Assembly: GCA_032622095.1 (NCBI GenBank) | Contig: CP136061.1 | Location: 35,595,797 to 35,659,796, forward strand | Origin: Siphonodentalium dalli | Lineage: Eukaryota > Mollusca > Scaphopoda > Gadilida > Siphonodentaliidae | Length of the DNA stretch: 64,000 nucleotides | Reading direction: 5' to 3' | Part shown: positions 1 through 64,000 of the stretch, in pieces | Layout of the letters: each line of letters begins with the position of its first letter | Numbering within the stretch: the stretch's first letter is position 1 | Notes under the pieces: model-generated | Database searches by the model: none | The model's input: only the letters and a program-made list of their open reading frames with translations | Told to the model about the DNA's origin: nothing | Program-made: the position numbers and the translations under genes

Positions 1-26
1 AGAAAGCGAGAACTGTGGGAAGGCCG
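1..26 (-). CDS. TBK1: Probable TBK1 coding exon 10, cut by the window edge
   Basis: A good acceptor (TCTATTACAG) precedes this fragment. Read in the phase left by exon 9 it gives AAFPQFSLS, which resembles the short proline-containing linker after the ubiquitin-like domain. Only nine residues are visible, so the call rests mainly on phase and position. Confidence 0.5.
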
Positions 27-3000
27 CTGTAATAGACGAATGAGAATTATTGAAAACCTTAGGCCATCCAAAATGAATTAAAAGTTTCGCTGGCACTTTT
101 AAAAAAAAAATCATTGAGAGACAGAGTATTTTATTTTTATTGTTCGCACATAGTACAGTGAAACCTGTTATGAGAGACCACCCATTTTGCCAAGGATAAA
201 TGGTCGTTCATGACAAGTGGTCGGCGACGACAGTTTTGACCTATTTATGTATCAGTGTAGGCCTGATGTCTGCAATTGTAGATTTTTTTTATATCGTGAG
301 TGATACCCACTGGTTGAAAATAATGGAGATTATATGTGTTTTACTTATGTTTAATCTTGAATAAGATATACTTAATATCAACAATAATAACAAAAACAGA
401 GTATTATACAGGTATATGCATGTTAATAAAATAATACGATAGAACAGCTGACCAGATAACTCGTCGGGCACGTGACAGAACTTCGTCAGAAGGAAGAAAC
501 TTTGGAAATAAAATCACTAATTGAGCATTGAAACTAGTTAATTTAATGTAACATTTTGTTGTATCTTTTGTTTAATAAATATGAATCCCTAACAGACGAT
601 CCAAGCTATGATTTGGGTAAGTATATTGCGAGAAATCAATAAAATATTCCAAGAGAAAACTGTTTTTTCCACTGGTGGTCAGAACACCGGTACATTTTGA
701 CAAAGGTCAAGGTTGTTTCTTAGCAACTGATTGGGGAACACAACAGGGCGGAATTAGATTCAGTTAAAAAATAGAGTATTTCCCCTTTGATTATAAACAC
801 AATTAAACTGGTCAGCTATTCACACACATTAATAATTAGTCCAACGCGATTTTGCGAGCACTGTCACCATGTTCTGAAAGATCTAAAACTTTCATACGCT
901 CCTCTAAATTAAGAATCTTACGCTTTTTGGAAGGAGTGCCAACACGATGCATTTTTAAATTATAAGTAACTGAAGTGCATGAGAAAGATTTGGAAATATA
1001 AATGTGACAGTACGGTCTATGAACCTATATAGGCCTATAGGTAGAAGAAGCCCACGTAATACAGGCCGAGGTGATTTGTAAGCTTTCCGTAGATTATAAG
1101 TAAAACAATACTATTCCAGACCGTGCGTCTGTGAAGTGTAAACATGAATCCATTCTCAAGGCCAAAGTGACTCCATAATTAACTGCTTACATAAACCCTT
1201 TTATCTACCAAATGGCCCACTAGTATCTTCTATTCATACATTCTTAATCACCAGCGAGCAATTCTCACCTCGTTATAATATCCGGTAACCTTAATTGACA
1301 TGTGAAACTAATACCCTCACGCGCATCAAACACTGACAGACTCGGGGGTTCAGAACGGGGAATAAAAGTACATAATTTGTGCATTTCAAGTTTTACTTTT
1401 TCGTGCACAAATTATATATTTTTTCGATGGAATTGGTCGCGTTACACAGGTGGTCGCTCACGGCAGGTCGTTTAAATAGCGAAACTTGTCGGTACAAAAG
1501 GATTTTGGTCGGAAAAGACAGGTGGTCGGTCACGGCGGTGGTCGTAAATTGCAGTTTTCACTGTAAGAATGGTTTATGATACCTTTCATTGTCTAGTAAT
1601 AGTCAGAAAATGTGATCCCAAATTTCCTCCAGTGCCTTTCAATTGTTCTTGTGTTACAAATAGTACACCAGACTATGATGCTCAGCTAATCATTTTCTTC
1701 AATATACTAGTAGTCATCCACTTCATATTCTATGTCACTATGCATATGCATGATAGTCACTCTTCACATATTAAAGAGAATAAGGTCCCCAGATGGTGAA
1801 TTTAGTGATGCTACCCCGCACAGTGGGCTAGCATCACCAAATTCACCTTCTGGGGACCTCATTCTGCTTAAGCCTCATCTTCTGGAAAGTATCTATAGAC
1901 TCAAACTAACATTGTCTTTAGTTACATTTTTTTTTCTTCTGTTCAGTTTCTATATCCCATAATTGGCAGAGGATAATTTCATAATCGAGGTGACTAATGG
2001 ATGAATATCACCAACTTCAACTGGGAACTTCAATAGGTTCCTAGGTCTCCCATAACAGTTGAGGACTAAGCTGAATGATGTACCAAGAGGGTGAATTTGG
2101 TAACGCGAGTCCACTGTGTGGGATAGCAGTAATAAATTCACCCTCTGGGGACCTCATTCTGCAAATGTCAGACACACTATATCCAGCCTTGAACACTCAC
2201 CAATGTTAGAGTACTGTCTAAGGTCATGCATGTAATTGCTAGACATGTTCACCACAATGACTGGATTCTCTTTGGATATTGTGTTGGGGAAGTCTCTAAC
2301 CAAACTGTCAGTAGGTACGAGGGAATTGAGCAAATTTCCATCATGGAACGTCAACTGATGAGCGGGCGAAACTTCAAACAGTCTGTTTAAATCATCCAGG
2401 AATATATCCAAGCTGAAAAATAATCATTACATTTAACTAGTAGATAATTTATATATGCACAATAAATATACTCTATCTCTTCCAAGCACGAATTACAAAA
2501 TATCTGCGAAAACACCAGGAGAAAAGTTCATGGAGGAGACACACCTGTATCATACAAATTAAAAAGTTTTAGTTATGGTTACCTCTTCCATGACTGGAGC
2601 TTCCTGAAATTTGGAGAAAACCCTGTGCCAATGCATTCTCTTACATATGCAAGTCTCCCATAGGGAGCCTTGCATATATAAGAGACTATATTCGCCTAAC
2701 AATATTTACATTGTCTTTGTAAGCCAGTGCATTTTCTTATATATGCCAGGCTCCCTGTGGGAGACTCACATATATAAGAGAATGTACTGTCAGAGTATCT
2801 TTAACCCTTTCAGTGCCAGGGGCCGATCTCATCGGCCCTAATTTACGGTCTGTAGAGTTTTTTTGGCTATGCTTAAGCATGCTATAGCGAATTTAAAAAC
2901 AAACTGGATAAAACCTTAGGGGCATGTTATAACTCAAAACTATCACCAAGTATTCATAATAATAATTTTGATGCCATGAAAAACCTAAGATTCCCTGGCA

Positions 3001-6000
3001 CTAAAACCTACAAAATACTGAAAGAGTTAAAGAATATAAGAAAAAATTATTAAAATTGTAAAAAATTGTAAAAAATAATAACAAATGATGAAAAATTGTT
3101 AGGCCAATGCATTCTCTTATATATGCGAAGCGACCTATATAGGGTATATGGGTTGATACAAAAATCGGACCTGGCACTCAAAGGGTTAATGCTGCAACAG
3201 CGCAGCTCTCATCATGAAAGGGTTAAATGCAAAAGGATGACAGCTAAAAAAAGCTACAAAACTGAATTAATACCTCGAGAGCCTTATTTATTTGATAGCA
3301 ACCAATTGTAAATAACAATGAGATGATTTCGGCAACTTGAAACTGATAACAGCCAAATTTGTATTTATTGCCAGTGGAAATGATGATGAATTGTCTTCAT
3401 CAAATTTGTATTTATTGCCAGTGGAAATGATGATGAATTGTCTTCATCAAATTTTAACAACCCTGTATGTATGGAAGATCAATAAAGAGAAATATCTATG
3501 AATACATACCAACTACAGTAATGCCCTAAATAATCGACTCCTTAACCACAGCAGAATTATGGGTAACTTTTCAGGATTTAGTCAGAAATATGGCTTGTTG
3601 TCATTCATCAGAAAGCTCTCAGTGAGAGCTTTCCGATGAATGGCAACAAGCCATATTTCGGACTAAATCCTGAAAAGTTACCCATAATTCTGCTGCGGTT
3701 AAGGAGTCGATTATGTAGGGCATTGCAGTATATCGTGTATACCTACCTACTGTTGGGGCATGCATATACTCTGTCCAATTCCCACAAACTAGCAATGAAC
3801 ACATGCATGATCCTTTTCTCACTAATATTTGCAACAGCATCAAAGAACATCTGATACGACCACGCTTTAGTTGTATCGGCTTCCAATAAACCAGCCAGTA
3901 TCGGGATAAACTCGGATTTCAAGCTCCTGTAATTATATATTATCACTCATATCCCTTTACCCAACAGAACGGCCCTGTGCCAATGCATTCTCTTATATAT
4001 GCGAGTCGACCATAGGTCGCCTCGCATATATAAGAGAATGCATTGGCTTAACACATTAAAAATTATAAAATTGTTAAAGAATGTAAGAAAAAATGGTAAA
4101 AAGTGTTTAAAAAAGATTTTTTTTAGGCCAATGCATTCTCTTATATATGCGAGGCAACCTATGGTCGACTCGCATATATAAGAGAATGCATTGGCACAGG
4201 GCATAACTGTAACTATCACAATGTGGTCAAGGAGCCGGTTCCAATGATATCCATATTTGTATGATTCTATTGAGACAAACCGAAGATATTTTAGGCTGTT
4301 GAAGCTTTATTTGGCCGGTTTTGGCCGGTTTGTTGGGTAAAGGGTTATAGGATCACTTACACTTAGACTGCACAATATTGGTTGGTTGAAATTAGATGAA
4401 GTCGCACTAAGGCACAACCTCCTCTGGTTTGTGTCTGGTTCAGTCATAATATAGTTGAAATTTGGTGCTAAATACTTTTTAATCTGCATTAAAGAAAATC
4501 TAAGAAATGGAAGTTTAGTTTTGTTGAGTCACATGGCATATGGATGCAAGTTTGCATGACAACCCTAATGTGACGATTATTCCCCAAATGTCACACAAAA
4601 TCACACTGAGAACTGACAATTATACCCTAAATATCACAGGTGAAATGACGATTATTCCCTAAATATCACACTAGAAATGAGAATTATTCCCTTAATATCA
4701 TACAAGAAAAGACGATTATTCCAGCTGATTATTCCCTAAATTTCACACATAATTTGGAGGATTTTTTACTAAAAAATGAACAATTCCAAACTCTATCAAT
4801 CGATAATTAGAAATTTTTGCACTGTCTTCTCCAAAACAAGCTACAGTTGGAATCAGAACTGGTACATACTGTGAGAGAGCACATGTTTCTGGCAGCTTCT
4901 TACTCCACTGAACTGCTCCACTTTCCGACCTTTGATAGCCTGAAATCACACCACTCTCCTTCTCTGTGATAATCTTAAACCTAAAACAAAGGGAGGCAGT
5001 AAATCTATCAAATCCAGTTGTTTTAATAATGCAGCAAATGGCTCTAATATTGTTGGTACATGTATCGTGGTTTAGCAATTTATAACTTTTTAGTGTGTTA
5101 GAGTTATTTGTGGGTCTGCCATTATTAAAGTCTACACCCTTAAAATAATGGCCATCAAACTCAAATGTTGTAGGTGTAAATGCCTTCCTTGGTGGGCTGA
5201 TGGGAACTACTCATAAAAGAGTATTTAGTATAGAATGGTTCAGTACTTTCCATGTCTTGATTACACTACAGAATACTTTGTAGGGAAGTTCAACTTAATA
5301 AGTTCAACAAATGGCCTAACATTATCTGAACAAATGAATTAATGGGAATCAAGTAACTTTTTGTCAATAAGTATTCAGTTAGCAGAAATTTCAGTCTGAT
5401 GTCTATTCAGCATGGCACTGATGACTTAATGTTAATTATGACGGTATATGTACCAAATAAAAAATAGATAATCGTGTTTCACATTTGATAATTCTGCAGA
5501 AGCTTAACCCTTTCTAAATTGAACCGATTCTTCCATTCAGTTACAAAAGTATACATGAATGGTCTATTATTCGTCTGAAGGGGTTTTCAGGAAAAATAAG
5601 CAGATGACAGATAACACAAGTAGAGAAAGGAGTCCTATTTATTGGAGGGAGATGTTCAGATAATAAGTTCAATAAACAACCTATGGTTATCTGAAGGGAT
5701 AACTATTGACCAATGAGTATTTAGTACAGAGAGGGTTAACCCTTCTGTGACAAGAGATTTCTGAAAGTTTTTGAAAACCCTGTGACAATGAATTCTCTTA
5801 TATTTGCGAGTCCCATAGGGTGCCTTGCATATACCGGTATAAGAGAATACATTGGCCTAACAATAGACCTTAACCTTGTAATCCAGTGCATTCTCTTATA
5901 TATGTGAGACTCATATATATAAGAGAATGCATTGGCACATGATCTTTAAAGCTGCACCAGTGCACCTCCCGTCATAAAAAGGTTAATGAAAGCTATATGA

Positions 6001-9000
6001 GAAGTTAACAACTTACATGGTTTCTCGATTTTTGCGACCGCCATAGGGCCGAAAGGGAAGCTGTCCAGTGGCTATATGATAAAGAGTCACACCAAGACTC
6101 CACAGATCTGTGCTCGCATCAAATTTCTTGCCGATTTCTCGTCGCAAGACGGCAGTGTCGTACATATCTGGATGCTACAATCATGGATAATTTATTTATT
6201 TAAATTATATTGCAGTATTAGCAAGTGTAGCAGCCGCTTAATTTACTATATAAGGTACGGACGGACATTGTTTAAGTAACACCAAATCTTTGAAGAAATG
6301 CTAAGATTAATATAAAACATGAAAGAATAACATGAAAAACATTTATGAATAAATTATAAACTGGTACCTGGAACATGAGGTCTAAATGAAATATAAATAG
6401 GTATGTTTTTCCTAACAAGACGAAAATTTCACTGGCCAAAATATCAGAATTTTTGGACAAGAGTAAACACTGCTTAAATACCAGGTATTCCTCCGTGCCA
6501 TATAAGGACATGAACTGCTCCTCATCCTCCAGTTCTCTAGCAGCGCCAAAATCAGTCAGTTTATAAACAGTCCTGAAAAAATGACAGATAAACTGATATA
6601 TCTCAGCGATAAAAACTGCTCATTTGACTGCAAAACTAAATGCTCACTGATGCGTAATTCAGTTGTTCAGATAATAAGATCAACAAATGACCATAGGCTG
6701 AACTTATTGTCTGAACATTTCACTCCAAAAATGATTCCTTCTGTACTTATATTATCTATCGTCCAATAATTTTCCTGAAAGCCCCTCCAGATGAATAATA
6801 GACCATTCCAATGTATACTTTTATAACTGAGAGGGAAAATCCATTTAGTACAGAAAGGATTAATATAGATGTTGTATCTCATCCCTGAACTTTGTGTATT
6901 GATTCAGGTGTACAAACCTTCATTAAAAAAAAATTGGACAGCAGTTTGTTACCATTTTCAGTACAGTACTAAAAGTAAAATATGTATAACAACTGACATT
7001 TCTCTTGGGCATGTGTTTTTTTTTTGGGGGGGGGGTGGGGGTGGTGGAAATAATGTCTTCAAACAGAGTTTCATATAAATAAGTGTGTTTTTTTTGAAGG
7101 GTTGATAGATAGATCACTGAGAGAAGTTGTGAGAAGCGTCACCAGTCTCCAGAAAATCAAGCCTGAATTAAATGTTTTAGGGACCGTCTGACATATATCA
7201 GGTACTAACAGGAGGCTGTCTGACATATATCAGGTACTAGCATCACCAAATTCACCCTCTGGGGACCACATTCTGCTTACATCTCAGCAGAATGAGGTTC
7301 CCAGAGGGTGAATTTGGTGATGCTAGCCCGCTATGCAGGGTAGCATCACTAAATTCACCGTCTGGGGACCTCATTCTGCAAATGACAGACACACTATTTC
7401 AAGGCTTGACGAGTTCACTTCCAGCATTTGTACTGCATCATGAGAAAATACAATTATTTTATCACATGCTGTACATGTATCCTGTTTGCGACAAAAATTG
7501 CATTCATTTAAAGTAGTGAGCCTATTCCAAACAAATATAACCCTATCATGATGGGAGCTGCACTGGTGCATATGGAGCCTTGCATATATAAGAGAATGCA
7601 CTGGCTTACAAGGTCAAGGCAAATATTACGCCAATATATTCTCTTATATAAATAAGTGAGGCTCCCTATAGCAGACTCGCATATATAAGAGAATGCATTG
7701 TCACAGGGTTTTTGCAAATCTCAAGAAGCTCCAGTCATGGAAGACTTAAAGTAGAGAGCATATTCCTGACAAATTTAAGAAAGGTTTTGGTTATGCTCAC
7801 AAAAATACTGAGAGACATAATGTCAGGCTCAAATACAAATAACAGTACATTGGGCTGTTTCGATATCAAGATAATGCTAGGTAACTGAGTTCTAGCTATG
7901 ACCCTTACCTGCCTTCCATGTTTTGATGTACCATTATGTTTCCTGGTTTAATGTCTCGATGGATAACGCCATTTGCTCTTAGAAAGCCAATACCAGCACC
8001 TTTGAAAATAACAAGTATTTATAAGAATATTTAATAATATAAACATTTGGTTTATTAATTTTCAACGTGTTTCAACGAGAAGAAATTAAAATAAGTAATA
8101 ATCATATTTTAATTATCTAGACATTTTGGAAGCTTATGCATAACTATTATATATAAAACACATACCTCGCTGTGTCATTAACTTATTTTATTAATCTTTA
8201 TGAAGAGAGCCGACCATCAGGAATGACTATTGAAAAATTACCAGAAAAATGGGATTAATATCGACAGTATTGGTGGGTGGTATTGCTGTTTGAATTTTGT
8301 TTTTTAAATAACATCATGGTATACAGTGTTATTGAATAATCCTACCTGTCTGTAATTTCCCATATGAAAGTGCCAATGATTTGGTGTAAACAATATTTAT
8401 TTCAAAAAATCAAACATATGACATAAACATAATATACATGTAGAAATATATAGATTTGTATATATGTACTAATATATATATTCATCGTCCGAAGTCTCAA
8501 AGAGTCTAATATGAGCAGAGTAAATTACAACAGAGTGACTTAATTCTGGTTTTGTTTCAAGAGACTCATTTCAACTTTTTAATATATTATGCAGCTACTT
8601 CAAGCCTAAAACATGACTAACCGATGCTTTCTTCAGACTCCCATTCAGCGTTCGCGCTGCCACTTGCCAAATTTGCCAATGGCAAAAATAATTCACATTT
8701 GGCAAAAATTATTTTCATTTGGCAAAAGTTTTGGCAAGTCACTTTTTAATTCCTCAAGACAGTTGACAAATATTGGTCAAACATTACCATTCATTTCAGG
8801 AAACTCTTACAACATAATTATATTAGTGGTGTTTTATAAGGTTTAGGAAAAGTTAACACCTCCATTAAGATGAAGTCAATGTGATAGCTATCAGTATCAA
8901 TGGGTGGATGGATTACCCGTATTTATCGTGGTGGTGTTTACATGGCTAATCCTCTTGTTGTGTGCCCTTCTGATGAAGCAACCCTGCTATCATTTTATTG

Positions 9001-12000
9001 TTCGGTGATTGGTTTATTGTTGTATGATAAACCACAATAGAGATGCTAGTATAATTATTAACTAACTGCTTTCTTATCGATATCAAAAGTCGTTCAAACC
9101 GCAAGTGTCAAAACATAAATGTTGCAGAAAATAGTACTATCAGGAATAGCATTTGGCAAATTCTAATAGAACATTTTCATTTGGCAAAAGTAAATTTCGG
9201 TCCAGCGCGGATCCTGCTCCTATTGGCCCAATCCCATGAATAGACATTGGATAATATCCACAAGCAGTGCCATATGCCTCAATGAGCAATATCTGATTAT
9301 TTTCACATTTGTGGCAAGCCTGAGTTTAGTGTGCCTGTCATTTGCAGAATGAGGTCACCAGAGGGTGAATTTAGTTACGCTATTCCACATTGTGGGCTAG
9401 CATCACCAAATTCACCCTCTGGGAACCTCATTCTGCATAGACTCAGATCAAAGTTGCCAAATGGTGAATATTGTGATGTACACCTGTTGGGAACCTCGGT
9501 TATGCAATGTGTCATCTGCCAATTTGGGGATATAGAGAAACTTGACTAAAAAAGAAATAGAATCTATGTGAAGAAGTTTCTATAGATATTTGATAACAAA
9601 GAAATTTCCAGAGAAGATGAGGCCTATGCAGAATGAGGTCCCAAGAGGGTGAATTTAGTGATGCTAGCCTGCTATGCGGGATAGTGTCACTAAATTCACC
9701 CTCTGGGGACCTCATTCTGCAAACGACAGAGACACTATTTCAAGGCTTGATTCGTGGAGCATGTGGATACAATCATCATGCGGGATAGTAATTACGTGCG
9801 CTCGCGCAACAGTATGGCGATCAGTCAGATTCGTAGGTTGGTGTCACCCTACCGATTTCACTCCATGACGTCACCCTTACGCAGTACATGCCGGCGACGT
9901 TACGGAGTACATTATAGAGTTGACGCCCTTGGCACTGACTTCCGTTACTAGCTCGTTGCTATATAAACAAACCAGCGATGTTGCTTTTGTCGAAAATTGA
10001 CAGTCAGTACATTCGCCCTGTATACATGTACTTTCAGAAAATACAAAACACAACAACGTTGTACCCCACCAATGTCAGTGTCTCGATATCATTTGATCAA
10101 ATTTCTTGACATGAAACCGCGACAGACACGGCGTGAAATACATCGCATTGAGTAAACAATTTCCCATTGTTTCAATTCAACTTCAAGATCACGGTAAAAT
10201 CAAAACCGCAATTTGTAAGTGGTAAACATCTGAAAAAGACATCAGGTACATGCAGAAACTAATTGTTGTGCATATTTATTTCTATTTGAGGTGGCAATTT
10301 TTCATGTTTATCAGTATTTTTAACGAAAAGAGTGATGGTAATTGGGGGACTATATTTCATCTAGCGCATTAAATTTAAAATAAAAAGTCGTGAATTGGCT
10401 TAGTGTTTTCTATGGCCGCACATTTCGTTGATAATTACGAGCCATTTGTTTGTCTAAATAACATTTTTAAGTTCGAAGAGCATTAGAATGGGGATAACAG
10501 TGTGGTGTGATTTCGGAAAGGTACATGGCGAATATACTGTGGCAAATACCCGTTAATGGGCTCCGGCTCCGCCGTCGCCCATTAACTAAATTTGCCACAG
10601 TATATTCACCATGTACCTTCCGAAATCACAAAACACCACACTGATATTTACAGGTTCTGGAGAAGATGCTAATAAAATTATTGAAGATTGTAATTGTCTT
10701 TTTTTGCTAACATTAATTAAATTAAATTAAATAAATTAAGTAATATACAGTGAAATTATTTTTTTAATTATTTTTTATTACATTTTTGCGCATGTTGGCA
10801 TCTCTCTGAGTGCATTCTAGTTCAAGATTGGAGTTAATACTAATGAATATGCTGCTTGGTTAGTATTTCATTTATTGTGAACTCGCGGGACAGAAGGCTA
10901 ATTATAACAGAGCTCATGTATTCAGGTTCTATGGGGGACTGTTGAATTTGGATGGGGTATTTCTTTATGTGCTGTGTCTGCAAGAATGATGAGTTTTATG
11001 ACCCAAATCTTTTTGATAAACAAGTGCTAAAGGGGAAAGACTGATTATATGCAAAAATTGATGAATTTTCCCAAAGAAGTTACTACTTACTGATATGTTT
11101 AAGAACAAGTAGAAAATCATCTTCTGGGAGTCCATATGTGTATTTAGGCTGCATAAGTAAGGAATGTAGACTCACACCGCACAGTTCCATCACTATAGCC
11201 TTACAGTGTGTCCCTCTCTGAAAAATACATCAGTTATATGAACACACGTGTATATGACAACACAATGTAGTTAAAATTTAAATTAAGTCAACACTTATGC
11301 CTTTATGACAATGTTCCTACAATATGCTATGTACAATGTTATAACTGTGCCCTTTGTCAAAAAAGATAAAAAGGTGCATTTCTAAAATATTTGGCGTAAA
11401 GTAACATATACAATACTTGGGGATATGTAATTCTGTTTCTGATAAGTATGATACAAAATTTATGGAAAAAATCATTATCCTTTATAACCAATGTATGCTA
11501 TAGTTCTATAACAACACCTGTTTACACTCACATTATGACAGATATGTTCTAATTATGTAAAAAATAAAAAAGTTGTTTTAAAGAAATAAATGATTTTTTG
11601 AGGCGGTCATTTGAGAGTTTGACAGGAAATATTTGCAATAAACGAACTGCATTCGCTAGCTTAGGAATCCAAGTAGCGTCTATACTCTGTCTACTATCTG
11701 AAATCATGACTGTCTGCGAGAAAATAAATCATACATTTTTCATTGTATATTTTAGTTTTTTGGCAGCCAGTTGCAGAAATATTTTTGTGGAGGAAAAATC
11801 ACCATAAAACAACATAATGTCTGAAAAGATTAATCAGTATTGAGATTTTATGTCTGTCCGATTATTGCAAATGAGGTTGATTAATAATTATGTTGTTTTG
11901 GTCTTTCACACAATAAAAAAATAATTTGAAATTTTAGAGAAATTCACGAATTCTTAAGTTGGTAATCCACCTTTAATTAGTTTTCAAATCTAATATGATA

Positions 12001-13936
12001 ATAAAAGTCTCTCCATAATGTGTGCAAATCATGCAATTCACATGCCTGGAGTGTTTGCAGTGGAATTGCCGGAAATTTCTTGACAGATTGTTTCAAATTA
12101 CTTCTTCATTAGAATATAGTAACCTCCATTGTCCCTTCTGCATGCAATCATTGCGTCATATATGTTGTAATTTGCGAATCTGAACAATTAGTGTTGATTG
12201 TGTGCATCGTATGCAATGTGGAAGGCCTTTAATTGAGACTAGTTTTAAATATACAAACCAGGTAAGCCTCTTTAAATTAATGTTAGTTGTTAAATATGTT
12301 AGTTAACATTGTAGAAATGTCTCCTTTCGTGGTATTTTTCAGCGCGTCAGTCATTAGTTACCTCTTCTTCCATAGCTATCAGACGCACTATGTTGTCATG
12401 GTGACGTAGCTTGCTCAGCACTTGAAATTCTCGACATAACACATCTATAGGTCGCCTCATCATAGCATTTGGGGTGAACACTTTCACTGCTACTTCATCA
12501 AAGGTACCCTAAAATTGAGATGCATTTAATTTGTAAGATTTAAGGATATAAACTAAGAAGCAATTATTATATTATTATATATTATTTATATAAAGACTTC
12601 ACCAAATGAGAGAAGACAAAGCATAACAAACAAGCCTTGAAATAGTGTGTCTGTCAATTGCAGAATGAGGTCCACGGAAGGTGAATGTAGTGATGCTATC
12701 CCACACAGCCTAACCAAATTCACCCTCTGGGGACCTCATTCTGCTGACTCTTCAACTGATATGGGAGACCTATGATCAGATTGAAGTCCCCAGTCGAAGT
12801 TGGTGAATTTAGTGTGCTTAGCCCACTGTGCTGGGTAGAGTCACTAAATTCACCTTCTGTGGACCTCATTCTGCAAATGACAGACACACTATTTCAAGAC
12901 TTCATTCACAAACTTTTGAAATCCAGAAACCGTAAATCAGACCAACAATGAATACAAGACAACATATGGAATCATTCATATACATTGTACAGTAATGCCC
13001 TAAATAATCGACTCCTTAACCACAACAGAATTATGGGTAATTTTTCAGGATTTAGTTGGAAATATGGCTTGTTGCCATTCAGCGGAAAGCTCTCACTGAG
13101 AGCTCTCCGATGAATGGCAACAAGCCATATTTCCGACTAAATCCTGAAAAGTTACCTATAATTCTGCTGTAGTTAAGGAGTCGATTATATAATGCATTAC
13201 TGTAGTACATTCTGCTATGAATTAACACACAGCTTCTTTGTGCTTTTAACATTTAGGCATTGATTACACATCCACACTTATGAGGATGTAGTGGTTTAAT
13301 AACTCATTTGAGATTCAATACTTAACGTATAATTCATCTAGATTATCATACACCCTACTGCACATCTGATCTCTAAATTTCAGAGAAACTAATAAATATT
13401 TTGAGTGGACAAAACTTTTCTGGTCTGTAGTTACGGACAGAAAAAACAAATAATTTATTTAAATATGGACTTATATGTACTGATTTTGATCTTTTCAATG
13501 AGAGGTAATTGTTTATATAAAACATCCCCGATAAGCATTAAAGTGAACGTTGCCATGCTATTAATAAAATATTTGTTTGCCCATTCCCTACCCAATGTAA
13601 AATATTTTGGTCCTCATAGAAACTAACAAAAGTGTTCTGAAATCAAAATAATAATCTTTGGCTGATTACAAAATAACATTTTAGTTCTAAGGGGATGATA
13701 ATAATGTTCCAGTTGGGACCCTCTTTTTTTTTGGTTTTTGGGTGGGTAGGTAGGGAATGGACAAACCAATTTTTTTTAATTTAGGCCTTGCATACCTTAT
13801 GCCTGCCATAGAACACATGGCTTGTTGCTCCTTCACCAATCGGCTTCGTTGTGTCCCATTCATAGCTCTGAGTACAGCTCATGCACGAAGCCATTCTAAT
13901 TTAATAGTGATGATGTTCTGATAAGATGGAAATGTC
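1..13936 (-). CDS. TBK1: TBK1/IKK-epsilon-type protein kinase, 5' part of gene (10 coding exons, 3' end off window)
   Basis: This gene encodes the Ser/Thr kinase that, in the TBK1/IKK-epsilon family, phosphorylates IRF transcription factors and autophagy receptors downstream of innate immune adaptors. Coding exons, in transcript order, are 13894-13796, 12508-12362, 11217-11091, 7999-7909, 6572-6482, 6174-6017, 4980-4870, 3926-3747, 2412-2201 and 26-1. All junctions have GT/AG and compatible phases, giving 414 codons before the left edge. Visible motifs are the glycine loop GEGATSHVF (about residue 20), the ATP-binding lysine in AVKVF (K42), HRD (138-140), DFG (162-164), the activation loop SLYGTEEYL with S177 matching the human TBK1 S172 site, and a ubiquitin-like domain at about 310-390 ending [14 protein letters not shown]. 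The coiled-coil C-terminal half should lie to the left of the window. Orthology to TBK1/IKBKE as a pair is firm; which of the two vertebrate names applies is not decidable here. Confidence 0.95.
156..1563. mobile_element. Tigger/pogo-like DNA transposon, internally deleted
   Basis: The ends are CAGTGAAACCTG on the left and CAGTTTTCACTG on the right. They are inverted and flanked by TA on both sides (154-155 and 1564-1565), the target of Tc1/mariner-group elements. Repeats of the 'ggtggtcg' type lie inside both ends. The interior holds only the transposase N-terminus (see 843-959), so this copy cannot be autonomous. It sits in a TBK1 intron. Confidence 0.75.
843..959 (-). pseudogene. Transposase N-terminal relic (CENP-B/Tigger helix-turn-helix)
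   Basis: The frame reads [20 protein letters not shown] then [18 protein letters not shown] and stops. This is the pattern of the N-terminal helix-turn-helix (KRK..L.LEEK..V..L.E.G.S...IA) of CENP-B-like and Tigger transposases. The DDE catalytic region is missing. Confidence 0.7.
1779..2187. mobile_element. P-family foldback element
   Basis: Two hairpins (1782-1870 and about 2075-2165), each with the pair AGGTCCCCAGA...GGTGAATTT / AAATTCACC...TGGGGACCT, are separated by a linker of about 200 bp. The right end passes into CAAATGTCAGACACACTAT. The same linker recurs reversed at 25.6 and 58.5 kb, so this arrangement is the full form of the family. Confidence 0.7.
2201..2412 (-). CDS. TBK1: TBK1 coding exon 9 (ubiquitin-like domain)
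   Basis: This exon has 70 codons with one base at each end. [12 protein letters not shown] followed by [18 protein letters not shown] matches the ubiquitin-like domain of TBK1 (human LAQHFPKTTEENPIFVV). The acceptor is TTTTTCAG and the donor GTGAGT. Confidence 0.92.
2582..3226. mobile_element. T3-family TTAA element, split by a T2 element
   Basis: The left part runs from TCCATGACTGGAGCTTCCTG through two copies of the CCAATGCATTCTC-type hairpin module. The right end (TGCTGCAACAGCGCAGCTCTCATCATGAAAGGG, here shown only in outline by its terminal CATCATGAAAGGG) lies at 3190-3222, after the T2 insertion. Uninterrupted copies at 5740 and 48371 have the same order. Confidence 0.65.
2805..3185. mobile_element. 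T2-family TTAA element inserted in a T3 element
   Basis: Flanked by TTAA (2801-2804, 3186-3189), with ends CCCTTTCAGTGCCAGG and CCTGGCACTCAAAGGG. GGGCCGATCTCATCGGCCC is an internal palindrome. One arm of the shared hairpin module has been lost. It interrupts the T3 copy at its internal TTTAATGCTGCA site. Confidence 0.7.
3354..3455. repeat. Two-copy tandem repeat, 47-bp unit
   Basis: The segment starting CAAATTTGTATTTATTGCC occurs twice in direct tandem, with a short third start. It lies in a TBK1 intron. Confidence 0.85.
3514..3730. mobile_element. Palindromic foldback element, copy 1
   Basis: Near-perfect inverted arms meet at AGAGCTTTC / GAAAGCTCTC at about 3620. The outer ends read TACAGTAATGCCCTA and TAGGGCATTGCAGTA. 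The TACAGT start and TA flanks suggest a Tc1/mariner-derived short element. It lies within a few bases of TBK1 exon 8. A second copy is at 12988. Confidence 0.8.
3747..3926 (-). CDS. TBK1: TBK1 coding exon 8 (end of kinase, start of ubiquitin-like domain)
   Basis: This 180-base exon encodes [17 protein letters not shown], which closes the kinase domain, and [16 protein letters not shown], the first strand of the ubiquitin-like domain. It ends with AG before GTAGGT, and the next exon supplies C, making serine. Confidence 0.93.
3953..4344 (+). mobile_element. T1-family TTAA element, copy 1
   Basis: Ends are CCCTTTACCCAACAGAACGG and CCGGTTTGTTGGGTAAAGGG. Inside are two copies of the palindromic module, the second in reverse, separated by an AT-rich linker, then a unique 3' segment with CCATATTTGTATG. 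The flanks are degraded TTAA. It lies in a TBK1 intron. Confidence 0.85.
4556..4750. repeat. Degenerate short tandem repeat
   Basis: The motif GACGATTATTCCCTAAAT..CACAC recurs about five times with drift. It lies in the TBK1 intron just past exon 7. Confidence 0.6.
4870..4980 (-). CDS. TBK1: TBK1 coding exon 7
   Basis: This 111-base exon opens by completing the ATG of MFKIIT and contains [17 protein letters not shown] and the CALSQ that ends the lobe. The donor is CA|GTATGT. Reading past the donor stays open but loses similarity, which fixes the exon end. Confidence 0.92.
5508..5735. mobile_element. T4-family TTAA element
   Basis: Flanked by TTAA at 5504-5507 and 5736-5739, with ends CCCTTTCTAAATTGAACC and TTTAGTACAGAGAGGG. 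The interior has GTTCAGATAATAAGTTC, which recurs in copies at 6655, 41839 and 51486. The right TTAA is shared with the T3 element that starts at 5740. Confidence 0.7.
5740..5982. mobile_element. T3-family TTAA element
   Basis: Begins CCCTTCTGTGACAAGAG, ends CGTCATAAAAAGG, with TTAA on both sides. Two degenerate hairpin modules (CTTATATTTGCGAG... and CCAGTGCATTCTC...) lie inside. It abuts TBK1 exon 6, whose donor is 35 bases further on. Confidence 0.7.
6017..6174 (-). CDS. TBK1: TBK1 coding exon 6
   Basis: This exon has 52 codons plus two bases. It begins [11 protein letters not shown] and continues through [20 protein letters not shown] and LPFRPYGG, the kinase C-lobe around helices F and G. 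The acceptor is ATTGTAG and the donor GTAAGT. Confidence 0.95.
6482..6572 (-). CDS. TBK1: TBK1 coding exon 5 (DFG and activation loop)
   Basis: This 91-base exon encodes [19 protein letters not shown] followed by [10 protein letters not shown]. The serine before LYGTEEYL is the activation-loop phosphorylation site of the family, and its surroundings are nearly identical to human TBK1. The acceptor TTTTTTCAG and donor GTATTT are present. Confidence 0.96.
6655..6859. mobile_element. T4-family TTAA element, left end worn
   Basis: The right end reads CCATTTAGTACAGAAAGGA followed by TTAA. The interior shares GATAATAAG.TCAACAAATG and the CCTCCAGATGAATAATAGAC segment with the other T4 copies. The left end cannot be placed exactly. 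It lies in a TBK1 intron. Confidence 0.6.
7020..7042. repeat. T/G-rich simple sequence
   Basis: A run of T followed by a run of G with two interruptions. Simple-sequence tract only. Confidence 0.8.
7233..7409. mobile_element. P-family foldback element, 5' truncated
   Basis: One complete hairpin (AGAATGAGGTTCCCAGAGGG ... CTGGGGACCTCATTCTGC) ends in the family terminus CACACTATTTCAAGGCTTG. Half of another hairpin precedes it. A 24-bp direct duplication (CTGACATATATCAGGTACTA core) lies just left, at 7186-7237. Confidence 0.75.
7541..7745. mobile_element. T3-family TTAA element, reversed
   Basis: Begins CCCTATCATGATGGGAGC and ends AAGCTCCAGTCATGGAAGAC followed by TTAA, the reverse of the 24003 copy. 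It has two worn hairpin modules. It lies in the TBK1 intron between exons 4 and 5. Confidence 0.65.
7909..7999 (-). CDS. TBK1: TBK1 coding exon 4 (catalytic loop)
   Basis: This 91-base exon enters in phase 1 and carries [12 protein letters not shown], the catalytic loop with HRD. The donor GTAAGG follows the two bases AG that are completed by the first base of the next exon. Confidence 0.95.
8640..9218. repeat. Dispersed repeat with inverted ends (GCGTTCGCGCTGCC type)
   Basis: The left end CAGCGTTCGCGCTGCCACTT and right end TCGGTCCAGCGCGGATCCTG enclose several ATTTGGCAAAA repeats. A short copy with both ends is at 35004-35090, suggesting a foldback element of variable inner length. Confidence 0.55.
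9314..9750. mobile_element. P-family foldback element, full-length form
   Basis: Runs from CAAGCCTGAGTTTAGTGTG to CACTATTTCAAGGCTTG, with one hairpin at each end (9348-9436 and 9630-9720) and the family linker between. It lies in the large TBK1 intron 3. Confidence 0.8.
10497..10645. mobile_element. Foldback element
   Basis: Long inverted arms (CAGTGTGGTGTGATTTCGG / CCGAAATCACAAAACACCAC) meet at GGGCTCCGGCTCCGCCGTCG. Only one copy was seen in this window. TBK1 intron 3. Confidence 0.75.
11091..11217 (-). CDS. TBK1: TBK1 coding exon 3
   Basis: This exon has 42 codons plus one base. It covers the hinge (IVMELC) and the [15 protein letters not shown] segment, which matches the YGLPESEFLIVL of human TBK1. 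The acceptor is TTTTTCAG and the donor GTAAGT. Confidence 0.95.
12362..12508 (-). CDS. TBK1: TBK1 coding exon 2
   Basis: This exon has 49 codons in phase 0. It carries the ATP-anchoring lysine (VAVKVF), the RPIDV...REFQVL segment typical of the family's C helix, and ends [10 protein letters not shown] just before GTAACT. The human counterpart reads FAIKVF ... [23 protein letters not shown]. Confidence 0.95.
12631..12903. mobile_element. P-family foldback element
   Basis: Begins CAAGCCTTGAAATAGTGTG and ends CACACTATTTCAAGACTTC, with two hairpins, the first worn. It lies in the TBK1 intron between exons 1 and 2. Confidence 0.8.
12988..13206. mobile_element. Palindromic foldback element, copy 2
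   Basis: Same family as 3514-3730: ends TACAGTAATGCCCTAAATA and AATGCATTACTGTA, arms meeting at AGAGCTCTC. Both copies lie inside TBK1 introns. Confidence 0.8.
13796..13936 (-). CDS. TBK1: TBK1 coding exon 1 with part of the 5' UTR
   Basis: The start codon is at 13894-13892 and 33 codons follow, ending GRHK before the donor GTATG. The glycine-rich loop [10 protein letters not shown] lies here. A good acceptor (TTATTTTAG) at 13945-13937 places a splice in the 5' UTR, so the transcription start is further right. The ATG is chosen because the homology to the family begins a few residues after it and the upstream UTR segment offers no in-frame extension. Confidence 0.93.
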
Positions 13937-13960
13937 CTAAAATAAAAGAAAGAGTATTAA

Positions 13961-14066
13961 CCCTCTCTAAACTAAATTAATTCACAATTCAGTTATAAAG
14001 GTATACATTGGAGAGGTCTGTTACTCATTTGGAGGGGTTTTCAGGAAAAATAAAAGGCTGCTAGGC
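13961..14066. mobile_element. T4-family fragment upstream of TBK1
   Basis: Starts CCCTCTCTAAACTAAATTAA after a TTAA and carries the CAGTTATAAAGGTATACATTGG segment (first part CAGTTATAAAGGTATAC) and GGGGTTTTCAGGAAAAATAA. The right half is missing. It starts about 25 bases beyond the TBK1 5' UTR acceptor. Confidence 0.55.
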
Positions 14067-14199
14067 CACAGTGACCCCAAAACGGTGGCTTAATTTGGAG
14101 CGAGAGCTTTGTAGAAAAATATTATATGAATAAAATACTTGTGCATTGTCTCATCACTGAGCTGCATTCAAATAACCAAATCTGAAAATACTCTTAAAA

Positions 14200-14760
14200 G
14201 TCTAAATATAACCTCAAATTGACATAACATCAGCAAAATTATAAGTTGAAAAATTATAAGTTGACAAGGAGTCAGGACCATAACTGTGGTAAAAATGGGC
14301 AGATACAACCTCAACGTTGACCTGTATTTTCATATGAGTAATCCATATACTAAATTTGAAAACATACAGACAACTATAACTAAAGTTATCACCCGGAAAC
14401 CAAAATAATCATCAAATTATAAGTCAACAAGGACCATAATTCCGGTAAAATATGCAGACAGAACCCAAATTCCAACCTCACTTCAAAATTTGAAAACAAT
14501 CGGATAACAAAAACTGAAGTTATCACCAAAATAATTGGCAAATACTAAGTTGACAAGGACCATAACTGGCAAAAATAGGCAGACAGAATCCAAATTAGAA
14601 CTTGACCTGTATTTTCATGTGGGTAATCCACATACACAATTTGAAAACAATAAGATAACAAACACTAAGTTATCATCCAGAAATCATCTGAGATGGACAG
14701 ACTCCACTGATTTCTATAGTCCCCCAAAATGTTTGAGGCTCTGACCTTGTCCATCCATTT
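14200..14760. repeat. Dispersed repeat with internal tandem units of about 145 bp
   Basis: Three to four diverged units contain 'aagttgacaaggaccataactg', 'cagaatccaaattagaac' and 'taactaaagttatcacccgg'. The style resembles repeats common in mollusc genomes and recurs at 48.9-49.4 kb and 58.6-60.5 kb. No reading frame of note. Confidence 0.6.
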
Positions 14761-16284
14761 AGCCAATTTTATGCCAACCAATGGGTTAAGTTAAAGTTTC
14801 AAATGTTGTCCCTCCGTTGGCAACCATGTGGTCTGGTTATCAACATTGGCCCAATATTGGGCCAGCTAGGGGTGCCACTATTAATCGTATTATCGATGAA
14901 CTGTTTATAAAGCTGATAATCGATTACCATTTCCATCATGGATTAATCTGTGTTATTTCGGACGTCGGAAAATGCAAGGTATTATATTGAATACCGTGTT
15001 TGTTTTACAGAGTTTTACATACACACGACTGCGATTCTGTAGAATTTTAATGCAAACATATTCAGGGTTTCCGCCAGGCCGGCTGCGGGTCCGTCCCATG
15101 GACCCATTCCCCTCGCAGACGATCTGATTGATTCATACATGTACCAAAAGTCAGTAGCAATATGTCGTAAAAAAATCCGGCTGCAACGGGAGTTCGGGGG
15201 TTAAACAGAATACTGGTGAAAAAGCGGGTCAAATAGCGACATTAGATAGAGCGTAATACATGTCGCGGTAACTTCAAAGAATGCCGGACTGTTGAATGCG
15301 GATATTTTTGTGCACGGGATACCATGGATCAAACTACTCAGACTCGAAGACCCCGTGCTATATTACATAATAGATTACATAATTCGATCAAAGAACACCC
15401 AATTGCTGAGTCGGGACATTTTTATGCACGTGATTTTCGTGGATGAAACTACTCAATGTTGATCATTTATCTTATTGCTGTATTATCATTTGTTTTGAGT
15501 TCGATGTAAGTGAAGTTCTTGAAAAATACATGTGATTCTCTACGTGTGTTGATTATGTTGCGTATATTGCCATGCATACTCAACAAAATCCCAAAGTGAT
15601 TTATTTAAGAAATGGATTTTGATTTGCGTGCGCTCCATAGAGTATGGATGCAAGTTGGTCTGACATTTTTTGCGTTCCACACTTAAAAATGTCAGAACAA
15701 CTTGCATCCATATGTGACCGTGCTATTTTATATACCAAAACAACTTTATGGAACGCAACACAATCAACATCCATTACATATATTTACACTTAATTGAGTC
15801 AACTGGCAGATCAAAAGAGTTTTAAGCGCCCATTTCCAATGCTATTATCATGCCTCAAGTTGCGTCTACACAAAAATGGATGCATGTTGGGATCAGCGTG
15901 CGACGTCATGTGACAAAATTTCGACCAACCAACGTCCTGCATTCATGTTCCACAATACGAATGCATGTGTGGGTGTAAATATTTCACAATAATACGGAAC
16001 CTGTCCCAAATCAGTCTTTATAGCGGGAATTCATAGTGACAACACCATTCATTTGAGCCGTATTACATGCATGGAGGATAAACACGAACACATCCCCCCC
16101 CAAATATGGAGATATAAAAGTCAAAGTACAGTCAATAATAGTTTCATTGTCCCGCCTGGGTCCCCAAGCACAATCAACGACACACATGTTCACATTTCCT
16201 GCTAAAACTCAATTATATATTATAACACGTTGGCTAAAACTCTGTTCTATAGCTGCGGTCGTCAACTGTTGTTGGACTAATACA
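14761..16284. other. Intergenic region between TBK1 and BLOC1S3, left part
   Basis: No gene recognised. A foldback (ATGGATGCAAGTTG / CAACTTGCATCCAT) lies at 15643-15712, and a GC-richer patch at 15066-15120. The transcription start of TBK1 should lie in or near this stretch because its 5' UTR is spliced, but no core promoter can be named. Confidence 0.5.
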
Positions 16285-16545
16285 GACTATTGAACAAGCT
16301 TCGCGTTCCGAATGAAAGATTTCGCTACCAATCGTATTTCGCCGCTATAAATATCTCCTGCAGACAAACCCTGCAGTATGACGTCACAGGGCACAAATAG
16401 TTTTAAGATTGACAGAATATATAATCCTGTCAGTTTCAATTTCGCTGACGCTACTTGAAATTCTAAGAAATACTTTATTCAATTCTCCTTGCTAGGTATA
16501 TTATTGGTCGATGCGTAGATGCTTTTTAGTGGAAACCCTGCATAT
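16285..16545. repeat. Dispersed repeat, copy 1
   Basis: Shares 'gatttcgct', 'cctgcagtatgacgtcaca', 'atagttttaagattgaca' and 'cctgtcagttt' with 37960-38200. Its last part, 'attctccttgctag' through 'agatgctttttagt', also occurs at 41440-41505. Confidence 0.65.
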
Positions 16546-16701
16546 TGATAAATCAATAGGCAAATATCACACAAAAGATATCAAGACTGTTGTGAGTAGA
16601 TGAGCACAAGGTATTTATGTGAAGTTCAATGTTGGTCATCCAGTAAAAGTCAATTCCTGCCATGATAATTCACGGCATATTATATAGCGGCATATTTTAA
16701 A

Positions 16702-17390
16702 CAGGTCTGGCTAAACCACTGATCGATCTATAATTGCCTGATTGGGCTAAAGTAGACTGATCGGTCTTCCTTGCACAGTGCTCACTGTTGTTAGAGAGGG
16801 AACTCTAAATTTATCGAATAGTGACATTGTGTTTGTTTGAAGATTTGTACCACCCTTCAGCACATTTTCAAACCCTGTGTACCCTTCAGCACTTTTTTTG
16901 GTGAGAGTGACCCCTTCAGCGGTAGTCACTCTTAACTTTTCTATTATTATTTTTCAACCAATACCTAAAAAAGTTTATTCTGATTTCTTTTAAATGAAAC
17001 AGAATAATTATTTACTGAGAATAGACAATATAAACAGTGCATGTACCCACAGGGTTTGTGATTGCCACTAACATCGTTACTTAAACTGTGTTTCTGAAAG
17101 TCTGGCGCCCATTAGCAGTTTGTTTTCAGTTCATTGGAACATAAACAATTATTAACAGAAATCATGGCAGATACGAAAACTAAACGTCATTTAGAATGAC
17201 ATTTCAAACCCTGTGTTGTGTACCCTTCAGCACATTTTTTGGTGAGAGTTACCCCTTCAGCGCGACGACCCTTATCCCAGATGCATGATGGATGTAAAAG
17301 CCTGATTTGTCTATTTTATTTTTAGCCTGATTGGGCTATTTAAAAAGTATTATACTATTTATAGATCGATCGGTGGTTCACCCAGATCTG
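16702..17390. mobile_element. DNA element with 31-bp inverted ends
   Basis: CAGGTCTGGCTAAACCACTG... at the left is inverted as ...CGGTGGTTCACCCAGATCTG at the right. Inside, a segment 'ttcaaaccctgtgt..acccttcagcac' occurs twice (16866, 17203). No open transposase frame, so non-autonomous. Confidence 0.6.
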
Positions 17391-18155
17391 TGCCGTAGTC
17401 TGATTTTCGACATGAGGAAATTTGACTTAAATCACATTAAAAAATTAGCTACATGAGCTCAAATGAGCCATTTAGCTATTTTGGCACATGTCTCTGACCT
17501 GTGTCGTGGGCCCGTGGGCGTGACACTTTCGTGGGCAGCAACACTGAGCCACTTTGAGCAACTCTAATATTATTATTAATCTGTCAACAATGAATACATT
17601 CCCATAAAATATACCTCACTCAATCAATGATAGTCGATTTTATTCCATTGTCATTGCCAGTTTAGCACATATTTACTAGTAGTGCTCGTTTCTGTCGTTG
17701 CATTTTGTCAACAGAAAACAAACACTTAACAAAAATGTGTCAATCTCTCGTGACTCACTATTTGGTGTACTCGATTAGCGTTCCGGCTAATCTGTGTTCT
17801 GTATTCTGTGCCCTTACTTGTCTGAATCTGAATGGATACGTCCAAATGTCCAATTCTGGCCCAAAAGGACGGGGTTAATATAATTGGTATATAACAATTA
17901 GTGTTTGTATAAATTTCATTAGCTACACAAGCCTGTCAAAAGCGTTTCCAAGTTAAACTTAAAGTGATACCCGGTTAAGTTTGATCCGATAAATGCTCCG
18001 TGTGAATCAAACGAGTACACGCATATGTGATGTTATCGCCATTTTTCGTTGTAGGCCCTTTGCCTAGGCTATGGACTGTTGGCGAATTTGTATTTAATTT
18101 TAAATACTGTATTAATCGATGTAGCGATCAACATCTGTAATATTTTACAATACAG
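17391..18155. other. Upstream region of BLOC1S3
   Basis: Little repeat sequence is recognisable. The promoter of BLOC1S3 should lie here, since exon 1 with the start codon follows. No TATA box or other core element can be assigned with confidence. Confidence 0.4.
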
Positions 18156-18236
18156 ATGAGCAAATTAGCGAATACTATTATAGCAGGAGAGGCATCTGAA
18201 ACAGATGATGAGGAAGATAAAACTGAACTTATGCAG
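18156..18236 (+). CDS. BLOC1S3: BLOC1S3 exon 1
   Basis: This exon has 27 codons from the ATG at 18156 to the donor GTACTG. It carries the first acidic motif GEASETDDEED. No in-frame upstream ATG was seen. An AG just before the ATG leaves open whether the 5' UTR is spliced. Confidence 0.85.
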
Positions 18237-21200
18237 GTACTGACTACTGCATCATAATTCATACTCATAGTTTCATACTCATCAGCTCCTCATAAGGAGA
18301 ACCTGAACCAGTACCATATCTGAAGGTCCCAGTTAGCCAAGGTCCCAGTTAGCCAAGGTTCCAGTTAGTCAGAAGGTCCCAGTTAGCCAAGGTCCCAGTT
18401 AGCCTGACTTGAGGTCCCAGTTAGCCAAGGTCCCAGTTAGCTGGATACCTCACAAATCAATCATCTAAAAAGCTGCAGTACAATCGAAGACTTTAAAAAA
18501 GAACTGAACAGTGACAATATACGTCCACCTGCCTATTTTTATCATAGTAAATCTCATATCCTTCACACCCGGTTAAGATTGAACTGCAGCCACCTGAGTG
18601 GTGACCTGACAGATAACCATGTAACAATTTCCCCCTTCTGTTTATGTGGGGAATTTGAGACAACTTACCACTATCTTTTTGAATGTACATTTTATCAAGA
18701 GCCCAGAAGAGAACTATATGACTCCCTACCAAATGTTGCCTTATCTGAGAATACACTAATGCAGGGGTCAAGGGAGCTTAGTCTTCGCGAAAACAAACAG
18801 ATATTTAATGCAGTACAGACATATATTATGAAAACAAAAAGATTTCCATGATCTGTATGGGTAACAAATTGCTTTGGATTCCGGCCGCGTTATGGGGCAG
18901 CACGATGTTCCCCATTATATATGTAGTACTAAATGTCTTCCGATAACGATTATTTTGTAAGTTACTTACTTGTCACTATCCTGTATATACGTGAAATGAT
19001 TCTACATGAAGAATGCAGCGATATTCACAGTGAACCCCATTGAAATAGGAAATGGCCATTGCGATTGACCCCCTCCCATGGAGCCTGACACATGCATATT
19101 ACTACGAGCATAATTGTCATCACACAGCAACTAAATTATTGAAAACTCTGCCCCTCCACTTTCTCACTCTCTCTCATTTTCTCTCTCTTTCTCTCTCTCT
19201 GCCTCCTGCTATCCCTAACACTATCTTCCCGCTGTTTCCATCCCCAACTCAAACTTAGTTACTTCTCCTTTAAAAAACATTATTTATATCCTTTCCCGTC
19301 TGATCGATACCCCTCCCTCACTTATTGAGGAAGGGGCATGTCGCCAAAGAGGAGAAGACTTCATATAAGCCCTCGGGCTTGTTGTCTGATCCTCATTTCC
19401 ATACATTCATCTCTTATATGTTATATATTTATGTCACTTGTGTATTATGTGTATTATGTTTGGATTTGGAAATAAAAATATGTTTACACTAAATCAATCA
19501 TCGATGCCACGATCAGTGATCTGAGAAAGATTCCAGAAGCCAAAGATTCTCAGACAAAATTTGAAAAAAATGCGTACTGGACTAACTTCGTACCTCTGCT
19601 CCTATAGATGGCATGACTTGTCAGACGAGCGTATTCATATGTATATTTCTCTTCTACTATATTTTCCTCTCTATCTAAATTCTTTCTATGTACGATGACA
19701 GTACTTGGCCAGCTGCATATATTGTCACAGCTGTCTGTATTTAGGGATTCCATCTTTCGGTCATGGACATGCCAGTCTAAAGCCGGCCATACATGGCAGC
19801 AGTGTGTATATGCAGGTGGCAAGAGCTGTTGGTTCTATTACTAGTATCTCTTAAACAACATGACAGTCCTGTTGAGGGAGGAGGGTGGGATAGCACGGGT
19901 TGATTTTTCATGTTGTATATATATATATACAGGTATGAGTATCTATTTAGTAGTCATTACTAAGCTAGGTTTATTCACTATCTTGTCCCTCTACAGAACT
20001 GTCAAGCTGCTTATGCATTCTTGTTATATTTATATATCTATACTTTTTATATTTATACTATATGAATGTCACACTCTGTGTTTACACTTTTGTATATATG
20101 CTTATGCTCATGTCTGCAAATTTTGCATCTTTTAGCCATTAAAAAATTATCTATCTATCTATCTATATCCTCTCATAATGTCATGACCAGTGATGACACT
20201 ACCCTTGGCACACCGTCGGATCGGGAGCTGACGCTAATGGCTGTCCCGTGTGCAACAATGTGCGCACGTTAAAGATCCCTACCGTGGCGAAGAAGTCACG
20301 GGTTCGGAAAAAAAACTTCCTGGAAAAATTATGGATCTACTCGATCCCGTCCTGTAAAAGCCAGCCTTGGTCACTAGGACGTAACAACTACAGATACAGA
20401 TAGTGTATGTGTATTGGGAGTCAACTTGAAAATGGAGAGGTTGTTTGCCCAATCAATCATGCAGCTAGGACGGTCATTATTAAAATTATATCATTATGTG
20501 GTAGAGCACAGGGGTGGGTCTTAAGTGAACCATGTCGCTATCACAAACATTTATGGGCTCTGAGTCTTAACATCTGGCAGGGTCTATAGAAAGCTGAGCC
20601 TACCTTTAAAAGTCTTCATCATGCATTTATTAGATACTCATGCTAAACGGAACAGTGAACACAATCCAACATCACAGGACGACATCAAACACATCTATAC
20701 AGCCAGCTTGACTTCCAACACACATCAGACATCACATCGAGCATCAAACATCAATCCAGATGACCAACGTAAAACCAACAGGAGTTACAGGACCCTGGCG
20801 AACAAATACATAGGTTGTAGTTGCTGCCGAATAAATATCCAGTATGGATATTAATAAATATGTGAAATGTGATTGTGTCAAAAACCAACTTCCCTATTGT
20901 CGATATAAACAACTATTTTGACACAATCCTAACTGTGACGAACAGTTAGAAATAAAACCTACATGCTAGTATAAAAGGTAGATTATGAACGCAGTGTGCG
21001 ATTTCCAACATCACTAAACTATTGGGCAAATATATATTGCAAATGTGATGTAATTCTAAACTTCCAAAACCGAAGACAATAGTATTAAAATAAAGATATA
21101 ATAATGGGTAAAAACATATAACAGAATATCACATACCATATCGTAGGAACATAGGTCAAGATGTCATAACGTAGTATTACTCTTATACTTTATAACTTCT

Positions 21201-24200
21201 ACATTCTTCAAGGCATTTGAAGAATTCACGCTATCACTGACGCAATAACAGGAGCGATGTTGACCGCACGCACGCTAATTATGAACTGACAAAAGGCGGC
21301 AAATAAGCTTACCTGTGATTGGCTAAGACACATTAGTGTCCGACAGTTAGATCTCAGATTGGGCGCTAACATAGACAGAGTAGACTCAGTGGACAAGGAA
21401 TTGGGCCAAGTTAAGAATATGAAATAGCAAAATGCAGAACAGGAATGCAACTGGGAAGGGAAGTGTATAGAACGGAATAGCGCGGAATGGAATGAACCAA
21501 GTACGCGGAATGAAATGATAATGCAGCTATAAAATGTATATTAGTGAGTTAGGTATAATAACTTAGTTAGTATACATGTGTAGCATGTAATAAAGGCATA
21601 TACTGTTTTGGTATATAAAATAGCACGGTCACACTTATATGAGTCATTCTTCACATACATGTAGTACATTATTTTCCTGTCAATTTAGAGTCGGTAATGT
21701 TCAACCCGTCATGTGACTTCAACATGTCATGTGAAGTCGGTAGCCGAGAGGTAGCATATGGTACTGGTCACTCGTACGTGCTAATTACGCACCAGGATTT
21801 GAAACCTGGTCAGAGTTTTCTGGCAAAGTTTTCTTGTCACAAATTGCTGGGGGATCGGCATTTAATGAGTTAATGGGCTTCAGCTCAATTCAGTTATATG
21901 GCAATTAATCCAATTGCACTGAAGCGGAACTCAATAGAGCTTCAGGTCAATTCCATTGTATCAAAGCGCAATTTATTGTGAGGAAGTCAATTGCTCTTCA
22001 GTGCAATTTAATTACCGTACACTGATTCAAGCTCAATTATTATTTCTAGCTCGCACCCCTGCGAGATCACTACTTAAAGCTCAGTGGATCGAGCCTTTTG
22101 GATAGTAAGACCAAAAATTAAGGCTGTAAGCAGTAGGCCCATTCGGGAGTAAATTATTTTGGAACAACATAAACAATTTTAATGATTTAACCTCTTATTT
22201 AGCCTGAGCCAACTGAAAATATGGTACATATCAAATGAAGGTTATGAATTCTTATATCATCATATAACGTGGACACAGACTTTATCATTGATACATTAAC
22301 CTTGAAAGATTTAAAAACTTTGATAGATAAGTTTTTCCACAATAAGCATTATGATTTTAATGATGCTAGTATCATAGTATGCCATAACTATATCCGCGTA
22401 ACACCGAATGACTCTTTTTTGTGACAATACTCTTGAGTGCCTAATAAACATACATGTACGATTATTAAAATCGAGGTAAAATTTCCACCTGTATGATCGT
22501 TATTTGGCCCTGTATGTTTATTAAATTAACCAAAAGAAATAATTCACCAATCTTAAATTGTGTTTAATATTCATAAAGAAATTAACTCTGATTGTTGACA
22601 AACAGTTATCAGCACATTGCAGATTCACAGACCTGGCTATCCATCAAAACTATTTCTGTCACATGGCATCAGTAAACCAGTCAGATGGTGCATTTTGTGG
22701 GGATGTATGGTACTAATATTTCCAGTCTGTACGTTTATTCCGCCCTGTACTATTATTCAGTTATGCGACATTTTCCAACCTGTACTATTATTCTACCCTG
22801 TACTTTTTTTAGGCACTCAAGAGTATGTATTACCATGTTTTTCATTAGTACTGGAATGAAAAGTCTAGAGACATCTTCCATGATGATGAATTAATGTTTA
22901 TTTTACGTCAGTGAAGATATTTTGAATTGGACTACTGTGAAAATCGGAGAAACTTTTCACCAGTCTCATGACATGAAGGACCGATAATGAGTTGACAACA
23001 CACAATCGGCCCTGCACGTCACTTGACATGCTTGTCGAAGTCAAATTAATTACATGTTGAGCATTACTGTCTCTTAATGCCCTGTAAAACTTTGATAATG
23101 TGCAGAGAACGTCCCACAATAGAGTCTCTGATTGTCATGATAGTCTTGTTCAAAATACATTCGCTGGCAAAAATAAACATCAATTCAGTATTAAATATTT
23201 GTCTGTTCCAGGAAAGTTTGCTTGTCAGGCACTTTGGTGTATAATAAAATATGCTTTTGTAGTGAGTGTCCTTTCACAACGAGAGCTCTATAAAATGTCC
23301 AGGGCTCCTTTTTGACTCGATCCCACTGGTGCTTGATAAGAAATAAGGGAGTAGAATTTTTGTTATGACCCCATAATTAAATCACACAAACACAACTTAA
23401 ACCTTCTTTTATATCAAAAATGAACTGTATGCATGCTTGTGAATGAACAGAAGCTGTGGCAAACATAAAATTGATAGATACACAAGTTTTAAATTTATCT
23501 CTGCAATATATCAATTTCATACATTTCACAATTTCATGAAGCGTTGTCTGTAAGTCAGTCATGGTCAATGGTAGAGAAGTCAGTCTAAATGAGATACAAT
23601 CCCGCAAAGAACTTTAAAATGCAGATGCTTTTCTTCAAAGTTCAAAGGGTGTCCCAATGGAGAATCATTTTCCAAGAATCATCTTATCATAATCTATGTC
23701 TGGCACATTATCTCAGGATTAGGCTTATTTATTTATTTAAATATTTTCAGGAGAAAGGCAACTCAGATCAGTTCCATTTCAAAGGAGAAGCTTCTGAATC
23801 AGACGAAGAGGTCAACACAATAAATCAGCAGGACACCAAACATGAAGTCAAACAGATGTCAACAGATGTCGATACAACCATTAAAGCAAGCGAAAATTTA
23901 ACTCCTTTGAAAGGTTAGCTCTTGGAAAGTTTTATCAAAAGCAATTGACGGAGACACACTTTTTCCTTTGATAAAAATATCTCAATATAGTATTGCTTTT
24001 AACTCTTTCATGACTGGAGCTGCGCTGGTGCAGTATTACATATCCTGTGCCCGTGCATTCTCTTTTATATGCGAGTCTCCCATATATAAGAGAAATCACC
24101 GGCTTACAAGGTCTAGGGAAATATTGTTAGGCCAATGTATTCTCTTATATATGCGAGGCTCCCAGTGGGAGACTCGCATATATAAGAGAATGCTATGGCA

Positions 24201-27200
24201 CAGGGTTTTTACAAAATTTCAGTAAGCTCCAGTCATGAAAGGGTAAACAGACCATGTTTGGAAAGCTAGCCAATTCCACCACAACTATTTGTTTTCAAGA
24301 TCAATTTCAGCATAAAAATGTAAGAATTGTAAAAATATTTCTTCCTCAAATTCATTCATATATCTCTCTTGAACCTTGGTCTCAATTCCAAATCGATTTA
24401 CCCGTTTTTGTGTGAGGTTAACCCTTTACCCAACAGAACGGCCCTGTGCCAATGCATTCTCTTATATATGTGAGTCGACCATAGGTCGCCTCGCATATAT
24501 AAGAGAATGCATTGGCTTAACACATTAAAAATTATAAAATTGTTAAAGAATGTAAGAAAAAATGGTAAAAAGTTATTTTTTTTAGGCCAATGCATTCTCT
24601 TATATATGCGAGGCGACCTATGGTCGACTCGCATATATAAGAGAATGCATTGGCACAGGGCTTAACTGTAACCATCACAATGTGGTCAATGAGCCGGTTC
24701 CAATGATATCCATATTTGTATGGTTTTATTGAGACAGACCCAAGATAATTTAGGCTGTTGCAGCTTTATTTGGCCGGTTTGTTGGGTAAAGGGTTAATCA
24801 CTATGAAAATGAATCTGATGAGCCGCCATCTCAGACAGACTATAACAAGTGCACAGCACAGAGTAACCCCTGCAAAGGGACATCATTGTGCAAATGTCAG
24901 ACAGACTCTATCCAAGCTTGTAGACATATGGACTGAACACATTTCTATTCTAATTAGGATTGGCTGTTATGCTGTAGGACAGCAAATCATCAAATGCACA
25001 CAGTAAGGCTTCTTGTCTACATTATTATCAAATGGATGGGTGCGTTTATTAATCAACTGATTCTGATAAGAATTTTCGCCAACTGTAGTCAAGCCTTGAA
25101 ATAGGGTGTCTGTCATTTGCAGAATGAGGTTCCCAGAGGGTGAATTTGGTGATGCTAGCCCGCTATGACTGTAGTGAAATGTTATCTGCCTGTAGTCAAC
25201 TAAGGCCACATATAGTGTGTAGATATTATATTTATTATACTAATTATAGCCTACATAACTTCTGTTATGATTTGAAAATTAAATTTTGACAAAAAAATGC
25301 ATACTTTACCAAGATATAAATACATTTTTATGGGCAAATGCTGCGTAATAATTGTTAGAAATTGTTTAATTTTGCTGAGCAGAAGCAGCAGGAGACATTC
25401 AGCCCTTTGAACCACTATATAGTCTGTATTAAAGACTTGGCATCTCGAATGTTTTTCATTTACTTACGAGCGAGTCTTGAAATAGTGTGTCTGTCATTTG
25501 CAGAATGAGGTCGCCAGAGGGTGAATTTAGTGACGCTACCCTGCACAGTAGGCTAGCCTCACTAAATTCACCCTCTGGGAACCTCATTTTGCTTGGGCCT
25601 CATTCTGGGAAGTATCTATAGTCCAAAATTAACATTGTTTTTAGTTGCTTTTCCCTTTTGTTCAGTTGCAGAAGACAAAATGCATAATCAAGGTGACTTT
25701 TATTATAAACGGGTGAACATCACCAATGTCAACTGGGGAACTTCAATCTGATCCTAGGTCTCCAATAGCATTTGAGGCCTCAGCAGAATGAGGTTCCCAG
25801 ATGTTGTGGAGTACAGCATCACTAAATTCACCCTCTGGGGAGTGGGGACCTCTGCAAATGACAGACACACTATTTCAAGGTTTGCCCTGATCAATTGGGC
25901 AAGCATAAAACATATACTTCATAAAACATTGGGCTCCGTTCAGTGAAACAAACCTATTTTGTTAGGCCTTAATATTTAGGCCTCATCACTAATTTCACCC
26001 TCTGGGGACCTCATTATGCAAATGACAGATACACTATTTCAAGGCTTAGTTATGAGGGATCTGTGGTTTGAACACTGATTTCTACATGTAGCGACATGGT
26101 TTCATAATTAAAGGAACTCTCTATGTGGTCTTTATTTCACCACAGGCACTATATACCATATTCTAAATAATGTTTGTAAACCCATTCATAACTTTTGTTT
26201 CAGTATCAGAGTTTTATGTTAGTTTATTCACATACAGTATTAATTTCTAGTGGACAAGATGGAACCAGGTGATGATAGCGTTATTAGTGAGAATTCCTCA
26301 GTCCAGACAGATGTAGCTGCCAGCATACAGCCGACTAAACCTGTATATAACTCGTAAGTTTGTTCAAATTCCAACATGAATTAGATGACAGTTTGCTGCC
26401 AATATTGATACCCATATTTTAGATCAAGAATTTGAAAACTAGACTTTCCATAGCAAGCATGTCAATACAAAAATGGTAGCAAATGTAATATGGAAGAATT
26501 AAATGAATGTGCTACAATAAACATACAGGTGACATTTTGATGAATAAAATACAGTGTGATCAGAACATTTTCCCATTTATCAAACAGGGTATTCTGACAC
26601 TGGATGAAATATTTTATACAATACATGTACCGCTATCCTGAAAGTAATTGAATTGAAAAATGTGGTGATACCCGGGCAATGAGATGCAGTATTACCGGTA
26701 GTATACAGTATCCACATCGGTATCGAGACGATCACTGCAGTGGAGTTATGGTACCATCTGCTTATGATTCCACAGGCTATTAGTGGGTCGTCATACCAAA
26801 AGTTGAAGAAAATAATACATCCATGAGGATCTTGTTAAGTTCCGCAGATAAGGAGAATCACTGCATTTTATTTTTATGCCTGCGAACCGTGACCACATGA
26901 ATCGTGGTGTATCCGTTGTGTGTGTCGTGTTGGAGCAGCAGTAACCTTACCATGGTATAATACTGCAGTATTACCAGGGTGGCACCACGTTAGATGTGGT
27001 CAACTACTTTAAGTATATAGCTGTATGTCATCTGAGGTTTAATAGGCACCCAATTATTTTCCATCCTAAAGTCAGATCTGTCATACCACAGACTTCAAAA
27101 TGATATATAGAAACCCATTCTGTGCAGTATGTGCATTAAATAAAAAAAATATGAGGCCCCTGCCACTCTCCGAAGAGTTATTTCCAGAAATATATGGATG

Positions 27201-30200
27201 AGACTTTGAAAGTAAAACATTCTAACCCTCAATTTCTTCATAGATATCAAGTTATGTTAATCTTAATCTAATTTCATTTCTATTTGGTGTTATGGTTTGT
27301 AGTTTTATACAGTTTACTCCAAAATAATTTGATGGAATATCTTCCCTTGAGGTACAACAATCTTAAACAAACATGGCTCCTTCGAATCCGAATACAGGTA
27401 TTTTTTTTTTCTTTTCACTAAATTTGAGATTGTTTTGTTTGTGCCCGTTAAACTATTTTCGTCAGCGGTTGCGTGAAATTGCAACTGTAGACCATGAGTC
27501 TAGAGCTAGAGTCTAGAGTCTAAATCTAGAGCTGTCTTCGCTCTAAAACATTTATGGTACAAAATGAGTTTGATGATTAAAACGAACAGAAAGCAGTGTG
27601 TGAAGTTTTATAATAGTTTCATGTTAACCCTTTGAGTGCCAGGTCGATTTTTGTATCAACCCATATACCCTGTGCCAATGCATTCTCTTATATATTCGAG
27701 TCGACCATAGGTCGCCTCGCATAAATAAGAGAATGCATTGGCCTAACAATTTTTTTTTACAATTTTAAAAATTTATTCTTATATTCTTTAACAGACTTAG
27801 TTTGCAGGTTTAGGGCCGATGAGATCGGCCCCTGGCACTCAAAGGGTTAAATGTAATTCAAAGTTGTATTTCTTATGACTTCAATGTGTCTTTTTTCGGA
27901 CATATAATGTTCATAGAAAGGTAGATCAGGTATTTATCAACCAGATTCAACCTATTTCGATACCAGGAACAATTCAAAAGGGAATACTATTAGATGTATC
28001 TTGGAGCGCAAACCGCCATGTGGCTTTAAGTCTGAATATAATAGACTCAGGCTTATTTATTCCCAGGTTATATTCTTGCCGTATGGATGCATCTATAGTT
28101 CCTTGCATGAAACCACCAACCATAATCAAATCACACTATTTTGTGATGTTCAGTATTTCTATCCCATGTACTGGTATACAAGTTTTCTTATTTGGTAATG
28201 ATTATAAATGTATAGTTGAATCTAAAATATCTGCCTTCCAGGTTGCTGCACAGAAAACTTTGTGAGTATATTTTCCTTTAACTATTTCCTTTATTTCCCA
28301 TCAACAATATGAGGCGTGATTCTTCAGTCTGAGTGAACCTCATACTATTGGACATCTACATGTTCGATAGTCTGAAAGAGTTATTCATGGTGACCCATTC
28401 AACACCGAAATCTTGAGTGGTGAAGATTAGCGAGCGCTATATTGGTATGTTGTATACAATATGGTGACAATTTTAATGAAAGTTTACCTAGTAGGGTCTC
28501 CCCGGTTTTTGGTGTATTGCATATTGCACACTCTTTACATACTATAATGTATCATAACATGGCTTTTGTTTACTAACAAGGCATATGATATAAGGATTAA
28601 CTGTCATGTGGACTGTTTTTATGGAGATGTAACCGTGAGGTAAGTGGTCATAACTTGTGTAAAACCCGAAGGGTTTTACATACAAGTTATGACCACTTAC
28701 CTCACGGTTACATCTCCATAAAAACAGTCCACATGACAGTTAATCCTTATATTTATATACATTTAGCGAAAAAGCCACTTTTTTTGTAAATGTATTTAAA
28801 TCGAAAAGTGTATCGTGACAAAACAAGCCCAAAATATCCCATAGCACCATTGGCAAAAGTTAACAGGAACAATTTCTCTTTATATTGAAACCCGATGATG
28901 TATTAAGTCAATCCTGTGCGAGTCCAAATGCGCCCAAAACATTACGCATTCTTCTTTCTGAAACTGATGACGTGTCGATGTAATTATGAGGCTGCAGTTA
29001 TGAGCTGTTGCGCATTCACCGACAAATAATTGCAACTAGCCACGTGGGCGCCGACCAATCGGAATGCTGGATTTAGTGATGATCACACTTAGTATGTAAA
29101 TATATTGCAATAACATTCTATTTACAAGAACAAAATCTGTCTATATTTTAATATTCTTTCTGTTTATGGCAGTTTTAATGGAGGTGATTATTTTAACAGC
29201 AATACCCATCGCGAAGGCATTTAATCTGCATAAGCCTTACCTTTCTTTTGTCTATGAGACATATTGTCATATTCCAGTGTGGTATGATGTTGCTATTTTC
29301 TTTCCAGATGAGAGAAATATGTTATTTAGGAAGCACATTGTTGATACCACGAGTCAGGCTTATTTGGGTCCTGCTAAAGATATGCATAATATCGCTGTTC
29401 AGCTTACCAAGACCCAGTCTGTGATACAGGTTTGTACTTTATATGTTACATCCTGTGGTTTTATGTGAACCCAGTCTGTAATACAGGTCTGTACTTTATA
29501 TGTTACATCATGTGGTTTTATGTGAACCCAGTCTGTGATACAGGTCTGTACTTTATATGTCATATCATGTGGTTTTATGTGAACCCAGTCTGTGATACAG
29601 GTTTGTACTTTATATGTCATATCATGTGGTTTTATGTGAACCCAGTCTGTGATACAGGTCTGTACTTTATATGTCATATCATGTGGTTTTATGTGAACCC
29701 AGTCTGTGATACAGGTTTGTACTTTATATGTTATATCCTGTGGTTTTATGTGAACCCAGTCTGTGATACAGGTCTGTACTTTATATGTCATATCATGTGG
29801 TTTTATGTGAACCCAGTCTGTGATACAGGTTTGTACTTTATATGTTACATCCTGTGGTGTTATGTGAACCCAGTCTGTGTTACAGGTCTGTACTTTATAT
29901 GTCATATCCTGTGGTTTTATGTGAACCCAGTCTGTGATACAGGTTTGTACTTTACATGTCATATCATGTGGTTTTATGTGAACCCAGTCTGTGATACAGG
30001 TCTGTACTTTATATGTCATATCCTGTGGTTTTATGTGAACCCAGTCTGTGATACAGGTTTGTACTTTATATGTCATATCATGTGGTTTTATGTGAACCCA
30101 GTTTGTGTCTTTGTGATACAGGTCTGTACTTTATATGTCATATCATGTGGTTTTATGTGAACCCAGTCTGTGATACAGGTTTGTACTTTATATGTCATAT

Positions 30201-33200
30201 CATGTGGTTTTATGTGAACCCAGTCTGTGATACAGGTTTGTACTTTATATGTTACATCCTGTGGTTTTATGTGAACCCAGTCTGTGATACTGGTTTGTAC
30301 TTTCTATGTTACATCATGTGGTTTTATGTGAACCCAGTCTGTGATACAGGTTTGTACTTTATATGTTACATCCTGTGGTTTTATGTGAACCCAGTCTGTG
30401 ATACAGGTATGTACTTTATATGTCATATCCTGTGGTTTTATCTGAACCCAGTCTGTGATACAGGTTTGTACTTTATATGTCATATCCTGTGGTTTTATGT
30501 GAACCCAGTCTGTAATACAGGTCTGTACTTTATATGTTACATCCTGTGGTTTTATGTGAACCCAGTCTGTAATACAGGTCTGTACTTTATATGTTACATC
30601 CTGTGGTTTTATGTGAACCCAGTCTGTGATACAGGTTTGTACTTTATATGTCATATCCTGTGGTTTTATGTGAACCCAGTCTGTGATACAGGTCTGTACT
30701 TTATATGTGAACCCAGTCTGTGATACAGGTTTGTATTTTATATGTTACATCCTGTGGTTTTATGTGAACCCAGTCTGTGATACTGGTTTGTACTTTATGT
30801 GTCATATCCTGTGGTTTTATGTGAACCCAGTCTGTGATACAGGTTTGTACTTTATGTGTCATATCCTGTGGTTTTATGTGAACCCAGTCTGTAATACAGG
30901 TCTGTACTTTATATGTTACATCCTGTGGTTTTATGTGAACCCAGTCTGTGATACAGGTTTGTACTTTATATGTTACATCCTGTGGTTTTATGTGAACCCA
31001 GTCTGTGATACAGGTTTGTACTTTACATGTCATATCCTGTGGTTTTATGTGAACCCAGTCTGTGATACAGGTTTGTACTTTATATGTCATATCCTGTGGT
31101 TTTATGTGAACCCAGTCTGTGATACAGGTTTGTACTTTATGTGTCATATCCTGTGGTTTTATGTGAACCCAGTCTGTGATACAGGTTTGTACTTTATATG
31201 TCATATCATGTGGTTTTATGTGAACCAAGTCTGTGATACAGGTTTGTACTTTATGTGTCATATCATGTGGTTTTATGTGAACCCAGTCTGTGATACAGGT
31301 TTGTACTTTATATGTCATATCCTGTGGTTTTATGTGAACCCAGTCTGTGATACAGGTTTGTACTTTACATATCATATCCTGTGGTTTTATGTGAACCCAG
31401 TCTGTGATACAGGTCTGTACTTTATAGAGGATATCTACACTTTTTGGTTGGATGTGGGAATTATCTCATGAGTGATGACAAAATAAATGAATTTCCACGA
31501 GCCACGAGTGGAAATTAATTTGTTTGTCATAACGAATGAGATAATTACCATGTCCAACCAAAAAGTGAAGATGTTCTGTTTATTATATGCTCCGCTCAGT
31601 TGGACCATGACTCAATTCGAAAAAAGATAAAAGAGAGCAAATTTGTATACCCAAGCACAACCATGGTAATGAGCATGTGCATATTAAAATAGTTCCATTT
31701 ATCAGACAGATTGGTTGAGCGTTAAAGGGGTTAACATCATAGTATGTTTAACACAATAATTTAATTGATCATATATCACAATTTTTTCAAACTGAACACT
31801 CAGGGACTTTTTGCTTAGTCTTCCATCAAGAAACCTAATCACTTTTAATTTTAGTGCGGATGGATACGAGTGAGATATCGATATCTCACTAGACGGATAA
31901 CGGTTTGTATCTGATGCAAAAATACTATTATTTGATAGCTTAGAATATAATAAATATTTTTGTCATATCCTGTGGTTTGATGTGAAGCATTCCATGCCTA
32001 ATTTGATCACTGAAAACTATCATGGTTTGAGTGCATGTACTGTATCTGTCAAAACTATCATGGTTTGAGTGCATGTACTGTATCTGTCAAAACTATCATG
32101 GTTTGAGTGCATGTACTGTATCTGTCAAAACTATCATGGTTTGAGTGCATGTACTGTATCTGTCAAAACTATCATGGTTTGAGTGCATGTACTGTATCTG
32201 TCAAAACTATCATGGTTTGAGTGCATGTACTGTATCTGTCAAAACTATCATGGTTTGAGTGCATGTACTGTATCTGTCAAAACTATCATGGTTTGAGTGC
32301 ATGTACTGTATCTGTCAAAACTATCATGGTTTGAGTGCATGTACTGTATCTGTCAAAACTATCATGGTTTGAGTGCATGTACTGTATCTCACTGAAAACT
32401 ATCATGGTTTGAGTGCATGTACTGTATCTGTCAAAACTATCATGGTTTGAGTGCATGTACTGTATCTCACTGAAAACTATCATGGTTTGAGTGCATGTAC
32501 TGTATCTCACTGAAAACTATCATGGTTTGAGTGCATGTACTGTATCTGTCAAAACTATCATGGTTTGAGTGCATGTACTGTATCTCACTGAAAACTATCA
32601 TGGTTTGAGTGCATGTACTGTATCTCACTGAAAACTATCATGGTTTGAGTGCATGTACTGTATCTCACTGAAAACTATCATGGTTTGAGTGCATCACTGT
32701 GCATGTACTGTATCTGTCAAAACCAGGGACCAGCCTAGAGGACCACGTGGGAGATATCTTCTCCCTGAAATGTGCAAGCCTTGAAATAGTGTGTCTGTCA
32801 TTTGCAGAATGAGGTCCCCAAATTCACCCTCTGGGAACCTCATTCTGCTGAGTTGTAAGCAGAATGAGGTCCCCAGAGGGTGAATTTGGCTCTGGGACTG
32901 TTATCAGGGAGAAGTCATGTTAGCTGAAGTTCAACTTACTACCTTCGATGATCCAATAAATATATATTGGATACAAGAGCCCATTTATAAAACCATTATA
33001 ATGAGTAAGCACACCATTAAAATCAGGAAATGTATACTGAATATTCTGTTTGGTCATGTGCGTACTGGTATATGCGAGAAAAGTATTTCTCCCTAGGACA
33101 AAAATAGGGAGAAGTGACACATTTCCAAGCCTTGAAATAGTGTGTCTGTCATTTGCAGAATGAGGTTCCCATAGGGTGAATTTGGGGACCTCATTCTGCA

Positions 33201-34883
33201 AATGACGACACACTATTTCAAGGCTTGGAAATGTGTCACTTCTCCCTATTTTTGTCCTAGGGAGAAATACTTTTCTCGCATATACCAGTACGCACATGAC
33301 CAAACAGAATATTCAGTATACATTTCCTGATTTTAATGGTGTGCTTACTCATTATAATGGTTTTATAAATGGGCTCTTGTATCCAATATATATTTATTGG
33401 ATCATCGAAGGTAGTAAGTTGAACTTCAGCTAACATGACTTCTCCCTGATAACAGTACATGTCGCCTTAATATTAAAATATGGAGAAGTTACTTTCAATT
33501 TGAAACCTCTAGGCTGGTCAGTTGCTTACCAAGGGGTCAGTGATTTCTACATGCTATGGTGTGATTTCCTTGTGAAATTAGCCCTCTACACGGTCTTTGC
33601 TCCACCCATAAATTCCATTGTGGTATTGCCATCATGAGGGCATCTTAAGAAGTTTCAAATGGTATTGCTTGTATTTTTATTATACAGTATTCTCCTTTGT
33701 TCAGGTATATCTATAAATGTAAAAATTTTTGTCCTGCAGGGGCTTGGTTTGAAACAGTCTTATTAGAACTAGACCTAATTTTAATTATTTTCAACTTACG
33801 GTCTTGAGACACTCATGGAATAAATTATTTCAAATGGGAGAAATCCAACCAGTGGGCATCAAAGTGTGCGTTGCTCGACCAATCAAAGCTTCCTGTAAAA
33901 CCAATAATTATTAATATTCTGCACTCAGTAATAGTTATTCATACAAGCCCCGCCAAATATTTCTAAAAATAAGTATTAACAAAGGCAAAAATGATGAATG
34001 AAAGTGCTGATTTTGGTGAAATCCAAATTCTCAAAATTGCAATTAAGAATGTATTGCAAAATTAGGCATTGATTCGCTGAAACAAGAGCTGGAGCATATT
34101 ATACGGAATTTATTTATAACCAGAACAGAAGGATGCAGCAATTCATTTCAGACCGAACTGGCTTTGTTATTCACACAAGTAGGAATTGTTGCAGGTCAAT
34201 CAAAACAGTAAACCGTACTCTCGAGTGTTAATGCACCATCACTGACCTTTGACCAACTGCATACATTCCAGTGTTTATGTGCTTTATTTGGAAACATGAA
34301 TATTAAAGAGCTGTCACGAGCGGGGAATTGTCTAAATAAGGAGATGACGCAACAATACAAAGAACAGATAACTTGTTATACTATTTCCTTCTTGTTTATT
34401 ATTCTTTTTGTCTCTACCTCGCAACTGCCTTTTGAAGTTAAGGCTAAATTGTGTATTGCAGTTTGCTCCCATTTTCTTCGACACAACCGACTTGATGGAG
34501 GTTAAAGCGAATTGTCATTGTTATCAACAGATGTGAGCATTCTCAAAATCAATTGTACCAGAGTCTCAAAATCAATTGTACCAGAGTCTCAAAATCAATT
34601 GTACCAGAGTCTCAAAATCAATTGTACCAGAGTCTCAAAATCAATTGTACCAGAGTCTCAAAATCAATTGTACCAGAGTCTTCAGACCCAGTGTTGATTG
34701 TAATCAAATCTTCGTCTAGTTGCAACAAGACTACGAAAATGACTATTTGTTTTTTTATTTATTTTGCAGGATGTTAGCTATAACATGAGGCTGCTGACCA
34801 ACGACTTGTTTCATCTTGAGGACAAAATTGACATTGTGTCATCATGTAATATTCTACCAAAAATCACTTTTCCAAACAAGTGA
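18156..34883 (+). CDS. BLOC1S3: BLOC-1 subunit 3, complete five-exon gene
   Basis: BLOC1S3 is a small helical subunit of BLOC-1, the cytosolic complex that sorts cargo to lysosome-related organelles. Exons are 18156-18236, 23751-23913, 26251-26353, 29330-29429 and 34770-34883, joining in phases 0, 1, 2 and 0 with GT/AG throughout and giving 186 residues (human about 200). Two acidic motifs, IIAGEASETDDEE (residues 8-20) and FKGEASESDEE (37-47), correspond to the duplicated GEATETDSE and GEAAETDSE motifs of the human protein. The C-terminus, MRLLTNDLFHLEDKIDIV then CNILP, matches the conserved end with LDIV..C..LPDI. Residues 117-175 are predicted helical. The last intron contains a tandem array made from the exon-4 end and its donor. 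AATAAA at 34952 may end the transcript. Confidence 0.9.
18318..18452. repeat. Short tandem repeat, unit about 16 bp
   Basis: AAGGTCCCAGTTAGCC is repeated about seven times with small changes, in BLOC1S3 intron 1 just after exon 1. Confidence 0.85.
18468..18851 (+). pseudogene. C-terminal fragment of a LINE reverse-transcriptase ORF
   Basis: An open frame of 127 codons ends in TGA. It reads LHTRLRLNCSHLSGDLT, then SPFCLCGEFETTYHYLFECT and YQEPRRELYDSL. The pattern R.....L.......SP.C.CG..E...H....C..Y...R is the C-terminal zinc-finger-like end of ORF2 proteins of Jockey/I/CR1-type non-LTR retrotransposons. The polymerase domain is absent because the insertion is 5' truncated. It lies in BLOC1S3 intron 1, sense to the gene. 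Confidence 0.7.
18468..19495 (+). mobile_element. 5'-truncated non-LTR retrotransposon with 3' UTR
   Basis: The ORF2 end is followed by about 640 bp of UTR that includes a stem ('accccctccctca' region at 19310 and 'gaggaagggg' at 19327) and ends near an AATAAAAATATG signal at 19470, followed by a short AATC-type tail. 5' truncation is usual for LINEs. Confidence 0.6.
19500..21725. other. BLOC1S3 intron 1, no gene recognised
   Basis: Open frames here are short and lack recognisable motifs. The stretch 20190-20390 ('gtgcgcacgttaaagatccc', 'gtcctgtaaaagccagcc') looks like a dispersed repeat of the kind seen in many invertebrate genomes. This is recollection and not a search result. Confidence 0.4.
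20138..20168. repeat. ATCT microsatellite
   Basis: Five ATCT units follow an A-rich stretch. With the AT-rich sequence before it, this could be the tail of a second retrotransposon, but no ORF supports that. Confidence 0.7.
21726..21850 (+). repeat. Possible tRNA-derived SINE head
   Basis: TAGCCGAGAGG fits the A-box consensus of RNA polymerase III, and GGATTTGAAACC about 50 bases later is a worn B-box. No tRNA fold with a credible anticodon can be drawn, so this is a SINE candidate. Confidence 0.4.
22422..22836. mobile_element. Possible short DNA element with inverted ends
   Basis: ACTCTTGAGTGCCTAA at 22429-22444 is inverted as TTAGGCACTCAAGAGT at 22810-22825. The interior has repeated 'cctgtactattattc' segments. 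Single copy in the window. Confidence 0.45.
23751..23913 (+). CDS. BLOC1S3: BLOC1S3 exon 2
   Basis: The acceptor ATATTTTCAG is followed by 54 codons and one base, ending at the donor GTTAGC. It contains the second acidic motif GEASESDEE and is otherwise a low-complexity polar linker. Confidence 0.85.
24003..24243 (+). mobile_element. T3-family TTAA element
   Basis: Starts CTCTTTCATGACTGGAGC after TTAA and ends GCTCCAGTCATGAAAGGG. Two hairpin modules (CGAGTCTCCCATATATAAG, and CGAGGCTCCCAGTGGGAGACTCG in outline) lie within. It lies 90 bp past BLOC1S3 exon 2. Confidence 0.75.
24422..24793 (+). mobile_element. T1-family TTAA element, copy 2
   Basis: Perfect TTAA on both sides. Both palindromic modules are intact. 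The 3' segment reads CCCAAGATAATTTAGG, a subtype shared with the copies at 35868 and 44250. It lies in BLOC1S3 intron 2. Confidence 0.88.
25091..25170. mobile_element. P-family fragment
   Basis: CAAGCCTTGAAATAGGGTG through GCTAGCCCGCTATGAC. Only the left terminus and half a hairpin remain; the break after CCGCTATGAC is identical to that of the 43.9-kb copy. Confidence 0.75.
25472..25885. mobile_element. P-family foldback element, full-length form
   Basis: Left terminus GAGTCTTGAAATAGTGTG, first hairpin, linker with TTTAGTTGCTTTTCCC, shortened second hairpin, right terminus CACACTATTTCAAGG. BLOC1S3 intron 2. Confidence 0.78.
25978..26048. mobile_element. P-family right-end fragment
   Basis: ATCACTAATTTCACCCTCTG through CACTATTTCAAGGCTTA. 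A half hairpin with its terminus. Confidence 0.7.
26251..26353 (+). CDS. BLOC1S3: BLOC1S3 exon 3
   Basis: The acceptor AATTTCTAG is followed by two bases that complete valine. The exon encodes MEPGDDSVISENSS and TKPVYNS and ends at a perfect GTAAGT donor in phase 2. Confidence 0.83.
26629..27027. mobile_element. Non-autonomous element with TACCGCTAT ends, copy 1
   Basis: Left ACCGCTATCCTGAAAGTAAT and right TACTTTAAGTATATAGCTGT are inverted. The body shares 'gtggtgatacc', 'tatcgagacg' and 'gtggagtta' with 61807-62153. It lies in BLOC1S3 intron 3. Confidence 0.6.
27400..28045. repeat. Dispersed repeat R, copy A, split by a T2 element
   Basis: 'aaatttgagattgttttgtttgtg', 'tgtagaccatgag', 'attaaaacgaacag' and, past the T2 insertion, 'ttatgacttcaatgtgtc', 'gatcaggtatttatcaacc' and 'atgtggctttaag' recur at 35.8-37.3 kb and 49.4-49.9 kb. 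A small TCTAGAG-rich cluster at 27497-27532 is specific to this copy. Confidence 0.65.
27628..27846 (+). mobile_element. T2-family TTAA element
   Basis: Perfect TTAA flanks. Ends CCCTTTGAGTGCCAGG and CCTGGCACTCAAAGGG. It holds one palindromic module of the T1 kind and GGGCCGATGAGATCGGCCCC. It interrupts repeat R copy A in a 'catgttaa' context that is uninterrupted in copy C (about 49615). Confidence 0.85.
28587..28752. mobile_element. Near-perfect hairpin element
   Basis: Arms of about 80 bp with almost no mismatches (TATAAGGATTAACTGTCATG inverted as CATGACAGTTAATCCTTATA) meet at CCCGAAGGG. The high arm identity suggests a recent origin. BLOC1S3 intron 3. Confidence 0.85.
29120..29230. repeat. 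Dispersed repeat next to BLOC1S3 exon 4
   Basis: 'acattttaatattctttctgtttgtggc' type sequence here recurs at 51300-51400, including the 'cagcatacccaccgcc' part. This shows that the open frame preceding exon 4 is repeat sequence, not coding. Confidence 0.6.
29330..29429 (+). CDS. BLOC1S3: BLOC1S3 exon 4, whose 3' end seeds a minisatellite
   Basis: This exon has one base completing serine, then 33 codons, reading HIVDTTSQAYLGPAKDMHN and ending TQSVIQ. The acceptor GTTATTTAG is the only upstream AG that keeps the phase: the stronger-looking CTTTCCAG at 29307 would give TCA TGA. The donor is CAG|GTTTGT. The last 18 or so exonic bases and the first 38 intronic bases form the unit of the tandem array that follows. 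Confidence 0.82.
29406..31430. repeat. Minisatellite, 57-bp unit, about 35 copies, containing the exon-4 5' splice site
   Basis: The unit reads CCCAGTCTGTGATACAG then GTTTGTACTTTATATG, a C/T-variable middle (TCATATCCTGTGG or TTACATCATGTGG) and TTTTATGTGAA. The first unit straddles the exon 4/intron 4 junction of BLOC1S3, so about 18 bases of coding sequence and the donor are repeated in every unit. Units differ at a few positions; one has a 9-bp insertion (near 30108) and one is shortened (near 30705). Because 57 is divisible by three, several frames stay open for hundreds of codons on both strands; these are not genes. Confidence 0.95.
31430..31576. mobile_element. Hairpin element abutting the 57-bp array
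   Basis: Inverted arms (CTACACTTTTTGGTTGGA / TCCAACCAAAAAGTGAAG) meet at CCACGAGCCACGAGTGG. It begins within a few bases of the last array unit. Confidence 0.75.
32010..32722. repeat. Minisatellite, 38- and 40-bp units, 18 copies
   Basis: The core AAAACTATCATGGTTTGAGT then GCATGTACTGTATCT is followed by either GTC (38 bp) or CACTG (40 bp). Ten 38-bp spacings come first, then the two forms mix. BLOC1S3 intron 4. Confidence 0.95.
32723..33522. mobile_element. Compound palindromic element with P elements inside
   Basis: The outer ends GACCAGCCTAGAGG and CCTCTAGGCTGGTC are inverted. Inside, arms 32897-33127 and 33229-33456 are essentially identical inverted copies, about 228 bp each. A P element (33126-33228) sits exactly at the symmetry centre, and another P copy (32774-32893) lies near the left end. 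A relative without the palindrome is at 57713-58240. Confidence 0.8.
33126..33228. mobile_element. P-family element at the centre of a palindrome
   Basis: CCAAGCCTTGAAATAGTGTG through CACTATTTCAAGGCTTGG, with a shortened single hairpin. Its flanks (GTGACACATTT / AAATGTGTCAC) are themselves inverted. Confidence 0.8.
34541..34681. repeat. Minisatellite, 23-bp unit, six copies
   Basis: TCTCAAAATCAATTGTACC plus AGAG repeats six times almost without change, about 90 bp before the acceptor of BLOC1S3 exon 5. Confidence 0.93.
34770..34883 (+). CDS. BLOC1S3: BLOC1S3 exon 5 (terminal)
   Basis: The acceptor TATTTTGCAG opens a 37-codon reading frame ending in TGA. It holds the most conserved part of the family, NDLFHLEDKIDIV and CNILPKI. 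The phase matches exon 4 exactly. Confidence 0.9.
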   Translation, partial: DVSYNMRLLTNDLFHLEDKIDIVSSCNILPKITFPNK

Positions 34884-34951
34884 TCCACTGTATTCCTTTC
34901 AATAATCAGACCGACAAATTGATTCTATGCCTCCATAGCCAGGTAAACTGA

Positions 34952-34957
34952 AATAAA
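34952..34957 (+). terminator. Candidate polyadenylation signal of BLOC1S3
   Basis: AATAAA lies 69 bases after the BLOC1S3 stop codon and is the first such hexamer after it. The assignment rests on position only. Confidence 0.4.
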
Positions 34958-35003
34958 TTTTTGCGAAGGTCTTATATATTATGTTAATATGTAGAGACTG
35001 GGA

Positions 35004-35090
35004 TATATGCAGGGTTCGCGCTGCCGCTTGCCAATGGCAAAAATTTTGGTAAGAGAAAATTTTCGTCCAGCGCCAACCCTGGGTATATGT
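35004..35090. repeat. Short copy of the GCGTTCGCGCTGCC repeat
   Basis: CAGGGTTCGCGCTGCCGCTT and GTCCAGCGCCAACCCTG form inverted ends around TGCCAATGGCAAAAA. See 8640-9218 for the longer copy. Confidence 0.55.
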
Positions 35091-35127
35091 ATACAAACAG
35101 ATATCATCCTGTTCAAGTCTGCAAATA

Positions 35128-35472
35128 ATCTGTCTGTCATTTGCAAAATGAGGTCCCCAGTGGGTGAGTTTAGTGACAATTTCCCTCACAGCGGGCTAGC
35201 ATCACTAAATTCTCCCTCTGGGGACCTCATTCTTCTTAGGCCTCAACTGCTATGGGAGACCTTGGATCAGATTGAAGTGATGTTCACCAGTTATTCACCT
35301 TGATTGTGCATTTTATCTTCTGCAAATGAGGGGGTATAAAAACTGAAGAGAAGGGAAAAAATTAATTAACACAATCTTAATTTGAGACTATAGATATTTT
35401 CCAGAAGATGAGACCTAATCAGAATGAGGTCCCCAGAGGGTGAATTTGGTGATGCTAGCCCACAGTGCAGGA
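35128..35472. mobile_element. P-family element, right end lost
   Basis: TCTGTCATTTGCAAAATGAG, first hairpin, complete linker (TTTATCTTCTGCAAATGAGG, AACTGAAGAGAAGGGAAA), then the start of the second hairpin, ending at GTGCAGGATTGCAG. Confidence 0.75.
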
Positions 35473-35867
35473 TTGCAGATTAACAACAGGCATGCACAAA
35501 AATACTATTGTTTTACCACTGTGGGGGTAAAAATGCCATGAGGTGGCAGTGTCGGGCACAGATTCATAGAATTTATTTGTTGTTTTTTTTTGTGTATCAT
35601 TGCAGAGTATTCAGATCATTCAAAAAAATCATATTTAATTAACCTGCTTCAGAAATGTCATATCTGGTTTCGGATATTAAATGTATATGGCTCTTTCAAA
35701 CTCAAAAACTATGTATAATTTTATAAGAGGTACATGTATCTCAAAACATACATACATGGGAAGATTTCCGAAAAATCTGGCAATATAGCGCTGAAAATAT
35801 GTAATTTGTTTCTTATAATTATCCATAAATTTGAGATCGTTTTGTTTGTGTTGTTCAAATTTGTTAA

Positions 35868-36264
35868 CCCTTTACCCAACAGAAGGGCCCTGTGCCAATG
35901 CATTCTCTTATATATGCGAGTCGACCATAGGTCGCCTCGCATATATAAGAGAATGCATTGGGTTAACACATTAAAAATTATAAAATTGTTAAAGAATGTA
36001 AGAAAAAATGGTAAAAAGTGTTAAAAAAAGATTTTTTTTAGGCCAATGCATTCTCTTATATATGCGAGGCGACCTATGGTCGACTCGCATATATAAGAGA
36101 ATGCATTGGCACAGGGTATGGTATAACTGTAACCACCACAATGTGGTCAATGAGCCGGTTCCAATGATATCCATATTTGTATGGTTTTATTGAGACAGAC
36201 CCAAGATAATTTAGGCTGTTGCAGCTTTATTTGGCCGTTTTTGGCCGGTTTGTTGGGTAAAGGG
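35868..36264 (+). mobile_element. T1-family TTAA element, copy 3
   Basis: Perfect TTAA flanks and two intact palindromic modules; the CCCAAGATAATTTAGG subtype. It splits repeat R copy B where copy C reads straight through. Confidence 0.9.
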
Positions 36265-36967
36265 TTAATCCGCGGTCACTTAAAAATTGTACATGTAGAC
36301 CATGGAAAGAATATCTGCAGCTGTCTCACTCTGAAACATTTAATGGTGCTGCATAATTTTGACGATTAAAACAAAGAAAAAGCTGTTTTTAAACTGTTTC
36401 ATGTCAAGATAACACTATAATTATATTGCAATATTTGATAGGGACCCGATCATCATGTTTGAAGTTGTATTTTTTTTTATCATATGACTCAATCATTATT
36501 TACTTTGGAAAGTATGTCAGAAATCAATTTCATATGAACTACTAGTTCATATCACCTTCCGATAATTTGATTGGTTTGTTGACAAAAAGTGTGTTCTGAT
36601 TGGCTGAATGGCAGCCGGGGCCGAGCCGTGTCTCTAACTAAATGCAGGTCAAATTCGTGCGCGTCAATCATCGCGATGCCGAAATTCGCAATTATAATCT
36701 TGAAATATATAGTTTTGGACATTGTTATACGATAAATAGAATATGTAATTCGTATTTATCTAATAAACATACAATATAATGTCACAAACTGAGAACAGAA
36801 TAGCGCACTATATCTTCACGTGCATATTATTTCTGCTAGTTCACCAGGTGTAATTGGGTTTCCGGTGCAATGAAGTGATGTCACATTAACCTTTTGCTGC
36901 CGATGTCATATAGCTATTTAGTGATTTGTGTGCGTTTTGGACATCATAATTAATTTATAGGTGTCAT

Positions 36968-37131
36968 ATGATAAATAGAATATGTAATTCGTGTTTCTCT
37001 CATGTGATATTTATGAAACTCGTCACGAATTTTCAGTTTTCTCTCGCCGGAGGCTCGAGAAAACTGAAAATTCTTAGACTCGTTTCATAAATATCATATG
37101 AGAGAAACACTCATTTCATATCCTCTATTTA
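36968..37131. mobile_element. Hairpin element
   Basis: Arms such as GTTTCTCTCATGTGATATTT / AAATATCATATGAGAGAAAC meet at CTCGCCGGAGGCTCGAG. It lies in repeat R copy B. Confidence 0.75.
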
Positions 37132-37317
37132 TGACTTCAATATGTCTTTCTTGGACGTATAATTCTTATAGAAATTTAGTTCAGGTATTTTAATATCAAC
37201 CTATTTTTATACCAAGAAAATTTCAAGAGCTAATATTATAAGGTGAATTTTGGAGTACAATCCTCCATATGGCTTTAAGAACATTACATAGATTGAAATC
37301 TATGGGTCCAATTTACC

Positions 37318-37432
37318 ATTCCATGACTGGAGATTCCTGAATTTTGGGAAAACCCTGTGCCAATGCATTGTCTGTGAGGCTCCATATATAAGTATAATGC
37401 ATTGACCTACTGTTGCTTCAGCCATGAAATCT
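37318..37432. mobile_element. T3-family fragment
   Basis: CCATGACTGGAGATTCCTGA followed by CCCTGTGCCAATGCATTGTC and half of a module. Right end missing. Confidence 0.55.
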
Positions 37433-37959
37433 CCAAGATTCATAAAATCATTTGAGAATTCTTAGCATATATGTATTTCATTGGTTCCTAGAAGAATGCT
37501 ATTACATCTTACAATCAATATCATTCTGGAACAGTTACATTAATTATCTCGCTTTCATACTCAATTTATAAATGTGCAATTCTGTTGATTGTTATTGTTA
37601 TGAAATATTTATCAAATTAAAATGTCTTATGCTTACGCTGTATTTTTATACTTTGCATGTCCACTTTTTCATGGAAAATGGAATATTCCCCTATATACCT
37701 TTAGAATTTGAATGGGATAATTCAAAGGGATAAGGGACAAAAATAGCTTGACACTGATGAGTATGCCACGGACAAACCAGCCCCTGCTTATCAACCTCTA
37801 CACCCCTGGTCAAGTGGTGAAGAGATGCTTGTTTATCACAACATACTGGGCGAATGGCACACAACAATGACCAGATCATGTCCACATGAACCCTGGCAAC
37901 ATTGTTGAGAAGAATCCTGATCTGGAAGGACTTCTTGTAGACATTAGTTTCGTGCAGAG

Positions 37960-38260
37960 ATTAAACTCTCGAACAAGATGCGTGTTACAGAGTCCAAAGG
38001 ATTTCGCTATCATTCATATTACTGCCGCGATAAATAGCTTCTGCAGGTAATGCCTGCAGTATATTACCTGCAGTATGATGTCACAGCGCACACATAGTTT
38101 TATGATTGACATATTTCCTGTCAGTTTCGTTTTCGCAAATAACAAAACCGGGTGTTAATTGTTGAAATTCTTGGAAATACTAAATTGACCCTTCCGTAGA
38201 TCTCGTCATTATCCAATCAGTTAGCGGCATCTATTCACTGAGAGTCTGTGTAATTTCCGT
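37960..38260. repeat. Dispersed repeat, copy 2 (see 16285)
   Basis: 'ggatttcgctatcattcat', 'cctgcagtatgatgtcaca', 'catagttttatgattgaca' and 'cctgtcagtttcgttttcg' follow the same order as at 16.3 kb. It contains a small duplicated 'taatgcctgcagtatattacctgcag' patch. Confidence 0.65.
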
Positions 38261-38282
38261 TATGACATCGGTGTTTGTTTAA

Positions 38283-38652
38283 CCCTTTACCCAACAAACC
38301 GGCCAAATAAAGCTTCAACAGCCTAAAATATCTTCGGTCTGTCTCAATAGAACCATACAGATATGGATATCATTGGAACCGGCTCCTTGACCACATTGTG
38401 ATAGTTAGTTATGCCCTGTGCCAATGCATTCTCTTATATATGCGAGTCGACCATAGGTCGCCTCGCATATATAAGAGAATGCATTGGCCTAAAAAAATCT
38501 TTTTTTACCATTTTTTCTTACATTCTTTAACAATTTTTATAATTTTTAATGTGTTAAGCCAATGCATTCTCTTATATATGCGAGGCGACCTATGGTCGAC
38601 TCGCATATATAAGAGAATGCATTGGCACAGGGCCGTTCTGTTGGGTAAAGGG
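38283..38652 (-). mobile_element. T1-family TTAA element, copy 4, reversed
   Basis: Begins CCCTTTACCCAACAAACCGG and ends CCGTTCTGTTGGGTAAAGGG with TTAA on both sides. Both modules are intact. Only 205 bp separate it from the T5 element that follows. Confidence 0.88.
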
Positions 38653-38861
38653 TTAATAGCGTAGCAACAGTAATATCAGTGGATCTTTGTTCAAATTAAA
38701 CAGCATTTTTTGTAATTAGCAAGATTATTAAATTTCATACAAAGGATCCATGCATCTCCTTCTCATTAATAAAAGCAAACCACATGTGAACAACTACCAC
38801 TCCATGTTTCTGGGGGATCCTTAGATGACAAGCTTGAATGCTGAGATTTACTTCAGTTTAA

Positions 38862-40136
38862 CTCTTTCGCTGCCACCCGCCACCAGACTTACCCCCCAGT
38901 GCCACGCATCCTGTACATATATCCATGTATTTCAGGTATATATGGGTAATACATATCTCAAGCAGTTTCTAATATAATTAGTTGAAACTTCACATGTATA
39001 TAGACATTGGTATACCCTGTCGAATGCCACCGTGGACACACCCACCAAGGTCACGTGACATTGGTGGCCATCTTGGATTAGTGGCTATTTGCCTGTATAT
39101 GTACATTTTGTGTGGGTATGAATGGGTGTGTTGTTTGTTTTCTAATTTTCAACCCAATTATACGATGTCCAACAGTAAGGTACACGGGAGCTACCTATAT
39201 GAACCCACTTTGGACATAAAATAGATCACGTGACCTTGGCGTCCATTTTGGATTTATGCAAGTTGCCACCTATTTGTAGCAAAATGGGATACAATGGCGC
39301 ACTTTGTTGAGTTCGTGCTTTTGTTGCTTGAATATTCCCTGATAGGTACAATTCCAAATATAGATATATATATAACCATACCCATATGTATATATACCTG
39401 TAGGGGGACATATGACCCTGCTCCGCCCCTTATAAGTCACGTGATCTTGGCGGCCATCTTGAATTTCAGGAAAATTGGGTTTTACGATGATTTATGTGAA
39501 TTATATGGGTCACGCGGGCGTACGCATGGTCAACTCACCAGCATAATTGATTTACTTGCCTGTTACACCACTGGAAAACGATACAATAGACAAGGGTTGT
39601 TCAAAACCAGTAAAGGTGTATTATAAATAATAGGTATAAGTATCTTATGCGACCCTCGATCATCAGAGTATAGAGGTTAGTTACCCACCCGCCACCCTAT
39701 CCCGCCACCCATAGTATCTTATGCGCCGCAGGCGCCCCTATAGAGGCTACTGCCCACATAAATAATAGGTATAAGTATCTTATGCGCCACAGGCGCCCCT
39801 CGATCATTAGAGTATAGAGGTAATAACAATAACTTCTTCAGTCCTGAGTCTTTTGCAAGCAGCCATTTTCGATTGATAACCACGTGCTAACAACAACGCA
39901 ATATTCCGGCTCCGACTGTACTCCCATAACGTCAGAAATAGCATGTCCTTGAGGACATTGTCGCTTTAAATTGTTCGCGCGCAACAGTACTACAGATAAA
40001 TACATTGTACACTGTCAAACATGCCGGAAAGAATAGAGTTATATCCCATACATTAGACAACATACCAAATTCGCAAAAATGCGCGATTGGCAGCGTCTCC
40101 GAAGTTCGCATTTATGCGCGTTTGGCAGCGAAAGAG
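38862..40136. mobile_element. T5 element, 1.27 kb, TTAA-flanked
   Basis: TTAA then CTCTTTCGCTGCCA at the left; TTTGGCAGCGAAAGAG then TTAA at the right. Three spaced repeats carry CACGTGA...TTGG.G.CCAT.TTGGATT (39047, 39227, 39438), and there are repeated 'agtatcttatgcg' segments (39650-39830). No transposase frame. Confidence 0.7.
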
Positions 40137-40359
40137 TTAAAGTTGTTCCAAACTGTTCTGGTTTTTATTCATAAAATAATGTATTATAGTATTTTAACGA
40201 ATACATTCATATGCCGATCCACAAATCGATAATGCATGACGTAATTTTAGAATGTCTAAAAGTTTTATAAAAAATAATAAATCAAAACAGACTCTGTGTG
40301 TATCATCACAAATTTGTTGTTGAGTCGTGGGTACAGAACAGTAAATTGAGCCAGTTTAA

Positions 40360-40708
40360 CCCTTTACCCACCAAACCGGCCAAAAAAAGCTTCAACAGCC
40401 TAAAATATCTTCGGTCTGTCTCAATAGAACCATACAAATATGGATATCATTGGAACCGGCTCCTTGACCACATTGTGATAGTTACAGTTATGCCCTGTGC
40501 CAATGCATTCTCTTATATATGCGAGTCGACCATAGGTCGCCTCGCATATATAAGAGAATGCATTGGCCTAAAAAAAATCTTTTTTTAACACTTTTTTCCA
40601 TTTTTTCTTACATTCTTTAACAATTTTATAATTTTTAATGTGTTAAGCCAATGCATTCTCATATATAAGAGAATGCATTGGCACAGGGCCCTTCTGTTGG
40701 GTAAAGGT
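40360..40708 (-). mobile_element. T1-family TTAA element, copy 5, reversed
   Basis: Begins CCCTTTACCCACCAAACCGG and ends CCCTTCTGTTGGGTAAAGG(T). The second module has lost its loop and inner arms (ATTCTCATATATAAGAGAAT). Confidence 0.85.
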
Positions 40709-41018
40709 TTAAGGTGGATTCGAAATGTGATTATGTGACCCAACCAGACTTGTTGCTAATTTGTGTTGACAAACACGATCAAGGTGGTGATAATAAATGT
40801 CCTTAAGTTTAAATCGTCATTTTAATTCCAAAATGCCATAATGAACATAAATGAACGTAAATGTATGTTACAATTAGGGAAATGCCATGTGAAGACTTGA
40901 CGTCGTGCGTATCGCCGAATGGGGGGGGGTGGGTGGATTGATCCAGATTTGTGGCCAAACCAACGATCGTGAACACGACGTTGAAATTGAGATAAACACC
41001 AAGACCACTCGTTATTAA

Positions 41019-41328
41019 CCCTTTACCCAACAGAACGGCCCTGTGCCAATGCATTCTCTTATATATGCGAGTCGACCATAGGTCGCCTCGCATATATAAG
41101 AGAATGCATTGGCTTAACACATTAAAAATTATAAATTACTTTGGTAAAAAGTGTTAAATATTTTTTTTTTTAGGCCAATGCATTCTCTTATATATAACTA
41201 TCACATGTGGTCAAGGAGCCGGTTCCAATGATATCCATATTTGTATGGTTCTATTGAGACAGACCGAAGATATTTTAGGCTGTTGAAGCTTTATTTGGCC
41301 GGTTTTGGCCGGTTTGTTGGGAAAAGGG
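41019..41328 (+). mobile_element. T1-family TTAA element, copy 6, deleted
   Basis: TTAA flanks and both termini are present (right end GTTGGGAAAAGGG). The second module is cut off after CTCTTATATA and joined to ACTATCACATG. Confidence 0.85.
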
Positions 41329-41334
41329 TTAAGG

Positions 41335-41838
41335 AAATTGACTGGCAAATCCGACAGCTCCTATGCGCAGCTTCACTCATATTTACCATTTGTTTGTCTT
41401 ACCGCAGCTAGCTCTATGAAATCAGCTGTAGGTGAATTCTATTCTCCTTGCTAGATATTATTGGTAAATTCTAGACTCATCATAGATGCTTTTTAGTTTA
41501 ACTAGAACACTGAAATTGGCATTATAACAAGAAATTGATTAAGCTATTTTTAGCTATGTAGCAAGAAACTGGGGAATCGTGGTCATTGTATAGGAATTCT
41601 GACAATCAGATGATTTACTGTTAAATGTTATGATTGGCTGACACCGACATAATGGCATTCCCCGCTATTTTGTTCAGACTCCAGCAACGATTAATCACAT
41701 CAAGGGAAGCTGGTGGACTTGCAACTGATGTTTGGAACAAAATAAAACATTCATGTTCAAAACATTTAATAAGAAAATAAGTCAACAACTCCTGATATTT
41801 ATAAGCAACACACTCCTAGAATCGTATGACAATGTTAA
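41335..41838. other. Gene-empty stretch
   Basis: No gene recognised. 41440-41510 is part of the dispersed repeat of 16285-16545. The rest appears unique. Confidence 0.45.
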
Positions 41839-42093
41839 CCCTTTCTATACTAAACATTCATTGACGAGTTGTTCCCTGAGGAAATGTACAGATAATAAGT
41901 TCACATAGATCATTCGTTGAACTTATTATCTGAACATTTCCTACCTATGAATATGAATCATTCTGATCTTGTGTTATATGTTTTCTATCTGTCATCTGCT
42001 TTTGTTATCTGAACACCCCTCCAAATGAATAATAGACAGTTCCAATGTATACTTTTATAAATGAATGGGAGAATCCATTTAGTATTGAAAGGG
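41839..42093. mobile_element. T4-family TTAA element, best-preserved copy
   Basis: TTAA, CCCTTTCTATACTAAA at the left and TCCATTTAGTATTGAAAGGG, TTAA at the right. An inner palindrome reads AGATAATAAGTTCACATAG ... GAACTTATTATCTGAACAT. Confidence 0.78.
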
Positions 42094-42097
42094 TTAA

Positions 42098-42840
42098 AAA
42101 TGGAGATCATGCATGCACAAATAGGTGTAATATTACCAAGTTGCCACACATTAGTTGTTAGTCCAGGTTTCCTTCGACATAATCCAACCAGTGAAATCGT
42201 TGAGATAATGCTGTTTTTCATCAAAGCCCTGTGTATATATCATTCTATTGATTTCAGACTTTACACCCAGAGGCTGCCAGAGTGGGATTTTTTTGCAAGT
42301 TTTAATCCATTTTAACCTACAAATCAATTACATGATGCTATTTACATCGGAAAGAGTGACATCTTACGGTCATATCAATGTATTATAATCTAACTTTCAT
42401 TTTAAATTCAGCATAGAATATGCCGCATAATTACAAGTCAGTTTGCTTACATTTAATTCACACTGCCACTTCACAAGGTCAAATGAGTTCGTATTTATGT
42501 AAATAATGTGATAAAATATATTTCTCATATTACAATACTATTTCAGTTGACAACTCTTGTGGAGTTGAGTACAAATATAATATTTTCTATGGAATAAACC
42601 AGTTTACCGTCACAATTGTGACTTTTTATTAGTTTTTGGGATTTTAGGATACACGGAGCATTGATGTAAAACAGCATAATCCCAACCGATTTCTCTAGCT
42701 GGTTTACGTCGAAGAATTTACAATTTTATAATTTCACCCATGCAGAGCCCCAGACAAACATGAGCAGACGACACTCTTCTATGTGCTTCTATATATGTGT
42801 GGGGCTCCCTGCAAGGTAATGGATGTTTTTTATTTTATGT
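42098..42840. other. Gene-empty stretch
   Basis: Nothing recognised beyond short open frames without motifs. Unique-looking AT-rich sequence. Confidence 0.4.
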
Positions 42841-42968
42841 CCTAAAAAATGTAAGAAACATTTATTTAAAAAAAATTATAAAAAATTGTTAGGCCAATGC
42901 ATTCTCTTATATATGCGAGGCGACCTATGGTCGACTCGCATATATAAGAGAATGCATTGGCACAGGGT
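42841..42968 (+). mobile_element. Solo hairpin module with part of a T1/T2 element
   Basis: An AT-rich linker is followed by a complete palindromic module (GGCCAATGCATTCTC ... GAGAATGCATTGGC) and CACAGGG. No TTAA-flanked termini remain. Confidence 0.7.
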
Positions 42969-43501
42969 AAAAAAAAAATCCCGACTTACGACTGGATTTG
43001 ATATGGCGGGTCACAAATGGGTATGAAAGGTTTCATTTGAGTTCTGAACATTATGAGTCTCTTTAACCATTTGATGACAATTTAGAGTTCATGTAAGTAC
43101 TGATGCTTAGTCAGTATCGTCACCATGTGGAGTGTGCACCAAATGTATTCACACTATAATATTACACACATTATGCACAGGCACGGTCTCCATATAAATA
43201 ATTATAATATTTATCACTCGTAGCTTTAATATATACAGACAAGAGACCATAAATGATGTACATGGATTACTAGAAAAAAACTTAAAGGTCTGAGCAGATT
43301 GAAGAGAAAAGATTTGATTTGCCACGACTGAGAAACATGTATATTTATAGTCAGCATCGGCAAATTCGAACAAAGTAACTTTTCTATGATTTGAGCTAAA
43401 AGACATCAATGCATGGAAACATTATGTGATGTTAATAAAGTACCATCGTTATCTAATTAAAGTGATAAATTGAAAAGGCATTAAAAGCCCTTATTGTTTA
43501 A

Positions 43502-43893
43502 CCCTTTACCCAACAGAAGGGCCCTGTGCCAATGCATTCTCTTATATATGCGAGTCGACCATAGGTCGCCTCGCATATATAAGAGAATGCATTGGCTTAA
43601 CACATTAAAAATTATAAAATTGTTAAAGAATGTAAGAAAAAATGGTAAAAAGTGTTAAAAAAAGATTTTTTTTAGGCAAATGCATTCTCTTATATATGCG
43701 AGGCGACCTATGGTCGACTCGCATATATAAGAGAATGCATTGGCACAGGGCATAACTGTAACTATCACAATGTGGTCAAGGAGCCGGTTCCAATGATATC
43801 CATATGTGTATGGTTCTATTGAGACAGACCGAAGATATTTTAGGCTGTTGAAGCTTTATTTGGCCGGTTGTGGCCGGTTTGTTGGGTAAAGGG
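43502..43893 (+). mobile_element. T1-family TTAA element, copy 7
   Basis: Perfect TTAA flanks; both modules intact; CCGAAGATATTTTAGG subtype. A P-family element begins 43 bp further on. Confidence 0.9.
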
Positions 43894-43935
43894 TTAATGT
43901 ATGCTGAGTTTTCAGAAAAAAATATCTGCATGCCA

Positions 43936-44118
43936 GGCAAGCCTTGAAATAGGGTGTCTGTCATTTGCAGAATGAGGTCCCCAGAGGGTGAATTTAGTGA
44001 TGCTACCCCGCATAGCGAGCTAGCATCACCAAATTCACCCTCTGGGGACCTCATTCTGCTTACACCTCAGCAGAATGAGGTTCCCAGAGGGTGAATTTGG
44101 TGATGCTAGCCCGCTATG
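43936..44118. mobile_element. P-family element, right part lost
   Basis: GGCAAGCCTTGAAATAGGGTG terminus, one full hairpin, CTTACACCTCAG, then half of the second hairpin ending at CCGCTATGAC. Confidence 0.78.
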
Positions 44119-44249
44119 ACAATTGAAAAATTCAACTGTAAATAAATTCCAGATAAAGTTTATAACAATGTTCTCATTTGGTCATTTAACCACTTTCTGG
44201 AAAATCATGCAAGATTTAAAACCACCACATTTTAAAAGAACATGATTAA

Positions 44250-44631
44250 CCCTTTACTCAACAGAACGGCCCTGTGCCAATGCATTCTCTTATATATGCG
44301 AGTCGACCATAGGTCGCCTCGCATATATAAGAGAATGCATTGGCTTAACACATTAAAAATTATAAAATTGTTAAAGAATGTAAGAAAAAATGGTAAAAAG
44401 TGTTAAAAAAAGATTTTTTTTAGGCCAATGCATTCTCTTATATATGCGAGGCGACCTATGGTCGACTCGCATATATAAGAGAATGCATTGGCACAGGGCA
44501 TAACTGTAACTATCACAATGTGGTCAATGAGCCGGTTCCAATGATATCCATATTTGTATGGTTTTATTGAGACAGACCCAAGATAATTTAGGCTGTTGCA
44601 GCTTTATTTGGCCGGTTTGTTGGGTAAAGGG
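44250..44631 (+). mobile_element. T1-family TTAA element, copy 8
   Basis: TTAA flanks; left end CCCTTTACTCAACAGAACGG; both modules intact; CCCAAGATAATTTAGG subtype. Confidence 0.9.
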
Positions 44632-44996
44632 TTAATAGAGCGACCCTTTTTATAATTATTACATATCATTTAGTCACAAGTTACATTTTCCAAAATTATT
44701 AATATTTGTTAAACATCAACATTGATTGGAGCAGTTGACGTAAGAATGCCACTCAAGTTTTCGTCGTGGGGTATCATTACGTGAGTAAATTTTTAAACTA
44801 AAAGTAATTTTCCAAAAACTAAAACAGAATACTTCTGCCACAGAAATACAATGTTTAAACTTTTGATGAAGTTATTGATACCAAGTATCAACCCTGTCAT
44901 TGACTGCCATTTATAAGAGCATATTCTGAAAAAAAAAAAAAAAATCTGCAATACTTTATGTCAAAGAATAAGCAACATTTCATCTTTAATACCCTT

Positions 44997-45441
44997 GCAG
45001 TATTGTCGATGGGGTCATTGTCACAAGGCATCGATCACATTCATAGCCAGCTTTTCAAATTGATCACAAATGTAGCCAGCTATTTACAGGCGATCACATT
45101 TGATGCTAGCTTTTCAAATTTTATTGTTTTATGATGCAATATGTGACATCACTGGGTGAACACACGACTAAAATGGCGAAGTCATGCTCCAAACTGGGTT
45201 CTTTTATTAAGTTATAGGGATATAACTCGAGAAATTTCATGACATTAGGTATATAAATTATTGACTAATATTTAATTTATTTCATCCTTTATAAATTTAT
45301 AAGTTGTTTATCATTCATCTACTCAAGAATGTTATTAGCCAAACAATTAGTCTTGTTCATTACACCCACATGAATATGAAAAGCTGGCTACGAATCTGAT
45401 CGATGCCTTGTGACAATGACCCCATCAGCTGCAGTACTGCT
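44997..45441. mobile_element. Non-autonomous element with ends of about 48 bp
   Basis: GATGGGGTCATTGTCACAAG then GCATCGATCA and AGCCAGCTTTTC at the left is inverted at the right (GAAAAGCTGGCT ... CTTGTGACAATGACCCCATC). The outermost GCAGTA may be the true end. Confidence 0.7.
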
Positions 45442-45496
45442 TATGACAAAGAGACATTGAATCTCTAATGCAAATCTGATGTGAAAAAAGAAAACA

Positions 45497-46096
45497 CATA
45501 CTGTATACACCCGTCAGTAAGCCCATCCCTGAGGATAAGCCCAGTCTATGTTATACTGTATACACCCATCAGAAAGCCCATCCCTGAGGATAAGTCAGTC
45601 TATGTTATACTGTATACACCCGTCAGTAAGCCCATCCCTGAGGATAAGCCCAGTCTATGTTATACTGTATACACCCGTCAGTAAGCCCATCCCTGAGGAT
45701 AAGTCAGTCTATGTTATACTGTATACACCCGTCAGTAAGCCCATCCCTGATGATAAGCCCAGTCTATATTATACTGTATACACCCGTCAGTAAGCCCATC
45801 CCTGAGGATAAGCCCAGTCTATATTATACTGTATACACCCGTCAGTAAGCCCATCCCTGAGGATAAGTCAGTCTATGTTATACTATATACACCCATCAGT
45901 AAGCCCATCCCTGAGGATAAGTCAGTCTATGTTTTACTGTATACACCCGTCAGTAAGCCCATCCCTGAGGATAAGTCAGTCTATGTTATACTATATACAC
46001 CCGTCAGTAAGCCCATCCCTGAGGATAAGCCCAGTCTATGTTATACTATATACACCCATCAGTAAACCCATCCCTGAGGATAAGCCCAGTCCCAAA
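45497..46096. repeat. Minisatellite, 54/55-bp unit, 11 copies
   Basis: The unit ACTGTATACACCCGTCAGTA then AGCCCATCCCTGAGGATAAG is followed by either CCCAGTCTATGTTAT or TCAGTCTATGTTAT. The two forms alternate irregularly. Overlapping open frames of 60-80 codons are by-products. Confidence 0.95.
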
Positions 46097-46122
46097 AAAA
46101 TCATGGGGTGGTCCTCGTAGAT

Positions 46123-46146
46123 AAGCCCCCCCCCCCCCCCCCCCCC
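46123..46146. repeat. Poly-C tract
   Basis: An uninterrupted C run of about 24 bases, likely to vary in length and to be error-prone in assembly. Confidence 0.9.
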
Positions 46147-46259
46147 AATTTTTAGAGGGTGATTATTCATCAATATCAGGTAAACACTGAATGAAGATAA
46201 ACAAAATTCATGCACAAACAATAGCATTACTCAGCTAATTTCCATTGCAAACTCATTAA

Positions 46260-46652
46260 CCCTTTACCCAACAGAAGGGCCCTGTGCCAATGCATTCTCT
46301 TATATATGCGAGTCGACCATAGGTCGCCTCGCATATATAAGAGAATGCATTGGCTTAACACATTAAAAATTATAAAATTGTTAAAGAATGTAAGAAAAAA
46401 TGGTAAAAAGTGTTAAAAACCATTTTTTTTTTAGGCCAATGCATTCTCTTATATATGCGAGGCGACCTATGGTCGACTCGCATATATAAGAGAATGCATT
46501 GGCACAGGGCATAACTGTAACTATCACAATGTGGTCAAGGCGCCGGTTCCAATGATATCCATATTTGTATGGTTCTATTGAGACAGACCGAAGATATTTT
46601 AGGCTGTTGAAGCTTTATTTGGCCGGTTTTGGCCGGTTTGTTGGGTAAAGGG
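46260..46652 (+). mobile_element. T1-family TTAA element, copy 9
   Basis: Perfect TTAA flanks, both modules intact, CCGAAGATATTTTAGG subtype. Confidence 0.9.
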
Positions 46653-46960
46653 TTAATACTACCTGCCCCATTGTGTTTCACATGTTTTTTTACAATATAT
46701 GAGATGATTTTTGTGTCTTACTTTAAATATTTATCTAACATAATAACAATAATAAAAATATTTTCAATAAATAAAATAGTTTATCACATAATTTGGCCAT
46801 AAAAGCAGTTTCATAATTATCGGTAATAGACACGTTTAATATCAGCTCGTGCGATGACGTCACGGCGTTCTTCAAATAACTTGCGATCGCTGTAGTTTAT
46901 GATTGTTGTTTTCAATGAATATTGCGCATTGCTTCGGGTTTATTTGATCATGTGATAAAA

Positions 46961-47108
46961 GGTATCTCACACTCGTCCTATTTTATACGTAATTTATCAA
47001 CCTCGTCCTCTAAATTCTATTTGAGCCTCGGTAAACCTCGGCTCAAATCGAATTTAGTGAACTCGGTTGATAAATTCCGTATAAACTAGAAACTCATGTG
47101 AGATCCTC
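46961..47108. mobile_element. Hairpin element
   Basis: GGTATCTCACACTCGTCC... pairs with ...AAACTCATGTGAGATCC; the centre is GAGCCTCGGTAAACCTCGGCTC. Imperfect arms of about 65 bp. Confidence 0.7.
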
Positions 47109-48052
47109 TATATACATCATGATTCACATAAAACACGACATTAGATTAGCACTATGAATGTAAACTGAGATTTTGCACGTGGGGGTCCTCAAATGTAAGC
47201 CCAGTACCAAGTTGTTGTGTCAAAAACTTCATGGCCCCCCAGGCTTATTGACGGGGTGTATACAGTAACATTTCAGATGTTAGTCTTCGACTGCAAGGGG
47301 ATGCCATTCCCCATAGTGTGATGACGACACACCTGGTAACATCTTTTGTATGTTTTTATATGATATATTATTCAATTTTGAAACAATATACATCAAACCC
47401 CGAGTTCAAACTTAATTTTTCACTTAACATGCTACATTGAAGACAAAATTCTTGAGCCTGGTTCGAACCTGCGCCATCGTCATATGGCCGTGACAAAATG
47501 ATGTAATCCAACTTGATACTGATCAAGACTAAACATCACACATTGATCCCAGACTGACAAATGTTCTCATGAGTGATGCCAGTAAACTGAGAACTTTAGT
47601 TTGAAAGCCGAGTTTAATGTAGTGTTTTGAATAATATATCAGGTAATGGAACCCAAGGCACTCGCAGTGGGTAAATGTGCAACAATTATAATAGTCTGTA
47701 CAAACCACCACCAAGAAGAACACGGAGGAATAGATATACTTTGATAGTTCCAAAAAAAAAAAAATTTGCGTGTTCAAACCATTGGTATGTAAACAAAACT
47801 GTTACAGTGATTTGTCAACAAACATCACGTAGGAAGTTCAAATATTCTAATTATGAGTTCGAGAATATTTTTCATGCTTTGACCTTTTCGAATGTTTCCC
47901 CATAAAGTTTTGATTAAACTTTGGTATCCTAATTGGACTTTAATATTTACATAATAATGGGTTCAATAACCAAAATCTCATTACTGGAGAGTTATTAATG
48001 ATAAAAATCGATCTAATTTACATGTACATGATGATGGTAGTTGTTTTACAGG

Positions 48053-48306
48053 CAAGCCTTGAAATAGTGTGCCTGTCATTTGCAGAATGAGGTCCCCAGA
48101 GGGTGAATTTAGTGACGCTACCCCGCATGGCGGGCTAGCATCACTAAATTCACCCTCTGGGAACCTCATTCTGCTTAGGCCTAAGCAGAATGAGGTTCCC
48201 AGAGGGTGAATTTAGTGATGCTAGACCGCTGTGCGGGGTAGCTTCACTAAATTCACCCTCTGGGGACCTCATTCTGCAAATGACAGGCACACTATTTCAA
48301 CGCTTG
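48053..48306. mobile_element. P-family element, symmetric short form with target duplication
   Basis: AAGCCTTGAAATAGTGTGCC at the left, GGCACACTATTTCAACGCTT at the right. Two full hairpins sit back to back around GCTTAGGCCTAAGC. TTTACAGGC occurs immediately on both sides, a likely 8-9 bp target-site duplication. Confidence 0.85.
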
Positions 48307-48370
48307 TTTACAGGCTGAAAATTTATGTTAATTCGCATGAACCCACTTCGAAGGCCTTGAATCCATTTAA

Positions 48371-48600
48371 CCCTTTCATCACTGGGAGCTTCCTGCAATT
48401 TTATCTTATTATGTGAGTCACCCATATGGAGCCTCGCATATATAAGAGAACATATTGGCACAACAATATTTACCTTGATATTGTAAGCCATGTATTCTCT
48501 TATTAATGTGAGGCTCCCTATGAGAGACTCGCATATATAAGAGAATGAACTGGCACAGGATATTTAATGCTGCACCAGCACAGCTCTCATCATGAAATGG
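48371..48600. mobile_element. T3-family TTAA element
   Basis: TTAA, CCCTTTCATCACTGGGAGC at the left; CATCATGAAATGG, TTAT at the right. It keeps the uninterrupted ATTTAATGCTGCACCAGC segment that is split in the 2.6-kb copy. Confidence 0.75.
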
Positions 48601-48819
48601 TTATAAGTGATGCCGGCATTCATATGAAATAAATTAAAACCGTGAAAATAGCTTGATCCATATTAACTTTCGACATATTTATACGAATAATAATGAGTTC
48701 ACCATAATAGTCTGGTCCTGCACCAATTTAAAAGAGACAAAACTGGACAGCACTGATCAAATGGAAAAAAGGGACATAACTCAGAAAGATATGATTGGAC
48801 TGGATCCTAAATTACACGC

Positions 48820-48868
48820 GACTAAATTCACCCTATGGGAACCTCATTCTGCTAATGTCAGACACACA
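48820..48868. mobile_element. P-family fragment
   Basis: GACTAAATTCACCCTATGGG ... CTCATTCTGCTAATGTCAGACACACA (outline). One half-hairpin and inner terminus only. Confidence 0.6.
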
Positions 48869-48874
48869 AAAAAT

Positions 48875-49412
48875 AAACAAAGTCCAATTAGTCCGCTTAA
48901 AATATCCGACCGGACCTGGTTTGCGAACTCGTTCTAGATACTCGTCAAGTGAACTCATATACCAAATATCTTTGAAATCCGTTGAGATTTGTGGAAATAA
49001 GCTGTGACGTCGTCTATTTGCTATTTAGTCCAATAACTCCGGTAAAAATATCCGGCCGGACCTGGCTTGCGAACTCATTCTAGGTAATGGTCAGGTGAAC
49101 TCATATACCAAATATCTTTGAAATCCGTTGAGATTTGTGGAAATGAGCCCTGTGACGTTGTCTATTTGCTATTTGGTAAATTCGACAAAAATTACAAACA
49201 AAGTCCAATAACTCCGGTAAAAATATCTGGCCAGACCTGGCTTGCGAACTCATTCTAGGTAATGGTCAGGTGAACTCATATACCATAAATCTTTGAAATC
49301 CGTTTACATTTGTTCAAGTTATGACTCTTACAAATTCGGGACGGACAGACGGACGGACGGAACCCATTACTATATCCCCCGCAAATTTTTAATTTGGCGG
49401 GGGATAATAATC
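48875..49412. repeat. Dispersed repeat with internal units and GGAC tail
   Basis: Two to three units of about 150-190 bp share 'gtccaataactccgg', 'ggacctggcttgcgaac' and 'tatctttgaaatccgttgag'. The end has (GGAC)n and a stem TCCCCCGCAAATT / AATTTGGCGGGGGA. This layout is frequent in mollusc genomes as far as I recall. Confidence 0.65.
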
Positions 49413-49439
49413 TGGGAGACAGAGGTTCGAATTTTTTAA

Positions 49440-49900
49440 TCAGCGGTCGCATAAAATTGAGATTGTTTCGTTTGTGTCGGTTCAAATTGATTGATCAGCG
49501 GTCGCATAAAATTGCACATGTAGACTTTGGGAAGAACATCTACAGCTGTATTCATTCTGAAACGATTATGGTACTACATAATTTTGAAGATTAAAACAAG
49601 GGAATTATTCATGTTAAGATAACGCAATATATCTCTTCCGGAAGTCACACTTTATTCTGTTTCCGATTCAAGAATTGCAATGAATACAAATATCGCAATA
49701 TCTGATCCAGACTCAATAATCGTGTTCAAAGTTGTCTTTCTTATGACTTCAATTCATCTTTTTGGGACATATAATGCTGATAGAAAGGTAGTTCAGGTAT
49801 TTATCAACCTATCTCGATACCAGGAAAAATTCACAAGCCAATATTATAAGGTGTATTATGGATCACAAACCGGATACACATTGTCATTCTTATATATTAA
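49440..49900. repeat. Dispersed repeat R, copy C, uninterrupted
   Basis: Contains in one piece 'aattgagattgtttcgtttgtg', 'cagcggtcgcataaaattg', 'cacatgtagac', 'catgttaagataacgc' and 'cttatgacttcaattcatc'. It serves as the empty-site reference for two TTAA insertions. Confidence 0.7.
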
Positions 49901-51290
49901 TTAAATGCAATGGCTCTCGATGGTGAAATCATTTGTGTTAGATTATCGCCGCTAGCTGCGTCCTGGATCGAGATGTAAATATTTACAATTGGGCGCAGTT
50001 GCGACAATGTTTTCTATGGAGTGGTATGGTTGCTTTCTTTGAAATTTCAGCGATGTTAGTAGAATGCTACATTCCCCATATTGGCATAGCGCCTGAGTAC
50101 TTACTTATAAATTTTCACGCACCCGAACTAGTCCATAATATGTCTTTAATTGTAATGTTTGAAAATCAACTATGAATGAGAAAAGGTAAGAGTAACAAGA
50201 CATTTGTCCAATTTTAATAGCATATGATCAGTGCTGTCAACATATTTGATATACTGAGCCCTTCAACTAAATTTGGTAACATATATATCTGTATATATAA
50301 ATGATTCTCAACTTTTTAACAAAATGGCAATAAATTTAAATCATTATTTACATTTTTGTACAATATTTGTATAACATATATAAATCTCATATGTAGACAA
50401 TCACACACATGCACATAACATTAGGTTATTTCTATGATAATCTCTCACATACATGCACATAACATCAGGCTATTTCTATGATAATCTCTGGCCTTGGTCA
50501 ATTCAGGTAAATATCAAACAAAAGTGCTGAGAAATATTATTTTCTATCACGTCTGGTTATATGGTAATGCAAAATTTTCAAAATTGACCTACAACTTGGT
50601 CTATAATAATAACATCCGATATTGAGTGTCATTGACATTTCCAGTCCGAGAAAGTTATATTCACATAATAGTGACCATCACAACACTGAGCTCAGCTAAT
50701 TTAATTCCATTGTGTAGAGTTACTTCCCATGTTCATAAATGATGAATGACAAGTCTCTTTATTTTATACATGAGCGAGTTGACTGACACATAATGCCAAC
50801 ATAAGAAAATTTGGTAGATTATTATCCCCTCCCAACACTTTTTTGGTCCACTTCTCAAATGTTTTTATTTGGATAATTGTGAGTAAAACTTTTTTCTCAT
50901 GCACTTAAAGGCACGGGATGCCTTAGTTGTCGAAAATATTCATATTTGTTCCAATCACCGTAAACAGAAAAACATTAAAACGCACACAGTTTCGTTCATA
51001 TATACCATGACCATCGCGTAAACAGCATGCTATCATAAAGACCTACTATATTTCACCTAAGCAAGAGCCTGATTGTGTTACAGAAGACAGCACAGTGTTA
51101 CTGGCTAATCACACACAAATGATATAAACGCTCTTTATTAGTTCCATATCAGGAATTCAGCAACAAAGAACGCTCTTTATGTTTACCATCATAATATAAA
51201 CAAACACCAGGAAAGTAACTTTTTATGCTTTTGTTTACATAACAATGGTCAAACATATGACAATAACATACTGTTTATGCGATAATTCTT
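49901..51290. other. Gene-empty stretch
   Basis: No gene recognised on either strand. A 48-bp direct duplication (CATGCACATAACAT.AGG.TA) lies at 50398-50489. Otherwise AT-rich and unique-looking. Confidence 0.45.
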
Positions 51291-51485
51291 ATTTGTATAC
51301 GGACAAAGTCTGTCTACATTTTAATATTCTTTCTGTTTGTGGCGGTTTTTGACCGGTGGAAATATTTTCACAGCATACCCACCGCCAAGCCTCCCGTACC
51401 TTTAACCTTCAAAGTACATTGCAATGACCCATTAATCAGTCTATTGAAATCAAATTGAAATCACCTTGTATTGTATAGAACTGAC

Positions 51486-51712
51486 CATGACCATTTAAAA
51501 ATATACATTGGAAGGGTTTATTATTCATCTGGAGAAGTGTTCATAGAAAATTTAAATGAGCAGATGACAGATATACCAAAGGATAATTCAAATGCAGAAG
51601 GTTCTTGAACATTGGCGGGAAAGGTTTAGATAATAAGTTCAACAAATGAAGTTTGTTAAACTTATTATCTGAACATGTACTCGTCTGAGTATTTATTATA
51701 GAAAGTGTTATG
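51486..51712. mobile_element. T4-family element, worn
   Basis: 'atacattggaagggtttattattcatctgg' type left part, GATAATAAGTTCAACAAATG and GAGTATTTATTATAGAAAGTG at the right. The TTAA flanks are lost. Confidence 0.55.
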
Positions 51713-52046
51713 AATAAAATACAAAAATTAAATTCGCCCCATGGCCCCGACTATTCAGAAAAGTTGGATGCGATTCTATTTATTTATATTGGCCCAAGCT
51801 GCATGTAATATGCAAAACAACAATAACTGCAATTATGCCAAATAAATAAAATTAATTTTCTTCCACAATATAAACGAAATACACAGCAGTATTTCTGAAA
51901 ACTAAGTTATGCCACACATTGACTATATCATAGCTTAACCCTTTTTCATAAGCGGCTTACCAGTGTTGCCATTGCAGGGGGGTTATAAGATTTGATTGTA
52001 TCAGTAATACTCTGTTAACACTCGAAGTGGTATAATATATTGAGAA

Positions 52047-52165
52047 TATCAAAAGTCTTTTTGAGTGGATACAGAAAATTATGTAATGAGTGAGTGAGAA
52101 AAATGATTGTCTCATTCATGAATGACATAATTTTCGGAATCAACTCAAAAACACTAGATATTCTT
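52047..52165. mobile_element. Possible hairpin element
   Basis: TCTTTTTGAGTGGATACAGA / TCGGAATCAACTCAAAAACA with AATTATGTAATGAG / CATTCATGAATGACATAATT inside. Imperfect arms. Confidence 0.45.
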
Positions 52166-52522
52166 TTTATTATAAGTATTTCCAAAGAAATTTGCAATTT
52201 ACGACGATAAATGTTCTCACAATTGCCATCAACCGATGTATCAAAGCCAACTGTTGATTAATGCCTGTTCACTTCACCATCCATGGAATAGTGAAATATA
52301 GTTTCCATATTCTTCCGTTTATTTCCAATAATTGTGTCGAATTTCAACATAAAAATAGCATTTTATAACTATATTAATAACAGTAAAGGTTAAATCTACT
52401 GATTGGCAAGGATTTTGAAATATTTTGGTTGCGCATTGGTATATGCAAGTGCATCGGCTGCATACAAAAGCTAGTAATTAAAAACTTTTATATCCCATTA
52501 TGGGGATATCGAAATTTATTAA

Positions 52523-52861
52523 CCCTTTACCCAACAGAAGGGCCCTGTGCCAATGCATTCTCTTATATATGCGAGTCGACCATAGGTCGCCTCGCATATA
52601 TAAGAGAATGCATTGGCTTAACACATTAAAAATTATAAAATTGTTAAAGAATGTAAGAAAAAATGGTAAAAAGTGTTAAAAATAGCTATGGTCGACTCGC
52701 ATATATAAGAGAATGCATTGGCACAGGGCATAACTGTAACTATCACAATGTGATCAAGGAGCCGGTTCCAATGATATCCATATTTGTATGGTTCTATTGA
52801 GACAGACCGAAGATATTTTAGGCTGTTGAAGCTTTATTTGGCCGGTTTGTTGGGTAAAGGG
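52523..52861 (+). mobile_element. T1-family TTAA element, copy 10, deleted
   Basis: TTAA and CCCTTTACCCAACAGAAGGG at the left; GTTGGGTAAAGGG, TTAG at the right. The second module lacks its left arm (TTAAAAATAGCTATGGTCG). Confidence 0.86.
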
Positions 52862-52934
52862 TTAGATAGCGATTTTTTCGATAAACAACCTTTGAGCTAT
52901 TGTAAATAATTAGTGAACAGTGTCATAAAATGGA

Positions 52935-53062
52935 GGCAAAAATAAATATTCCACCAAGACACGGAGGCAAAGATATATATTCAACCAAGATAAGGAGGCA
53001 AAAATATATATTTCACCAAGACACGGAGGAAAAATATATATTTCACCAAGACACGGAAGATG
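52935..53062. repeat. Short tandem repeat, unit about 30 bp, four copies
   Basis: CACCAAGACACGGAGGCAAA then AATATATATT, with drift between copies. Confidence 0.85.
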
Positions 53063-53202
53063 AGAGATCCAGGCAAGTTCACAGAGTGATAGAAAATCAT
53101 TCACTTCACCTTAATGTCCATTACAAATTATGTGGGCCCAAAAATTACATCTAATCTCAGAACAATTTGTTCTCTTGTAGTCAATCATTTAACAATCAAC
53201 AT

Positions 53203-56200
53203 AGTACAATTCCACATAAAGTATATCCCTGGTAGGAGTCCACATAATGATAAAGTATATCCCTGGTAGCATTCCACATAATGATAAAGTATATCCCTGG
53301 TACCATTCCACATAATGATAAAGTATATCCCTGGTAGGAGTCCACATAATGATAAAGTATATCCCTGGTAGAAGTCCACATAATGATAAAGTATATCCCT
53401 GGTAGGAGTCCACATAATGATAAAGTATATCCCTAGTACCATTCCACATAATGATAAAGTATATCCCTGGTACCATTCCACATAATGATAAAGTATATCC
53501 CTGGTAGGAGTCCACATAATGATAAAGTGTATCCCTGGTAGGAGTCCACATAATGATAAAGTATATCCCTGGTAGGAGTCCACATAATGATAAAGTATGT
53601 CCCTAGTACCATTCCACAAAATGATAAAGTATATCCCTAGTACCATTCCACATAATGATAAAGTGTATCCCTGGTAGGAGTCCACATAATGATAAAGTAT
53701 ATCCCTGGTACCATTCCACATAATGATAAAGTATATCCCTGGTACCATTCCACATAATGATAAAGTATATCACTGGTAGGAGTCCACATAATGATAAAGT
53801 ATATCCCTGGTACCATTCCACATAATAATAAAGTATATCCCTGGTAGGAGTCCACATAATGATAAAGTATATCCCTGGTACCATTCCACATAATGATAAA
53901 GTATATCCCTGGTACCATTCCACATAATAATAAAGTATATCCCTGGTAGGAGTCCACATAATGATAAAGTATATCCCTAGTACCATTCCACATAATGATA
54001 AAGTATATCCCTGGTAGGAGTCCACATAATGATAAAGTATATCCCTGGTACCATTCCACATAATGATAAAGTATATCCCTAGTAGGAGTCCACATAATGA
54101 TAAAGTATATCCCTGGTAGGAGTCCACATAATGTAAAGTATATCCCTAGTACCATTCCACATAATGATAAAGTATATCCCTGGTAGGAGTCCACATAATG
54201 ATAAAGTATATCACTGGTAGGAGTCCACATAATGATAAAGTATATCCCTGGTAGGAGTCCACATAATGATAAAGTATATCCCTGGTACCATTCCACATAA
54301 TGATAAAGTATATCCCTGGTACCATTCCACATAATGATAAAGTATATCCCTGGTACCATTCCACATAATGATAAAGTATATCCCTGGTACCATTCCACAT
54401 AATGATAAAGTATATCCCTGGTACCATTCCACATAATGATAAAGTATATCCCTAGTACCATTCCACATAATAATAAAGTATATCCCTGGTACCATTCCAC
54501 ATAATAATAAAGTATATCCCTGGTACCATTCCACATAATGATAAAGTATATCCCTGGTACCATTCCACATAATGATAAAGTATATCCCTGGTACCATTCC
54601 ACATAATAATAAAGTATATCACTGGTAGGAGTCCACATAATAATAAAGTATATCCCTGGTAGGAGTCCACATAATGATAAAGTATATCCCTGGTACCATT
54701 CCACATAATGATAAAGTATATCCCTGGTACCATTCCACATAATGATAAAGTATATCCCTGGTACCATTCCACATAATGATAAAGTATATCCCTAGTACCA
54801 TTCCACATAATAATAAAGTATATCCCTGGTACCATTCCACATAATAATAAAGTATATCCCTGGTACCATTCCACATAATGATAAAGTATATCCCTGGTAC
54901 CATTCCACATAATAATAAAGTATATCCCTGGTAGGAGTCCACATAATGATAAAGTATATCCCTGGTACCATTCCACATAATAATAAAGTATATCCCTGGT
55001 AGGAGTCCACATAATGATAAATTATATCCCTAGTACCATTCCACATAATGATAAAGTATATCCCTGGTAGGAGTCCACATAATGATAAAGTATATCCCTG
55101 GTACCATTCCACATAATGATAAAGTATATCCCTAGTAGGAGTCCACATAATGATAAAGTATATCCCTGGTAGGAGTCCACATAATGATAAAGTATATCCC
55201 TGGTAGGAGTCCACATAATGTAAAGTATATCCCTAGTACCATTCCACATAATGATAAAGTATATCCCTGGTAGGAGTCCACATAATGATAAAGTATATCA
55301 CTGGTAGGAGTCCACATAATGATAAAGTATATCCCTGGTAGGAGTCCACATAATGATAAAGTATATCCCTGGTACCATTCCACATAATGATAAAGTATAT
55401 CACTGGTAGGAGTCCACATAATGATAAAGTATATCCCTGGTAGGAGTCCACATAATGATAAAGTATATCCCTGGTACCATTCCACATAATGATAAAGTAT
55501 ATCCCTGGTACCATTCCACATAATGATAAAGTATATCCCTAGTAGGAGTCCACATAATGATAAAGTATATCCCTGGTAGGAGTCCACATAATGATAAAGT
55601 ATATCCCTGGTAGGAGTCCACATAATGTAAAGTATATCCCTAGTACCATTCCACATAATGATAAAGTATATCCCTGGTAGGAGTCCACATAATGATAAAG
55701 TATATCACTGGTAGGAGTCCACATAATGATAAAGTATATCCCTGGTAGGAGTCCACATAATGATAAGTATATCCCTGGTACCATTCCACATAATGATAAA
55801 GTATATCCCTGGTAGGAGTCCACATAATGATAAAGTATATCCCTGGTACCATTCCACATAATGATAAAGTATATCCCTGGTACCATTCCACATAATGATA
55901 AAGTATATCCCTGGTAGGAGTCCACATAATGATAAAGTGTATCCCTAGTACCATTCCACATAATGATAAAGTATATCCCTAGTAGGAGTCCACATAATGA
56001 TAAAGTATATCCCTGGTAGGAGTCCACATAATGATAAAGTATATCCCTGGTAGGAGTCCACATAATGATAAAGTATATCCCTGGTAGGAGTCCACATAAT
56101 GATAAAGTGTATCCCTAGTACCATTCCACATAATGATAAAGTATATCCCTAGTAGGAGTCCACATAATGATAAAGTATATCCCTGGTAGGAGTCCACATA

Positions 56201-56219
56201 ATGATAAAGTGTATCCCTG
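53203..56219. repeat. 3-kb minisatellite, 34-bp unit, about 88 copies, two unit types
   Basis: Every unit has CACATAATGATAAAGTATAT then CCCTGGTA, followed by either GGAGTC or CCATTC. The two types alternate in blocks that are themselves duplicated. An unusual shortened unit (CACATAATGTAAAGTATATC) occurs three times (about 54125, 55212, 55620) with the same neighbours. The long minus-strand frames made of GIYFIIMW and RDILYHYV blocks are products of the repeat. Confidence 0.96.
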
Positions 56220-56536
56220 TAAAGTCTCAATCACAATATGAGCTTGTATAACATGAGCACGAATGAGATGAATAATACATGGGTTATATTCGAGACTGTG
56301 CGTCTAAAGTTCTAAAAAATGTTTCTCTAAAGTTACATTACTGAAACATAAAATTTTATTGCTAAGCTATGAATATACCAGAACATCTACCACCCATAAT
56401 ATTATCAAATGTTCTGAACAATGGACATTTTAATTTTATATATAGTAGATATCTGTCACAGAAGCATGTTATATATATCTCAGAGACATGCCGAGTGTTG
56501 CACTTTGAACTGCCTGGAACTATAATAACAGAAGGC

Positions 56537-56852
56537 GCCAATTTTTTTGAGACAGCGCAATTATTTATTTCTTTTGGGGATTGGGATTAGGTGGGATTCA
56601 AACACCGTCCATGACAGCGATCGCGCCTTGCGACTCAAATTCTTGACGTAAAAAAACTCACATCTTCCCAAGTCTCCCAAGTGTGACATTGGAACACAGC
56701 AGCCATTTGAGCTTCCTTTTGGGTCGCTTCGCTGGCCGTGTGGTACTGACGTCAGACTTTGAGTCGCAAGGCGCGCTCACCATCATTGGCCGGGGTTCGA
56801 ATCAAACAAAATCCCCCCCCAAAAAACAATATTTCCACTGTCTCAAAAAAAA
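56537..56852. repeat. Two tRNA-derived SINE heads in inverted orientation
   Basis: The right half (56725-56852, plus strand) has TGGCCGTGTGG, a one-base-off A-box, and GGGGTTCGAATC, a perfect B-box, then a C/A-rich run and CACTGTCTCAAAAAAAA. The left half (56537-56655) is its reverse complement, worn (GATTCAAACACCG for the B-box). The leucine/serine-like A-box suggests the parent tRNA class. Confidence 0.65.
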
Positions 56853-57251
56853 CACACACATTTTAATTTTAAGTATTACCAATTAACCAATGATATATTG
56901 CTATATTAATTAATGTCAGCTAATAATTTTCAGCATCAATTTACTTTATATTAATAATAATGGACTGATTATATCTAGGAAATCAAATAATGTAACATTA
57001 GCGATGGATGATCATGAATGAATGATAATGAGCTATGATTAATAGTTAATCGCAATAAATTACTGTTTCTTATGCACTACATAATTGACAGCGATTCCTA
57101 AATTCATGGAGAATGACATACTACCTACAACATTCTCCAGTTACTACACTCTTTCTGTTTAAATGATAAAGTCTTAAAAAATGTATTCATCTAAATAACA
57201 CCTCGATGAAATTGATTATGAATATCACATATGCTCAAATGATAGAATGGT

Positions 57252-57280
57252 TATGGTTATTTTTTTTTTTTTTTTTTTTG
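57252..57280. repeat. Poly-T tract
   Basis: About 20 T in a row, next to a P-family fragment. Confidence 0.85.
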
Positions 57281-57294
57281 CCACACAATATAAC

Positions 57295-57465
57295 ATTCTC
57301 CGAGGGTGAATTTAGTGATGCTATCCTGCACAGCGGGCTAGAATACCAAATTCACCCCCTGGAGACCTCATTCTGCTCAGGCCTCATCTTCTGGGAAGTA
57401 TCTATAGTCTCAAATTAACATTGTTTTTAGCTACTTTTTTCCCTTCTGAGAAGTTTCTATATCCA
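57295..57465. mobile_element. P-family fragment
   Basis: CTCCGAGGGTGAATTTAGTG, one hairpin, then the linker (TCTGGGAAGTATCTATAGTC and TAACATTGTTTTTAGC). Both termini missing. Confidence 0.7.
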
Positions 57466-57712
57466 CTACAATAATAAAATTATAATATTTCAATTCCTTC
57501 CGGTCCGGCTCTAGCGAGAGCTAAATGCTCTTTGTGTGTTCTTTTTAAGAATGAGATCCAGTTCTACAATGCAGAAATAATGTGAATTTTGTGGCAAACA
57601 TATTCAAAATGCGTATACCAATCAAGGAGCAAAATACTCTGCAAATAAGTCATTCACACAGATTCACACAGAAAATATATTACAGAGATAGATCGCCATT
57701 AAATAAGGGATC

Positions 57713-58240
57713 AGCCTAGAAGGCGACTGGGGAGATATCTTCTCGCTATAATGTGCCACTTCTCACTATTTTAGTCTCAGGGAGAAGTGACTTATTTCTC
57801 ATACACCAGTACGAATATGTCCAAACACCATATTTAAAGTGGATTTCCTGGTAATAATGGTGTATTTACACATTATAATGGTGTATTTACTCATTATAAT
57901 GGTGTATTTCCTGGTAATAATGGTGTATTTACTCATTATAATGGTGTATTTACTCATTATAATGGTGTATTTACTCATAATGGTGTATTTCCTGGTAATA
58001 ATGGTGTATTTACTCATTATAATGGTGTATTTACTCATAATGGTGTATTTCCTGGTAATAATGGTGTATTTACTCATTATAATGGTGTATTTACTCATTA
58101 TAATGGTGTATTTCCTGGAAATAATGGTGTATTTACTCATTATAATGGTGTATTTCCTGGTAATAATGGTGTATCTCCCTAATAAGCAGATACGGAGAAG
58201 AGACACTTCTCCCCAATCGGAAACTTCAAGGCTGGTCGCT
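57713..58240. mobile_element. Relative of the 32.7-kb element, with a minisatellite grown inside
   Basis: Ends GATCAGCCTAGAAGG and CTTCAAGGCTGGTC. Shared internal landmarks are GAGATATCTTCTC, 'gtgacttatttctc..acaccagtacg' and 'atttcctg'. The middle is replaced by the array at 57838-58183. Confidence 0.7.
57838..58183. repeat. Minisatellite, 21-bp unit, about 16 copies, two unit types
   Basis: Units are TTTCCTGGTAATAATGGTGT(A) and TTTACTCATTATAATGGTGT(A), with an 18-bp form lacking TTA. Because 21 is divisible by three, both strands stay open (VYLLIIM and KYTIIMS repeats). Confidence 0.93.
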
Positions 58241-58320
58241 GCATTAAATTATTTACTGATATATGACAAGGATATAATAATTAAATTATTTACTGATATA
58301 TGATAAGGATATAATAATTT

Positions 58321-60452
58321 ACAAGTCTTGAAATAATGTGTCTGACATTTGCAGAATGAGGTCCCACAGAGGGTGAATTTATTGATGACGTTAACAAATT
58401 CACCCTCTGGGAACCTCATTCTTCTTAAACATTGGGAGACCTTGGATCAGATTGAAGTTTCCTAAATGAAGTTGGTGATATTCATCCATTATAGTCACCT
58501 CGATTATGCATTTTATCTTCTGCAAATTAGGGGCTATAGAAACTGAACAGAAGGGAAAAGGAACGAGAGGCCGATCACGATCGGCAGATGTTTAACCCAT
58601 ACCTTGGCGATAGCGATTAGCTATTTTTATAAATTTTATAAATCCTTACACCAACCTTTTCATGAGTGCAAAAGTTTCAACAATTCACACTTTATATAGT
58701 GATCGTGTGAAAAATATTTAGTTATCACATTGTGTCAACAGGATTGGTGGAGGATGATAATATTTTTAAGCAAATAAACCAAATGACCCTCACTATGCAG
58801 GTTAGGGGTGTGTTATCGTCAACTATGCCAAGAACTATAAACATAATCAATGGAAATATTTGAGTTATCAAATCGGATAGAATGGGGTTAATCTTACCCA
58901 AACTAATGAACTGATAAACACAAAATAGTCTATGAAAAGCATGTCATTGGATTTAGAACCCCATACAATAAGTCAGTCTCAAGAATACCAGCACCATTAA
59001 TATTATCCTGGAGCCCAAATGCAATTGAGGGAATTTCAAAATAAGACATTTCCTCTAATGATGAATATTCAATTGGTGATGTATTGAAACCCTTACTGAA
59101 CCTGGCTCAAAGTGAAAGGGATAATATTATATCTGTCTATCGCATAATATGTGTCTATGGAATGGTTTGATTTTAATCCCAAATCCATGCAAATCAAAAG
59201 TGGATCACCATCAACCTGGACATAACATAGGAGAATGATTAAATGAAAAGCATCAAAACCATATGATGTGTGGAGAGGGTTAATCATTTTCAATTACATC
59301 ATGTTATGGAACTAAGGAATGTGTGGATAAATTTTTGTCTAAGATAAGACAACAGTGTTTGTAAAGAACAATGTCTGTAAAACAACACTACAAAGTAACA
59401 ATGGACTATTCCAATTTATTATTTTAGAATAGGTGTCATATAGTGTGTGCATATAGCTAATGTAATAAACCTGTTTCAACAAAGGGGTTAACTTCATATT
59501 GCACAGAAAGCAGAACTCCACCAGAGAGTGAGTAATCAATCACAGTTTGACATAATTATGATAACAAGTCCAGCCAGCCAGTGGTACCACTATCATGCTT
59601 TATAGCATGTAGTATCTAATGTCATAGTGATAATTAACTCATTTCAATAACACACATTGCTGTGGGATATATGTTCTCTTCAAATTCCCAGCAGTAATTA
59701 CTTGAATTATAAAGGGTCATAACTGTTAAAATATATCGGATCAAACCCATATTCGAACTCGATCTGTATTTAGGGGTGATAAATTCATATACCAAATTTT
59801 GTGTTGATCAGATGAAAAATGTTTTGAGTCATAGCAGCTTGGGTGAATTCTAAGTAAACATAAGAGTGAAAAGGGTTAATTAAACAATACCAAAAACCAT
59901 ACAGATGAAGAACGTGCCAAGAAAAACCTAGGTAAGAAATATGAGGCAGATCAGAAGAAATATGTTCAACTTATTGCATTGGATAGCATGTGTGTAAAGG
60001 GTTAATTATTTTCTAAACTGATCAACCAATCAATACCAAAAACTATACAGGTGAGGGGTGTGTCATCATAAACCTACATATCAAATATGAACACAATCGG
60101 ACAAAAAAATATTTCGGTTAGAGCATCGGATTTTTTTTAAATTTATTTTATTTTCGAAAAAAGGGTCATAACTCCTTTAAAATAAATCGGATCAAACCCA
60201 TATTCGAACTCGATCTGTATTTTTGGCTGTGAAACTCACATACCAAATTTGGTTCCAATCAGATAAAAAATGTTTGAGTTATGGCAGAATGCGTGAATTC
60301 TAAGTTGAAAAAGGGCCATAACTCTGTAACAAAATCTGGGATAAACCCAAATTCGAACTCGATCTGTATTTTGGGCTGAGAAACCCATATACAAAATTTG
60401 GTTTCGATCGGATAGAAAATGTTTGAGTTATCGCATTACTCGTAAAGTGTCT

Positions 60453-60483
<31 letters not shown>

Positions 60484-60697
60484 GACAGACGGACGAACGA
60501 CGAGTGGTCAATCCGGGCAACGACACTATGTTTACCATTCTATGGTATGGGTAAACATAAAAAGTAACTAAAAACAATGTTAATTTGAGACTATAGATAC
60601 TTCCCAGAAAATGAGGCCTATGCAGGTGAATTTGATGATTCTAGCCTGCCTCTGGGTACCTCATTCTGAAAATGACAGACACACTTTTTCAAGGCTT
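58321..60697. mobile_element. P-family full-length element split by a 2-kb insertion
   Basis: The left half (58321-58560) runs from CAAGTCTTGAAATAATGTG through the first hairpin to GAACAGAAGGGAAAAGG. The right half (60556-60697) resumes with AAAGTAACTAAAAACAATG and ends CACTTTTTCAAGGCTTG. The intact linker at 25.65 kb shows that these halves were once joined. Confidence 0.7.
58588..60555. mobile_element. 2-kb inverted-end element with internal 145-bp units and GACA tail
   Basis: Left ATGTTTAACCCATACC is inverted as GGTATGGGTAAACAT at the right. Inside are repeated blocks with 'cataactc', 'cgaactcgatctgtatt' and 'ccaaatttggtt..gatcggat', and a (GACA)n/(GGAC)n microsatellite at 60452-60500. 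No transposase frame. Confidence 0.55.
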
Positions 60698-60760
60698 GTT
60701 AAAGTAAATGATTTCTTTACAATAATCGGCATTTTGACCAAGCTACATAATTATGTTTAA

Positions 60761-60995
60761 CCCTTTGAGTGCCAGGTCCGATTTTTTTATCAACCCATAT
60801 ACCCTGTGCCAATGCATTCTCTTATATATGCGAGTCGACCATAGGTCGCCTCGCATATATAAGAGAATGCATTGTCCTAACAATTTTTTTTTTTTTTTAC
60901 AATTTTTTACAATTTTAATAATTTATTCTTATATTCTTTAACAGACTTATTTTGTAGGTTTAGGGCCGATGAGATCGGCCCCGGCACTCAAAGGG
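60761..60995 (+). mobile_element. T2-family TTAA element
   Basis: Perfect TTAA flanks, CCCTTTGAGTGCCAGGTCCG at the left and CCCCGGCACTCAAAGGG at the right. One palindromic module. Immediately after it, 'taaagtaaatgattgctttacaataatc' repeats the sequence found before it (60703-60730), so the element sits between direct repeats of about 55 bp. Confidence 0.85.
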
Positions 60996-61129
60996 TTAAA
61001 GTAAATGATTGCTTTACAATAATCAGCATTTTGACAAAGCTACAGAATTATGCTTGATACAGAAGAAGAAAGCTGCATTATATTTTAAAGCTAATTTGAG
61101 CAGTTAATACCAGACAGGTTCAGCCATAT

Positions 61130-61500
61130 GAACATCTAACTTGTAACATGTGTTACTTTGTTAAGTGTAACTTGTAAAATGTGTTACTTGGTACGAGTGT
61201 ATAGGTGTATCTTGTAACATGCATTACTTTGGAACATGTAACTTGTAACGTTATGTGTTACTTTGGTAGGTGTAACTTGTAATGTTATGTGTTGCTTTGG
61301 TACATGTAACTTGTAATGTTATGTGCTACTTTGGAACATGTAACTTGTAACGTTATGTGTTACTTTGGTAGGTGTAACTTGTAACGTTATGTGTTACTTT
61401 GGTAGGTGTAACTTGTAACATGTGTTACTTGGTCCGTGTGTATATGTGTATCTTGGAACATGTTACTTTGGTACATGTGTTACTTTGGTATTGCTATGGA
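61130..61500. repeat. Degenerate minisatellite, unit about 34 bp
   Basis: AACTTGTAACGTTATGTGTT then ACTTTGGTAGGTGT repeats about ten times with length changes. Confidence 0.85.
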
Positions 61501-61806
61501 AATACACTTGATGATAAAATAGTCACAAGTTCAGCTGTACTCTCCTTTTAGCACAGATAAAATTACACTGCTTTGTCGGACAATTTCAAAGAATTGATAC
61601 AAACTGGAAGTCAGTTGTATTACAAACAACAAAATACAATGTTCTGACAAAATAAGAAAGTTCTTTGCAATATAATTAAAACCATAGCTGCGTAATAAAC
61701 ATCATAATTTCACATTGAACAGTGACAGATAGAACATGAATTTGGCACATTCCCAGCAGTTTAGTGTGCATACAGGCTCATCAGAAATACTACGCTCATG
61801 ACTTTA

Positions 61807-62153
61807 CCGCTATTCTCAAAGTAATTGACCAGAAAAACGGGGTGATACCCCGGTCATGACCGCGGTGATACCGGTAATAAACGGTAGCGGTATCGAGACG
61901 GTCATGGCGTGGAGTTACGGTATTGGGCGATAATGATACCGTGGTCTTTTAGCGGGCACCGCATTAATTTTGTTGAATACCGCGGTGATTTTCATGGAAC
62001 TCTTTTAGGGGAGGTATTTACTCACACATACTTGTTCGCGTTAACAAGTGGTATCAGTACCGCGGTATTGGAGGATACCGTGGTATAGTACCGCCATATT
62101 AATGGGGTGACACCACGTTATTGGTGGTCAATTACTTTAAGTATAGCGGTATC
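61807..62153. mobile_element. Non-autonomous element with TACCGCTAT ends, copy 2
   Basis: TACCGCTATTCTCAAAGTAA at the left is inverted as TTACTTTAAGTATAGCGGTA at the right. The interior is rich in 'accgcggt' and 'ggtgatacc' palindromes. No reading frame. Confidence 0.7.
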
Positions 62154-62229
62154 TATGTAAGTTTTCATTGAACAAACAGACTACTCGTATAACTGGCCAT
62201 GTGGAGTTCTTTCCAATAAGCTTTCCAGA

Positions 62230-62540
62230 AGTCAAGGACGTGGCTAGAGGGTCTACGTTTCAACAAGTTCGGGAATTGAATTTGAATCACTCCTATGTTG
62301 ATGTTTTTCAATTGGTATCTCAAATTTTCCAACTTTTAGAAATTTCCAACCAAACATCCCCCACTAAAGGTTGCAAATTTCCAACTGATGGCCATTTCAG
62401 TCCAACAATTTGACCTAACGTAGGAAAAGATCTAACTTTTGGTCTAACAGAATTTTCGTGCTAAATACTGGTTGGAATATCAAACTACCAGTACAAATTC
62501 AACCTAACATTGCGCCAGACGGTCGCCACGTCCCTGCCAG
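62230..62540. mobile_element. Possible short element with GGACGTGGC ends
   Basis: AAGGACGTGGCTAGAGGGTC at the left and GACGGTCGCCACGTCCCTG at the right are partly inverted. The interior has several 'ccaac' and 'tttccaac' repeats. Confidence 0.35.
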
Positions 62541-62738
62541 CAATGTGATATAAATTTCGACCAGTTTCTGTCATTCAAGTTTGGCCAGTCTATTCATGAA
62601 AAATGTGTGATGAAAAAGTGTCTAAACAGTTATATAAATGTAAAAAGGCACATACAATGTCCGCAACTTCAAACTTACCATATATCAGTGGCATAATAAC
62701 AACATTAAAATTCAATTACAAACAGTTGTCACAAGAAA

Positions 62739-63600
62739 AATCTATATAAAGCTTTCGGGATGTCCTCAGTTCATATCTATTATTTTATACCCCGGAATCT
62801 ATATAAAGCTTTTGGGATGTCCTCGGTTCATATCTATTATTTTATACCCCGGAATCTATATAAAGCTTTCGGGATGTCCTCGGTTCATATCTATTATTTT
62901 ATACCCCGGAATCTATATAAAGCTTTCGGGATGTCCTCAGTTCATATCTATTATTTTATACCCCGGAATCTATATAAAGCTTTTGGGATGTCCTCGGTTC
63001 ATATCTATTATTTTATACCCCGGAATCTATATAAAGCTTTCGGGATGTCCTCGGTTCATATCTATTATTTAATACCCGGCATGTATATAAAGCTTTCGGG
63101 ATGTCCTTGGTTCATATCTATTATTTTATACCCGGAATCTATATAAAGCTTTCGGGATGTCCTTGGTTCATATCTATTATTTTATACCCCGGAATCTATA
63201 TAAATCTTTCGGGATGTCCTCGGTTCATATCTATTATTTTATACCCCGGAATCTATATAAAGCTTTCGGGATGTCCTCGGTTCATATCTATTATTTTATA
63301 CCCGGAATCTATATAAAGCTTTCGGGATGTCCTTGGTTCATATCTATTATTTTATACCCTGGAATCTATATAAAAGCTTTCGGGATTCCTCAGTTTATTT
63401 ATATCTACTATTTTATGCCCCGGAATCTATAAAAAAGCTTTCTGTTCATATCTATTATTTTATACCCCGGAATCTATATAAAAGCTTTCGGGATTCCTCA
63501 GTTTATTTATATCTATTATTTTATACCCCAGAATCTATATAAAAGCTCTGGGGTGTCCTCAGTTTATAGCTATTATTTTATACCCCGAAATCTATTAAAA
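62739..63600. repeat. Minisatellite, 57-bp unit, about 15 copies
   Basis: The unit TCTATATAAAGCTTTCGGGA then TGTCCTCGGTTCATATCTAT and TATTTTATACCCCGGAA repeats, the last few copies with extra bases. It is unrelated in sequence to the 57-bp array in BLOC1S3. Open frames such as SSVHIYYFIPRNLYK are repeat products. Confidence 0.95.
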
Positions 63601-64000
63601 AAAATATTGGTAGGAAGAGATACGCGATCTTTAAATGTATAAAATTGTGTGAACATTATATGTGCCTTTAATAGGAATACTGACAGTAAAGATTTATTTT
63701 AGATTTTGAAGAGCATACCCTGCTGAAAGTAAAGGTTTCTGGTAAAAATCAAACATAAATACATATTGATTTAACTCTGTAAGTGTATTTATATCTATAT
63801 GCAGAATTTGTGAAACATAATTGGATAAATAGTTGGATAAATAACAGACAAGACATAATTATAAAGTGTTGATTAATTGTGAGAACCCTGTATATAACTG
63901 TAACCAACAATGTCTTCAGAGACATCAAATTATAAACATCAGTGGTGAGACGGTGGTCTTCATGTTTCTCTTATTTATTCACTAACGAGTTTTCGATGAC
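63601..64000. other. Gene-empty right end
   Basis: AT-rich sequence without recognised coding or repeat content. Confidence 0.4.

Follow-up and report, generated by a model that had tools for sequence, protein, structure and literature searches.

What makes one 5′ splice site prevail over closely similar ones nearby is a long-standing question, and constructs containing a few sites have often served to study it. The BLOC1S3 gene of Siphonodentalium dalli raises this question in a genome: 36 near-identical, almost evenly spaced donors face one acceptor in a conserved gene that was found once. The gene lies in a window of 64,000 nucleotides, which is the whole stretch of DNA analysed (contig CP136061.1, positions 35,595,797 to 35,659,796 of the forward strand), and all coordinates refer to this window. 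The coding part of the gene comprises the following features.

18156..18236, + strand: exon with the start codon, MSKLANTIIAGEASETDDEEDKTELMQ (full-length Pfam match)
23751..23913, + strand: next coding exon, with the second GEASE(S/T)D motif and the donor AAG|GTTAGC (full-length Pfam match)
29308..29429, + strand: exon of 122 nt, called exon 4 in the preliminary description, with Pfam support for its end
29430..29435, + strand: first, presumed native donor GTTTGT after CAG
34770..34883, + strand: last coding exon, DVSYNMRLL...PNK (Pfam match)

The gene model holds up: each of the four exons has an open frame and GT/AG borders, the phases agree, and the protein assembled from them matches positions 1-171 of the 172 positions of PF15753 with 76.3 bits (E = 3.9e-21), the curated cut-off for the BLOC1S3 family being 27 bits. 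A 5′ UTR exon upstream of 18156 is likely, because the start codon ATG sits directly behind an acceptor-like ATACAG. The 122-nt exon ends with CAG in phase 0, and the first repeat unit begins 18 nt before this end; the last exon is preceded by a pyrimidine-rich acceptor, TTTATTTATTTTGCAG, and ends with the stop codon TGA at 34881-34883. The open frame 29100-29468, which contains the 122-nt exon, reaches 17.1 bits against PF15753, below the cut-off, and the exon ending at 29429 joined to 34770 onward reaches 59.6 bits. This rise supports the exon end at 29429, and both this end and the BLOC1S3 identity given in the preliminary description are borne out. A genome search for BLOC1S3 returned two matches, namely its two exons at this locus; it found neither a second copy nor a spliced retrocopy, which would prove the junction. 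A whole-genome PF15753 profile search gave no match, but neither did its controls, which makes it uninformative. The two-exon peptide had no match among solved structures.

The end of the 122-nt exon is also the beginning of a minisatellite, which is interrupted in its last unit.

29412..31426, + strand: 57-bp minisatellite, units 1-35 and then the first 32 bp of unit 36 (Tandem Repeats Finder, segmentation)
31427..31960, + strand: dispersed mobile element (about 530 bp) that interrupts unit 36; its 5′ part is foldback, and its borders are accurate to a few bases
31961..31986, + strand: rest of unit 36 (its 3′ part), beyond which different intron sequence begins (local alignment)

Tandem Repeats Finder reported two adjoining 57-bp arrays, 29412-30708 (score 2193) and 30704-31426 (score 1299). 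Segmentation gave 36 units, 33 of them 57 bp long; unit 13 has 65 bp, unit 23 has 37 bp, and the 5′ part of unit 36 is cut at 32 bp, the rest being displaced by the mobile element. The repeat unit consists of 18 exonic and 39 intronic bases, and unit 1 spans the coding exon end and the native donor. Each copy of the segment brings the donor with it, and the intron consequently starts with a row of 36 donor-like sites. The mean pairwise identity among units is 94.7% (34 ungapped rows, with unit 13 trimmed of its insertion and units 23 and 36 excluded). The donors of 25 of the 36 units share one phase; the 11 units from 13 to 23 are shifted, owing to 8 extra bp in unit 13 and 20 missing bp in unit 23. 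The 57-bp array at the exon end, the 18 exonic bases and the motif CAG|GT.TGTA in nearly every unit (34 of 36 by segmentation) stand as first described, and the earlier figures of about 35 copies, 38 intronic bases and a single phase for all donors are corrected by the segmentation. Visual inspection of the first third of the array suggested a higher-order (dimer) structure, but neighbour similarity did not bear it out, since none of the lags 1-12 differed notably from shuffled unit order (lag 1 came closest, with 297 of 2000 shuffles equalling or exceeding it). Open frames of up to 265 aa on the + strand and 254 aa on the − strand run across the array and are taken as chance, because 57 is divisible by three and a frame open through one unit remains open in the next.

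The array grew in place from the 57-bp segment of the BLOC1S3 exon end and intron, as the preliminary description had it. This is indicated by the flanks: unit 1 continues to the left into the exon, and unit 36 continues to the right into the intron past the mobile element, where the remainder at 31961-31986 (local score 47, the best of 50 single-base shuffles reaching 28) delimits the repeated segment towards the intron. It is also indicated by the searches, which found no second gene copy and no other place with the repeat; the 16 matches listed for the 57-bp repeat all lie inside the array, although, by the search tool's own warning, the lack of a match is no proof of absence. A dispersed satellite or an element-borne repeat was rejected, since the repeat was found at one place only. 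Repeats can be misassembled, and the array length comes here from one assembly, but an assembly artefact, or a dead gene leaving the array free to grow, is barely credible in view of the four intact exons with their full-length protein, the single copy found and the one coherent place that the array occupies, with the mobile element within unit 36.

The expansion to 36 units would have proceeded by ordinary minisatellite turnover. There are many minisatellites in the S. dalli genome: 9 arrays with a period of at least 15 and at least 5 copies were found in 7 of 12 sampled 9-kb stretches (108 kb), and the 64-kb window has a larger share. At this density in the sampled stretches, and with 150,000 introns assumed, hundreds of donor-spanning arrays might roughly be expected without selection, and one survivor is therefore not surprising.

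The use of a later donor would cost the conserved C-terminus. The in-frame TGA after CGFM in unit 1 was confirmed in the sequence, and the read-through form scores 38.7 bits against PF15753, its match stopping at profile position 139; the preliminary description was right in both respects. Judging by the reading frame and the Pfam matches, the conserved protein would be made only if the most upstream donor were joined to the acceptor at 34770, and the inference that splicing must choose the first donor appears sound. The productive choice would be identifiable by the full-length protein. The trigger rule for NMD is 50-55 nt; with 34 of the 35 later donors, the stop codon would lie at least 75 nt upstream of the exon junction, and these donors are expected to trigger NMD if used, the distance for unit 2 being 18 nt.

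Nothing in its local sequence favours the first donor. GT is present at the donor position in all 36 units, and CAG|GTnTGTA is kept in all but two. The donors comprise 21 CAG|GTTTGTA (the first donor and 20 other units), 12 CAG|GTCTGTA, one CAG|GTATGTA and two CTG|GTTTGTA. The scoring of all units, proposed in the preliminary description, was performed with a generic matrix and gave 5.80 bits for the first donor, 6.63 bits for the 12 C-type donors and 10.07 bits for unit 18 (CAG|GTATGT, GT at 30407), the top score of the intron. By the same generic matrix, 45 of the 524 GT sites in 29308-34740, the first donor among them, score at least as high as it does, and 11 of these 45 lie outside the array. 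The predicted U1 pairing (9-mer) is −7.2 kcal/mol for the first donor, −6.6 for the C-type and −8.0 for unit 18, with a range of −4.2 to −8.0 over the four donor types computed; the U1 5′ end was standard in the 3 loci inspected among 42 matches listed. RNA structure favouring the first donor was rejected, as its predicted accessibility ranks 17th of 36.

One way to read such an array is that donor choice is noisy and that the copy number sets the productive fraction of BLOC1S3 mRNA, with decoy donors and NMD acting as a rheostat. The predicted NMD of nearly all later donors and the similar strength of donors in neighbouring units agree with this reading, which is nevertheless unlikely, since the donors show no sign of being kept by selection. 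The nine donor columns hold 15 of the 69 minority letters of the unit, 45 of the 57 nine-column stretches (the donor included) have as few or fewer, and the most variable column of the unit is donor position +3, within the donor itself, where 13 of 36 units depart from the majority. The idea, raised earlier, that donor choice tunes the amount of protein thus finds no support. C-type donors make up 7 of the 12 units 2-13 versus 5 of the 23 units 14-36, but this excess near the exon reaches only p = 0.059 in Fisher's test, with units that are not independent. More doubtful still is a length-variable form, in which 36 near-equivalent donors compete for one acceptor, a longer array leaves a smaller share to the first donor, the remainder goes to NMD and the protein dose depends heritably on copy number. 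If the rheostat were true, the dose of a lysosome-related-organelle protein would vary heritably with copy number in S. dalli. The lack of special conservation in the donor columns is what copies without consequence would be expected to show.

It is quite improbable that the array serves as a landing platform for U1, either protecting the 5.3-kb intron against premature cleavage and polyadenylation (telescripting) or enhancing the first donor. All 36 donor-like sites are predicted to pair with U1, AATAAA occurs at 31482, inside the mobile element and 70 nt past the donor of the last unit, and seven further AATAAA/ATTAAA lie downstream in the same intron. U1 bound downstream of the natural donor of PAH exon 11 is reported to help it, and U1 in such a position can strengthen exon definition (PMC5933811). 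The extra U1 binding predicted in BLOC1S3 lies likewise downstream of a natural donor, but the PAH case concerns a single intronic region tested by mutation, whereas the BLOC1S3 sites are predicted from sequence. Besides, one or a few U1 sites would suffice, poly(A) hexamers of this kind would probably occur by chance in an A+T-rich intron, and the donors bear no selection signal.

The model of intron gain by tandem duplication reportedly involves a duplicated stretch with AG|GT within it. Such gain through tandem genomic duplication has been described, in a paper that uses the term AGGT (PMC4974935); the repeated segment of BLOC1S3 also contains AG|GT. The units might accordingly be ratchet points, removed in 57-nt steps by recursive splicing, or the intron might be growing by AGGT tandem duplication, and splicing from unit to unit at GT/AG would restore an identical exon end wherever CAG|GT is present (34 of 36 units). 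We regard this as very improbable. A length of 57 nt is short for an intron, and by a crude measure taken on unit 2 only, pyrimidines amount to 47% before the unit's ACAG and 53% before CCCAG, so that the polypyrimidine tract of recursive splice sites is not seen there. The BLOC1S3 acceptors have 65% (23751), 82% (29308) and 82% (34770); the acceptor-like site before the start codon itself has only 53%, which weakens this objection.

It is probable that the array, grown in place, is one in which the most upstream donor wins by position, the other 35 being tolerated decoys. After tandem duplication of the 57-bp segment (18 bp of exon end and 39 bp of intron) into 36 units, the upstream acceptor, the exon's own sequence and its normal size of 122 nt would define the exon, and commitment of U1 sites would begin at the 5′ end, in the way described for human F7 intron 7; exon definition together with such commitment is the most likely basis for the use of the first donor. 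Some U1 at later units may help a weak first donor, as reported for PAH exon 11. Exons ending at units 2-4 would measure 179, 236 and 293 nt, all normal sizes, so that exon definition by itself may not suffice to rule them out. Some leakage to sites 2-4 is likely and would yield truncated products, mostly with an NMD trigger. An opposite tendency has also been described, the choice of the intron-proximal donor when several U1 are bound, and counts against the first-donor model.

The closest system is the repeat in human F7 intron 7, which occurs in five to eight copies. At the start of that intron, 37-bp repeats carry donors, of which only the most upstream is used, reportedly by oriented scanning, and a +5 mutation of this donor leads to exon skipping and activation of downstream cryptic donors (PMC6627357). 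The repeat number is polymorphic, with mention of seven or more repeats (PMC4183524). As there, unit 1 of BLOC1S3 spans a coding exon end and the native donor, and the later units carry highly similar donors. The differences are that F7 is another gene, in a vertebrate, with a shorter unit and far fewer copies, and that the 57-bp unit length of BLOC1S3 is divisible by three and its unit 1 contains an in-frame stop. In human genes within segmental duplications, internal tandem repeats at exon-intron boundaries, able to alter splicing, accompany 27 intron modifications (PMC2812944). That work concerns recently duplicated genes, with novel introns reported within repeat-bearing exons, whereas BLOC1S3 was found once and its repeat lies mostly on the intron side. 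The BLOC1S3 array looks like a new, unusually large case of an F7-type, donor-straddling minisatellite; a literature search found no further precedents on point, and for this reason it is not claimed to be the largest known. It may provide a natural test of choice among near-identical donors, for which F7 predicts the first site only, and it shows that amplification of a splice junction to about 2 kb can leave the exons of the gene intact.

The same intron contains other repeated sequences. First-look candidates for copies of the mobile element numbered 1639 and 1118, 40 being scored in each. Two tandem repeats unrelated to the 57-bp unit were found by Tandem Repeats Finder; a genome search found the 38-bp one at this place only.

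32013..32694, + strand: 38-bp minisatellite, 17.6 copies
34541..34681, + strand: exact 23-bp repeat, 6.1 copies

The BLOC1S3 coding exons found in the window have GT/AG borders and compatible phases:

18156-18236, + strand, upstream exon
23751-23913, + strand, upstream exon
29308-29429, + strand, repeat-bearing exon
34770-34883, + strand, last coding exon

The joined four-exon product of 159 residues matches the BLOC1S3 profile PF15753 over positions 1-171 of 172 (76.3 bits, E = 3.9e-21). The open frame 29100-29468, which contains the repeat-bearing exon, scores only 17.1 bits, as against 59.6 bits for this exon spliced to 34770 onward, and the first donor (GT at 29430) is therefore the one giving the conserved protein. 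A genome search found no second copy of the BLOC1S3 exons. The start codon lies immediately 3' of an acceptor-like ATACAG, which suggests that a 5' UTR exon is probably present upstream; it would fit the numbering of the repeat-bearing exon as exon 4 in the preliminary description.

The end of this exon is occupied by a minisatellite, the last unit of which is interrupted:

29412-31426, + strand, 57-bp repeat with its left end inside the BLOC1S3 coding exon
31427-31960, dispersed mobile element of ~530 bp, palindromic in its 5' part, inside the last repeat unit

Segmentation gave 36 units. Thirty-three measure 57 bp; unit 13 has 65 bp, unit 23 has 37 bp, and the interrupted unit 36 has 32 bp before 31427. 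Unit bases 1-18 (ACCCAGTCTGTGATACAG) are the 3'-most 18 bp of the exon and the remaining 39 bp are intronic. The array is real, and the preliminary description placed it correctly and described it well. Only 16 of the 57 columns are variable, and the mean pairwise identity is 94.7% (34 ungapped unit rows). GT stands at the donor position of every unit, as CAG|GTTTGTA in 21, CAG|GTCTGTA (C-type) in 12, CAG|GTATGTA in unit 18 and CTG|GTTTGTA (CTG-type) in units 16 and 25. The preliminary claim that all donors share one phase holds for 25 of the 36 and fails for the shifted units 13-23. On both strands of 29390-31471 the unit has no stop in one frame; the resulting open frames, at most 265 aa long on + and 254 aa long on -, are read as chance, since the unit equals 19 codons.

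The strongest new result concerns the origin of the array in place. Beyond the mobile element, unit 36 resumes at 31961-31986, exactly at the broken-off base and with one mismatch, and then gives way to other sequence; this piece scores 47, against at most 28 in 50 shuffles. To its left the array borders on other exon sequence and to its right on other intron sequence; it was therefore born when the exon-intron junction itself was tandemly duplicated. The mobile element inserted into the last unit. The repeat was not found elsewhere in the 2.23-Gb assembly, where a miss is no proof of absence; all 16 matches listed fall within the array. Parts of the element match many genome places, with 1639 and 1118 first-look candidates, of which 40 were scored in each case. 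In an alignment with eight other copies, the likeness begins from TATAGAG in six and from CATAGAG in one, and in the remaining copy starts a few bases further on. The right border of the element, judged by where most matches end, is near 31954-31958; no target duplication is evident at the insertion. The element carried an AATAAA (31482) into the intron. The stretches 24398-24665 and 35721-36193, where open frames on both strands give much the same words (QCILLYMR..., RIYKRMHW), probably represent another dispersed foldback element.

Use of any of the 35 later donors would bring the unit 1 stop into the transcript. Intron read-through gives TQSVIQ, then VCTLYVTSCGFM, then the stop, and this form scores 38.7 bits with profile positions beyond 139 missing, in agreement with the earlier expectation of a unit 1 stop and C-terminal loss. 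Since this stop precedes them, the phase shift of units 13-23 does not change the protein. The stop lies 18 nt from the junction for the unit 2 donor and at least 75 nt for the other 34, which places it, for these 34, beyond the 50-55 nt before a junction of the usual NMD rule, a rule that may not apply in this animal.

The ten donor bases of the first unit are identical in 20 other units. U1 pairing is -7.2 kcal/mol for the first donor, -6.6 for the C-type, -8.0 for unit 18 and -4.2 for the CTG-type; a generic matrix gives 5.80, 6.63, 10.07 and 3.89 bits, respectively. By this matrix, 45 of 524 GT sites within 29308-34740, the first donor included, score at least as high as the first donor, 11 of them outside the array. 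In predicted accessibility the first site ranks 17 of 36. Local sequence was thus rejected as the reason for first-donor choice, given the identical donors, the higher-scoring later ones and this accessibility rank. The U1 genes have the standard 5' start ATACTTACCTG in the three loci read among 42 matches listed; 17 of the 42 lie on contig C1 at ~103.84-103.88 Mb, mostly ~2,150 bp apart, and form a tandem U1 gene cluster. It is position that sets the first donor apart: it ends a 122-nt exon and lies next to the acceptor upstream and to genuine exon sequence, and donors 2, 3, 4 and 36 would end exons of 179, 236, 293 and 2105 nt. The mechanism choosing the donor is one that we infer. Natural donor use can be enhanced by U1 bound downstream, according to PMC5933811. 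The reading in which donor choice is noisy and the array tunes the amount of BLOC1S3 protein is so far without support.

No conservation of the donors above the rest of the unit was seen. The nine donor columns carry 15 of the 69 minority letters, and 45 of 57 nine-column stretches (counted circularly, the donor's own included) carry as few or fewer; no other column of the unit varies as much as donor position +3 (13/36). There is no sign of selection keeping the donors, and it is likely that they are retained because the array is young and homogenised.

The principle is already known. The human coagulation factor VII gene (F7) has 37-bp repeats at the start of intron 7, polymorphic with seven or more repeats (PMC4183524); PMC6627357, which cites Borensztajn et al. 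2006, reports that the most upstream of the F7 donors alone is used. A survey of segmentally duplicated human genes likewise reports tandem repeats where exons meet introns, and counts 27 intron modifications (PMC2812944). In anatomy the BLOC1S3 array is a large new instance of the F7 type, carried by a different gene in a different genome, whose gene content is that of an animal; F7, as the closest case, predicts that the first donor alone is used. No literature on BLOC1S3 together with a minisatellite was found, and no wider novelty is claimed; the array is of value mainly as a natural experiment in how a 5' splice site is chosen.

Minisatellites are frequent in this genome. Arrays (period at least 15, at least 5 copies) were absent from 5 of 12 sampled 9-kb stretches, which were placed at round coordinates; each of the other 7 held one or two, in total 9 arrays and 3.2% of bases. 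In the window the share is 12.4% (7963/64000). A rare donor-straddling array is probably to be expected among so many. The BLOC1S3 intron also contains two unrelated arrays, one with a 38-bp and one with a 23-bp unit. Matches to the 38-bp array were found only in the BLOC1S3 intron and not elsewhere in the genome. The six exact 23-bp copies at 34541-34681, ending 88 bases before the last coding exon, suggest by their 100% identity a recent expansion. The longest array in the window, 3 kb at 53216-56219, is a minisatellite with 88.5 copies of a 34-bp unit.
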